64,000 nucleotides of DNA from Rosa chinensis (Eukaryota > Streptophyta > Magnoliopsida > Rosales > Rosaceae), in contig NW_020126832.1 of NCBI RefSeq assembly GCF_002994745.2, positions 124,001 through 188,000 on the forward strand, given 5' to 3'. The notes under the pieces were generated by a model, which saw only the letters and a list, made by a program, of their open reading frames with translations, searched no databases and was not told where the DNA came from. A program made the position numbers and the translations under genes. Within the stretch, counting starts at the first letter, position 1, and every line of letters begins with the position of its first letter. This document shows positions 1-64,000 of the stretch, in pieces.

Positions 1-1420
1 CAGAGAGAAGGAGAATACGTTTCTTTGGTAGTATAGCAGAGGAACTAAAATTCATTGTTCCAAAGAATTCATCAAGTTAAAAACAACTCTTTTATTTTCC
101 AGATCAAGGCAGAAATCATCACAAGAAAAATCAACACAACTGGAAGGGATTTCAGAATACCTAGCCACTCACTTACATCTCATAATCATATCAAACTGCC
201 CTCACAAGGGGCTTCCCCGGGGAATTTGGGTTATTGTGCCCATTATAACTCGAGCTTAAGGGTCATTGTGCCCGTAACATAAGCTCCCACAACATACATA
301 TTGGCCACAGAACATCCACTTCCATTATTCAAACAATTACATGTCTAATTTGGATTTTCAGTAAACAAGAGTAACGAAACATTATTTTCAAAACCAGCTA
401 AAGCATTTAAAGCATAAGGGGAGTGATTTCTATCTTTGGATGAATTCGTCAAAGCAAGATCTGTTTTGGTGTTTCACTTGTGAAATCATAGTTTTCAAGT
501 GCTCTGTTGGAATGTAAAGCTGATGGTAATAAAAGTATGTATCGGAATTTGAAAACCCAAAACCAATACTTCGATGAGAATATCAAGTAATCTCAGTCAT
601 TGTGTAAAGCACAAGATCATAGTTACGAAAGAGTTCAAACGATTCATTTTGAAAATCCCCTACCTCAAGTTCAACATGTGGTTTTCACATGATCACGGTG
701 CTCAGCGACTTGCTTCAAATCAGTCTCCTCCTCCTGCTTATCTAAAATAAAGATAACTACTTAAAATCGTAATCCAACAACATATCCTAAGTAAGTCCCT
801 AATGCCAAAGTTATGCTGGTTAGGGACTTTTAACAAACACTTGGTGGGCATGCAGTAGAAACTAACATGCAAGGTTATTTCTCTGTTTTTCCAGCAGCCC
901 AACCAAAGTGTAAATGAAATTACTTAAACAAGCAACTAAAATCAAGATTCAAAAACTCAAGTATTTGAATTAGGATCAACATGGAAAAAGATACAGCTTA
1001 TAGAAACGTTACCTTGTCATATGGTAGAATGAAGGGTGAAAAACCTTTAGTTTCTTCAAAACCACATGTGAAAGAAGTATAAGGATATACCAGCTCTAGG
1101 AAGCCAAAGGTTACTGGAATGAAGAAGAAGGAGAAGATCTTTCTCTGAATTGAGCTTTTGTAGAACAGAATGGGTTAAGGTTCAGTGACATTAATTGAGA
1201 AGTGTGGGTCTATTTTCTTTTTCCAGACAGCAAAATAAACACAACGGACTGAACAATAGAGTTGTAAATTCATTCTCATTCTACCAGAGGTGGGGAGCAC
1301 GTGTAGAAGTATCTGGAACCCCTTTTTGGGCCATCTTGTAAAAACAAAAGAGTAGTTTGGTACAAGCTAAAGTTCCTCTAAGTGCTAGACCAACTTATTT
1401 ACGTAAAAAGAATTTATGCT
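1..1420. other. No gene recognised
   Basis: I see no open reading frame with recognisable protein content, no splice-consistent exon chain and no bounded repeat here. A phrase resembling ATTGTGCCC recurs near 232-240 and 263-271, too short to classify. The stretch may be intergenic or intron/UTR sequence of a gene outside the window. Confidence 0.4.
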
Positions 1421-1506
1421 AAAATTTTTGGGTATTACACCCACTTTTCGACCGTATTTTAGCATCTCGACCGTTCAATTTTTAGGGCCTAATGTATAGA
1501 TCATTT
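1421..1506 (+). repeat. Half-copy of a foldback element family
   Basis: The stretch with the phrases AGCATCTCGACCGTTCA and TGTATAGATCATTTCTG matches the left arm of the complete foldback element at 7095-7487. Only one arm is present, so this is a truncated relic. It matches the same family as the second relic at 6775-7045. Confidence 0.65.
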
Positions 1507-2700
1507 CTGATGATCATCCTGGACATAAAAAGTCATCTTCCTGGACATAATTTCTCTTACATTTATTGCAAAATTCATGATCATGAACAGGTAATTCAAG
1601 ACTTTTCATGGAATATTCAGAATCATTGAATATTAAAGATTTTGGCATTCCAAAGCTTAGTTTCATCATAAACCATGATGACTGGGAACTCGCAGCCATT
1701 GAATGGAGAATAGTTCACTAAATTAATTTCCAAAGTTTAAATACTGATGAAATAAAAAAAAATTCCTCAATTTATCAAGACAGTTGTGTATCATGTAGCA
1801 AATAGCCACATGCTATCCAAATATTTAACCTTCAGCATTGCAAGTACTATTGGATGGAGAGAAAGAGAAAAGTTCTTCCAATTACCATTTCAAATATGGT
1901 TGCTAACAGAGATAGATGATCATCAAGTTAATCAAGTTATGGTCCCCAATGAATAAGTCAATAGGGTAATCAGCACCCTGAATCTAGAGCAATACACAAT
2001 CAGGTGTGGAACTCAACTTAAACAAGTCGCAGAAGAAGTCAGACAAAGTAATCTGCTTAAGCTGACTGGTGGAAGAAGAATTTTTGCCACACATATGATA
2101 AGCAGCTATCAGCTGACTCCTGAACAACAGAAGGAGGCAGAAGACCTATTGGCTACCATGGCCACATATGTCACACACTAGACATACTAGTCATGATGGC
2201 ACATGAAATTGAAGAGTTAGCATATCTACAGTGCTCAGAAGAAGCCAATTCTAGCTCAAACTAGAGTTTGGGATTAGATGACGTGGGCTACCACAATCTG
2301 GAAAACGCTATGGAAGCATAGTGGCACCCACAAAGTACTACCGGTAGAAACAACAACAAGATAAAAAGTCTACAGTCGCTTTGAAGATGGTAGAGGTTTG
2401 TAGATATTGTATAAGTGTCACTTTAACCTAACCAAGGTTAGTGACTTCATAAATTGTAACTCTAGTTAAGTTATTTTTGTAACCATAGTTAGTTAACTCA
2501 AGTTACTTTTTGTTAACCATAGTTACTTCTCAATTGTGGATCTATTAATGAACAAAGACTATACGGTTTATAGCCTGTGAAAAGTGCACAGTATTTCTGG
2601 CCAATGTCTTCGATGTTGCTTCATTTACTGCGAAAAGAGCACTTGAACATATAGTCTCTAAAGGCCATTTTTCTGGCGGTAGAGCATTAGGTCTGCATGC
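1507..2700. other. No gene recognised
   Basis: Only short unrelated ORFs occur, for example 61 codons on the minus strand at 1514-1699 with no recognisable motif. A segment near 2600 reading CCAATGTCTTCGATGTTGCT resembles one near 4470 on the far side of the LTR relic. That suggests a small duplicated or interrupted sequence, but I cannot name it. Confidence 0.35.
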
Positions 2701-2703
2701 ACA

Positions 2704-2721
2704 CCTATAAACCACATATAC

Positions 2722-2760
<39 letters not shown>

Positions 2761-2792
2761 TATATATATATATATATTTATATATATCTGTG
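2704..2792. repeat. (TA)n microsatellite, interrupted
   Basis: Nearly pure TA dinucleotides with occasional TTTA interruptions, running directly into a short TG run that borders the LTR relic starting at 2797. Confidence 0.9.
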
Positions 2793-2796
2793 TGTG

Positions 2797-4400
2797 TGAG
2801 GACCTGGATTTTCGTTATTTAATTCTTGCATTTAATAATGGACCAGTTGTACGAATTTTTGTTCTTATGCTTTGATCGTATGTTATTTGTAAAGTGCAAT
2901 TATTTTTGGATGAATAAATGCTCGGGAATGCTTTGTTTTCGAGAGCTCAAATGTTAACTTTTTATTCATTATGATTTTGGGGAACTTTCTTTATGAAAGT
3001 CGTAGAGCGCGTTGATACGAGTTCGTGGACATGCGGAGAGTGAAAATCGGAGATCGTATGAAAAAATTATGTTCAGCGGAAGATTTTTTATTTTCAGAAA
3101 TTTTCCAGATTTTTTTTTCGTAATTTCTAACTTTCCAAATTTGGAAAGTTTCCTCTCTTCGTTCTCTCTCTTCAGAAACCCTAATCCATCTTGAAACCGG
3201 CATGACCAGACTCGATCCTATCTTCCATTTCTGGCGACATCCAACCAGTCGGCGAAGCCACCGGCCCAGAACGAGTCGGTGTCACATTGCCGTCCTCCCC
3301 CAGCAGTTCACTTTTTCTGGAAGCCATCGTACGCAGTGGATCGAAACTGGAAACACCGGCAGTGGCAGACAAGAGTTCATTTCCCTTTTTTGGCTACTTG
3401 ACGGCTTGAAACTGGTTGGTTTTGAAGCTCTCCTCCTCCTGATTCCAACCATACCAGCCTTGCAACTTGATTATATGGGTAGAGCTCCGATTTCTGATTT
3501 GAAGATTTTGGCTTTCGGCCATGATTTAGGCCAATCCAGGCTGGCCTAATTGGCCCTAGCCCCAGTTATTAAAATTGTTCCTCTCACCAAGATCTTCATT
3601 TTGACTGGTTTGGATCAACCTGGTTTTGAGGTTAATCCAACCGCGCCTCTTGTGGCGGTGCGTCCGGCCACCTTTTTTATTGTTTCTTACTATGTTATCA
3701 TCTACTCGTAGATATGAGTGTTTTGATATATGGGTTAAGTCCTATTTCGATCGTTTGAAACTTGTTAGGTTTTTCATAGTTTCGATTAGTTCGATTTTTT
3801 ATCCGTGAGGATCTGATTGTTGGATCGGCTTGTTGTTTTGACATATCGATCCTAGAAGTGTTTGTAGACCTTCGGTGGTCTCAGATGAAGTTTCATCTCG
3901 ATTGGCGTAACTTAGGATTTTAGTTCAAATGCGAGATTCAACTTTAATCGCTTTTGATTTCATGTACTAAATTGAGACTGTATTTTCTTAGGTGCTTGAT
4001 TGAGTGTGTTTTGTATATTATCTCATGTTGTGTGAAGACGCAGCGGGTTATTGAGGTGAGTAAATCTCACGAGGTTCATTTATGAGCGGAGTTATTTATT
4101 GTCAGATTTATTTATTTAAATCGTGAATTATAGTTTGTATTACGTGGTCATCCATGCATGGTCATCCATGCATGGTCATCCATGCATGGTCATCCATGAG
4201 TGGATGACCACGTGTATGTATGTTTGTATGTATGTATGTATGTATGTATGCGTATGTATGTATGTATGCATGTGTATGTATGTAAGTATGTATATACATT
4301 GATGTATTTATCGTGTGATGGAAAACAATATTAGTGATTGTGTTCATTTTATTGTTTTCTGACTTGACTTTTCGAAAAAGCAATATATATTGTGAAAATC
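2797..4400 (+). mobile_element. Decayed 5' part of a long LTR
   Basis: This sequence is related along its length to the front half of the complete solo LTR at 14245-17167. Matching landmarks in the same order are TGTAGAGCGCG-type text followed by GTTCGTGGACATG (about 3003-3030 versus 14450-14480), and GAAGACGCAGC followed by GGTGAGTAA and CTCAC (about 4035-4065 versus 15530-15565). It begins with TGTGAGGACC, comparable to TGTGATGCCCC of the other copy. Similarity stops near 4400, so the 3' half is missing. The ORFs inside it overlap on both strands and have no motifs, so I treat them as non-coding. Confidence 0.7.
4147..4292. repeat. 14-bp tandem repeat and TATG microsatellite
   Basis: Three and a half perfect copies of GGTCATCCATGCAT occupy about 4147-4196, followed by an inverted short arm (GGATGACCACG). 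Then comes a run of TATG tetranucleotides with CG and CA interruptions to about 4292. Both lie inside the LTR relic and are absent at the equivalent place of the copy at 14245-17167. Confidence 0.9.
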
Positions 4401-4814
4401 CGATAGGCAGCCAATGTCGAGCAAATTAGCATCGTCAACCTACTCCAATGAAATGGCGAAGTTGGCCACAATGTCTTTGATGTTGCTCATCAAAAATATC
4501 GAACAGGAACAAGTTAAGGTTTGGATCTTTAGGACTACTGGACTAGCATGTACGTGGCTGCTTAGGTTGTTTTTTTATTTTATTTTTTTAATTTTTTTTT
4601 GCAATTTCTAGGATTGGAAGTCTATTTATAATCCTCATATATCTGTGATTGAAGAGTTGATAAGTTTGATTTACTTGAGGGTTATATGAAAAATGTTATA
4701 CGATATTGCAATTTATAATAGCCTCACACATTATTTCTTTTATATTAATAAGGCTTCAGAGGTACGGGGATATTCATTATTTCAATACAAAGGAGTTCAA
4801 AAGCACATAAAGCT

Positions 4815-5204
4815 TTAAAAACCCATTCCACCTTCAGCTTTAGTTAAACACATTCGGTCCCAAGACCGCCAATGTATTTTTCTGTGCTCCTCAGAACCAC
4901 CCCAAAAGAATTGAGCACAAAGTTGATGCATATCATCACACAGAGACTTAGGTAACATGTAGCAGTTCATAACATACAAAGGGATAACAGTAGCAACTGA
5001 TTTAATTAAAATCTCCTTACCAGCAGCACGAAGAATCTTGGTCCGCCAACTAATAAGTTTCTTAGTCAATCTCTCCTTAAGGTATGCAAATATAGCTGTC
5101 TTTGATCTCCCCACATGAAGAGGTAAACCCAAATATCGACCATGGTCTTCAACACATGTAACCCCCAAGATAGCTGTTAGTGAAGCTTTCAATTCCGGAT
5201 GCAC
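4815..5204 (-). pseudogene. LINE reverse transcriptase, C-terminal fragment
   Basis: About 129 codons without the RT catalytic core. The text is typical of the region after the RT palm in plant L1-type elements: GRYLGLPLHVG near the start, then a stretch with SWRTKILRAAGKEILIKSV, a cysteine-poor thumb part with QFFWGG, and the end motif LTKAEGGMGF. It ends exactly at the left target repeat because it is the inverted half of the insertion, so it has no natural start or stop. In the source element it would have continued into the sequence found on the plus strand after 5205, with some tens of codons lost at the junction. It cannot make an active enzyme. Confidence 0.88.
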
Positions 5205-6553
5205 ATTTTTACTGAATGCGACACTACAGAGACTCCCTCTTTTGCATGGAGAAGCATTATGGATGCACGCCCGGTCCTTAAGGCGGGTTTAATTTGGCAG
5301 GTTGGGTCGGGTAGGGATATAAAAATTTGGAATGATGATTGGATCCCTAATGTTCCCAGCCATAATCTTCATCAGCTTAAACATTGCAATATTCATTCGG
5401 TCTCTGATCTTATTCATTTGGAAAGCAAAACTTGGAAAGAGAACTTCTTCAAGATTTATTTTCTGAGGAGGTTCAGGCAGCTATATTATGCATTCCTTTG
5501 AGTTTTCGTCGTACTCGAGATCGTTTAACATGGAAGCTTGATCGAAAGGGTTTCTTTTCAGTAAAGTCTGCATATTGGGTTGCTCGAGATTTTGTGATAG
5601 GGAGCTCTCTTTCCTTTACCTCTCTTGGGGATCCATTTAGCATGCTATGGAAAACCTTGGGGAAAGCCAAGGTTCCAGGTAAGGTTTCAATTTGCCTTTG
5701 GAGAGCTTGTCATAATATACTTCCCACAAGAGATTGTTTGAGCAAAATGGGATATTCGGGTGAAATGCGTTGCTTACTTTGTCCTCATCAGTATGAAACT
5801 ATGAGTCATGTTTTTTGTGGTTGTTCTGTAGCAAGGGAAATCCTCACATCCCCTCCATTTTCTATGCAACTGCCTATTTCTCCTTCTTTTATGTTTAAGG
5901 AATGGATGCTGGAACAGGCGATTTCTTTGTCTGATGAAAACTTTGCTAAGTTATTGATGATATTATGGGGTTTGTGGAAAAATAGAAATGCGAAGCTTTG
6001 GAATGATTCTGCTATTGCTGCTCCTGCTATTGTCGCTAGTACTATGGCCTGGTTTGAAGAGTATAGCCGCATAAACAAGGCTACTGGCAGTCAGGCTTCT
6101 CCTCGACTTAAAGGCAATCAACCTTGGCGCCCACCTATAGCAGGGATGCTAAAATTGAACACAGATGGAGCATTTCTACACTCAGCAACTCATGGAGGGG
6201 TGGGAGGTGTCTTGCGGAATGAAAATGGTGAATTCATTGCTCGATTTGCTTATCATAAAGAGTATGTCACTTCTGCAATGCATGTGGAACTTCTTGCAAT
6301 TAAACATGGGCTAGAATTGTTGCAAGCCATGACAGTAACGAATGTTATTGTTCAAAGTGATTGTCTCTTGGCTATAAAGGCTATTTGTGAGGAGGGTGAG
6401 GATTTCATACCTCTAGGCAACTTAGTGGACGATATCAAGGCACTTCTTCATCAGTTGCCTTCGATTGGGATACAACATGCTTATCGAACCTCCAATAGAG
6501 TAGTCCACAGGTTTGCAAGTTATGGTTTTGATGCTAATACCCATATCGAATAG
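5205..6553 (+). pseudogene. LINE zinc-binding and RNase H domains
   Basis: The segment opens with PSFAWRSIM and GLIWQVGSG, typical of the connector after plant LINE RT. A frame change of one base near 5432-5440 links this to the longer frame that ends at 6553. That frame has the zinc-binding-in-RT motif CLLCPHQYETMSHVFCGC (about 5772-5825) and an RNase H domain of the plant LINE type: NTDGAF (first Asp), HVELLAIKHGL (Glu), QSDCLLAIKAI (second Asp) and NRVVHRFASYG at the end. The stop at 6551-6553 is followed by a short 3' UTR and the poly(A) tail. With no RT core upstream and a frameshift, this is a dead copy. Confidence 0.88.
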
Positions 6554-6774
6554 GTCTCAAACGCTCCAGAGTTTGTTCTGGATGCCCTCATTTACGATTG
6601 TAATCGTATGTTTCAATAATAAAAGTTCTTTTTTCCTCAAAAAAAAAAAAGCACATAAAGCTCCTTTAAAATATACAATTGTCGTGGAAGCGACATAGGT
6701 GACAATTACGAAGTCAGCCACAATTTTTTTTTTTGAAACATTTACAACGTAAATTATTAATTTTGCCTCACTAG

Positions 6775-7045
6775 CTCGCTTTTGTATAGATCATTTCTCC
6801 AAATTTTTAGCCAAATTGATAATCATTAAGGTATCGAACTAGATTAAATCAATGAACGAACAGAATCTGTCAAACCCGAACCGTTCGTGTTCATAATTGT
6901 AAATCGCAGTTTTGAATGTCTTAATGATTATCAATTTGGCTAAAAATTTACAAAGAAGATCTACTCATATATACCTAAAAACTGAACGATCGAAATGTGG
7001 ATATGCGATCGAAAAATGGGCCTATCAAGGAAATCCTTAGATATT
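6775..7045. repeat. Second relic of the foldback family
   Basis: The segment is an imperfect inverted repeat: TTAGCCAAATTGATAATCAT (about 6810-6829) pairs with ATGATTATCAATTTGGCTAA (about 6924-6943), with GAACCGTTCGTGTTC near the centre. The same text occurs in the complete element at 7095-7487, but the outer ends here are eroded and the distal arm is partly lost. Confidence 0.75.
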
Positions 7046-7094
7046 AATATCTAAAGACCTCTTCAGAATAGAAGGACTATATATATATATATAT

Positions 7095-7487
7095 GGCCCT
7101 TCCACTAAGGGATCCCATTTTTTGGTCTTTTTTAGGGATACGCCTTAGAAAAAATTTTCATTACATTTCAGCATCTCAACCGTTCAGTTTTTAGGTCCTA
7201 ATGTGTAGATCATTTCTGCAAATTTTCAGCCAAATCGGTGACCGTTAAGATATCAAACTAGATTAAATCAATGGACGAATCAAATCTGAACCGTTCGTAC
7301 TTATAATTTTAAATCGTAGTTTTGAATTCTTTAACGATAATCAATTTGGTTAAAAATTTGTATAAGTGATCTGCACATTAGGACCACAAAACTGAACGGT
7401 TGAGATGCCAAAATATGATCGAAAAGTTGGTTTAATGCCCTATCCCTAAAAAATACTAAAAAAAAGGGATCTCTCACTAGAAGGGCC
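7095..7487. mobile_element. Foldback MITE, 393 bp
   Basis: The ends are inverted copies of each other: GGCCCTTCCACTAAGGGATC at the left, and at the right a stretch whose reverse complement begins GGCCCTTCTAGTGAGAGATC. Both arms continue inward as one long imperfect inverted repeat (for example CATCTCAACCGTTCAGTTTT on the left and its complement around 7395-7415), so almost the whole element can fold on itself. It sits in a TA microsatellite, so the target duplication cannot be read. No coding capacity. Superfamily not determined. Confidence 0.82.
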
Positions 7488-7490
7488 CTG

Positions 7491-7550
<60 letters not shown>
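7488..7550. repeat. (AT)n(GA)n microsatellite
   Basis: An AT run followed by a GA run fills the gap between the two DNA-transposon ends at 7487 and 7551. Confidence 0.95.
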
Positions 7551-7555
<5 letters not shown>

Positions 7556-8313
7556 CTCCTTATTTTAAGCATTTAAGGATTTTTACACATGTGACCTAAT
7601 TCAATGAGCTCAACCATTGATTCTTAGATTCCTACGCAAAAGTGATGTCTACAAAAAATAACCAAATCCATAATCATTTGGTCATTCAAAATTGTGTAAA
7701 CACTACCAGTAAATAGGTTTTTTTACGGCCCACAATGTGCGTCGTAAATGACCTTTTATGACCCACAAATGCAGGGCGTAAATGGACATGCCGTAAAAGA
7801 CAACTATTATTTACGACACTCATTTTGAGCGCCGTAAATGAGTCACAGCGTGTGTCATAAATAAGTCAAAAGTGTGCTGTAAAAGAGGAGTATATTTACT
7901 GCACACATACTATGCACGCTGTAAATGAGTTACAACGTGCGCCGTTAATGAGTCAAATGTGTGTTACAAAAGAGAGGTACATTTACAGTACACATACCAT
8001 GCACGCCATAAATGATGTTTGAGAAAATAAATAAAAATAATCCAATTCACAATTTCTATATTATTTCATGTTTCTATATTTTTATTAGTAAATAAACTTC
8101 ATTTATATATTATTAAAAATAAATAAATAAAAGTTCATTTATATATTTATTGTACATCATATATAATTTGTTCACAAGCAAAGAAAAATCCATCGCAACC
8201 AAAACCAAACCTACACAACTGCTTTATTTCCATTTCCTACACTACTTTACATACATTTCTCTTATCCACTCTATGAGATAAGCATCTATTGCACCAACAA
8301 AATGACAGGCTTA

Positions 8314-8686
8314 GAGCATCTTTAGCAGACTCTTTATTGTGGCTTCTTAGCTATTTTAGAGAGCATGTTTAGCTTTTTATCTATTTTAGCTGCTGCACCA
8401 GATTCCTAAGTGGCTCTCTATTATAACTTTTAGCTATCTCGCTCCTAAATATAGAGAGCGGGATGAGACTCTCTATAATTTAAAACATTCATTTTAAGTT
8501 ATTTTATGTAATTTATAAATACATTTAAACTATTTAATATTCATTTAAAAAATAATATAAATTCAAAATTAGCTAAAATAGAGAGCATTGATGCAGACTT
8601 AATTCTAAAGTGGCTAGCTAAAATGACTTTTTAGTTACTTTAGCTAAAATTTGACTCAAAAATAGCTAGCATTGCTAAAGATGCTC
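8314..8686. mobile_element. Tourist-like (PIF/Harbinger) MITE, 373 bp
   Basis: Terminal inverted repeats GAGCATCTTTAGCAG and its complement TGCTAAAGATGCTC are flanked on both sides by TTA (8311-8313, 8687-8689), the target duplication of the PIF/Harbinger superfamily. The interior is AT-rich and non-coding, with repeated TTAGCTA/TAGCTAAAAT motifs. A short second member is at 50269-50370. Confidence 0.88.
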
Positions 8687-9870
8687 TTATTTGAACTACC
8701 TTGTGTCTGAGCTGCTTATTTGAGTTACTTTACAACTTTCTGTGATTACCTGCAACACAAAATCAACAATCAATGTGGTCATATAAACATGTAAGTGTTC
8801 ATGAAACAGCAAAAAATCCTAACAAGCGACCATCCTTGATACATAAAAAGCTACTTGCTTAGATAACCCGCCATCTGAAAAATGATAACAAGTTCCAATA
8901 TTCTGACTCCCACTCTAAATATTTATATCTCAACTGTTTCAAATTGTAACCTGTGTTTGTTGCATATAAGTTATTATCCCATATTGATAAAACAAGAAGT
9001 CATTTACTAGTCAAAAGTCACCCACTAAAAGATCAGGCTGCTATTTTATATTATATGTTAACCCAACCAGAAACCAGTAACCATTCACCAATGAACTTTT
9101 AGACATGAACCTAAACAACAAGAAAAATTAGAAAATCTGTTTAGTACTTTTAATGCACTAAGTTTTCCATTGTTTTTCATCAACAACACCATTAACAAAG
9201 AAAAAACTGGAAATCTATTTGGTTTCAAAGAAAATGTGAGGTTTCCAATTAGTATCAATACCAAATGTAAATCAAACCCAAAAGTGCTTAATATATTAGT
9301 TAAAAATCTAACCAAACAGAGACAGTAATACTCAGTACTTAAATAAACCATTCATTTGATTTCCAAACATGTCTGAAATCTAGCACTTCTTACCTCCAAA
9401 GCCATGTCTTCGGTGGTTACATCATTGTTTTCATCATAACCTAACTTACCAGCTACTTCTGCTAGGACAAGGAAGATATGTTAGAACCAAGGAGGATATA
9501 TAAATAATCTATTAAATAGTTGCTAACAAGACAAATTTAAGGGAATATATCAGAGATTCAAAAGAAGTGTCAATTTTCATGAAAGCAGCTACCTAATAGC
9601 ATTTATTTTTGAGTTAATTACTAGTTACTCCCTATACTTATAGGGTTTCGTCGTTTCAGTCCCTGACCTTCGAATTTCACCTAAACAGTCCATAAACTCT
9701 CAATTTCCTCCCATTTCGTCCCTACCGTCAAGCTCCGTCCAAACTAACTGTTAAATTGTTGACATGACATCAATTTCACGCTGAAATGTCTATTTTACCC
9801 TCAATTACCTCTTTTTTTTTGCCCTTTTTCCTTTTTTACCTCGTCTTCTTCCAGGCTCTCTCTTTCTCCT

Positions 9871-9978
<108 letters not shown>

Positions 9979-9982
9979 TCCC

Positions 9983-10530
9983 CTAAACTAACTCTAACGA
10001 CCTCCCATATGGGTAGTCTGCCGCCGCCGCCGTTTTGGTGAATCTGAAGTGCTTCGGGAGCACCATCTGGGCCTCGCTGGACATCATTTCGGAAAGGGTC
10101 GGGCTCAACCATGGTGGCAGCGACACCTTGAGCATACTATTGAACCTAGTGAAGTTCGAGTTATAAGAATAGTTTTGGCCATTGGTTAAAGTGGGAGTGA
10201 AGTCCATGACTGGGGATAAGATCCCTGTAGAGAATCGGATCCTGAACAATGACGACGATGAAGAATTTGAGATGGGTAGTCCTCAACCTGATCGAGCTCG
10301 CGAGTCGGGTCAATGGGTAGTCCGCCACGGCGGGAATGGGTCGGGATTGGTTTTGAGGCAGGACAACACCAAGAGTTCTCGGGAGAGACAATCGTCGGCG
10401 AGTCAAGCTTTCTGGTCAGGTTGTTGTTGTTGTTGTTGCAGCGTCTGGGTTTGGTGGTTGGCTGTTGATGGGGGTGAACTTTGAGAGCAGCAGCAGTAGT
10501 ACTAGTAGATGTGGTTGTTGCCATGAAATT
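9983..10530 (-). pseudogene. Possible captured gene fragment inside the MULE
   Basis: Three overlapping minus-strand frames between 10530 and 9983 carry text less random than the surroundings. One starts with MATTTSTSTTAAALKVHPH and a basic, Ser/Thr-rich stretch, which could be the beginning of an organelle-targeting peptide; another contains VMDFTPTLTNGQNYSY. The frames overlap and would need frameshifts or introns to join. GC content rises here, and a poly-Asn-coding GTT run lies at 10420-10440. I do not recognise the protein. Position between MULE inverted repeats suggests transduplicated host sequence, but a chance ORF cluster is possible. Confidence 0.4.
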
Positions 10531-10960
10531 GAATAAATTAACGCAAGAAACACACAGTGAAATCCGGCAGTGTTTGTTAGGCATATTCATCTCCAAAGAA
10601 GAAGAGATAAATAGAGGAGGAAAGAGAGAGCTGGGTTTGGGTTTGTTTTTAGAAGAAGAAGATGGGGATAAACAGAGGAGGAAAGACAGCCTGGAGGAAG
10701 AAGAAGAGGTAAGAAGGAAAAAGGAAAAAAAGAGAGAGAGTTTAAAAAAAAATTAAAAAAAAGTAATTGAGGGTAAAATTGACATTTTGAAGTGAAATGG
10801 ATGCCACGTCAGCAATTTAACTGTTAATTTGGACGGAGCTTGACGGCAGGAATGAAATGGGAGGAAATTGAGAGTTCAGGGACTTTTCAGGTGAAATTCG
10901 AAGGTCAGGGATTGAAACGACGAAACCTTATAAGTATAGGGAGTAACCAGTAATTAATCC

Positions 10961-12244
10961 TTCATTTTTTTATTCTCTTCAAATTAAATGGTAGAGTCTA
11001 TTTACTTCCTTCTGAGAAAGAAGATGGTTCTATATAATTACAAGTTCAAGGAGAAAGAGATGACCTATGTATAAGATACAGAAGTAGATAGATTGTATGC
11101 AAAGGACTGAGTTTGATCTTCGACCACACCCCTGGTCACAATGTCTAAATGTACGTCAATATATATCATGATCCCATATCTTAAAAGTGCCCTACATATG
11201 TATTGAAACAAGTCAGAACTACACAACTAATATCAACTAGGATAAATGGAATGATATATCAAAAAATGAGATGGAGTTCCTTTTGTTTAACTCTGCGTTG
11301 CACCATCTCTAGCACAGACCACTAACCAACCCATGGATGATAATTACTTCAACCCTTCAGCCTGCAGCAAAATTTTGATTTAGATACACAGATAGTGTCT
11401 AGCATTTGAAAAAGAAAAAAAAAATGTTACAAATGGAGTGCCAAATAATCTACAAACACCTTCAGGACTTTTTTTGTGAGGCATTTTCACAAACACCTGT
11501 GCATTCTTCAAGTTTCTCCACCAGCTTCTATCTCTTTCCCAAGATCCGGCTTGTACTGGAGATTCAAATCCAACTCCAAAACCGGCTTCTCGGGAAATAA
11601 ATTATGCGGAAGTGCCCACACATTCTTCTTCGCCGGCAACGAATAGGTGGAGATGGCGAAGGTGGCTGGAGTTGGGTCAGGGAGAATGGGCCGGTCCCTA
11701 GTCTCCTTTCTCTTCTTCATCGGAAAAATGGGGCAAAACGACATCATCATCGTGGTGGCCGTGTTGGTTGCTGCATGAGTTTGAATCTTTGGAGATGAGG
11801 CAGGCCATGGAATTGGGGATCCCTAAACTAAAAACCCATAAAATTTCAATTGAAATTAAATTGGGGAGTGGGGACATTTACCTTTTAGGAGAGAATCAGC
11901 TTTGGAGCTAGACTGCTGCGATGGGTTCTTTGTCAACTGTGTTAGGCACCGACTAGGTCCTCTTCACCCCTTCATGTGCCAAAGGAGCTCGAGCTTCAGG
12001 TTCTTCTGCTCATATGTAGAGAGGCTGCCCTGGATTATGTGAGAGAAAGAGGACTCAGAAAAATTGGAGAAGAGAGGGTTTTGAATCTAGGGCTCTCTCC
12101 GGCTTGTTCTAATTTTTGTGATACCGGCTCTTGGTCACTTGAGCCTTCTGAGAGAAAGAAGACTAGGTTCTGGTGTGGGAAAAGAAAAAACAGAGTGGGA
12201 AGTTCAATCGTTGGCCTAAAAATATTAGCGGGCTCTTAAAATTT
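10961..12244. other. CACTA interior, unassigned
   Basis: Between the MULE and the right subterminal repeats I see no recognisable protein. Short ORFs at 11508-11750 (minus) and 11976-12239 (plus) lack motifs. GC content and purine-rich words suggest possible captured or old genic sequence around 11500-12180, without proof. Confidence 0.35.
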
Positions 12245-12744
12245 GGTTACATTTAAGGCGCACCTGAAAAGCATGTCGTAAACAAGTAAAAATAAAAGTT
12301 TTTTTTCAGCATGTATAAGAAGCATGCCGTAAAAGATTTTTCTTTTATTTACGGCTCACATGAGAAGTACGCAATAAAAGACAAAAAAGAAAATACTTTT
12401 ACGACACACCAAAAAGCTTGAATCTGTCATTTACGACACACACGGGAAGCACATAGTAAATGACCAGCAAGAGAAGTCTTTTATGGCGCATAAAAAAACA
12501 CGCCTTAAATGACACTCTTTTGCGCGTCATAAAAGACAAGTTTTCTGGTTGTTTAAAAAAAATGTAATCCGTTGGATAAAATTATAACAAACATTATGCT
12601 AATCAAATGGTTAAACGTTTTTTAATTTGGCTAATTTTTTGTAGAATTCATATGTATGTAGGTAACTAGGGAATGAGTGATTGTGATTATTAAAATACAT
12701 CCTAAAATTAAAACATTTTTACTTTTCAAGTTTAAGAAGGTCCT

Positions 12745-13850
12745 CTCTTATCCTTCCTCTCTCTATATATAAATGAGTAAATGACCCAATGAATATTTAT
12801 ACTCAATGAAGAAGTTCCTAAATTTGAAAGGTAGATGATAAACTAAATTGATGAATCTCAAAAGTGAAGGCTTTGTCAGTAAAATGATAAAATCAAATTG
12901 AAATTTCATAATAAGAGTATAAATTTGCACATTCTGATGCATCATGTAATCCAGGACATAAAACCCTTTTGTACCTGTAAGTCCACTAAATGATAGCTAT
13001 GTCCTTTGATGTCCCCATGCATGATGCTTTAGGTATTGCCCAAAGGCAAATAATATTCCCCATAATTACAATATGGTGACGTGCAGTTCATTTCTTTGGT
13101 TCGACATTCTTTCTATCTTTAGACCATACATATTGCAAAAGCTCACATTTGGAGCTTCAAGTTCTCTGCACTGCTATATGTCTACTCCAACTTCACGTAA
13201 TCATTCTTAGAATTCTACAACACGCCAGCACGGATGCACTGTCCTCGTTCAATCATGCGAGGCAAAAGAAAAAAAAAGTTACATAAAACAAGAAATTAGG
13301 GACAAGTAGAATCTAGCTTCTCTTTTTATTTTTACTCTCCCTTTTCCCTTTTTCCTTTATCTTTTTCTTCTGAATCCCATGTTAGCATCTACTGTACAGT
13401 CATGTTAGATGCGCTAAATATTGTCACTGGAATCAATCGATCAGTCAGTGGTCGATGAGATCTAATCAACCCCAAATTTGTACAGTATGTATCAAATCAA
13501 TATTCCGAGTGATGAAGGAACTTCATGAGGAAGTTCTCCTTGATAATTAAAGAGTGTTCAAGAGAAAGAATTGTGACTATATATTATGATCTTTTCTATT
13601 GGGGATTTTTTTTTTGTTGTTTTTCGAAACAAGACCCTTTACCAAAAAAAAAAATCTATGTTACCATTGTTGGGATAAAAGTCAGAAAACTACCACCTTA
13701 CAAAAGATGGAAAAAAAAATGAATAACACCATCCACCCTTCTTAGTTTTGCTCTCTACCGCCCTCGTTAACAACCACCTCAGCTAAGTATAAATGATTAT
13801 TTTGTCTAACTAATGGCAAACCCTAATGTTTACATTGCAATCCTATTTCA
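12745..13850. other. No gene recognised
   Basis: AT-rich sequence without long ORFs, inverted repeats or recognisable elements. A poly(T)/poly(A)-rich patch lies around 13600-13660. Confidence 0.45.
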
Positions 13851-13851
13851 T

Positions 13852-14244
<393 letters not shown>

Positions 14245-17167
14245 TGTGATGCCCCGGAAATTCGTATTTACTTTCTGAGGATTTTCTGGAATTTAAATTA
14301 GTAATTATTGAATGGTTTCGTGGCTCGTGGATGGAGCGGAAGTGTTTCGGGAGAATAATTATTCGGGAAGCGTCATTTTAGGGGGGGGGGGGGCGCAAGA
14401 GTTGACTTTTTATTCGTTGGGATTCTCCGAAAACTTCCTTCACGAAAGTTGTAGAGCGCGTCGATACAAGTTCGTGGACATGTGGAACGCGGAAATCGGA
14501 GTTCGTATGAAGAAGTTATGGGCTTCGGAAAAACTTTCTATTTTGGTATAAAATGACGAAACTTTCCGGAAATTGCAAATAAGGCCAGATTTCCAAAAAC
14601 GGAAACCCAGCTCAGTTTTCTCTCTCCCCGAGCCCGAGTCGCCTCTCCACTTCGCCGGCTTCGTTCTCTCTCCTCCGGCCACCATAGGACGCGATTCAAA
14701 GTGGTTCTCTTCGCCTCAATCCCCTCTTGAGGTCTGTGGAAGAATTGGAGCATGAAACGAGTTGTGGAGGGCGGTGTAAGGCCGGGAAGTTTGGCGGCGG
14801 CGATGCTTCGAACCCAGATCGGAACTTCCGATTCCTGCCCCCTTTGCCGGTGGTTCTTGAGGGCTTTTGAAGCCCATAGGACGTTGATGCTTCTCCTAAA
14901 GCGGCTTGGGACGATTTCACTTGTGGAGGACAAATCGAAGCTTTGAAATTCTAGGGTTCATCGAATTTCAGATGTTGCGAGGTAAATTCCGGCCAAACGG
15001 CTATGATTTAGACTTTGTGTTAGTTATGAAAGTTTAAATTGGAGTTGAGATGAAGAACTTTGGTGTTGGGAGTTTTGTCAAATTCTGACTTTGGTCCGGC
15101 GGCGGTGCCGCCACTGTGGTGGTGTTTTCTGGCGGTTTCCGGCCACCTCAGGGATAGTTTCTGTTCCTGAGTTCGATCTACTCGTCGATACGAGCATTTC
15201 GATATATTTTTTGTAATTTTTGGAGATCGTATGAGCATGTTGTGATTTTTACGGTTTCGGACCGTTTGATGTTTCGATCCGTGAGGATTCTAGCTTCCGA
15301 TTGACTTGTGGTTTTGGCATAACGATCGTAGAAGTATTCTGGAGACATTGGGTGGTCTCGGATGTGGTTTCGCCTCGATTGGCGTCACTTTGGGGATTTT
15401 AGTTCAAAACAGGGGTTTCAGACTTAAATCGTTTGTGGATTGTTGCTAAGTTGAAACCGTATGTGATTAGTTGCTTGACGAGGTATCCTTGGACGGTTGT
15501 TTTGTGGGCTGGCTGCTTTGTTCTGTATTGAAGACGCAGCAGGAGTTTCGAGGTGAGTAATCTCACAAGGTTCATTAATGAACGGAATTACCATTATCGT
15601 TTTGGCGTTAATTATTTAACTGCAAACTATAGTTGGTATTAGTAGGCATTCTTGAGCGAATGACTACGTATAAATATATTTACGTGAAATATATATATTC
15701 TTTGTGGATGATGTGTAATGAATAATATGCATGATGAGTTCATATTATTGTTGAATGAGACTTTTCATAGAAACAATATTGTGGAAAAAAATGTTTTCTA
15801 TTGTTTGAAAAGTATCGAGTTTGATGTTACATTTTGGAGTCAAGCGTGACTCATTTTAAATGTATTGGTCCTTGTACCAAGGGTCACAGATGGTCGTAAT
15901 GTTTTTAGGTCAGGTGTGACTTACTTAACGTTGACTTGAGATCAGATGGGGTCTGAAAAGCATGGGTCGCAGATGGTGACCAACGGTTGGTTCTAAGACC
16001 AGATGGGGTCTGAAAACCAAGAGTCACAGATGGTGATAGGTTGCAGATGGTGACCAATGATTTATCTGTGTTATGAGCCTAGTTACCATATTGTCTTGGA
16101 GTTATGGGATTAACCGTGACTATAGATGGTATTAGCGGCATTTCTAAGTGAACGATTATGTGTGTACATATATATATTATGGGATATATATATATATAGA
16201 TATGTATTCATGTATTAGTGGTATTTCTGAGTGAATGACTATGTGTGTACATATATATATTATGGGATATATATATATATATACATATGTATTCATGTAT
16301 TAGTGGCTTCGTGGTGAATCTGTGTTGATGTGTTGTGTGTCTAGGTTGGACTGATTTGTTGTTGGTACATCATGGGGGGTAGCGGGGAGCTATCTGATGC
16401 TCATGAGTACGTGTTTTTAAAACAGAGTTTCAGGGATTCTTTCTTTTAAATGTCCTGGGAGGACTTGTGAATCATATGTTATTGTTAGGTTAACGATAGG
16501 TATGATTGATGTGCTTATGTGTTTTATCCAGGTTGGATCGATTAATCATATTTGAATTGTTAGGTTAACAATTTATATGATTTTTCCACGGTGTGACTTT
16601 TGTGTTTTCCTTTTTGGAAAAGAGTATTGTTTTGGGAAGCATGGTATGTTTTCATTATCCTCGAGTCGAAAGGTCTTCCTCGTGTTTGGCGTGAGTTGTG
16701 CGGGCTTTTATCCCGTGATTTGGTGTGAGTTGTTTTGAGTTACTCATACGGGCTTGCAAAAGCTTACCGAGTTTGTTGTGTGACAACCCAGTGCACTATT
16801 CAAACGGTGTAGGGGTTAATCTTGCAAGTCAGGGAAATCGTGGCTGAAGCTGAGGTATCTTGTTGGCAGCAGAGCTGGTAGGAAGCAAATTTGATTAGCT
16901 TTGCCATTGTTATGACTTCCGCTTTGTCGTAAACTCTGAGGAGTTTTTACGTTTTATCTTGTTGTTGACAATTTAATTCGTAAGCTTATGTAATATATGA
17001 CTTTGTGGGCGGGTCAATATTGACATAGTGGGTTCAGGGCATCAATATGTATATGGTATAAAGGGAAAAATTTTTCCAGGTATTGGTATTGATGGCTGAA
17101 CGTTCACGCATGTATAATTATGGGGTTATATATTGATTTTCTTGTGTGTAAAATCAGGGGCGTGACA
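14245..17167 (+). mobile_element. Solo LTR, 2923 bp
   Basis: The element starts TGTGATGCCCC and ends GGGGCGTGACA, nearly perfect inverted termini with TG..CA ends. It is flanked by the 5-bp target duplication CCAAA at 14240-14244 and 17168-17172. No primer-binding site, polypurine tract or second LTR adjoins it, so it is a solo LTR left by recombination, or a very long LTR whose partner is gone. It contains a 13-G run at 14381-14393 and an imperfect 100-bp duplication around 16130-16310 (copies of GTATTCATGTATTAGTGG). Short ORFs on both strands at 14312-14946 have no motifs. A decayed relative is at 2797-4400. Confidence 0.88.
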
Positions 17168-17183
17168 CCAAAGATGATCAAGT

Positions 17184-17669
17184 TGTTAGAATCAAATGGA
17201 CTTGTCACATATTATTATAATGTATATGATGATTAGTTTAATATCAATCCTAGTTTAACATGGATACAAAATGTAAATCAATACTAGTAACTTAATGAAG
17301 CAGTGTATCAATTCATTAAGGATAGTAATCCATTGATTAGTCTACAAGAAAGGCTACAAGATTGTGATACATTAGGATTCTAATTAGGAGACTTGTCCCT
17401 TAAAAATTACCTTAATGGAAGGAATCTAAGGGTTAACTATCCTATATAAATAGATGAACTTGGTCCCTATTACTACCACGTTTTTGCATATTGTTCTGTC
17501 CATTGAGAAGTAAGTTGGTAAGTAACAGAAGGCCATCTTAAAGTGATCATTATTGTGCAACTGCAGAGATGGAATCCATGCCAGTAATTACTGAAGGTAA
17601 GTCTTGATTCTTGTGTGATTGTTGTCGAGCTTGTATGCATATGATTGAGAGCATGAATATGGTTTTACA
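17184..17669 (+). repeat. Copia A 5' LTR
   Basis: 486 bp, starting TGTTAGAATC and ending TTTTACA just before the primer-binding site. It contains the probable promoter phrase CTATATAAATAG at about 17441-17452. Confidence 0.93.
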
Positions 17670-18927
17670 ATTGGTATCAGAGCATAGGCTCACAAATATG
17701 TTTTTTTAGTTTTGCTTGACATAAAAATTGATTTAAGGGTTTTGCAAAACAACCAAACAAAAAAAAATTCTTTGCTTTACGGGTTAACAAGCCTTCAGCC
17801 TGTTAACGACTCTAGGCCCAGTCATAGCACGCAGACTATCCAAGCCCAAACCTAACCAAAACCTCAAGAACAAGTGACCGTTGTATCACAACGGTTAGTT
17901 TTGATCAAGACGAAGGTCTGAGACTAGATTCGGAAATGCGCGAGAAGTTTTCATCTCGGGAGGGGATTCAAAACCCTGATTGCTGTGAATCAAGAAGCCA
18001 ATAGAGTCGATTGCTGCATTTGGTTATCAAATTCACGCTTCCGCTGAGATTTTTAGCAGCAAATTGGGGAAAAAGCAAAATCAGGTTTTTCTGAGAAATT
18101 GTTTCCAATTCATAGCATAATTGTTAAGTTTTGATTGTGCTCAAGAACCCTAGTTGCATTCCCGGTGTGCGTCAGGCTAGAGTAGGTGGTGACCAGATGA
18201 AGTTTATAATTTCTTGATTGTTCTGTGGTTTTCTTGGAATCGAAACAATTTTGGTTGTGCTTGAATATGCATGATGAATTGATTGCTTATATGGCATTGT
18301 ATCTGTGATTGTGTAACAATGTATGAAGAATTAGAATCTCCCAAAAGCTTTACACATTGTAGAAATTGACAGATGTAAGAGCTTAATTTTCTTATAAAGA
18401 TAATGATCTGGGTAGAATATAAAGTGAAAAGCACATGAGTTTTGTGGTTTTTTGTTGGCATAAGTGAACATGGTGCATAAAGCATTCTTCATTGATGTTA
18501 GCAGAAAGCGTATGGTATAACAAAAGTCAAGTTGTGTCTTGTGTTTTAAGACTATGCACTTGTTTATCTTCCAAAGAAGTAGTCGAGTGTGGTTTTAGAA
18601 TGCAAGACAGCAATATGCATGCTTAATGGAAATATATTTGGATACTTACAGATTTTTCTTCTGTCTAAAGATGTGGATAAATTTCTTTGGATAATTTGTT
18701 TTTGTTAAACATGGCATATTGATAAAGAACTCCGGAATATTATGCTTCTGCTCAAAAGTGATGCTTAATATTGTTTTATGTATGGACTGACATGAATGCA
18801 AGTATGGATTGTTTAGGTTTTCTATATGATCTTGTATTGGATTGTTCTTGTTTTGGTTGCTTAAAGCTTAATAAAACACAGAAAACTTAAAGTTATTTTC
18901 TTTACAAATTGAGAATTCACATGAATT

Positions 18928-19700
18928 TTGTTTTGCTCCTTAGGTAACTCTTACATGAACTTGAACAGTGTCTTGATGCTAACTGGAACCAATTATAGAG
19001 CTTGGCTAGACTATGTAGAAAATTACATGGGAATGCACGAAAACATAGACTATTGCTTTACTGAGGATAAGCCTGCAAAGATGAATGAAAAGAGCACCAA
19101 GAAAGAAACTGATCTTTACAATAAGTGGCATAGATCCAATAGGATGGCTAAAAATCTTATTCGTACCTCTATGTCCAAGACTGTTAGGGGAAGTATAGAA
19201 GAGCCTGAGCTAGCATCAGATTTTCTGGAACTTATATGTGCTAAGTAGAAAGTGAAAAGGCAGAAGCAGCTAGGCTAACTAAGGAGTATATTATGAAGAT
19301 GATCAATATAAATGGCAGACTCAAGGAGCTCATGATGGGGATTAGGGATGAGCAGGTAGTGCATTATGCACTGCATTCCCTACCTAATAGTTTTAGTCAT
19401 CTTGGAACTAGTTACAATTCTTAAAAGGGAAACTGGACTCTAGAAGAACTTATATCCATCTGTGTGGATGAGGAAGCTAGGATCAAGGAAGAAAAGGAAC
19501 CTGCTACAACCATAAATCTCATAGAGAAGCCCAAAAAGAAAAAGCCCCAGAACAAGTTGAAGCCTACCAAAGCCATAACTAAGAGTTCAACAGCTGCAAT
19601 GGCTAAGGAAAATAAGCCATTAGGTTCAAGTGCTACTTTTGCAAAAGAGTAAGACACATGAAAAAGGACTGCACTGGCTACAAGAATTGGTTAGCCAAAA
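18928..19700 (+). pseudogene. Copia A gag
   Basis: The first part (to the stop at 19246-19248) has the Copia gag opening LTGTNYRAWLDYVENYM and text typical of the UBN2/gag domain. Further gag text with basic Lys-rich stretches runs at 19464-19640 in another frame. A CCHC zinc knuckle, CYFCKRVRHMKKDC, is encoded at about 19631-19672, one frame off from the preceding segment. At least one stop and one frameshift break the protein. In the intact family this protein forms the particle and binds the element RNA. Confidence 0.85.
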
Positions 19701-21282
19701 AGGGTAAGATTTTTTCTAATTCAGTTTTTTCCCTAGAAATTAATCTTATAAATGTTGAACCACAGTCTTGGTGGATAGATTCAGGCTCACCTATTCATAT
19801 TACTAATTCTTTGCAGGGATTCATAAGGAGGAGAATCCCAAAAAGTGATGAAGTGAACCTGTGTGTGGGCAATGGCATGAGAGTGGCAGCCAAGGCTATT
19901 GGCACCTTAAAGCTTGATCTAGGATTAGGAAAATTGTTAGTTTTGCACAATGTTTTTTATGTACCTTCCATGAGAAGGAATTCAGTTTCAGTTTCTCTTT
20001 TAGTCAAATTTTGTTATAGACTTGTTATTGATAATAATGGAATTCTTATTTCTAAAAATTCTGTTCAAATTGGTTCTGGTGTTATTATGAATGATTATTC
20101 ACAGTTAAATTGTTCAATGGCTTAACAAGAAATTTTACTTATTGAAAATAACACAAACAGTACTAGCACTTTAACAGATCTTAAAAGAACCAAACTAAAT
20201 GAAAAGTCTGCATTTTTATGGCATAGAAGACTTGGCCATGTGTCTAAAGAGAGACTGAAAATTTTGGTGAAAAAAAAATTCTAAATGAACTTGATTTTTT
20301 TGATCTAACAAACTGTGTGGAATGCTTTAAGGGAAAAATAACCAATACAAGAAAGAAGACTGCATATAGAAGTCAGAATTTACTAGAACTCATACACACT
20401 GATATATGTGGTCCATTTAGGCATCAAACTATATGTGGGAATGTGTATTTTATCACATTCATTGATGATTTTTCTAGATACAGTTATGTTTTTCTACTTT
20501 CAGAAAAGGCACAAGCATTGAAAGCCTTTCAAATCTTTAAGTCTAAGGTAGAAAATTAACTAGAAAAGAAAATCAAAACAGTGAGATCAGATAGAGTTGG
20601 TGAGTTCTATGGCAAGTGCACTGAATCCGGCCAACAAAAGGGTCCATTTGCCTTGTTTCTGCAAGACAATGGAATTAAAGCTCAATATACAACACCCTAT
20701 AATCCACAAAAGAATGGTGTTGTAGAGAGAAAGAATAAGACTCTTTTGAACTTGGTTAGATGCATGATGTGTACAACTAGTTTGCCTAAATTTTTATGGG
20801 GTGAGTCTTTAAAAACTGCAAATTATATTTGCAACAGGACACCTAGCAAAGCCATAGAAAAGACTACTTTTGAGCTTTGGTGTGGCAGGAAACCTAGTCT
20901 TCATCACTGCCATGTTTGGGGATGCCATAAAGAAGCTAGGATTTATAATCCAAGCTTGAATAAACTTGACCCCAAAACTGTTGGTTGCTATTTTATAGGT
21001 TATTCAGATAAATCTAAAGGCTATAAATTATATTATGCTCATCATTCACCTAGAATTTTTGAAACACATCAAGTAAAGTTTCTAAGTGAAAAAGTTCACA
21101 ATACAAATTTTGAGGATTTAACCTCAGATTTTGAGGAAATTGTGTCAGATGAGAATATAAATGTAGCATTGCCTTTAGAACAAGAACCATTAGCAACAGA
21201 AATTGTTACAGAAAATCAAGATGCACAAGATCAAGTACATGATCAGGAAATGCATCTTGATGATAATCAAGCTGAACCATAA
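19658..21282 (+). pseudogene. Copia A protease-integrase region
   Basis: The protease active-site region reads WWIDSGSPIHIT near 19775. The pre-integrase zinc-finger part reads FLWHRRLGHVSKERL near 20215 and continues to ECFKGK. The integrase core follows: HTDICGPF, TFIDDFSRYSYVFLL, then RSDRVGEF and NGVVERKNKTLL with the catalytic glutamate. Stops occur near 20123 and 20558 and a frame change near 20280. Protein content is clear but no continuous polyprotein is possible. Confidence 0.87.
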
Positions 21283-21390
21283 ATTTTACCAGAACCAATC
21301 CCTAATGCAGAACCTCAAAATCCTCAAATAGCTCAACCAAATCCTGAAAATCCTCAACCTAGAAGATCACAGAGAGCAAGAAAACTAACT

Positions 21391-21424
21391 TATGGGGGGG
21401 GGGGGGGGGGGGGGGGGGGGCGGG
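21391..21424. repeat. 27-base poly(G) tract
   Basis: Positions 21394-21420 are 27 consecutive G residues in the linker between integrase and RT of Copia A, followed by CGGG. It is out of keeping with the AT-rich surroundings and may be real slippage, a G-quadruplex-forming tract, or a sequencing/assembly artefact. Confidence 0.95.
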
Positions 21425-21539
21425 AAGTGACTACATTGTTTATCTGCAAGAAGCAGAAATTGAAATGGATTCTGCAGTGGACAATGATCCAATTACATTT
21501 AATCAGGCCATTGAAGTAGTGAATCCCATCAGTGGCAGC

Positions 21540-22201
21540 TGGCAATGGAAATAGAAATTAATTCCATGAGTCAAAATGCAGTTTAGGAATTAGTTGAACC
21601 TGACCCCAAACAAAAGCCTATACGTTGCGAATGGGTTTTCAAAACCAAAAGAGATGCAAATGGCAATGTAGAGAGACACAAGGCAAGGTTAGTTGCCGAG
21701 GGTTTTACACAGAAGGAAGGCATTGACTTTACTGAGACTTTTTCTCCAGTTTCTACAAAAGACTCATTTAAGATAATCATGGCTTTAGTGGCTCATTTTG
21801 ATATGTAACTGCACCAGATGGATGTTAAAACATCTTTTTTGAATGGTGAACTAGATGAAGTGATTTATATGAGGCAACCAGAAAGGTTTGTACATGCTGG
21901 AAGTGAAAACTTAGTGTGCAAGTTAAGAAAATCAATCTATGGCCTAAAACAAGCTTCTAGACAGTGGTATAAGAAATTTGATTATGTGATTTCTACTTTT
22001 GGATTTACAGAAAATCTTGTTGATGAGTGTGTTTATTTGAAGATAGTTAGGAACAATTTTACTATCCTAGTTCACTATGTGGATGATATACTCTTGGCTA
22101 GCAGTAACCTAAAATTGCTTAAAGATACCAAGAGTTTTTTGTCAAGGAATTTTGACATGAAAGAGTTAGGAGAAGCATCTTACGTACTAGGTATTGATAT
22201 T
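21540..22201 (+). pseudogene. Copia A reverse transcriptase, first part
   Basis: The text includes CEWVFKTKRDANGNVERHKA, LVAEGFTQKEGIDFTETFSP, MDVKTSFLNGELDEVIYM, LRKSIYGLKQASRQWYKKF and the catalytic motif VHYVDDILLASS, all standard Copia RT blocks. Stop codons lie near 21583 and 21806. The frame runs into GIDI at 22201, where the solo LTR is inserted; the RT end and RNase H continue at 24507. Confidence 0.9.
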
Positions 22202-24501
22202 TGATAGGAGCATTTTAATGCGACGTTTTAACTGCATTTCCCTACATTTTCTGCGTTATTTCCTTAATAAAACTCTGTTTAGGAAAGTTTCCATTCTTTG
22301 AATGGGAAAGTTCCTATTTGTAGAAAGTTTCCATTTTTGTAGTTTCTATTTTTCATTTTTAGAAAGTTTCCCATTTTCAGTTTAGGAAAGTTGCCATTTT
22401 TCATTTTAGGAAAGTTTCTATTTTTCTTATTAGTTTCTATTTTCATGTCCTTGTCACAAATGAGCTGAAATGAGCTCACAAATGGAGAGAGAAGCTAGCC
22501 AACGTCGGAGGGAGACAAGATGAAGTACAAAGGGAAGCACAAATGAGCAGAAATGAAGAAATGAAGCTTTCCTGGTCCAACCAGGAAACCTTGTCCAGAA
22601 AAGGAAAGCTTGCCAAAACAAGACTCTTGAGCCAACCAAGAATGGAGATCGAATTAATGAAGTGACATGGCATGAGAGAAGCTTCTTGAAGACTCTAGAT
22701 GATGACATGGCATAAAGGTGGCGCATGGAGGCCCAAGAACTCTCAAGAGGTTATGGATTTCAGCAAATGGATAAAGGCCCATGGAAATTAGGGTTTGTGA
22801 CACATGAGAGATATTTTTGGAGAATATATATGTGTTTGCCGTAAAATACAAAGAGGAAAAGGAGGAGGCAACATGAAAATCTGAAAATATAATTGAAGAT
22901 TTTGATTGGAGTAATTCAAGGGAGATTTTTAAGGGCAAAGAGATATTCTTGGAAGATTTAAATGTGATTTTTGGCCGAAAATGGTGAAGCAAATCAGCAT
23001 TTATTTATGGAATTTCAGCAATTACTTTCCCAAGGATATTTGTGGCCGAAATTGGTGAAGCAAATCAGAATTTATTTATGGAATTTCGGCAATTACTCTC
23101 TCCTAAGATATTCTTGGCCGAAATTAATGAAGAAAATCAGAAAATCCTTATATAATTTCGGCAAGGATATATATTAAAGGAATTTAGGGAATTAATTTGG
23201 AGAGTTTTGATTGGTTAGATGACACACCAAGGCTTACTTGGCATTCTACGATTGGTTGGACCACATCACAAGGCTTACTTGGCATCATACCATTGGTTGA
23301 AGTGATGTGGAAATTTCTGATTGCTTGGAGAACCCTAGCCGTGCCCCTATATATTCTCCCCTTTTCTCAACGTCAAGGGGTCCTCTCCTTTACATCTTTA
23401 CACTTTAGAAAAAATTCAGAAAAGTTCTTAGCATAGCCGTGAGTTTCTCCATCCTCTAGTCATCTCCACGAGTTCAAGCAAGGCCAAGGGAGAAGAAGAA
23501 TTGCCGTGAGCATCATCCTCCATCACCATCCTTGAAGCTTGCTTTCGAGATTCAAGAGACCACATCCTCAATTCGTTCATCTCATCTTCATCCACGGTGT
23601 AATCCGATTCTCCTTTGTAACCTTTGCTTTGATTTCGTTGGTTTTGTTCTAGTTGACATATGTGTTTGAACAAATATTAATTTCTGGAATTTTTATGATT
23701 AATTGAGAATTTTCAGATTCATATATTGTAATTCGAGAGTTGCTTATGTGAGTTTGTTTAATTAAATTTGAGTTATAGATATCCTTTGTGTATTAATCTT
23801 ATTTGGGTCGACACTTAGAGGGTTTATGCATAATTGTTGCTAGGTTTAAGAACATGAAATCGACTTTTCGTTTTGTGTAAACTTGAATCAAAGTAGTAAA
23901 GGTTTTGGACAAAGATCGAATTTAATTAACGAGGATTGCAATTAGGTGGACTTTTCCATACTAAGTTGTACACTTGAGTTGATAGCCTTTCTCTATGTGT
24001 AATGCGTTGAACATGTTATGATTGACTAGCTTTCTAGGGCTTGAATGCATGTTTGATAGGATTAGTCTTTGTGCTTCCACTTAGATTAATTAGCATTGAA
24101 AAGTAAAATATGGGAAATTGTTTGCTTTTAACGTTTCACATGATCAACTCCTTTCTCATGACTTAGATGAACAATATTAGGGTTTGAATCAATTTTAATC
24201 ATAAGTTTCGGTTTTGATCTTTGTTCTCTCATTCCATTTGTATTTTTATGTTTTTGCATTTTAATTATTTTGTTAACTTAGTTGTATTTTCGAAAACCAA
24301 AAACAAAATCCCCCCTTTTCGTAAATAATGTTTATATTTGTGAATATCTTTGTGAATATTATACTTTGTTTTAATTTTAATTGTTTAATTGTTTGACAAT
24401 GACAGGTGTACCCTCAATCCCCGGAATAGAACGATCCCTATTTACTTATACTACTAATGACATTTCAGGGTTAAATTGGTCGCTTCCCAAAAGCGACATC
24501 A
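22202..24501 (+). mobile_element. Solo LTR of the LARD family, 2300 bp
   Basis: It starts TGATAGGAGCATTTTAATG and ends CCAAAAGCGACATCA, flanked by target duplication ATATT (22197-22201, 24502-24506). Read on the opposite strand, its end matches the LARD LTRs at 32796 and 39858 (for example TTTAACCCTGAAAT and GGGATCGTTCT), with clear divergence. Internal tandem repeats are present: short GGAAAGTTTCCATTTT-like units (about 22280-22440), three units of about 70 bp starting TTGGCCGAAA (about 22970-23165), and two copies of CAAGGCTTACTTGGCAT. No coding capacity. Confidence 0.9.
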
Positions 24502-24506
24502 ATATT

Positions 24507-25205
24507 AAAAGAGATAGGGCACATAGACTACTTGGTTTGTCTCAATAGAATCATGTTACCAAAATTTTAAAGAGATTTGGTATGGAGAAGTGTGTAGCTG
24601 GAGAAGTTCCCATGTCCAAAAGAGATAAACTGACAAAGAAGCAAAGTCCCAAAAGTGATATTGAAAAAGAGAATATGGAGTCAAAGCCTTATGCTAGACT
24701 TGTAGGAAGTCCCATGTATGCACAAGTTTGCACTAGGCCAGACTTGTCTTTTGCAGTAGGGATTTTATTAAGGTTTCAATCTAATCCAGGTCATGAGCAT
24801 TGGGTAGCTGGGAAAAAACTGTTGAGATACCCGCAAAGAACAAAAAGTCACATGCTAGTTTATAGGCAAGTGGATGATCTAAAACTTGTTGGATTTTCAT
24901 ATTCTGATTTTGCAGGGAATTATCCAGACTCCAAGAAGTCAACTTGTGGATATGTATTCATGCTTACAGGAGGTGCTGTTGCTTGGAAGACCATGAAACA
25001 AACACTTGTTTCAACTTCCACCATGAAGCTGAATTTATTATTGTGTATGTGACTGTGTGAAGGACTTTGGATTAGGAATTTTTTGATGCAGACCAAAGTG
25101 TTAAGTCACATTGTACCAGGCACACTTGTGATTTATTGCGATAATGAAGCAGCTGTTTTCTTTAGCAAAAACAGTAAAAGATCAAATAATTCTAAACACA
25201 TTGAC
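24507..25205 (+). pseudogene. Copia A RT end and RNase H, first part
   Basis: The frame broken at 22201 resumes directly after the target duplication: KRDRAHRLLGLSQ, a stop at about 24547, then VTKILKRFGME and the RT connection with YARLVGSPMYAQVCTRPDLS. RNase H follows with GFSYSDFAGNYPDSKKSTCGY and QTLVSTSTM. After a stop near 25052, YCDNEAAVFFSKN and NNSKHID are readable. The segment ends at 25205 where Copia B is inserted in the RNase H region. Confidence 0.88.
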
Positions 25206-25374
25206 TGTTAGTGTGAGTCATCGTTCCCTATTAGGAATAGACTACATGGGAATATATTGTTGTAATTACTTACCTTGTACACAATAGGTGTAGTACGTTG
25301 TAGTACGATTGTAATCTGTTTATATACACCACAGAATGGGTGTAATAAGATCATCAGAAAATTGTCTTATTTGA
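25206..25374 (+). repeat. Copia B 5' LTR
   Basis: 169 bp; lacks the 15 bp found in the 3' LTR near 30572-30586. Otherwise only a few substitutions separate the two. Confidence 0.88.
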
Positions 25375-26009
25375 CTTGGTATCTGAGCAAAGATCCGAGA
25401 GGACTTTGTCTATTTTCTTTTTTAGTGTGAGGAATTAATTCAAAAAGCCATTGTTAGGGTTATTTCGTCCAAGAACGATCGTTTGCATCTTCTTCTTGGG
25501 CGTCACTCAGACTGGCCTCGCCTTCAGCCAAAGGCCGCCCTTGTCTTCTCTCCTTCGGATCGACGTCGTCATCCGTTCAAAGACCGGTCGTCCTCATCCT
25601 CCTGACCCATCTGCACCAGCTGCTATCTTTATCTTCCTGTTCCATAGCACAGCAGCTCCATCGAGCCAAACCGGCGTCGCTCGTTCATATCAGCGTCGCC
25701 CATCCAGACCGACATCTCACGCCCAGATCCGGCTTCGTCTCCGACAACCCAGACCGCCATTGCTTCCATTCCTCACCCAAGTCGGCCAGATTCTTCAGTT
25801 GGCAGCCCAAGTCCGACCAGGTCTGACCTGATTCCCCACCTCTTTGCAACCCAGATCGATCAGACCCGACTCGGTCAACTCAACCCAGTCCACTTCAACA
25901 AGTTCCAAAAAAAAAAAAATCTTTTATTATTTTTTTGGAGCCTTTTGTTCTTATTATTTCCGCTGCATACGTTGGGATTTGTGTGTTTTTTGCTATTGTA
26001 CTATTGCAA

Positions 26010-26784
26010 TGGGTGGTGATGACAGTCAAAGTTCTAAGGCCAATGAGGTCCAGAAGATTGAGGTCTCTGTCAAGAGCTCAGAAGGTGGTTCTTTCGGGGG
26101 TACCAAACTCACTGGTACCAATTTCCGAAAATGGAAGAAGATTATGTCAGTTTATCTCCTGGAATACACAAGATGGGGCATGTGACTGGAACAATCAAGG
26201 CTCCTAGTGCAGATGATGTGGAGGCCTATGCTAAGTGGGAAGATGATGATGGTTTTGTAATGTCAATTCTATTTCGAGCCATGATTGATGATGTGCTACA
26301 GATGGTGGAGGAATGTGAAACTGCTGAGGCGATCTGGAAGACATTGGGGGATTTGTATACCAATGAGTCTGATTTTATACAGGTTCATGAATTGATGTGT
26401 AAAGCTGCTAGTATGCAACAGAATGGGCAACCAGTAGCTGTGTATTTCACCAAGCTGAAGAATGTATGGGCTGAAATTGATCAGAAGCGTCCTTGCAAGA
26501 TCAAGAATCAAGAAGATCTTATGTGGTACCAGAAGGAGAAGGAGCTAAAAAGGGTCCATGTATTTCTGAGAGGGCTTGATGAGAAGCATAGCAGTGCCAA
26601 GGGAGAATTGTTTAGAATGACATACCCTCCTAGATTGAACACAGCTTTTACATACATCCGTAAGGATGAGTCTCAACAGGAGAGTGTCAAACATACACAG
26701 ATTGAAGTATCTAGCTTAGCCATTCAGGCCAAGTCACCGGCACCTTTCCTTCAGCAGCAAAGTTCAGCCCCGTTTCATCCGTAA
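26010..26784 (+). pseudogene. Copia B gag
   Basis: The start MGGDDSQSSKANEVQ is followed by KLTGTNFRKWKKIMSVYL, the usual Copia gag opening. A frame change near 26160-26185 moves into the frame with TGTIKAPSADDVEAYAKW, AEAIWKTLGDLYTNES, FTKLKNVWAEIDQKRPC and RVHVFLRGLDEKHSS (UBN2-type gag), ending at 26784. A CxxC-type zinc knuckle is not clearly readable in the stretch before 26946. The protein would bind element RNA and build particles; the break makes it inactive unless the indel is a sequencing error. Confidence 0.88.
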
Positions 26785-26945
26785 GGTTCACCATAAGGCT
26801 TCACCAATAGCCCTCGTCCTTAATGTTCTTATTGTAACGACCTTGGGAATGTTCGGGAGACTTGTTGGAAGTTGAACCCACACCTTAAAGTCTTAAACCT
26901 AAAAAGCAAGGTTATCGTCCTAAGGAGAAAGCAGCTGCTATTCAA

Positions 26946-28533
26946 TTGGTCCAAGAATCAGATTTCTATGGAGTGGCTGGCCAAGATCATCATACAGCAG
27001 GTGGAGCTACCCCTACATCCTCTATAGCTGGTCGAGGGAAAATTGGTATGGCTTTACAGATTTCTAACTTTGTTGGTTCTGATACATGGATTATTGATTC
27101 TGGTGCCTCCGATCATATGACTTATGACAAATCATATTTTACTGAATTGTCTTCCCCATCAGTGTCCTATGTAACCAATGCCAATGGTGAGGCTTTTCCT
27201 GTGTTAAGGTCAGGGTCAGTGCGTCTTACTCCCACTTTAGAACTTCATAATGTGTTATATGTGCCTGACTTATCTCATCACTTGATATCTGTCCCACAAT
27301 TGAATACTGAGTCTAAATGCTCTGTAACCTTTTATCCTATGTATGTGATTTTTCAGGATCTTCTCACCAGGGAGATAATTGGTCGGGGGTATCTGAGGGG
27401 CAGGTTGTTCCATCTGGATCAGACATACGTAGGAGAGAAACTAGGAGCACAGTCCTGCGCCGCTTTGACTTCGAGTTCTGATAAGCTAAGTGAAATTTGG
27501 TTGTGGCATCGCCGTTTAGGGCATCCCTCTTTTAGTCTTATGAGAAAAACCATGCATACTTTGTTTATTGGTGTGGATGAGTCTATTTTACATTGTGAAA
27601 CATGTGTTTTGGCCAAGAGTCATCGTGCTACTTATTCTCCTAGTATTTCTAATAACAGTGTTGCTCCTTTTGAGTTGATTCATTCTGATGTTTGGGGGCC
27701 ATCTAGAGAACCCACTGTGTCGGGTATGAGATATTTTGTGTTGTTTATTGATGATTGTACGAGATTGTCATGGGTTGCTCTACTAAAAACCAAAGATGAA
27801 GTTTTTCCAGCTTTTCAAACTTTTCGTACTCTTGTTCAAACACAATACCATAGCACCATTAAAGTCCTTTGTTCTGACAATGGGGGGGCAATATGTTAAT
27901 CATGTTTTCCAAGAGTTTTTTACAACCAATGGGATTGTTCACCAAACTACATGTCCACAAACACCAGAACAAAATGGAGTGTCTGAAAGGAAAAACCGTC
28001 ATTTACTTGATATGACTCGTGCCATTCTCTTTAGTGCTCATATGCCTAAGTATCTTTGGGGCGATGTTGTACAGGCTTCCTCCCATCTTATCAATCGTCT
28101 TCCATCTAGCGTCCTTCAGGGAAAAATTCCATTTAAGGTTCTTGCATCTCATGTCTCCTTACCTTCCTTTCATAATCTTCCAGCTCGTGTCTTTGGTTGT
28201 GTTGCCTTTGTCCATATTCCTAAAAACCAGAGGTCTAAGTTGGATGCCCGGGCACTTAAGTGTGTCTTTGTTGGCTATGGAGGGAATCAGAAGGGATACA
28301 AGTGCTATCATCCACCTACCAGGAAGTACTATGTCACTATGGACGTTACCTTCTTTGAGGACATGAGTTATTTTTCCTCTTCAGATACAGCTCTTCAGGG
28401 GGAGAATTCATATTTTGAAGAGCTGTATCATGGAGAAGGGGAGGAAATAGAAGGAGGAGAGGAAGAAGTCACACAGGCAGGAGGTATTTTGACGGATCCA
28501 GTTGAGACCATCAGCTCGCCACCTCTTGAATAG
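26946..28533 (+). pseudogene. Copia B protease and integrase
   Basis: Protease signature WIIDSGASDHMTYD is at about 27088-27130. The pre-integrase part EIWLWHRRLGHPSFSLM leads to a finger ending CETCVLAKSH. The integrase core has HSDVWGPSREP, LFIDDCTRLSWVALL and then, after a frame change in a 7-G run (27882-27888), NGVSERKNRHLLDMTRA with the catalytic Glu and KYLWGDVVQASSHLINRLPS. The frame ends at 28533 with a stop 33 bases before the RT frame. Only the homopolymer frameshift separates the two long halves. Confidence 0.9.
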
Positions 28534-28565
28534 CAGTAGCTCCAAGCATCCAGGCACCAGTTTCT

Positions 28566-30338
28566 ATGGCTGAAAATGAAGTTGAAGACACAACTGCCCC
28601 TCCTGCCATCACTTCTACCCCTGACCCACAGCTTCCTGGTACGGAAGATCACTCATTTGAGGTATGTCCATCCACTAGTACTGGTAGTAGTGAGTCTAGT
28701 GTTGAGCAATATGTGTTACCAAATAGGACCACTCGGGGTCAATCAGCCAAAAGATATGAAGCTACTCTTACTGCCAAATCAAAATACCCAGTAGCTAATT
28801 ATATGTCCACTAGGAGATTGTCTAAGTCATATGAATCATTTGTGAATCAAATATTTGCTGTATCAGTACCTAACAAAGTGCAGGATGCGTTGGGGGATCC
28901 AAAGTGGAGGAAGGCAATGGAGGAAGAGATGGAGGCGTTGCAGAAGAAAAATACTTGGCAACTTGTGCCTCTACCACAAGGCAAGAAGGCTGTAGGTTGT
29001 CGTTGGATGTTTACTGTGAAGCATAATGCAGATGGATCAGTGAATCGGTACAAAGCACGCCTTGTAGCAAAGGGGTTTACTCAGACATATGGTATAGACT
29101 ATGATGAAACATTTTCCCCTGTTGCCAAGATGAACACTATTCGGGTTCTGCTCTCATTTGCTACTAGTTTAAACTGGCCACTCCGACAGTTTGATGTCAA
29201 GAATGCATTTCTTCATAGAGAGTTAGCCGAGGAAGTGTACATGAGCCTTCCACCTGGGTATGTAGTTGCTTCTCCTGGTAATTTTGTCTGTAGATTGAGA
29301 AAATCTCTGTATGGTCTCAAACAGTCACCACGTGCTTGGTTTGGAAGATTTTCACAATTTATGCGGAAGGTTGGTTACAGGCAGAGCAACTCAGACCATA
29401 CCTTGTTTCTCAAGCATCAACAAGGGAAGGTAACAGCTCTAATTATTTATGTGGATGATATGGGAATCACTGGTAATGATACTGTTGAGATGGATAGATT
29501 GCAAATACAGCTAGCCTTTGAGTTTGAGATGAAGGACTTAGGTGAGCTTAAGTACTTCTTAGGAATTGAGGTAGCCAGGGGGAGAGAAGGAATCTATCTG
29601 TGCCAGAGGAAGTATGTTCTTGACTTGCTGACAGAGACAGGTTTGTTGGATTGCAGACTTATTGACACTCCTATTGAGTAGAACCATTGTTTAGCTGAGT
29701 ATCCAGATCAGGTACCTATTGATCGAGCTCGCTATCAGAGGTTAGTTGGGCGCTTGATTTATTTGGCTCATACTAGACCAGACGTTGCATATGCAGTGAG
29801 TGTGGTGAGTCAGTTCATGCATAATCCGAGTGAGAGTCACATGGATGCGGTTATGCGGATTCTCAAGTACTTGAAGTCAGCTCCAGGAAGAGGAGTACTG
29901 TTTTCTAAACACAACAACATTCTTGAGGTTTTTGGCTTCACAGATGCATATTGGGCCGGAAATATCACAGACAGAAGGTCGACATCAGGTTACTTTACCT
30001 TTGTGGGAGGTAATCTGGTTACATGGAAGAGTAAGAAATAGAAAGTTGTGGCACGTTCTAGTGCTGAGGCCGAGTATAGAGGTATGGCTCAAGGAGTGTG
30101 TGAATTGTTGTGGCTGAGAAATCTGTTACGTGATCTGGGTTTCAAACTCAAAAATTCCATGCAGTTGTATTGTGATAACAAGGCAGCTATTGACATATCA
30201 CAGAATCCAGTACAGCATGATCGTACTAAACATGTGGAGGTTGATCGTCACTTTATAAAGGAGAAGCTAGATGCCAAAATTATTAGCTTTCCTTTTGTTC
30301 CAACTGAAGAGCAACTTGCAGATGTACTTACCAAATGA
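28566..30338 (+). pseudogene. Copia B reverse transcriptase and RNase H
   Basis: RT blocks are all present: NTWQLVPLPQGKKAVGCRWM, RYKARLVAKGFTQTYGIDYD, FDVKNAFLHRELAEEVYMSL, KSLYGLKQSPRAWFGRF and the catalytic LIIYVDDMGITGND. In-frame stop codons interrupt at 29679-29681 and 30039-30041. RNase H shows FTDAYWAGN, RSSAEAEYRGMAQGVCEL and LYCDNKAAIDISQNPV, ending EEQLADVLTK at 30338. With two nonsense codons (both TAG) and otherwise intact text, this element is only lightly decayed. Confidence 0.92.
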
Positions 30339-30414
30339 GTTTCCAGGAATGCGTTTTATGAATCACTTAGCAAGTTGGGCATGGTTGATGTATATGCGCC
30401 AACTTGAAGGGGAG

Positions 30415-30598
30415 TGTTAGTATGAGTCATCGTTCCCTACTAGGAATAGACTACATGGGAATATATTGTTGTAATTACTTACCTTGTACACAATAGGTGT
30501 AGTACATTGTAGTACGATTATAATCTGTTTATATACACCACAGAATGGGTGTAATAAGATCATCAGAAAATTGATTCTCTCAATATTGTCTTATTTGA
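30415..30598 (+). repeat. Copia B 3' LTR
   Basis: 184 bp, directly after the polypurine tract GAAGGGGAG. Carries the 15 bp missing from the 5' LTR. Confidence 0.9.
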
Positions 30599-30603
30599 CT
30601 GAC

Positions 30604-30768
30604 TTAAAGTATTACAGTGTTAGAGAAAGGGTAAATCATGGTGAGATAGCTGTTTTGAGTATTGACACCAATTCACAGCTAGCAGATCCTTTCACTAAGG
30701 CATTGTCAGTGGTTGCATTAAAGAAACATACAGCAAGCATTGGAGTTTTAGCTAATCTACATGCTTAG
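30604..30768 (+). pseudogene. Copia A RNase H, last part
   Basis: Continues the Copia A frame after Copia B: YYSVRERVNHGEIAVL, then LADPFTKALS, the usual ending of a Copia pol. The stop is at 30766-30768. The following 600 bp to the 3' LTR are non-coding. Confidence 0.85.
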
Positions 30769-31380
30769 GTTCAATACAGAGTTAGTCCAGTTGGAGCGAT
30801 TTAAAATTTTAAGGTTCCTCAGTTCTTGTATTTTTTGAGTTGTGATTTTTAGGTTTATGTATCACAACTTGTTTGTAATGACAGTTTTTATTATCAATAA
30901 ATTTTTGAGGTATTTCCAAATATGGTTTTGCTGTAGCTTTATTGTTTTATTTTGGAAATTATTATCTTGTTTTTGAATATCATACTTGCTATCGGATGGC
31001 TTAAATCATGTATAGCCTGATGTTAAGGTTCAAGCAATAATTTTAAGCCATCAGTGTTCAGTAAATTTGCTTGAGTTTTAGAAACATAAAGTAGGACCTA
31101 ATATATGTTTACTTGTTGATACACATTAACATATATTGTATCACTCCTGGTTGGACATATGTGGATTGCAGAAGCTTGTGTAAGTGGTTCTGAAACTTTG
31201 CATTTTGTTAAAATGTATACTGTTTCTTGCTCTGCATAAGTAACTATGATCTGACCATGTTGGGATGGGTTTTTTTTATTCAAGTTTGTTATCTGGGGCG
31301 CACTTTGGTAAGTTAAATTAGTTTTGATATTTTCTGGTGCAAATCATCAAGTATAGTATGTGTCAGTCCAAGGGGGAGAT

Positions 31381-31866
31381 TGTTAGAATCAAATGGACTT
31401 GTCACATATTATTATAATGTATATGATGATTAGCTTAATATCAATCCTAGTTTAACATGGATACAAACTGTAAATCAATACTGGTAACTTAATGAAGCAG
31501 TGTATCAATTCATTAAGGATAGTAATCCATTGCTTTGTCTACAAGAAAGGCTACAAGATTGTGATACATTAGGATTCTAATTAGGAGACTTGTCCCTTAA
31601 GAATTACCTTAATGGAAGGAATCTAAGGGTTAACTATCCTATATAAATAGATGAACTTGGTCCCTGTTACTACCACGTTTTTGCATATTGTTCTGTCCAT
31701 TGAGAAGCAAGTTAGTAAGTAACAGAAGGCCATCTTCAAGTGATCATTGTTGTGCAGCTGCAGAGATGGAATCCATGCCAGTAATTGCTGAAGGTAAGTC
31801 TTGATTCTTGTGAGATTGTTGTCGATCTTGTATGCATATGATTGTGAGCATGAATATGGTTTTGTA
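31381..31866 (+). repeat. Copia A 3' LTR
   Basis: 486 bp, the same length as the 5' LTR, starting TGTTAGAATC directly after the polypurine tract. The last bases are TTTTGTA instead of TTTTACA, so the terminal CA is mutated. Confidence 0.92.
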
Positions 31867-31871
31867 CAAGT

Positions 31872-31935
31872 ACAACATGGGTTACAGAACTATATATGTA
31901 AGGAAGGACAGTGCGCAAAACCAGTGTGCGCAATA
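31872..31935 (+). repeat. Continuation of the third tandem unit
   Basis: ACAACATGGGTTACAGAAC followed by TATATATGTAAGG and CCAGTGTG matches 13938-13990. With the two LTR insertions removed, GAGGTTTCCAAAGATGATCA joins this text, reproducing the unit seen at 13908-13990. Confidence 0.85.
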
Positions 31936-32543
31936 TGGAAAAGCTTCTAAAAGTATTTCTCCACAAGAATTAGGGAAGTGGTTGGATCTTATAAGGTTTA
32001 CGGTATCTAAAACTATGTAATATATGAGAAATTCTACAATAATTGCATGTATGTGATACACTCATTTACCGATTTAACAACGATTTTGTTGTCACTGTGG
32101 TAAATAGAGTTATTTTTTGGGTACTTTTAGTTCTATTACAGGTAATTACTCCACCTACGATATTTTTACAAGTTTATGAACAAATTGTTATCGATGTGAT
32201 AACTTGGTTCAATTATATGTAAATGCATAAAATAAATGTGATAACTTTGGTTCAACTAAATTGTAATTTTAGTTCAATTAGATGTAAATGAGTGTATGAT
32301 AAACATCCAAGTAATATAGACAACCCCGTAATATATATATTCAAATCTGAAGATTTTGTAAGCACTCTATATAGATCTAGCGGTCTCATGAACTAGTTAA
32401 TTAGGCGTTCATACTAGTCTATCAAATACAACACTGACTTGATAAAGGATTCTTGAATAACACCATATAGTTGCCCTAATCGTCGGGAGACTTTTCGTTC
32501 ATGTAATACGCGCATCTTCTCCACCAATAATAGAAGTGAAGAA
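31936..32543. other. No gene recognised
   Basis: Intergenic-looking AT-rich sequence between the tandem array and the TRIM. The frame containing SISPQELGKWLDLIRF at about 31945-31995 looks faintly protein-like, but I cannot place it. Confidence 0.35.
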
Positions 32544-32795
32544 TGATAAAGTAATCTGAGGTTCACATCCAAAACCAATTGGCAATGGATGGAGTGGCCC
32601 AAACCCTTATAAACCCATAGGCAAGGTCCCATTTTTCCCATGTGGGATGTATATATTCTCAACACGCCCCCGCACGTGTGGCGAATTTTCAAGCCATACA
32701 CGTGGACAACTTGGGTGACGTGGAGCCCGTGTGGGGGTTAGGCATGCACACGTGGGTAACCTGGCTTTGATACCATGATAAAGTAATCTGGGGTT

Positions 32796-34845
32796 TGATG
32801 CGCTTTTGGGAAGCGCATAATTTAACCCTGAAATATCGTTAGTAGTATAAGCAAATAGGGATCGTTCTGTCCGGGGATTGAGGGTACACTTGTAATTGTG
32901 AAACAAATAAAGAAAAGTATTATTTACAAAAATAAAATAAAGAATATAAATATATACAATTGTATAAACAAATAAAGAATTAAAATAATAAAGTATTATT
33001 TACAAAAATAAAACAAAGAATAGAAATATATACAAGTAACAAAATAAAAAGGGAGGGGGGTTTAAGAATTATATAATTGAAAATTAAGATAAATAAAATA
33101 AAGAAAATGTAAAAACATATATACAAGGGTGGATCGCAAGGAACAAAGATCAAAATCACATCCATATGCAAGAAATCCAATTACAATTCCTATAGTTGAT
33201 TTTAAATGTCATGAGAGAGGAGTTGATCATGTGAAACATTCGAAAGCAAATGATTTCCCATATTTTACTTTTCAATGCTAATTAACCTAAGCGAAAGCAC
33301 CTAGATTAATCCTATCAAACATGCAATCAAGCCCTAGAAAGCTAGTCAATCATGACATGTTCAACGCATTAGACATAGAGAAAGGCTATCAACTCAAGTG
33401 TACAACTTAGTATGGAAAAGTCCACCTAATTGCAATCCTCTTTAATTAAATTCGGTCTTTGCACAAAACCTTTACTACTTTGATTCAAGTTTACACAAAA
33501 CGAAAAGTCGATTTCATGTTCTTAAACCTAGCACCAATTATATCAAAACCCTAAGTGTTTGCAACCACATAAGATTAAAATACAAAAGTTTTCTATCATG
33601 CAAATTTAATTAAACAAACCCACATAAGCAACATAAAAATCAACATATAGAAATCACAACTTTATCTCAAAACATATAAACGGGCTTTAAACTTTGCCCT
33701 TAACATTATTTGTTAACTAGAATTCATAGTTTTACAAAATCAAACAAAGAAAACAAGAGAAAGGATATAATACACCTTGAAAGATGAATGATAAAGCCTT
33801 GAGACGAAGAACTTGAAGATCCTTGAAAACAAGCAATCTTCTAGGGACGACACAAGGGTGGATGGCGGTTGGGAAATTGATGTATTGCATGGCTTCTCTT
33901 TCTCTTGGCTTGAAAATGAAGAACAAGAAAACTAGAGAATGGAAAAGAAATATGGAGAGGAAATGGAGAGACAAGGAGATGGAATGGATGAAGGAAATGT
34001 GTGATTGAGAGTGAGAGGAGAAGGTGTTTAAATAGGGAAGAAAAAGAAGAGTGAAATGATGAGATGAAGAAAAATAATGAAAGTGGAGTGTGAGAGTGGT
34101 TTGTAAAATATGTAAAAGATGAGGTAATGATGAAAGCAAAGCATGAAAGTGAAGAAATGTGGAAGTGATGATGATCTTTTAGGGTAGAAAAATTGTATCC
34201 AAGGAAAAAGAAATGCTTTCTTCATATGGGTGGGAAACATGAATATGTGGTGTTGAGCTATTTTCAGGTCAGTTTCTTTCCCTTTATTCCTTCAATTATT
34301 TCTCCATCAAAACTTCAGAATGAGCCTTCGACTTCTTCATAAAAAATGTTCCACTATGAGTGTAGATCATCCTCACAAATTTTCAGAGCTTTATTCCATG
34401 TGGTTGGGCCGGAAATGCTGCTGGACCTCTTACAGGTCCAGTTTTCCGGTTTTGCTTCTGTAGAAAATTGGGCTGATTGTTTGAAGGCCTTCCACTCATA
34501 TTTTTCTCTGGCACTCTTCATAAGAAATGATCCTTTGGGTGTCTAGAATGGATCTGGAGAGTTTCAGCTCATTTCGAGTTCATTTGGTCAGGTGGCCGCT
34601 CCTTCTTCCTTGCTTGGCTCTGATTCTCCTAGCCGGAGTAAGAAAATATTCAAGGTTGACTTTTTAGTGCATTTTCATTCTTCTCCATCATTTCTAGGTA
34701 ATTATGGACGTAACACTCATTTCTTCTTCATCTACTCCAATGTACCTAAAAATAGAAATTAAGTTAAAAATCGATTCGTTAAGGAATAACTAAGCAAAAT
34801 GTGAGGAATTAACATTTAAAATATCACATTAAAATGCGCCTATCA
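32796..34845 (-). repeat. LARD 3' LTR
   Basis: 2050 bp. On the minus strand it starts TGATAGGCGCATTTTAATG and ends CAAAAGCGCATCA. The terminal zones match the older solo LTR at 22202-24501. ORFs inside it (for example 135 codons ending at 33732) are low-complexity and are repeated in the other LTR. Confidence 0.95.
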
Positions 34846-36599
34846 AATTCCCCCACACTTAGCTTTTGCTAGTCCCTTAGCAAAACAAAACAAAAAAAAA
34901 TCCAAAACAGAACAAAGACTTGACAAAAAGCAAGTAAATGACTCTATTGCTCCTAACTGTTGTCTCAGAGACTCCAAACTCATGGCTTTCACGTTAAACA
35001 CTTAATCAAAATCACAAAGATAATTCCATGGTTAATAAACCTGTGACATTCATATGACTAAGCAAGATATGGAGAACTTAAGTTATACAGTGAATGATAG
35101 CATGTTTCGAACAAGTCCAATCCAAACTTACAGGGCATACTCTCGATTTTTCTCTCAGAAATGGCTATGCTTAAAAGCTTCACACTCAAGTATATGCAAG
35201 AGAACAAATTGTAAGGCAACAAACAGCTTGCATATTTCATCAATAAACACATTTTGTGAAGAATTTTTAAAGACCTCATGAAATGACTAAGTGCACAAAT
35301 GAACCTAAACCATAAGCTCGACTGCATAACTGACTCCACTAACCAAAGACTGCCCATCTCAAGGATCAAGTCAGCACTTAAAACAGGTTGTAATGGGGCT
35401 AAGCTAGGGTTTTCGAAATGAAGATTAAGGATACAAAAAAAAATCCTAAGGACCTAGCAGAGCATATAAGGACCACCTTATGTCATCATTTTTGTAGACC
35501 AAATATCATTGTTTTGGGCCAAACCTTCACTCTAACCAACATGGGAATGGACAAAGGCATAATTTTCAACTTTGAGCCTTCTACAAATTTGCAAGTCCAA
35601 AACCACACTTCAACATTTTCCCAAGAGTTTTCTTTTCAATTTTTTCTTCTCTTTTGCCGCTTTTTTTTTTTTTTTTTCAAGTCAAAATTTTTTCTTTTCT
35701 TTTTTCTTGGATTTTCCCCACCCCACACTTGTCTTTCATCGTCACCCCTACATACTATGTCATGCTCTACTAAGTCCTTAAGACAAGGGTAGAGATATCT
35801 TGTACTAAGCTCATGGTAGGGTAGTGAGGGTGATGAAACAAAGGTTTTCAACGTAGGCTCAAAGGGGTTCATTCTAAGGAGTCCCACGACGGGCACAATT
35901 GGGGACACATGCTTGTTTGGCTATGGTGGTTACCCTAATACCTTCTATCCTATCCAAGATCAGGGCATATTATGGCATACAAGCTTTGACAGTCACAACA
36001 GCCGAGTTCTAGTACTCTCTAGTCCATTAAAATCTATGGCACATGATCATTGGATTTTCAAAGAAAGATGAGGTTTTGCAAATACAGCCACGAAATTCTA
36101 GAATTATCAATAAGCACTCGAAAAGAAAGTATTTTAGCTCAACAGCTCACTTAGGGTCAAATGAATCAGACTTAATCCTAGCATGCTTAATGAACCAAGT
36201 TACAATCCTATCTCAAATCTTCATACAAGTATCACAACGTCGATTAACCACAGAATTCAATTAAGTCCTATTTTGATTGTGAAAACCTTCAGCCATGAAT
36301 TCGGAGACATGTTCATCCTAGACGTTAGGAGCATCCTAAGACTCAAACACACAAAAACACTCTAAAACCAACTTTTTTTTTTTTTTTTTTTTTTTTACAA
36401 TTTAATTCAATTTCAACACTTAGGTACGGGAACAGGGAGTCTCGATGTGCAATGGGACTGAAACAGCTACCCTTTTTCAAGACTATGTTTAATCCAATAT
36501 ACCTTAGTGTATCACAACATCAACTAAAAACACAATCCAACATCAACTATTTTTCATTTTTTTTTTATATACTAACTACTAAAAACACAATAAAGCAAT
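34846..36599. other. LARD interior, 3' part, non-coding
   Basis: Between the polypurine tract and the first flanking block, no ORF with recognisable protein content is present. Homopolymer runs occur at about 35660-35677 and 36370-36396 (T on the plus strand). The text TTTTGCTAGTCCCTTAGCAAAA is close to a perfect short inverted repeat next to the 3' LTR. Confidence 0.6.
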
Positions 36600-36850
36600 A
36601 ATCCTTCCCCCATAATTAATTCATGCATTGTCCTCAATGTATAAACAAATATAAATCATGCAAAGCATAAATCAAGCATAGAAGAGAAAGTTAACACAAC
36701 GAAACTTAAAACAACTTAAAATTCATGAAAATAAAATAGAAGGAAGAGTTCAAGAAAGCAAATCTGCGTTTGATGGCTCCTCCACAGATACGGTTGAAAT
36801 GGGTTGCCTCCCATGCAGCGCTTAATGTTTAAAGTCTTTCAGCCTAGACT
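36600..36850 (-). repeat. LARD flanking block, copy 1
   Basis: Shared landmarks with 38833-39060 in the same order: CTTCCCCCA, ATTGTCCTCAATGTA (ATTATCCTCAATGTA in copy 2), AGAAAGCAAATCTG, then GGGTTGCCTCCCA and AGCGCTT. The two blocks bracket the ORF pair as direct repeats. CTTCCCCCA is also close to the complement of the polypurine tract next to the 3' LTR. Confidence 0.75.
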
Positions 36851-36861
36851 TGTATCTCCAT

Positions 36862-37392
36862 TTACTCCTTTGGAGGAGCGGTATGCGGGCGAGTGGCAGC
36901 CCTCTTGCTGGTTTCAGCTTCCTGAGGAGGGTCCTCATGGTGTGATGCAGTAGCGTCCTTGCGGGGAAACCCAGGAGGATAACTTTGCAAGTTATTGACT
37001 TCCTGAGCAAGCTTGTTTATTGCAGTGTGACAGCGGATCAAAGAGCAGTTCATCTCAGAGATGTAATCGATCATGCAATTGACTCTCCAATCTGTCACCA
37101 TAATACCATCGCGGAGAGAGGAACGCAAATCATCAATCAAATCTGACAAGCTTTCCAGGGTGGCCATAGGCCGAGGAGCACGAGCAGCTGGTGAGGAAGA
37201 AGACTCTCCGGGATGCAGTCTGGGAGAGCGACGAGGCAGAGGAGGGGGACTGCGGGTACGCTCACGGATAGGACGATGGTCCCATGGACGAGTAAGCCCA
37301 GCTCTAGTGGCCGCTTGACGACCTTCTTCTTCCAAAGAGAGAACACGGTGTTGATTGACGCCCCTGCGAGGGGTAACCTTGGTTCGAGCCAT
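36862..37392 (-). CDS. LARD sense ORF of unknown function, 176 aa
   Basis: An intact ORF in the element's sense direction. I chose the ATG at 37392 (context CCTCATGGCT) over an in-frame ATG at 37431, which would add 13 residues. The N-terminus MARTKVTPRRGVNQ is basic; residues about 45-75 are rich in Arg, Pro and Ser (PPPLPRRSPRL); the middle (about 80-130) looks helical with spaced Leu/Ile (TLESLSDLIDDLRSSL, INKLAQEVNNL); the tail is polar. No zinc knuckle, protease or polymerase motif. I do not recognise the family. It could be an element-encoded accessory or degenerate gag-like RNA-binding protein, judging only by basic composition. It lies divergent to the homeobox ORF, with 591 bp between the starts. 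The first five residues equal those of histone H3 with its initiator Met, probably by chance. Confidence 0.6.
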   Translation of the reverse strand: MARTKVTPRRGVNQHRVLSLEEEGRQAATRAGLTRPWDHRPIRERTRSPPPLPRRSPRLHPGESSSSPAARAPRPMATLESLSDLIDDLRSSLRDGIMVTDWRVNCMIDYISEMNCSLIRCHTAINKLAQEVNNLQSYPPGFPRKDATASHHEDPPQEAETSKRAATRPHTAPPKE

Positions 37393-37983
37393 GAGGAAGT
37401 AGAAGGAATTTGAAACTGCACGCTTAGACAAACCTTAGTAAAATCTGGAGGAGACAAAAAAGGATGTATATGTAAAGCACAAAATAGGGTAGAAATCTCA
37501 ACAGGCACACAGTTTTAACAAAGCTTCTCCGGGAAGGAGAAGAGTTATGACAGTTCACGGCCCAAGAAACTCCCCCACGTGTAAATATTCCTTTCTTTTC
37601 CTGGATTTATGGCATGCTTTCGGCTATAGCTCCTCGAGATTCGTTTGATTCCCCCACGCGTCCTTCTTTTCCTTGATTCACGGCAATTAAACCTGCTTTC
37701 GGCTGTAGCTTGTCTGTCACAGCTCCTCGAGATTCGTTTGGTTCCCCCACGTGTCTTCCACGCGGCAACAGCTTTTCCGTGTTTGCGGGTGACTTTAATC
37801 CAACGCGTAGATTTAATCTCAGAGGTCGTCCATCCAACGGTGGAGATCTGCTCACTCGTTCTATAATTAGGTGCATTCTGAGGGAGCGACTATTCACTCC
37901 AAAAGAAAATTCTTCCGAGTTCCATCCTTTCTCTCTCAACCCTTCAGCCTTTCTTTCGAAACTCCAATCCTTTCTTCATCAAC
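37393..37983. promoter_or_regulatory. Bidirectional promoter-like spacer
   Basis: This interval separates two divergent ORFs. It contains two direct repeats starting TGCTTTCGGCT and sharing CTCCTCGAGATTCGTTTG, at 37615-37663 and 37694-37755, and a third partial copy at about 37569-37612. Each carries a CCCCCACG core; two are perfect G-boxes, CACGTG (37576-37581, 37748-37753), and one is CACGCG (37655-37660). A TATA-like TATAATTA lies at 37862-37869, about 115 bp before the homeobox start, followed by a pyrimidine-rich leader. A weaker candidate on the minus strand is at about 37465-37475. G-boxes bind bZIP and bHLH factors in plants; promoter activity is inferred. Confidence 0.55.
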
Positions 37984-38634
37984 ATGGAACCACAAACTCT
38001 GCAACTAATAGAGCAACAGACCCAGCAACAAATCGAGGATGGAGGAAACAACCAAGCAGCCGGGACTAATAACCGGTGGGCTCCCACACCGCCTCAACTA
38101 AGAATCCTCAAGGGCCTTTACTATGATAAGGGTTTTAAGTACCCAACTCCAGAGCAGATTCAAGAGATCTCCCTCCATCTGAAACAGTATGGGCAGATCG
38201 AGGACAAAAACGTCTTCTTTTGGTTCCAGAACCTCAAGGCTCGTGAGAGGCAGAAGTTGAAGGAATTTCGGAACGTTCCGGTTGGTGGATCTCTCGATCT
38301 CAATTTTGGATCCACTAGTTCTACTGATGATGGTAGATCCATTGATCTAAACTTTGGGTCACGTGTCGGCTATGGTGTTGACCCATATTCCTCCTCACCC
38401 TTCAACACTAATACCAGTACTACCTCCTTTGGCACAACAGGAGGACAATCTTTCATGGAACAACGAGGAGGAGATCACCAGGAGATTGAAACCCTTCCAC
38501 TATTCCCCATGCATGGTGAGGACATCTTTGGCAACATGAAGACTACTTCTGAGGGAGGTAGCGGCTATGGCGATGACTCTCGCATTTCCCTTGAGCTCAG
38601 CCTCAACTCCTACGGAGATGCAGACATGGCTTAG
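37984..38634 (+). CDS. WUS-like: Intronless WUSCHEL-type homeobox protein, 216 aa
   Basis: An uninterrupted ORF, antisense to the LARD that carries it. Residues 31-93 form a WOX homeodomain: RWAPTPPQLRILKGLYYD, then YPTPEQIQEI, LKQYGQIEDKNVFFWFQN and KARERQK, the recognition helix with the WFQN core. Residue 84 is Leu where I recall His in WUS. Residues 170-177, TLPLFPMH, are the WUS box of the WUS clade. ISLELSLNSY (201-210) is an EAR-like repressor motif, and two DLNF motifs (104-107, 121-124) lie in a duplicated SLDLNFGS/SIDLNFGS pair. The N-terminus is Gln-rich. WUS-clade proteins are nuclear transcription regulators of stem-cell fate in meristems. At 216 residues it is somewhat short for WUS. 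Host WUS genes, as I recall, have an intron within the homeobox; none is here, suggesting capture through an RNA copy. ATG context CAACATGGAA is favourable. Function in this copy is untested. Confidence 0.9.
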   Translation: MEPQTLQLIEQQTQQQIEDGGNNQAAGTNNRWAPTPPQLRILKGLYYDKGFKYPTPEQIQEISLHLKQYGQIEDKNVFFWFQNLKARERQKLKEFRNVPVGGSLDLNFGSTSSTDDGRSIDLNFGSRVGYGVDPYSSSPFNTNTSTTSFGTTGGQSFMEQRGGDHQEIETLPLFPMHGEDIFGNMKTTSEGGSGYGDDSRISLELSLNSYGDADMA

Positions 38635-38832
38635 TATTATTATTATTATTATTATATTTTTTTTTTTAAATTTTTTTTTTTTTTTGTAAATAGCTGAATT
38701 TAATAAGACTAAATGAATGCAAATTTTTATTTTTTATATTTTTTTATTTTTTTTATTTTTTTATATAAAGGACTCAAAATAAAAGACAAATATATATATA
38801 AGACTCAAAATGAAAGACAAAAATATAAATCT
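38635..38832. repeat. Low-complexity 3' flank of the homeobox ORF
   Basis: An ATT trinucleotide run (about 38635-38654) and poly(T) stretches follow the stop codon directly. A GTAAATAGCTGAATTTAATAA segment near 38687-38707 could act as a plant polyadenylation region, but this is a guess. Confidence 0.55.
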
Positions 38833-39060
38833 CTTCCCCCACACTTAAATATTGCATTATCCTCAATGTAATCAATTAAAAGCATGCAATGTAATAAGTA
38901 AGCATAGATAGAAGACATTTACGAAAACAAATCCTAAAATAAAAACTAAAGAGAAAAATTGAAAAATAAAAAGAAATAGGGAAAGAGAAAGCAAATCTGA
39001 TTTGCATGGGTTGCCTCCCAAGTAGCGCTTGTATTTTACGTCTTGCAGCCAGACGGTACC
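38833..39060 (-). repeat. LARD flanking block, copy 2
   Basis: Starts CTTCCCCCACACTTA and ends with GGTTGCCTCCCAAGTAGCGC and the region to about 39060. It is the partner of the block at 36600-36850; together they bracket the two ORFs. Confidence 0.75.
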
Positions 39061-39857
39061 TACATTAAATAAAGTTAGTAACTATAATTAACAAAGAAAT
39101 ACAAAATAAAAACAAGTATAACTATTAATTACAAACTACAAGTATAATTAACAAGTATATTGTACATAAGACACAAGTTAAGTACTCAAGTGAGTATAAA
39201 ACGTGAAAAGTATTTTTACAAGTTTAAAGTGTGAAACAACAAAATAATTTACACGTATAGAGTATTCACAAGTATTTCTTTTGTTATAAACATTATTGAT
39301 ATCGAATCAAATTCCAATCGGTAAATCAAGTGGACGTGCGGCCCAAGTATAATCGCCTAGACACAAACTCCCTTTCAAATCTTTTGGGCAACCTTACTGA
39401 AATGGCCAGGTAGGGGAGGACGAACACGAGAGGAAAAATCCATTTTGGCATGAGCTACTCCCACATAGTGGTTTAGGCCCATTTGCAAGCACTTCTGGAT
39501 TCAAAAACCCGTCATGAACGTTGTCCCCTTCCTAGACACCATTTCACATAGGCTTTCTTACTAAGATGAAAAAGTTCATAAGTGTGAAGACAGTTCAACA
39601 AGTGTTAATAAAGGCCGCCCTCAACCTTAAGGGACCTGAGCTAGGTACCAATAAGGGGTTTAGGCCAATATTAACAAAAGAGACTTCACCTATTCCTCTC
39701 AATTTACAACCTACAATTAAAATTCATGTTCAATAATATAAATAATATCCTAGTTAATTTAAACTAAGTTTCAAACAATTTATATACAATAAATATATAC
39801 AATAAATGACACAATTTAGCAAGTGATTTTTCAATCCCCGGCAACGGCGCCAAAAAT
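39061..39857 (-). other. LARD leader and primer-binding site
   Basis: Non-coding leader between the 5' LTR and the first flanking block. The minus-strand primer-binding site TGGCGCCGTTGCCGGGG lies at 39852-39836, five bases from the LTR. No splice or coding signal recognised. Confidence 0.75.
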
Positions 39858-41902
39858 TGATGCGCTTTTGGGAAGCGCATAATTTAACCCTGAAATATCG
39901 TTAGTAGTATAAGCAAATAGGGATCGTTCTGTCCGGGGATTGAGGGTACACTTGTAATTGTGAAACAAATAAAGAAAAGTATTATTTACAAAAATAAAAT
40001 AAAGAATATAAATATATACAATTGTATAAACAAATAAAGAATTAAATAATAAAGTATTATTTACAAAAATAAAACAAAGAATAGAAATATATACAAGTAA
40101 CAAAATAAAAAGGGAGGGGGGTTTAAGAATTATATAATTGAAAATTAAGATAAATAAAATAAAGAAAATGTAAAACATATATACAAGGTGGATCGCAAGG
40201 AACAAAGATCAAAATCACATCCATATGCAAGAAATCCAATTACAATTCCTATAGTTGATTTTAAATGTCATGAGAGAGGAGTTGATCATGTGAAACATTC
40301 GAAAGCAAATGATTTCCCATATTTTACTTTTCAATGCTAATTAACCTAAGCGAAAGCACCTAGATTAATCCTATCAAACATGCAATCAAGCCCTAGAAAG
40401 CTAGTCAATCATGACATGTTCAACGCATTAGACATAGAGAAAGGCTATCAACTCAAGTGTACAACTTAGTATGGAAAAGTCCACCTAATTGCAATCCTCT
40501 TTAATTAAATTCGGTCTTTGCACAAAACCTTTACTACTTTGATTCAAGTTTACACAAAACGAAAAGTCGATTTCATGTTCTTAAACCTAGCACCAATTAT
40601 ATCAAAACCCTAAGTGTTTGCAACCACATAAGATTAAAATACAAAAGTTTTCTATCATGCAAATTTAATTAAACAAACCCACATAAGCAACATAAAAATC
40701 AACATATAGAAATCACAACTTTATCTCAAAACATATAAACGGGCTTTAAACTTTGCCCTTAACATTATTTGTTAACTAGAATTCATAGTTTTACAAAATC
40801 AAACAAAGAAAACAAGAGAAAGGATATAATACACCTTGAAAGATGAATGATAAAGCCTTGAGACGAAGAACTTGAAGATCCTTGAAAACAAGCAATCTTC
40901 TAGGGACGACACAAGGGTGGATGGCGGTTGGGAAATTGATGTATTGCATGGCTTCTCTTTCTCTTGGCTTGAAAATGAAGAACAAGAAAACTAGAGAATG
41001 GAAAAGAAATATGGAGAGGAAATGGAGAGACAAGGAGATGGAATGGATGAAGGAAATGTGTGATTGAGAGTGAGAGGAGAAGGTGTTTAAATAGGGAAGA
41101 AAAAGAAGAGTGAAATGATGAGATGAAGAAAAATAATGAAAGTGGAGTGTGAGAGTGGTTTGTAAAATATGTAAAAGATGAGGTAATGATGAAAGCAAAG
41201 CATGAAAGTGAAGAAATGTGGAAGTGATGATGATCTTTTAGGGTAGAAAAATTGTATCCAAGGAAAAGAAATGCTTTCTTCATATGGGTGGGAACATGAA
41301 TATGTGGTGTTGAGCTATTTTCAGGTCAGTTTCTTTCCCTTTATTCCTTCAATTATTTCTCCATCAAAACTTCAGAATGAGCCTTCGACTTCTTCATAAA
41401 AAATGTTCCACTATGAGTGTAGATCATCCTCACAAATTTTCAGAGCTTTATTCCATGTGGTTGGGCCGGAAATGCTGCTGGACCTCTTACAGGTCCAGTT
41501 TTCCGGTTTTGCTTCTGTAGAAAATTGGGCTGATTGTTTGAAGGCCTTCCACTCATATTTTTCTCTGGCACTCTTCATAAGAAATGATCCTTTGGGTGTC
41601 TAGAATGGATCTGGAGAGTTTCAGCTCATTTCGAGTTCATTTGGTCAGGTGGCCGCTCCTTCTTCCTTGCTTGGCTCTGATTCTCCTAGCCGGAGTAAGA
41701 AAATATTCAAGGTTGACTTTTTAGTGCATTTTCATTCTTCTCCATCATTTCTAGGTAATTATGGACGTAACACTCATTTCTTCTTCATCTACTCCAATGT
41801 ACCTAAAAATAGAAATTAAGTTAAAAATCGATTCGTTAAGGAATAACTAAGCAAAATGTGAGGAATTAACATTTAAAATATCACATTAAAATGCGCCTAT
41901 CA
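39858..41902 (-). repeat. LARD 5' LTR
   Basis: 2045 bp. Compared with the 3' LTR it lacks single bases in five A or G runs (near 40046, 40171, 40189, 41266 and 41293) and otherwise reads the same by eye. Confidence 0.95.
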
Positions 41903-42008
41903 GGGTTCACATCCAAAACCAATTGGTAATGGATGAAGTGGCCCAAACCCTTATAAACTCATAGGCAAGGTCCCATTTTTCCCATGTGGGATGTATATAT
42001 TCTCAACA

Positions 42009-42600
42009 ACGAAATTGTGCAACGCACGCACTAATCTTCTTGCATATCAGTGCAAGTAGATATGCATGGTTAATTGGATGATAAGAAAAGCATTATTAGG
42101 TAGTTTTATATTAAAGAAATAGGCCGGCTTTCCCCAGCCATTTGTACTATAATCAAGCTTTCTTGCCATTGGAAATGAGGAACTCTTTTTAGCCCAGTTT
42201 GACAGGACAACAAACCATAACACAGAGGTGAAACGATCGTGCAATAATGGAGTCCAAAAGAGGTTGTTGCTTTGCTCCCACAGTCCCACTACACCACTTC
42301 CCTTTTGCTGAAAAATAAAAGGCCAACCACCATTTTTTAAAAGGGATCAGCTTTCAGGGTTCAGAGAATATGCATGGATCTCCGTCCTTCTCTACTGCTC
42401 CTCTTCAATAGTTTTCTTTTCTATATGCACAAACTTTTAGCAACCCCCATTAAACACTCAATTGCCACCTTTTCATCCCTGCAACCCTTTCCAAATACTT
42501 AAATCTCTCCAACTTCGTGAAACTTCTGTTTATTACAACTTTGCCCTTCTATTCTGAAAAAAGAAAAATGCAACTCATTCTCTAGTTTTCCATACGATCC
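42009..42600. other. 3' flank of the IDD gene
   Basis: No ORF or repeat recognised between the TRIM end and the IDD stop codon. Being on the 3' side of a minus-strand gene, it probably includes the 3' UTR. Confidence 0.45.
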
Positions 42601-44719
42601 TCAAACCCAATATCCATTGATTGGTGAAGAGTGGCAAATGGTCTGCACGCCAACACCAAGGAAATCCCTAGTCTGCCCTCCTCCGGCGCTCTCTTCGCTC
42701 TGTATGTGGCGGCGTTTCGCTTGATGCATGTGCAGTAGATGATCATGAGCTCCTGGGTTCTCCACAGTGCCATAGAGTCCACAAACTTTGCTCCCATCTT
42801 GAACTTGAATCACTGCTTGACTAGCACTACTAGTAATATTGTTGTTGTTGCACTTCAATCCAAAACTTCCAAGCAGTGATGACGTGTCAGTTGAAGTTGC
42901 ACCAATTTGGGCTGCCTTTTGCAACAAAGCTGTGGCTGACATATTTGCTGAAGGCGTTTGATGTGTGTACAAGAAGGAAGTGAGCTAGCAGCACTAGTGC
43001 TTGTGATTGTTAACTGATCTTGATGATGAGCATTGTTTGATGTAGAAAGCTTGTTATTACTTCCAAGACCCAATTCAGTTGATAATGATCAGAAGGCGGA
43101 GGAGGCACTGAACACGAAACACTAATGTTATTAGGATCACCAAATATTGAACCAGCTGATGAACTCACAGACCCAAGTTGATGGTGATGATGCTGATTAT
43201 TAACAGTCATTTCTTCGTGGGTGCTGTTGGATCCCTGTCCCATCCAAAGAGATAGACCGCGGGTATTTTGGCTCACGGTGTCAGGGGTATCATTGCTGGA
43301 GATTGGTTTAAAAATAGAAGAAAATTGTAGTTGGGGCATGTTCGGAGGTCCTAGTAGTAGTGAAGATGCATTATTTCCCATGTAGTGATGATAGTTGATA
43401 TTACTGGGCATTGCATTGTTGTGGATGTTGGATACTGCATTTACTCTAGCTGTTTCTTCAGCTAAGGCATCACAGAAGGCCCGGTGTGTGATGAAGCTAT
43501 CACGCCTGCCCAGCAATGAAAATGCATATTGTTAAGAAATTTAAGACAATCAATTTTGACATTTAATTATCTTAATGTGATCTAAATAAATTAATGGTAG
43601 GAAAACAGAAAAACAAATATATCTCAATATTGGTTGAAAATGCTTTAACTCCTTGTCTTCAAGAAAACAAAAATGAACAATATTGTCAGACATTATCCCC
43701 ATATATAGATGGAGATCAACAACTTAAGATGATCTAAGATAGAAGGTAAAATATATCAGGAAGAAAATAAAGCAGACATCTATCCTATCATACATAGCCA
43801 CAAAATCACTGTCATGCTTTTATATATGTTTTTTCCTTCATTTATTTGTTTGAGGTGTTTGGTTTCTTGCTGTTCATCAAACAAAAATTTGTCAAACAGA
43901 CAAACATATTGCAGCCACAAAACCCACCTTTATTTATAATTTCTTCTTCAACTAGATTTGCGATCTACTTGCGTCCATAATTTCTTCTTCATTTGGAAAT
44001 ATATAAATTTTAATAATAGCAAAGAAATTATGGACGCAAGTAGAAACATATTGCAACCACAAAACCAACCTTTATTTATAATTTCTTCTTCATTTGCAAT
44101 AACTGAATTAATTACCGTGAAAATAGAGTTCCGCAGTCACATTTGTACTCCCTAGTGCCACAGGTCTTTGAGTGAGCTTTCCAATCCGACTGCACCGCGT
44201 ACCGCTTGGAGCACTTCTCACACTTCCACTTCTTCTCGCCATGCTTGCGGCAGAAGTGCTTCTTTATTCCGGTCAGATCTCCGAGCGCCCTAGACGGGTG
44301 GTGGTGGACGCAACTCTTTTCCGGGCACACGTAGACGCGCTTCCTCGGCTCTTTGCTTGTTCTTTGCTTGAGCTTCCATGGAAGGTTGTGTCCACGGCGG
44401 TGCAGCTGTAGGTTTTGGTCTCTCTGAAATCCCTTACCACATATTTCACACAAGAATCTGTTGGTGGCCATCAGAGTCTTTGGAGACAAGGCTATTACTT
44501 CAGCCTCAGGATCTGAAACAAATATACATACTTGGAATCAATATTAACAATTCGATAATTATGAATCCGAACGAAGATTAAACTTGCCTGGGTTTCCTGG
44601 GAGGTTTCTCTTCTTTTTGACAGAGGAGGATTGGATCCAAGTACCGCAACTGGGTTTTGAAGAAACCCATTTGAGTTAATTGCTTCTTCTTCATGAGCCA
44701 TATTGATCTTCTCCAACAT
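42601..44719 (-). CDS. IDD: IDD-type C2H2 zinc-finger transcription factor (frameshifted copy)
   Basis: Three coding exons: 44719-44588, 44512-44116 and 43505-42601. Exon 2 starts DPEAEVIALSPKTLMATNRF and holds the INDETERMINATE domain: finger 1 CEICGKGFQRDQNLQLHRRG plus H, finger 2 from CPEKSCVHHHPSRALGDL, finger 3 CEKCSKRYAVQSDWKAHSK, and finger 4 CDCGTLFSR, completed in exon 3 by RDSFITHRAFC. The C-terminal IDD motifs MSATALLQKAAQ and TRDFLGVG are in exon 3. IDD proteins are plant nuclear DNA-binding regulators, several acting with GRAS partners. Intron phases match across both junctions; intron 1 has a GC donor (CAG|GCAAGT). Three breaks are visible: two extra bases in exon 1 near 44622-44630 before the KKKRNLPGNP motif, and single-base shifts near 43075 and 42975. 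These may be decay or assembly indels. The start could be the ATG at 44719 or at 44701. Confidence 0.85.
43506..44115 (-). other. IDD intron 2 with hairpin and duplication
   Basis: The 610-bp intron has donor ACG|GTAATT and acceptor GGGCAG. It contains a perfect 22-bp inverted repeat (43966-43987 and 44022-44043, core TTGCGTCCATAATTTCTT) with a 34-bp loop, inside a direct duplication (about 43904-43952 and 44044-44092, both with CCTTTATTTATAATTTCTTC). Confidence 0.85.
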
Positions 44720-45082
44720 TCAAAACTAGTCCTACCTAGCTTCTTGTTCGATAGATCTTCTTCTCTATCAGTTTGACTCAATAATATCTTTACCTTGGCA
44801 AGCTATAAGATACCTAGAAGAGAATAGGACAAGAGCTCACGAAGGAGGGGGGAAGTATTAGACTTGTGATTAAGAGAGAAAACCAAAGACTAGTATGGTT
44901 ATTATATGCTTTCAACCCTAACAACAAAGCTAATAGTATATGCAAGATTTGCTCTTTCCCCCTCTCCCTCTTTCTCCTTCTCATGTTGATGTTGTTGGCT
45001 TGTTGCAGTCATTTTATTATCTACTTTTTAGGAGGAATGGAATACTAATATTTGTTGGGAGGCGGTGAAAAGTTAAAGTTGG

Positions 45083-45129
<47 letters not shown>

Positions 45130-45350
45130 AATGCAAGGTGCATGATGACACATATGATGAGGCCCGGAGAAAAGCTAGTCTACATACTTTCCCATTTGGA
45201 ATGATTATCCCATAATTTGTTTGCCTTTTAGTTTTCCAATAATATTTATAATCCACCACATTAGTTTATTAATTTTATGTACAGAATGCTAATATTTTTC
45301 AATTTGTTTGTAATGTGAAGAGCCCCACTCAACTATTTCATGGAAGACCT
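44720..45350 (-). promoter_or_regulatory. Upstream region of the IDD gene
   Basis: The 5' flank of a minus-strand gene. It has a pyrimidine-rich tract on the plus strand (44956-44981) and a (GA)n microsatellite at 45086-45128, read as (TC)n in the gene's direction, a common feature of plant core promoters and 5' leaders. No TATA box assigned with confidence. Confidence 0.4.
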
Positions 45351-48300
45351 GGCTAGATTATCCTCTTTACATAGATTAGATTAGATATGTGTTCAAAAGC
45401 AAGTATTAGATGTTTCTTTTGCCATAGATGGTATGAGATATCAATTATACATGCATGGAAACTAAAGATTGTATTAATTCTGTAGAATAATTGTAATTGG
45501 TAGAATTTATATACTTGAACTAGGTTATTGATGTCAATGTCTAAACATCGAGCATAACACATATAACAAGGGTTTATAAATATCAAATATTTCTCAGATA
45601 TAATTTCACTATGCATGAAAATTTTGACTAAAATCACTAAAACTGTATTAAAGTGAAAATTTAGAAGACGTCGATCATATTTAATATCAAAATTTAGTTG
45701 TCTATAAAAGTTCAACGAAATTGCAATCATATTACTAATATTTTAGTTATTGGCCATTGACATATATTGAGATGTTATCAGTAAATTTAAAATTAATAAA
45801 CATGTTGATTTAGTATTTACACAATACATTAAATCTCACTATTTCATATTTTCATACACCAAGAAGCGTTAATTTTGGGGGACAGCAAGACGATAATGTT
45901 GTAAATATTTTGTTTGCTTGTTGTTTTTTTGTATTTTCCATCTAGACTCTATCAACAACAGGTTGTAGACCATGACATTCCAAATAGTGAAGGCTTTGTC
46001 TTGATTTGATTGTCTCTGCTGATTTGTGGAAATGAAGTTTTCGTCTTCTTATAGATATATGGTCTATAGTTCTACTTATTAGAGGCCGCCTAGCTTGTTT
46101 TCACTATTTTTTTTTTCCAATGACAAAAAGATTTGTACATATTTTCATACAGTTTGATATTTCATGCATTTACATTTTTTCTTTGCAAAATTGCCTTTTA
46201 CCAAGTTTTTGAATTTACTATTTTTATGTTTATTTTCTCTGAAAGTTCTAACTAGTCTTGTTGTCTAAGAAAAAAAGATCTAACTAGGCTTTACCAGAGA
46301 TTTATTTACTCTTCAAAACACTAGGCTTTACCAGAGAAGATTCTTATTTCAATGCTTTTGTTTTCTGGTGCGGTATGATTTAAATTGAATCTAGTAATCA
46401 CTTGTACTCTTGTAGTTGCAGTCATAGAAAGAAAGCAAGAAAATTAATGCATTTGTACGTGTTATATATTCTGTCACAAAGAAAAGCTAAAATTTCTGAA
46501 TGAGGGTGACTTGCTAGAGATCCATATCCATCCAATCACAGAAACACGCACCTTCCTTTCTTCTTTAATTCTATATTTCCAAGAAAAAGAAACATCTTTT
46601 TCGGTTTGCTCTATCTTTCTACTCAAGGTGAATGTTTATGGCACTTGTTGTTCCTTAGAAGATAGGTTTAGGTTTGTAAGAAAGTGCAGAACTTGCAAGA
46701 AAGTTGAAATTAATGGCCGGGAAGATAGGTTTAGGTTAGGTTTGCTCATCATGACGATTTTCAATTTCCTGAATCAAAAGGGGTATGGCTATTGTCTGTA
46801 TATGATAGATTCACGATCGAGTTTACATGGAGATGTCCCTTGCACGTGCATGGATCAAAACACGTTCCTACCTGTCATTGAGTCATTTGACGAAGATGAA
46901 CCCAAAGAAACGACGAAACATAAAGGGAATAATCGTCGTCCCAATGAGGCACTGACAGTAGCCTAGGGCATGCAATGCCTCGATCACCATTCACCAAGTG
47001 GGTCTTGTATAACATCATGTAATGATAATGAGGTCGACACTATAAAATGGAATTAACTTCCAACAATGAATAATCGATCAAAGAGGAAAGTTTGGTTAGC
47101 TGGTCTTGGAATGGTAGATGTATAATTGAACTTTTAAGCTTTTTTCTTTTTCTAGTATCTTTTACAGGGTTTGATTTTGTTTGATAAGATCCCTGGAAGC
47201 TGTTTCATCACCATTGTTGGGTAAACTATGTCTCGTTCGGTTGAATTTGAATAAAAGTACTTTACGTATTTGCTGCAAGTGTAATATAAATGGCCAAGCA
47301 CATCTTTTCAATAATCCTTGATAAGTGATTGTGTATTGTTTTGAATTCATGAACGACCTACGGTTTTCTTTGGAATGATGCCATAATGGCATAATGTGAA
47401 TGGATAGCTTAACCAACCAACAAGACCAATCAGTCCACTCCTACGTACTGTTCTTTTTCTTACTATACTATTATTTCTTAAGTAAATGATGCTTCTGATT
47501 CTATCTCTCAAGAGCCAGTATAATACTAGCTAGGTGTTGCTCGATCTTAAATTCTTAATTTGAGTACATATATATATACACAGATATATATTTAATCAGC
47601 TAGCTGGTACTATGTTATCTCCCGCGGTACTTTTTGTGAAAATCATATTAATCAACTAATAATCACGAGCGTTTTCTTGGCAACACAACAGTGAGTAGTG
47701 AATAGAGATTTCACATGTTTTGGAAATAAGATAATCTAGGATATATAGAACCAGTAGTACTTTACATATATATGTATGGAGAGGTAGCTAGCTAGGTTAA
47801 AACTTTGTTGATGAGAAAACTAGCTATGAAGGGATGCGCTGAGAGAAAGCGAGCTGACAAACTAAGGCAGTGAATTTTTGGAAATTTGAGCAGAGTGAGT
47901 CAGTCGTCTGGTTGTGGGCTGACTTTCCTGCTCACCCTTAATCATAATCTAATCATGTTTTTGCTTTCTAACTTGTTTAGCATTTCATCTTTGGATTTTT
48001 CTGTTGAACTCTCTTGCCTTCAGAATATTCTCTCCTTCTCCAACACTACCCCAAATGCTTCAACTTTCAAGACCCACTCTCCCTATGAGATTCCTATTTG
48101 TGTAAACTACTATTAATCAAGCACCTCTCTCTCTTTCTGCCTACTTAATTTGATTATAAAGAACCAAAAGTTGAACCATTCAATCTGGTGTTAGAGAGAA
48201 AACAGATAGACATTTATTCTCTCTTGGTATATGAGTTAGAATAACACATAAATATAGAGAACTTTATTTATGTGTTGTATTGTAGTGTCTAGTGTCTAGT

Positions 48301-48780
48301 GTCTAGTATATGTGAGTTAGGAATAGGAACCATACATCGATGCATATAGCTTAGCTAATATAGGTATTTGAATAGAAGGGTTTGGGAAAAGCAAAATATT
48401 GTCACCAAGGGTATATTTGTTTCAATGGTTTGTCCTTTACTTCTATACCAAGAAGACTGCTAGATTAATCAAGTATTATATGAAATGTGTTTGATGATAG
48501 ATGACCAATATATATTTCAAACCTGCCTTCGAAGTAGACTCTAATTTCAAGGCCTGGACAATGTCCCCAACTTCAACCAAACATCCCAAGAAACTTATTT
48601 ATTCATGTGAAATTACAGTAGACGTGATTATTATTATTATTATTATTTTGTTTAGCAGTGCTCAGCAGTCCTAATTAGTTTTGCATGGAATGCATATTTG
48701 CCTATTTGGGATCAAATCTGTTTCAGGTAGCATATGAAATAGCAACTTGCAGTCTTGAACCCTAGCATATATGCGTATTT

Positions 48781-48811
<31 letters not shown>

Positions 48812-49467
48812 ATAATAAGTGTGAGGCATTATAAACCAAAAAAAGATTTTTGAATTTCAGAGAGGAGAATGCTTTTAACTTTTGAATAAAAATTCCAAAG
48901 GAGAGCAGATTGGATCTGTAGGAATCCATATTGCAGAAACCCACATGCTTTTGGTTTATTAAAAGTTGAAGATATACACCTTTTACTAACAAGGTATTTT
49001 ACAATTGCATTTTCTCTTCCTTTTTCTTTACTTTATCCTGATCTGCCATACACGTGGCAGAATCTTATGAGGCGCAGTCACACTGCATTGGGCACAACCT
49101 TCTTTAGTTAAAGTACTGGCATGAATATCCTTTTGGATTTTCAAAACCCGCTACTTCATATTGAAAGTAAGATTAAGTGAACAAAATAACTCACGCCAGA
49201 AGAAATAACGATGGATAAAAGTGTTTGCGGAAAATCAGAACAGGCAATGCTTCGTGTGGCATATATCAAGATTCCTAGAAGTGTTGTTAAGGAAGAATAG
49301 ACATGCTCGGAATAAGAACAAGAAGCTAGCTCCAAGCATTTGGAATCAGGGGAAAGCACTGCAAATAGGAGCATTTAGAATTGTGAAGGAAAAATCCTCA
49401 CTAGAAACATGAAAAAGATGTGACCCCCCCAAGGTTGAGGTGCATTGGCATAATTCCTATTTCCTTT
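45351..49467. other. No gene recognised
   Basis: AT-rich intergenic sequence. The longest ORF (46511-46966, plus, 151 codons) contains an imperfect internal duplication (GAAGATAGGTTTAGGTT near 46659 and 46723) and no known motif; I do not call it a gene. Microsatellites: (ATT)n at 48628-48650 and (AT)n at 48783-48810, plus three copies of GTGTCTA near 48283-48305. Confidence 0.4.
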
Positions 49468-49516
49468 AACCACTAAACAATCCTTTCAAAAAAAAAAAAA
49501 AAAAACCACTAAACAA
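49468..49516 (+). mobile_element. Minimal poly(A) retroposition scar
   Basis: AACCACTAAACAA at 49468-49480 is repeated at 49504-49516. Between them lie only TCCTTTC and a run of A. This is what an extremely 5'-truncated LINE or SINE insertion leaves: target duplication, a few 3'-end bases and the tail. The LINE at 4799-6662 ends TTTTTTCCTC before its tail, comparable but not identical. Confidence 0.72.
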
Positions 49517-50268
49517 CTGCATATATGCAACGTACTCCCAATCTCTTTCATTCGCCTTTCTACGATTCTCACCATAATCACCCCACCAGAAAATCACATA
49601 TCTATGTAACAACCTATTGAAGTTGATTTCATTAATAAATAAAACGCAAGTTTGGTTCCGTTCTTATGAGTTTGAGCTTCGCATCAGTAATGAAATATTT
49701 GGTTCTCCTTCTTTAACATTAGGTTTTCTATTGTCAAGCTATTTTCTTGTCGGCCCAATACGATTGTGATTCTTTTGGTGTAAATCATTCCATGTATAGT
49801 AGCTATTCTTCTTCTTCTTCTTCATTTTTTTTTTTTTTTTTACATTTCCTTCTTAACTTGGCTTTGGCCTAAAAGGAACATGTGTGTGTGTATTGTTGGT
49901 TGAGAAACCACTATTGTAACCTTATTCTAAGGTAACATTACGCAATTTTGTGGTTGATGTATTAAGAGCTAAAAATTCGGCATTTCAGTATACCTTATAT
50001 ATATAGGTAGTTTTTCTCACTATATGCATCTCAATTATTTATACCAACAATATAGAAGAAAACTAATCCGTAAATTTATACCTCTTACTTAGGTACATAT
50101 CTCAATTATAGTGATTGAAGAACATTAATCCGTAAACATATATATCTTACTTAGGTACTTATTTCTTACTTATGGTATACCTACAATAGAAAAAAGTTAA
50201 TCCATATATCTCTTACTTTGTATATATCTCGACTATTTATACCTACAATAGAAGAAATATAATCGTAA

Positions 50269-50370
50269 GAGCATCTTTAGCAATGCAAGCCATTTTAAAG
50301 TCAAATATGTCTATATTAGTGCTCTCTAAATAGCTAAATAACCAAAATAGAAAGTCTGCTAAATATGCTC
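50269..50370. mobile_element. Short Tourist-like MITE, 102 bp
   Basis: GAGCATCTTTAGCAATGC at the left and the complement of GAGCATATTTAGCAGAC at the right are flanked by TAA (50266-50268, 50371-50373). Same family as the 373-bp copy at 8314-8686, with an internal deletion. Confidence 0.85.
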
Positions 50371-50373
50371 TAA

Positions 50374-50712
50374 ACTTATATCTCTTACTAGGTACATATC
50401 TCGATTATAGCTAGTAATCAAAGAACAATATCCGTAAATGTATATCTCTTACTTAGGTATGTATATCTTATTTATGGTATACCTACAATAGAGGAAATCC
50501 TTAAATTTATATCTCTTACTTAGGTTATACGTATCTTTTAGCTAGAATGTTTTGATGAACTTTTTTTGTACTTCTAGTTAGGTTGATTTTCCATCTCTAT
50601 TTGCTAATTTTATAATACTAATTATGTTTTGAATTCCCTTTGAATTATTGCAGGTTAATCATGCGTTCAAAATTCAAATTGAAAAAAAATGCTAAAAATA
50701 ATTAATTGTTTC
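50374..50712. other. No gene recognised
   Basis: AT-rich sequence. Both sides of the MITE (about 50010-50530) contain several related phrases such as ATATCTCTTACTTAGGT, an irregular old tandem repeat of about 60-70 bp. Confidence 0.5.
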
Positions 50713-50930
50713 TGTTCAAGGAAAACCTAATTTGTGTTTAGCCCAGACTCTAGGTTACTTGATCTAGTGGTAATAGGATTCAATTAGAAGGATCTAGAAT
50801 CCTAATCAATGTAGAATTACTTTCCTTGTATGATTGAGATTCTATGCATTGTAATCCTCTATATAAAGAGGCCCCTATTATCAATGAGAAAACACAGCAA
50901 ATTTCTCTCAAATTCAGTTTCTCTATAACA
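50713..50930 (+). repeat. Copia C 5' LTR
   Basis: 218 bp with CTCTATATAAAGAGG at about 50858-50872 as the likely TATA box of the element promoter. Confidence 0.93.
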
Positions 50931-51089
50931 CGTTATCAGCACGAGCCTCTAACCCTGAAACCCTAATTTCGTAGCCCTCAAATCCTGCAACCACGCCCCA
51001 CATATCGAAGCCCTAATCCAAGGAGCTCAGAACCGGCGGCGGAACCACCGGAACCTGCCGGAAACCCCTGAACAGGCCGTCGGAAAAAT

Positions 51090-51375
51090 TGGACCGGTCT
51101 CTGCCCCTGCCGAGTGCTGCCGAGTACCTGCGCGCATCTGCCGAGTAGCTGCCGAGCCCCTGCCGAGACTTGCCAAGTGCCTGCGCGCATCTGCGAAGCG
51201 TCTGCGAGCCCTGCCGAGTGCTGTCGACATCTGCCGAGAGCCCCTGCAAGCACCTGCCGAGACCTGCCGAGAGCCCCTGCAAGCACCTGCCGAGAGCTGC
51301 CGACATCTGCCGAAGCCCCTGCAGACCCCCTGCGACATCTGCCGACAGCCCATGCACGAGCCTGCACAGCCTCCG
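51090..51375. repeat. GC-rich CTGCCGAG-type repeats in the Copia C leader
   Basis: Variants of CTGCCGAG, CTGCGCGCATCTGC and GAGCCCCTGCAAGCACCTGC are repeated irregularly. The block GAGAGCCCCTGCAAGCACCT occurs twice (about 51236 and 51269). All six frames are partly open here because of base composition, so I do not call ORFs. Confidence 0.8.
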
Positions 51376-51867
51376 CACACCTCCTCCGCATACCAATCTC
51401 CGGCCACTTTTCCGGCGACCTCCGTGACCTTTTTCCGGCCATCTACAGTAGCTTTTTCCGGTCAAGATTTCCGGCTATTTTCAAGGTAAACTTTTCTAAA
51501 AGTTCACGTTTTTGAAGTTTTCTTTCTTTCTTTTCTTCTTTTCTCGGGAATTGCAACCTCCTTTCTTCTACCCCCTTTCTTCTTCATAGGGGAGACCAAA
51601 AGCCGAACTGTGGGGTTCGTGCTCACTCCAAGCTTAGAGCTTGTAGTGTCCTCCAAACTTAGAGTTTGTTGAGAAGAAAACGATCGACCACATACATCGT
51701 CGTTTCGATCTAATCCAAAACCCCTCTTGGAATCGGATTTTCTTGAAGCGACTACGCTCAGAAAAATCCCTAATTTCTTGGAAGCGACTACGCTCAGAAA
51801 TTATATAGTTTTTCGTGGTAGCCTTTTTCGCTCCGAAACTAACCCTATTTTCTTGTTGTTTTTCAGG

Positions 51868-52974
51868 ATGAGTAACCTGAACAAGTTGAGCTTCGCTCCA
51901 CTAGAGACAACAGGCTCTGGATACCACAAGTGGGTCCGTGATGTGCGCCAGCATCTTAAGGCTGATGGGATCCTGAGTACGATCCAAGAGCCAAGTCAGG
52001 ACGTACGTACTCCTCAACAAGCTGCTGCTTTTGAAGAAATAGAGCTACGAGAGAGGCGAATGAAGCTAAAGCCATCATTCTCATGACAAGGCACATGAAT
52101 GACGCACTCCAAAATGAGTACCTCAATGAGGAAGACCCAAGAAAACTATGGGTGGAACTCGAGCAGCGTTTTGGCAACGTCCGTGATTCCCTGCTTCCAG
52201 ACTTAGAAGTGAGATGGCATAGCCTCCGCTTCTGTGATTTCAAGTCTGTACTTGACTACAATTCAGAAGCACTTCGTATCAAGTCTATGATGGAATTCTG
52301 TGGGCAGAACATCACTGATACAAATGTTGATCGAGAAGACTCTCTCCACCGTCCCCGTCTCTGCATTGATGATAGCCAAAAACTATCAGATTGATGTCAA
52401 TGCTAGAAGCATCACAAGATTCATGAGCTAATTGGTGCATGAACGTAGCTGAAAAGCACGACAACATACTTGTGAAGAACTACAACTCTAGACCCGTGGG
52501 AACCAAGTCAATTCCGGAGTCTAATTATAGTTGCTCCCCCAAGGGAGGATATAAGGAGCGAAACCCTAAGAATAGGGATAATTCTGGACGTTCTGGTCCA
52601 TATTCTCGCCCTAAAGAGGAAGGAATCGCCAAGATAGGAGTGCACGGAACCGTGGAGGTAAACGTGTGAAGAGAGGGAGAGGCCAAGCCTCCGGTTATGG
52701 TGGTAACGCCACCAAAGGCAATAACCTTCTACAAAATGCCCCCAGAGCGTCTCGATCAAGGGAATCTGACCATAATGATGCTTGTCTCAGATGTGGATTA
52801 AGTGGACATTGGGCAAAGAAGTGTACTGCATCCCAGAATTTTGCAAACGCATACAAGATGTATCGTGAAGCAAGGGAGACACATTACATGGAACAAGAAT
52901 ATCAAGATGGAAATCTCGATCTAAGGGTGGAAGACTACAAGGATCAAGACCCAGAAACTGGCGATTTTGATTAA
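51868..52974 (+). pseudogene. Copia C gag
   Basis: Starts MSNLNKLSFAPLETTGSGYH in the usual Copia gag form, continues with WVRDVRQHLKADGIL, then changes frame near 52040-52085 into MTRHMNDALQNEYLNEEDPR, WVELEQRFGNVRDS and SEALRIKSMMEFCGQ. A further frame change leads to the CCHC zinc knuckle CLRCGLSGHWAKKC at about 52777-52818. The knuckle would bind element RNA. Several breaks make the ORF inactive as it stands. Confidence 0.88.
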
Positions 52975-53329
52975 GTCTTTTTATTTTCCAAGAGATGTAG
53001 GTAATTGCCATATTACTTTTGTAGTAGATGCCAATGATATTAGTCTTTCTTCAAAGTAGGCGTACTCAATGTAAAAGTGATGTCTAGAAAGGTTTTGAGA
53101 TAAGTGGTTCTTAAGCGAGCTTTGGTCCACCGAAATCTCTCTACTTAACTGGTCACATTTACATTGGAATTACTGAAAGAAGATAGGCAACTACCATTGT
53201 TTTGCATTAACTAGTTTATTGGATTAGATTTCCTTTGGTTATGAGAAACGATGATGTAATTCCATTTGGCTTATTAATAAAAGTTGAGTTCTTTCTTTAT
53301 GACTCCTTTTTATTACGAGCTTTTCTTTA

Positions 53330-54920
53330 GGAATGGATGAACTTCAATGTCTTGCGGATAGTGCGACTACGCCACACCTTCTACGACATAGGCAATTATT
53401 CTTAGAGATGTTGCCTACATATTCATCTGTGACTACGATGGCTGGGCCATCAAGTTTAGTTCAAGGACATGGAATGGCCAATTCCTTTTGCCTAATGGCA
53501 CCTTGATTAAAGTCACTGAAGCTCTCTACGCTCCTAAGGCAAATCGGACCTTATTGAGTTTTAAAGATATTAGAGCCAACGGATTCCATGCGGAAATGCA
53601 TAGTGAGAACGGAATAGAATTTTTGCATTACCTCTAATGATTGTGGAAGAAAGCGCATCTTAGAGAAGCTTATGTGTCAATCTAGTGGACTTTATGTCAC
53701 TACAATTCGACCCATTGAATCCAATAATGTCATAAGAGAAGATCTCTTGGATTCAGACACATATTGGCTTTGGCATGACCGCTAGGACATCCTGGTCGTG
53801 ATATGATGCTCTGTATACTAAAGACTTCACACGGACATCCATTCTTCAGAGTGAGAAGAACCAAGAATCGAAAATTGATTCTAGGACTTAGCAGACTGCA
53901 ATAATTGCAGCATCTGGATCTGCAGCTGTCTTGGGCGCCATAGGCGCCCACGTCCCATGTGATGACGCCATTAATGGCGCAACCATGAGCATGACGCCAT
54001 TGTTGTTCCTCCTAGTAGCCATGACGCTACGCACACCACTTTCCATTGCTCTAACGCCATAATGGGAGATGTAGTCACACACTTTGCTCTAATAGCGCTA
54101 CGGACGCTCAGGCCCAACCAAAATCCTCATTGGTTACTTCTAAGGCCCTCGCTCTTTCTGCAAAGCCTGTTCCTTCGGGAAATTAGGACCGAGACCTCCT
54201 ACGCAAAGGATCCCAAAATACTTATTCCGTTCTTACAAAGAATCAAGGGGATATCTGTGGACCAATTCAAACCATCATGCGGACCTTTTAAATACTTTAT
54301 GGTATCGGTTGTGCGTCGACCGCTGGTCACATGTCGCGTTATTGTCCACTCGAATGCTGCTTATGCCAAACTCTCGCCCAGATTATCCGTCTACGGCTCA
54401 CTACCCTGACCACCCTATTAAGTGATCGACTTGTAATGCTGCGGAGTTTACATCGAAAACATTCGATGACTATTGCATGTCACTGATGATTGATGTAGAG
54501 CATCCAGTTCCCATGTTCATACCCAAATGGCTCTCAGAAGCCGCTATCAAACGACTACAGATGATATGCACGGACATTGTATGCACACCAATCTCCCTGT
54601 TTCTGCTGGGATATGCAATATTGCATGCAGCGACGCTAATTCGTCTATGACCCACTGCCACTCAATCTTACTCTGCGTTACCAGCTAGTGACTGGTACGA
54701 GCCTGTATCTCGCACTTACGCATTTTTGGGTGTGCCATTTATGTGCCTATTACGCCGCCACAACGTACTAAGATGGGACCACAACGACGAATGGGCATTT
54801 ATGTTGGATATGAATCTCCAACGAATCGTCCGGTACCTTGAACCCTTGACAGGCGATCTCTTTACCGCTAGAATTGAGATTGTCACTTTGATGAGACAGT
54901 CTCCAGCCGTTAGGGGGAGA
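53330..54920 (+). pseudogene. Copia C protease-integrase region, decayed
   Basis: Protease-region text (LADSATTPHLL type) is near 53345-53380. The pre-integrase part is visible as WLWHDR followed by a stop and GHPGRDMM in a shifted frame (about 53765-53805). Integrase text is seen as SYAKDPKILIPFLQRIKG and CGPFKYFMVS (about 54198-54305), and NLQRIVRYLEPLTGDLFTAR near 54800-54870 is the typical end of this region. Multiple stops and frameshifts. A cluster of GACGCCAT and GGCGC words lies at 53930-54065. Confidence 0.78.
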
Positions 54921-55366
54921 TAAGAACACAGATATTCAACAGAACGACAGGAATTGTTCTGTCCCCCACTATGTCTCATCTCATCCCCGTACCGCACAAT
55001 CCGAACTTGAAGTCGAAGAATATCAGCTCCAGAACGTACCAGACACTCTGCCTGATGCGTTTTCTGATGTTGCCAAAGTGACGAGATCACACATACCTGC
55101 TGCAAACGTGCCTGCAAGGATAGATGTCTCAAATACTGGACATCACGCCACTCCTGTCACACCAGGAGATGGCGCCGTTGCCCAACATGGCAATGATGTG
55201 GCATCTATGGCCGCAGGTCCCGCAAGAAGCGCGGTAGACCAATTGGTTCGAAGGATACTCGCCCTAGAAAGAGAGCGAATGAGGCACAAACAAATCCTTT
55301 GATCATCGATACTCAAAATCCGTCCCATGAGAATGTTCCGGATTATGGTTATGTCCAGAGACATCA

Positions 55367-56422
55367 TTGGGGGACGCCTCAATGTCAGAACCTATCCCTG
55401 AGAACGTAGAGATCTCTGTTAATTACACTAGTGTACATGGGACGTGGGAAAGAAACTCCATCATCATTGATGATGTATTCGCGTATTCAGTGGCGCGTGA
55501 GATTATTGAGACCGATGACATCGAACCACGCTCCGTTGATGAATGCCAACGTAGAGCCGATTGGCCAAAGTGGAAAGATGCGATCCAGGCAGAACTTGAT
55601 TCTCTAGCGAAAAGAAAGGTATTTGGACCAGTTGTGCCAATACCGCCCAACACCAAACCAGTTGGTCACAAATGGGTATTCGTTAGAAAGCGTAATGAGA
55701 AAAACGAGATTGTAAGGTACAAAGCTCGCCTTGTGGCGCAAGGTTTCTCACAACGCCCTGGAATCGACTACGAGGAGACCTATTCTCCCGTAATGGACGT
55801 CATTACGTTCCGCTACCTTGTCAGTTTGGTAGTTTTGAAAAACTGAACATGCAGCTTATGGATGTGGTTACTGCGTATCTATATGGGGATCTAGATACAG
55901 AGATATACATGAAGATTCCAGACGGAATTCAGTTACCCAAATCAAGTGGCTCTAAACCACGGAGCGTTTGCGATTAGATTGAAACGCTCACTATATGGAT
56001 TGAAACAATCCGGACGGATGTGGTATAACCGTCTAAGTGACTACTTGATTGGAAAGGGATATGTCAACAATGAACTATGCCCATGTGTGTTCATAAAAAG
56101 GACAAGTTCCGGATTTGCAATAGTAGCGGTTTATGTTGATGACATGAACATAATTGGCACCCTTAAAGAGTTAAGGGAAACCGCTGAACACTTGAAATCC
56201 GAGTTTGAGATGAAAGATCTTGGGAAAACACGGTTTTGCCTCGGTTTAGAACTTGAGCACCGTAGAGATGGTATCCTGATTCATCAATCAGCTTATACCC
56301 AAAAGATGCTTAGGCGTTTCAACACTGATAAGATTAAGCCTTCAAGCACCCCAATGGTCGTCCGTAGTCTTGATCCAAAGAAGGATCAATTTCGTCCAAA
56401 AGATGACGACGAAGAGTGCTAG
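55367..56422 (+). pseudogene. Copia C reverse transcriptase
   Basis: First part (to 55846): WPKWKDAIQAELDSLAKRKV, KPVGHKWVFVRKRNEKNEI and RYKARLVAQGFSQRPGIDYE. A frame change near 55840-55850 leads through MDVVTAYLYG-type text to IRLKRSLYGLKQSGRMWYNR and the catalytic VAVYVDDMNIIG (about 56129-56164), then EFEMKDLGKTRFCLGLELEH. The catalytic aspartates are present; the indels prevent a continuous protein. Confidence 0.9.
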
Positions 56423-56429
56423 AGGCGGA

Positions 56430-57205
56430 AGTGCCCTACCTAAGTGCAATAGGCGCATTATTGTACTTAGCACAATGCACAAGACCGGATATCTCATTCG
56501 TGTGAACTTGCTAGCTAGATATAGCTCTGCGCCAACACGACGCCATTGGACTGGTGTTAAAGATATCTTTCGATACCTAAGTGGTACGATCGATATGGGC
56601 TTGTTCTATCCCTATAGAGAGATGATGGATTCGGACCCATCAATCAGGGACGCACACATGGTGGACTGCGTTCCCTTCCCCAATCCCAAAACGATATAAG
56701 TGTTTTGGAAGGTTTTGCTGATGCTGGGTACCTCTCTGACCCACACAAAGGTCGCTCCCAAACTGGTTATGTTTTCACCATGGGAAAGACCGCGATATCT
56801 TGGAGGTCTACAAAGCAGACCTTAGTCGCTACCTCTTCGAATCATGCAGAGATTATTGCTCTTCACGAAGCAGTTCGTGAATGTATATGGCTTCGATCCA
56901 TAGTTACGCATGTTCGAAGCAATTGTGGTTTGAAGTCTACCACAGATGAGCCAACGAGCATTTATGAGGATAATGCTGCTTGCATTGAACAAATGAAGCA
57001 AGGCTACATCAAAGGCGACAACACCAAGCATATATCCCTAAATTCTTCTACAATCAGCAACAACAGAAGCTCCTCAAGATCAAAGTGAACCAGGTTCGAT
57101 CTGAGGACAATGTGGCAGACTTGTTTACTAAGTCATTGCCCAAATCCACGTTCGAGAAACATGTGGCAAGAATTGGCTTGCGGAAATTATCTGAACTCCC
57201 ATGAT
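56430..57205 (+). pseudogene. Copia C RNase H
   Basis: Begins with text of the RT-RNase H connection (YLSAIGALLYLAQCTRPDIS type, about 56432-56490). RNase H follows at 56705-57088 with GFADAGYLSDPHKGRSQTGY, TLVATSSNHAEIIALHEAV and IYEDNAACIEQMKQGYIKG. After a frame change near 57045, DNVADLFTKSLPKSTFEKH is readable (about 57103-57160). One or two indels break it. Confidence 0.88.
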
Positions 57206-57381
57206 CGTAGTCATCAGGGGAGGCGCAGACATCAGGGGGAGATGTCTACATGTTCGTCACGAATGTTGTGCTCTTTTTCCCTTCGACCGAGGTTATTTTT
57301 GTCCCACTGGGTTTTTGTTACTCGGCAAGGTTTTTAATGAGGCAACGAGAGAAGCACCGCGTTTGGGCAACACAAGGGGAG

Positions 57382-57599
57382 TGTTCAAGGAAAACCTAAT
57401 TTGTGTTTAGCCCAAACTCTAGGTTACTTGATCTAGTGGTAATAGGATTTGATTAGAAGGATCTAGAATCCTAATCAATGTAGAATTACTTTCCTTGTAT
57501 GATTGAGATTCTATGCATTGTAATCCTCTATATAAAGAGGCCCCTATTATCAATGAGAATACACAGCAAATTTCTCTCAAATTCAGTTTCTCTACAACA
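57382..57599 (+). repeat. Copia C 3' LTR
   Basis: 218 bp, equal in length to the 5' LTR, directly after the polypurine tract. Confidence 0.93.
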
Positions 57600-57604
57600 G
57601 TTTC

Positions 57605-58355
57605 TACATTTAACTCAAGGGGAAAAATGGGCATGAAAATATAATGACAATAGTCAATGGACCATTCATAGATTGAAAATGAAAATGGCATGACTCATTC
57701 ATGGACTGATAATAAAATTACCTATGGACGATCCATTAAGACGAAATGAAATTGGACTTAAATTCAAAAACCTCTTATAATTTTTTTTTTTTTTTGAGAG
57801 ATCATACTGAATGAGTGTATGAAAAGAGTCATCACTGATTAAAGAAAGAGACTTCTTTAGATAGTTATCTTTCTCAAGTGTAATTTGTGTCCACTTAAAA
57901 AGTAAAATACACTCTGATTATCGAAAATCCTAATATATTATGCACATAATTTATCTTATATTATGCACATAATTTATCTTAGTTTCAAGCAATGCATATT
58001 TGACAAGTGGTAGATATATGGTTGCTTATCTTGGAAAGTACATTTAACATTGATGAAACCAACAAAGTAAATGTATGATGCTATTACCACTTGTAAATGC
58101 ATGAAAATTTACTTAAAATTCGTAAAGCACGTACACATTATCCTGAGTGACCAACCACTGAAACCCACTACAGCTACATGCCATCACGCCTTTTGTTACC
58201 ACCATCTGTCATGTCATCTTTTGTTAAGGAGATGAGAAGCCTAACAATTCAAAGAAAAAGCTCCTGAAGCAACCGACTAAAAAGTTATCCCTTGCAATGA
58301 TTCTTCATTCCATGCGAAAAGTAGTCGTTGTACTCGTACCAAACTTACATAACAC
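57605..58355. other. No gene recognised
   Basis: AT-rich sequence with a perfect 24-bp tandem duplication (TATTATGCACATAATTTATC core) at about 57937-57982. Confidence 0.45.
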
Positions 58356-59860
58356 ATGAGTGGGGATGACAATTGGGCGGGTTGGGGATGGAGATCACAA
58401 TACCTTCCCCATCCCCAAGTTCATTCTTTGCTCCATCCCTCCCCAATCCTCAATAAAAATTATCGGGGATTCCTCATCCCCATCCCAATTGGAGATAAGG
58501 CTTTTATACCCGCTCGGATCTCTAATAAGTATTTAATTTATCAAATATTTTTTATTTTATTATTAAAATTAAAATCAAAACAACATAAATTCCTAATTTT
58601 TAAATACATACTAAAATATATCTCAATCTTACAAAACATATGTTTTAATATAAAGTTAAACAACAACAAAAATTAAGGCACAAAAATATATATATTCTTT
58701 AATTAAAAAAGAAAGAAGAGAAACTATTATTGGATTTGGGGAGGGTTAATATATGAGTAAAACCCTATGATTGGGGCGGATAAAATCAATTGTTCCAAGC
58801 AAAAAGGACTGCGGTAGAAATCCCTACGGGTTTCTTCGTTTTTGATCTAGCAATGCCACGCCTCTTTGTTTGGGGTCTAAGAGGCGACTCTCTACAGGGG
58901 TTTGGTTGGGCTGATGGCAGGATTTATTGTCAGCAATCTTGTTGAAGAGACAGAGTAGGGGAGACAACCTAGCTTTTCGAAGTCGATGCTCGTTAGCTGA
59001 AGAGGACAAGCTAGTATAGTGCATAGCACAACCACGGTCTGTTGTGTTGTTAGTTCCGAGCTGCAGGAGTTGTAGTTCGTGCAGTCAATATTTCGATCTG
59101 GTGCAGGTGTGGTGTTTGCACAGCTTGGGTCTTGGCTTTGATAGTTGGTGGGCAGACCTTCGGATTGACAACTTAATGTCATGCTAGAAGGCCCGACCAC
59201 CTGAAAAGCTTGGTGGTGGAAGCGATGGCTTGGCAAAAGCAGGCTAGAGCTTCTGCTCCCTTTGCTAGGGCTGGGGTTGTTTGGCTCTAATTTATGGCCT
59301 TATAAGGAGGATGTCTTGCCACCCTCATTTATCACTTAGTAGTGAGGGTGAGTCTGGCCTAATAAATACACATTCTTGGGTAGTTGGGTCGATTTATGGT
59401 CTAGAACCAATCATTTTTGGACCATGACTGCTACGGGAGTTGAAATTATCTGAAATAAGATTGACATTTTTTCAAGTGGCTTATCGGTAAGGAGGTGCTC
59501 CTATTTGTTTTCTATGAAGTGATTTTCTGTTAGTACCACAATTGTGTGCCTGACCAATAGGATGCTAGTCAATGATTTTGCCCTAGAAGACACGAAGTTT
59601 CTTTGTTTGTCGCTGCGTTTTCACAAGCGAGCTCATACAGACTTGTAATGAGTAGCATTGCTTAGATAGAAATATTTAAGTGTAAGTAAGCTCTGGTCTT
59701 TTGAAAATTGATCTAATAATATTAACTGCTATTTAAAAATATATATATATATATATATTATTGGGGCGGATGACAATACCATCTCTGCCCCATCCCTAAT
59801 TAAAAAAATGGGATCAGAGATCCCCATTTCCATCCCCCAACTGTCCCCAAATTTTTGATG
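58356..59860. mobile_element. Unclassified element with GGGGATGG-type ends
   Basis: The left end has GGGGATGACAATTGGGCGGG and GGGATGGAGATCACAATACC. Around 59760-59860 the text GGGGCGGATGACAATACCAT and the complement of GGGGACAGTTGGGGGATGG recur. This suggests two ends of one element or two copies of a short G-rich repeat flanking other DNA. The interior (58800-59700) has a 114-codon minus-strand ORF (58892-59236) without known motifs. No target duplication shown. Confidence 0.4.
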
Positions 59861-60059
59861 ATTAGCATCAGGAGCAAAGTAGGGTAAGGCTAACCATGTT
59901 TAAGGGCCCAGGCCCAAGGATAGGCCCATGTGTGGTCCTAGACCCACTAAAGATGGCCCGAAGAGGAAAATAACGTCAGAATACTCTGAAAAATGAAGGT
60001 AGTGAATACATCACCCTAAAAAGGGAAGGGATTCACTGCCGATATATATTAATACCTTA

Positions 60060-60325
60060 ATGGCACGTTTACTTATTTGGAATAGAAAATAATCATGAAT
60101 CAGAGACAAGTGGAATGGGAGAAGAAAGGAATTGGTATTGATTCCGGAGGATTGATTCCTAAACCCATCTCCCCCCTTCGTAATCAAATTCCTAAGTATT
60201 CAGGAATCAAATTCCTGATAAGACCTACATCCATTCCGATTCCTTCATGTGTTAGTAAACGCATGAATTCTTTTTCCCTGAATCATTCCGATTCCTTTAT
60301 GTGTTAGTAATAAACACATGAATAT
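60060..60325. mobile_element. MITE-like GGAATTG-rich element
   Basis: GGCACGTTTACTTATTTGGA near the left and repeated CATTCCGATTCCTT(C/T)ATGTGTTAGTAA at the right (two copies, about 60233-60260 and 60283-60312) are partly complementary, and GGAATTGGTATTGATTCC in between is an inverted repeat. It resembles common short plant DNA elements, with the right end duplicated. Family and boundaries uncertain. Confidence 0.5.
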
Positions 60326-60404
60326 ATTTTATAACAAATTACATATAAGTTATTGACAAAAGATGACTTAACAAATACATCCTTTAAAAATTGAATTAAA
60401 CATA

Positions 60405-60640
60405 TAAAGACTAAATCTTACAAATAAGGACAATGTGCTCTCCACTTGCCACATGTCATGAGTTAATTTACCTTTTTACCCTTAACTACTTCTTTTGATT
60501 TATAATCCCTTTATAAGGATTAAATATTACAAATAAGGACAATATGTTTTCCACTTGCCACATGTCATGAGTTAATTTACTTTTTTACCCTTAACTACTT
60601 TTGACTTTTAATTCCTTTATGTTACTTTTTTTTAGAATAA
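60405..60640 (+). repeat. Tandem duplication, two units of about 112 bp
   Basis: TTACAAATAAGGACAATGTG at 60418 and TTACAAATAAGGACAATATG at 60528 start copies that both contain CCACTTGCCACATGTCATGA and CTTTTTACCCTTAACTACTT (one mismatch in the second). Confidence 0.85.
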
Positions 60641-60919
60641 TCCCTTTATATTACTTTTTTTTTAGAATAATATTTTTTATGTTACTTTTTTTCGTAACTT
60701 AGCTTTATCGATATTTTAAACTCTCCAAAATATCTTCAAAACTAGTTTTAGATACCAATATTTACCTTTTACCCCATATATAAAAACTTCCATCAAATTT
60801 TCTAAATTTTAATTTGCGCAAAATATCCATTGAAATTTCCACAATTTTTAAGTACCAAAATTTTCTAAACTTCATCTCACTAGTACGTTTCCCAATACAA
60901 ATCCCCTCTTTTGGTAATA

Positions 60920-61410
60920 CACTCGTCATCGCGTAATCCTGCTACTGCACTCGCTGCATTTATACTCGTCCAGTTCTGCTACTGCACTCGTCATCGCCTA
61001 ATCCTGCTACTGCACACGTCAAATCCTGCTACTGCACTTGTCATTGCCTAATCCTGCTACCACACTCGCTGCACTCATACTCATCCAGTTCTGCTACTGC
61101 CTTCGTACTCGTGTTCTGCTACTGCTCTCGCTGCACTCATACTCGTCCACTTCTGCTACTGCACTTGTATTGGTGTTCTACTACTGCACTCGTCATCGCC
61201 TAATCCTGCTACTACACTCGTCAATCCTGCTACTGCGCTCGCTGCACTCATACTCGTCCACTTCTGCTACTGCACTCGTCAATTCTTCTACTGCGCTCGC
61301 TGCACTCATACTCGTCCACTTCTGCTACTGCACTTGTACTCATGTTCTGCTACTGCACTCGGCATTGCCTAATCCTACTATAGCACTCGCTGCACTCATA
61401 ATCATATTGC
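60920..61410 (+). repeat. Minisatellite built from CTGCTACTGCACTCG
   Basis: More than a dozen variants of TGCTACTGCACTCGTC alternate with CTCGCTGCACTCATACTCGT and ATCGCCTAATCC. The higher-order unit is roughly 60-75 bp but irregular. An ORF of 158 codons (61038-61514) follows from the repeat and is not taken as coding. The pyrimidine-rich stretch 61430-61600 follows it. Confidence 0.88.
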
Positions 61411-61699
61411 ACTTGTATTGGCAATATGATTGTTTCTGGCCTTTGCCTTTTTTTCTTGCTCCATTGTTCTCTTCTTCTTCATCGTCCTCTTCTCCCCCGT
61501 CTTGTTCCTTCTAATCTTTTTCATCCTCTTCTTCCTCATTTTCTTCATCCTCCTCTTCATCCCATTCTTGTTCCACTTCTTTCTGCTTTTGTCTCTTTAC
61601 TCTTGTGCTTGGAAACTTTTTCCTATGCCGAAGCTTTTCTTCTCACTGGTTTTGTTCGATTATTTCTTATGTCATCACCCTTTTGCACCTACACACAGT

Positions 61700-64000
61700 A
61701 GCCAATTTGAACCATAAACAATGGATATCATATCATTAACATAAACCATAAACTATAAAGTAGCAGATCAATTCATTTTGAACAGTAGCAGATCATATCA
61801 TTGACAGTAGCCTATCATATCAAACTAAACTATAGAACCTTAGTGATACTAAAATCATGAATCTGCTCATGTTTATCAAAGTAAACTACAGAACCTTCAA
61901 ATAAATTCATGAAGAATATGTACTGCACACATAGTAGCACATAACAATAATACACATTGATGACAAAAACATGCACAAAGTAACTTAAATAAGTAAGATA
62001 TCTACCGAACATGTATGACACATGAGAAAAGCTTCTGTAAGACCCATATTTTGTGAAACTTCAGCTATCTATCCCGTACAGACCACTGTACCAAGCAGGT
62101 TTTCAAAACAAAGACAAAACAAGGAGTAATGTTTCTTAACATGCCACAATAATGCGACCACATAAAGTTGGCCCTAGTGGTTGATGAACATTGCTTGACA
62201 AAAATGAAAACTAAGGCTAAAAACGAATAACAAACTGATTAGGTTAGTGTCGAGCATTTTAAAACAGTAAATACATGGTGACTACAACATGATAATATTG
62301 ATTAATCTTTCTTGTTCTTACCAGGAGTTTATTGTCTAAGAGTAATGTATAAGTGATATGTTTAGTGTATAAACAAAAAGAAATCAGTTTAAAGTTACTC
62401 GACACGATTAATCAGAATAACTTCTAGGAGTGGCAGATTATAAAACCAGAAACAGAATTAGTGATGCAACTTTTGACACAATCCATTACATAAACTACCA
62501 CCTTAATCAGAATTCAATCAAACTCAGCTATCTTCCACCTTTCAGTTTTCGTCAACCTATCCAAAATATTATTATTTCTTTTTTATTTCATCGAAAACAA
62601 GAATAAATAAATTTCAGAAAACAGGAAAAGAATCATGAAATAAATTCTGCCAGACAAAGAAACTGAAATAGTCAAACACAAACCTAATACCCCAATCAAA
62701 TTTAACAATTTGAAATCAATTGATATCTATCCAAAACACAAATCTCAAATCCTAATTTGACCACCAAATCGCATCATCCAAAACAAAGACACATATAGCA
62801 AGATAAGAAGATTGATATAACAAGCAGGATAAGAACAATTTCAGTCTTTTCTAAAAAGGTGGTAGCAGTAGCAGGTGATAACTGTCCTACAGCATTACAA
62901 ACAATCAACTTTACTAACCAAGCCTTGGCCTATTCGAACCCAAATAAGTCTGCACCATATTCTCAGTGCCTAATCCAAGATAGCATTATCAATACCCTTC
63001 GCAAATTATAACTTTCAAATCGCCAACTTCAAGATAGCATTATCAAGATAGCATTCCTTTGTTTGTTTACTAAAACGCCAACTTCAAATATCAGTACCGC
63101 TGAAATTAAAACCATCAACTATCACAGAAACATAAAATAAGCCACAAAAGAAGCAAGGTCGTCTAATCAGAACCGAATTCAAAAATCAAAATCCTCTCGT
63201 TGAGCAATTTCAACCGTACAACCTCCTAAACTCGAACAAACATTACAAAATCTGAGTCTTATGCAGCAAACTCCTAGTAGCTTTTTTGTCTTTTTTTTTA
63301 GAAAAATAGTGCTTATAATAAGAAGTGAGCTCATGGCTTACTAATTTGCAAGGAAACCCAACTAAGACAAACACGATTATCATTTCTTTCTTTGTTTTTG
63401 ACTACATTTCATTTTGAAAAGCATTCTGTACAAAAGAAAATACCAGTGGCAGCTACGATTATCATGGCTTCAACTTTTCGATCTAGCACATTAAGCATGT
63501 TACCTCTACCACCAGTACCCTAGTTCTGTAAAAAGAAGTTTGTAATGCAGAACCCATATCATAGGCTTTGATAACCATAACATCATCCACAGCATTTCAT
63601 AATTGGGCCATAAAAATCCTTCAACTTCATCTATATTACCTCGAAACCAGTACTTAAACCAACTTAATAACATCCAAATTATCCAAACCAAAATACATTT
63701 AACGAAAATTTCAGTTTATCAAGAGATTGAAAAGAAGAGCCTCACTGAACTCCACATTAAGCATGCTACTGGCTACCACCATACCCTAGTTTCGTGATTT
63801 CAATTCATTGGTACTAATCAATGGAAATAGCAGCTAATCAACTACTCTAAACCAACCCAATACATGAATTCAACAGCTCTCTATCAAATGCAGCTGCATG
63901 AAAATCAAGCAAATTTCCACTCTGAAACTACCAAATGCAGCTGAAACCAAACCCAACTCAAAGATGCAACTCAAATCTTCACATCCAACCAAATGAAAAA
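61700..64000. other. No gene recognised
   Basis: AT-rich sequence without convincing coding text on either strand. A loose duplication is visible: ACATTAAGCATG(T/C)TAC with ACCCTAGTT at about 63486-63525 and again at about 63754-63790, consistent with old tandem duplication of about 270 bp. Confidence 0.4.

Follow-up and report, generated by a model that had tools for sequence, protein, structure and literature searches.

How does a WUSCHEL-type homeobox reading frame come to lie inside an LTR retrotransposon of rose, and why is it kept there? The stretch of DNA analysed here, 64 kb long and called the window below, lies on contig C33 of the rose genome (515 Mb; C-numbers denote its contigs and L-numbers the loci compared). 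We propose that a captured, spliced WUS became an antisense accessory gene of Ty3 elements and was kept because its protein helps the element, a reading that we consider probable.

The WUSCHEL-bearing element

The element and its cargo comprise the following features:

32791..32795, unstranded: TSD GGGTT, left copy (sequence read)
32796-41902, minus strand: WUSCHEL-bearing LTR element, 9.1 kb, TSD GGGTT
32796..34845, minus strand: 3' LTR in the element's own orientation (LTR pair alignment)
34846..34858, minus strand: polypurine-tract-like GTGTGGGGGAATT adjoining the LTR (sequence read)
36862..37431, minus strand: sense ORF (ORF189), 189 aa if started at TTG, 176 aa if started at ATG
37828..37904, plus strand: promoter-like block 5' of the WUS ATG; TATAATTA lies at 37862
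37984..38634, plus strand: 216-aa ORF derived from WUSCHEL, without introns, in antisense orientation to the element
38074..38262, plus strand: homeodomain, recognition helix WFQNLKARERQK (host L009 has WFQNHKARERQK)
38491..38514, plus strand: WUS box TLPLFPMH, residues 170-177 (read from the translation)
38590..38604, plus strand: EAR-like LELSL, residues 203-207 (read from the translation)
39836..39852, minus strand: PBS-like TGGCGCCGTTGCCGGGG, identical in L121-L124
39858..41902, minus strand: 5' LTR in the element's own orientation (LTR pair alignment)
41903..41907, unstranded: TSD GGGTT, right copy (sequence read)

Paired LTRs, a 5-bp TSD, a PBS and a PPT mark this unit as an LTR retrotransposon. 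Its LTRs (32796-34845 versus 39858-41902) are 99.76% identical, with 0 mismatches and 5 gap openings. Since the PBS-like sequence lies on the minus strand, directly inside one LTR, the WUSCHEL ORF on the plus strand, located toward the PBS end, is antisense to the element. LTR alignment, TSD and PBS thus bear out what the sequence-only reading had described, a 216-codon frame antisense within a 9.1-kb element with near-identical LTRs. The PBS is presumably of the tRNA-Asp type; a tRNA search made to check it found no tRNA genes in the 64-kb window. The ORF list shows no gag-pol-sized ORF in the window element (the Pfam scan covered two ORFs). ORF189, for which no Pfam family was matched, is open in 9 of the 11 loci compared, L001 and L002 among them being the window's own insertion; it has 6 homologues, and the organism is named for two of these, both Rosa chinensis.

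Several neighbours of the element can be recorded. A truncated inverted piece of the window LTR family, 89-91% identical to the window LTR, lies at 23739-24506. Beside the element, a 105-nt direct repeat (97%) at 32560-32664 and 41904-42008, which TTTGATACCA adjoins, is perhaps part of another small element. A BIRD-IDD zinc-finger gene (43010-44489, minus strand; PF22996/PF22995/PF22992) lies ∼1.1 kb past the right end of the element, and the ORF between them (42601-42972, minus strand) has no Pfam match.

The cargo protein

Pfam recognises a homeodomain in the 216-aa ORF (PF00046, E=9.4e-12), and the closest solved structure to its protein is Arabidopsis WUSCHEL (6ry3, E=4.7e-22). Residues T170, L171, L173, F174 and P175 of the WUS box are invariant across 22 proteins, as are L203, E204, L205 and L207 of LELSL, which we take to be an EAR-like motif. 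The Pfam hit, the structural match and the translation confirm the WOX homeodomain, TLPLFPMH and LELSL first noticed in this ORF, so that the cargo carries these marks of the WUSCHEL clade. It is not, however, the complete WUS-clade gene it had been called: about 70 middle residues are absent relative to host WUS, and the likeness to host WUS stops at about residue 289 of the 296 of the Fragaria protein. In the AlphaFold model of the cargo protein confidence is limited to the homeodomain (pLDDT ∼90 there, overall mean 57), whose predicted form matches that of the WUS homeodomain bound to DNA (6ryd; E=1.8e-06, rmsd 1.2). As homeodomain, WUS box and EAR-like motif are all kept, the protein would most likely act as a nuclear DNA-binding co-repressor.

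The promoter-like block (∼77 bases) has a TATA-like box 122 bases before the ATG. It resembles the element-side sequence upstream of WUS in L011 (79%), L010 (76%) and L026 (80%), and a TATA-like box is present in all three; the pattern used found none in L030 and L035, though both align to the block. This suggests that block and gene moved together. The protein may be made from the antisense strand of the element, perhaps by way of this block.

We also considered regulation of the LTRs by WUS itself and rejected it, as TGAATGAA and TTAATGG, which we take to be WUS motifs, are absent from the LTRs and show no enrichment across the window.

Capture of a spliced transcript

Aligned to the rose host gene (L009), the WUS protein of Fragaria falls into three exons (residues 1-131, 131-168 and 168-296). 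Both introns of rose WUS thus lie 3' of the homeobox, and not within it as the sequence-only reading had assumed. The intron comparison that it proposed gave a clear answer: in L011 the exons are fused exactly where L009 carries introns. Both host introns are missing from the cargo, which indicates that a spliced transcript was captured.

A 5' junction of host likeness ∼220 nt before the ATG is common to L011, L026, L030 and L035 (4 of 14 sequences), with the junction piece rearranged in the last three. Of 21 loci aligned with L009, 10 have their 3' junction at host positions 2715-2717, ∼20 nt short of the stop codon of the host gene; in the remaining loci the host alignment begins later or stops at 2634-2641. 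The data support a shared capture. From these junctions we infer that a Ty3-type LTR retrotransposon took up the spliced WUSCHEL mRNA of a rose ancestor, most likely in a single event, and that the captured piece was rearranged later.

Related elements and exchange of the cargo

Loci L081 and L082 carry RT, RNase H and integrase on one strand (RVT_1 and rve domains in Pfam) and WUS on the opposite strand after pol. The pol region falls into several ORFs in L081; in L082 it is interrupted, and the WUS homeodomain there contains a stop as well, so that any activity of these gag-pol relatives would be putative. In L080 a second type of gag and protease domains precedes WUS, which is again antisense; L079 resembles L080 by eye and in its flanks, and its ORF has no Pfam match. 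The two element types may be Athila-like and Tat-like, Athila elements being marked by a lineage-specific RT and a tRNA-Asp PBS. In L081, the counterpart of window positions 38453-39066 (the end of WUS and what follows) reaches to the point where the pol ORF ends, and on this match the window element looks like a pol-less relative. The WUS cassette is now found in Ty3 elements of two types and, it seems, in derivatives that lack pol. The window element, an example of the latter, would have to move by gag-pol supplied in trans and appears to have inserted very recently.

The sequence-only reading held that a WUS transcript had been captured by this LARD, which now spreads the gene. Capture and spread stand (introns gone, TSDs, 29 of 38 copies intact), but this LARD is unlikely to have been the first captor, because gag-pol loci and a second element type also carry the gene.

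In L024, L031 and L034 the backbone is 2-5% from that of the window, yet the WUS ORF is 10-16% different. When 91 ORFs were sorted by four modules (window and twin both counted; L095 and L103 left out as places already represented), all four combinations were seen in 4 of 6 module pairs. Together, these observations show that the cargo has been shuffled between elements.

Copies in the rose genome

A genome search with the 216-residue protein, suggested by the sequence-only reading, matched at least 150 places, among them that of the window and its twin. At least 141 of them cover at least 215 of the 216 residues, and 131 of these 141 have no stop; 150 of 703 candidates were scored, so all these counts are lower bounds. 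Relatives among the matches listed in a protein search (120 of 299) are named as Rosa chinensis (many) and Rosa rugosa.

Five places were read for paired LTRs and TSDs, namely the window and L121-L124, and they represent four distinct insertions. L121 (C2, 43.78 Mb) is the same element as that of the window, and ∼200 bases of flank are identical on either side, so that a single insertion stands twice in the assembly. This C33/C2 pair, an unplaced haplotig or duplicate, is therefore counted twice among the copies. The insertions at L122, L123 and L124 are separate ones: their TSDs read ATAGT, GCTAC and CTACA, and each shares the PBS of the window element. LTR mismatches in the aligned pieces number 0 in L122, 1 in L123 and 6 in L124 (0 in L121), and such small numbers indicate recent transposition.

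For a sample unbiased by coding sequence, 38 copies (L083-L120; window and twin left out) were picked by non-coding DNA with window positions 38850-39850 as a probe, 40 of 2856 candidates being scored. An intact ORF (195-228 aa) is present in 29 of them; 3 have an in-frame stop, 2 are partial and 4 have no WUS in the region read. Despite the stop, each of these three copies can be aligned from end to end in a single frame, and none of the 32 copies with a full-length match is frame-shifted. Indels of 1, 2, 4, 7, 8 and 14 nt occur in the element flanks compared. The other copies are thus by no means all broken, and those read whole are element insertions rather than a normal host WOX locus brought next to LTRs by misassembly.

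Selection on the protein

How the loci were chosen matters for reading the tests below: protein score decided the choice of L001-L008 and L039-L078, and homeodomain score that of L009-L038 and L125-L144; only L083-L120 were picked by non-coding DNA. One comparison set comprised 50 loci, with L051 dropped for a stop. In the codon models omega was set on a grid and lnL compared; recombination violates the one-tree assumption behind these fits.

For the unbiased sample, with 30 intact copies that include the window, lnL was -2116.37 at omega 0.7 versus -2120.20 at 1, and without L104 the values were -1930.29 and -1933.10. Homeodomains of 24 more diverged loci gave -1573.90 (omega 0.6), -1575.41 (0.4), -1582.21 (0.3) and -1582.89 (1), so that 0.3 fits no better than 1; this set was drawn from the best matches to the Arabidopsis homeodomain, a choice that favours conservation, with 7 stops in 6 loci masked and element membership shown for only some. 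Between the homeodomains of the window and L082 dN is 0.150 and dS 0.771 (dN/dS 0.19), and between host and window dN/dS is 0.17.

The fitted model was ∼2.3 lnL better than omega 1 (kappa 5) for protein-chosen window-type copies. Shared variants carried amino-acid changes no less often than singletons (28 N:13 S versus 44:33, p=0.32; L095, the same place as L040, dropped), and homeodomains of the unbiased sample showed 4 N:5 S (p 0.04-0.11). Homeodomain types H1 and H2 are separated by 12.5-13.5 amino-acid and 6.5-7.5 silent changes (dN/dS 0.39-0.50). Within H2 the ratio was 11 N:15 S (p 0.005 to 0.00006), in loci picked by similar homeodomain score, so we do not use it as main evidence. Fourteen of the 20 loci in the H2 comparison are intact and five are shortened (L131, L132, L142, L143 and L144); L126, of another type, is truncated where the sequence compared ends. 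An excess of silent changes in 22 pairs against the null (p=0.0005) comes from loci that were protein-chosen and pre-filtered for intact ORFs. For the same pre-filtering, the count of 1 stop versus 5.2 expected was discarded as circular.

The comparison of dN/dS among copies that had been proposed was thus answered in part: omega below 1 does fit better, but the signal is mild and carries the sampling and recombination caveats given above. It supports a mild constraint on the cargo protein during the life of the element lineages, with omega at ∼0.5-0.7.

Possible reasons why the cargo is kept

A mild signal could also be expected of a WUS copy that has no role for the element, with frames intact since the copies are young and a codon signal that reflects few source lineages, recombination and locus choice. 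LTR pairs of the window, L121 (the same insertion), L122 and L123 have just 0, 0, 0 and 1 mismatches, several tests gave a weak or absent signal (2.3 lnL; 28:13 versus 44:33; 4 N:5 S), and 2 of 20 H2-type ORFs (L131 and L132) end early as if frame-shifted. Expression points the same way: Duan et al. 2024 (PMC11405225) report 381 WOX genes for Rosa chinensis, 364 of them in rose-only clades, and found 359 of these 364 almost silent in rooting stems. It is harder to reconcile a passenger with the preference for omega below 1 both in the sample chosen by non-coding DNA (3.8 lnL) and in the diverged homeodomains (9 lnL), with the low dN/dS (0.19) at a dS of 0.77 between window and L082, and with the lack of frame shifts in all 32 full-length unbiased copies while the flanks carry indels of 1 to 14 nt. 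We therefore regard this explanation as rather unlikely, though the most serious of the rivals.

Under the preferred explanation, by which the captured WUSCHEL was turned into an antisense accessory gene, element lineages would keep it because it is helpful, probably through transcription in cells that lead to the germ line. A more specific version is that the elements turn the captured stem-cell factor on the plant's stem-cell niche: made within or close to the meristems of shoot and flower, antisense WUS would promote stem-cell identity or make it last longer, or would activate transcription there, so that new copies reach the germ line. This version seems to us improbable as it stands; were it true, the element would be to retrotransposons what an oncogene is to viruses, and the rose WOX genes, which number in the hundreds, would mostly belong to elements.

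The antisense transcript and not the protein might be what matters, with double-stranded RNA regulating the element or host WUS. WUS is indeed antisense in four other loci read over 9.9 kb, from two element types, and such a role was raised for antisense ORFs generally by Vicient and Casacuberta 2020 (PMC7264820); it does not, however, predict constraint at the codon level, and we hold it to be very improbable. Ordinary expansion of host WOX genes through duplication, whether of segments or of the whole genome, with LTRs that lie close by coincidence or through misassembly, can practically be dismissed: whole-genome duplication was suggested by Duan et al. 2024 (PMC11405225), but the same paper reports no collinear genes, the cargo lacks both host introns, and four distinct insertions with their own TSDs around the same structure contradict it for the copies read.

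The rose WOX family

WUS-carrying retrotransposons are very probably the cause of the 381-gene WOX expansion in rose. PMC11405225, which also counts 170 WOX genes in R. multiflora and 105 in R. rugosa, states that more evidence on the cause is needed and invokes whole-genome duplication, where we see the spread of an element. Motifs of its clades IV and V match the cargo and its variants by eye, and the family resides mostly on chromosome 2, like most cargo places listed here. Neither 'transpos' nor 'LTR' occurs in the main text of that paper, and 'WUS' and 'WOX' are absent from the main text of the rose genome paper of Hibrand Saint-Oyant 2018. Our literature search (titles, starts of abstracts and some passages, mostly of open-access papers) found no link of rose WOX genes to a transposable element. 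A published puzzle, in which 381 genes stood without an explained cause, is thus very probably resolved; lists of rose WOX genes, like studies of their expression, would then combine genes of the host with genes of elements.

Comparison with known systems

Antisense additional ORFs are known in the Ty3 elements Retand, Grande, RIRE2 and PvRetro13, and WUS in L081 and L082 is likewise antisense after pol; a regulatory, DNA-binding role has been proposed for the known ones in PMC11963269 and PMC7264820. These known ORFs encode TRP28, SMC and similar domains whose origin was not traced, whereas the cargo here comes from an identified host gene. The TRP28 domain (PF04195) is absent here, as Pfam gave only PF00046 in the WUS ORF and nothing in ORF189. 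The main text of PMC11963269 contains no occurrence of 'homeo', 'WUS' or 'WOX'. Since both the source protein and the DNA sites that it binds are known, rose makes it possible to test what antisense accessory genes do in Ty3 elements of plants.

Ty3 elements of orchids that carry an AlkB-type demethylase (PMC9289625) likewise fixed a host-type domain as an extra ORF, proposed to be helpful, and the same paper reports a B3 transcription-factor domain in Aegilops tauschii elements. The orchid cargo is an RNA demethylase tested in vitro; that of rose is a homeodomain protein. 'Homeo', 'Rosa' and 'WUS' have 0 occurrences in the main text of PMC9289625. Maize Bs1 resembles the rose case in that a host transcript lies inside an LTR element, and transduced genes are usually in the gag-pol sense and present in one or few copies (PMC7264820). 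The rose cargo differs from transduced genes such as Bs1 in being antisense and in occupying well over a hundred places.

Two further observations concern the distribution of copies. Pairs of WUS copies on one strand lie ∼7.0-7.3 kb apart at C33:12973/20080, C3:1455964/1462992 and C2:69354242/69361548, a spacing as expected of tandem elements with a shared LTR. WOX homeodomains of another type, with QNHRARERQKRR or QNYRARERQKRR, lie within 0.1 Mb at C3:2.16-2.26 Mb (L019, L021, L023 and L029), the match of L021 including one stop.
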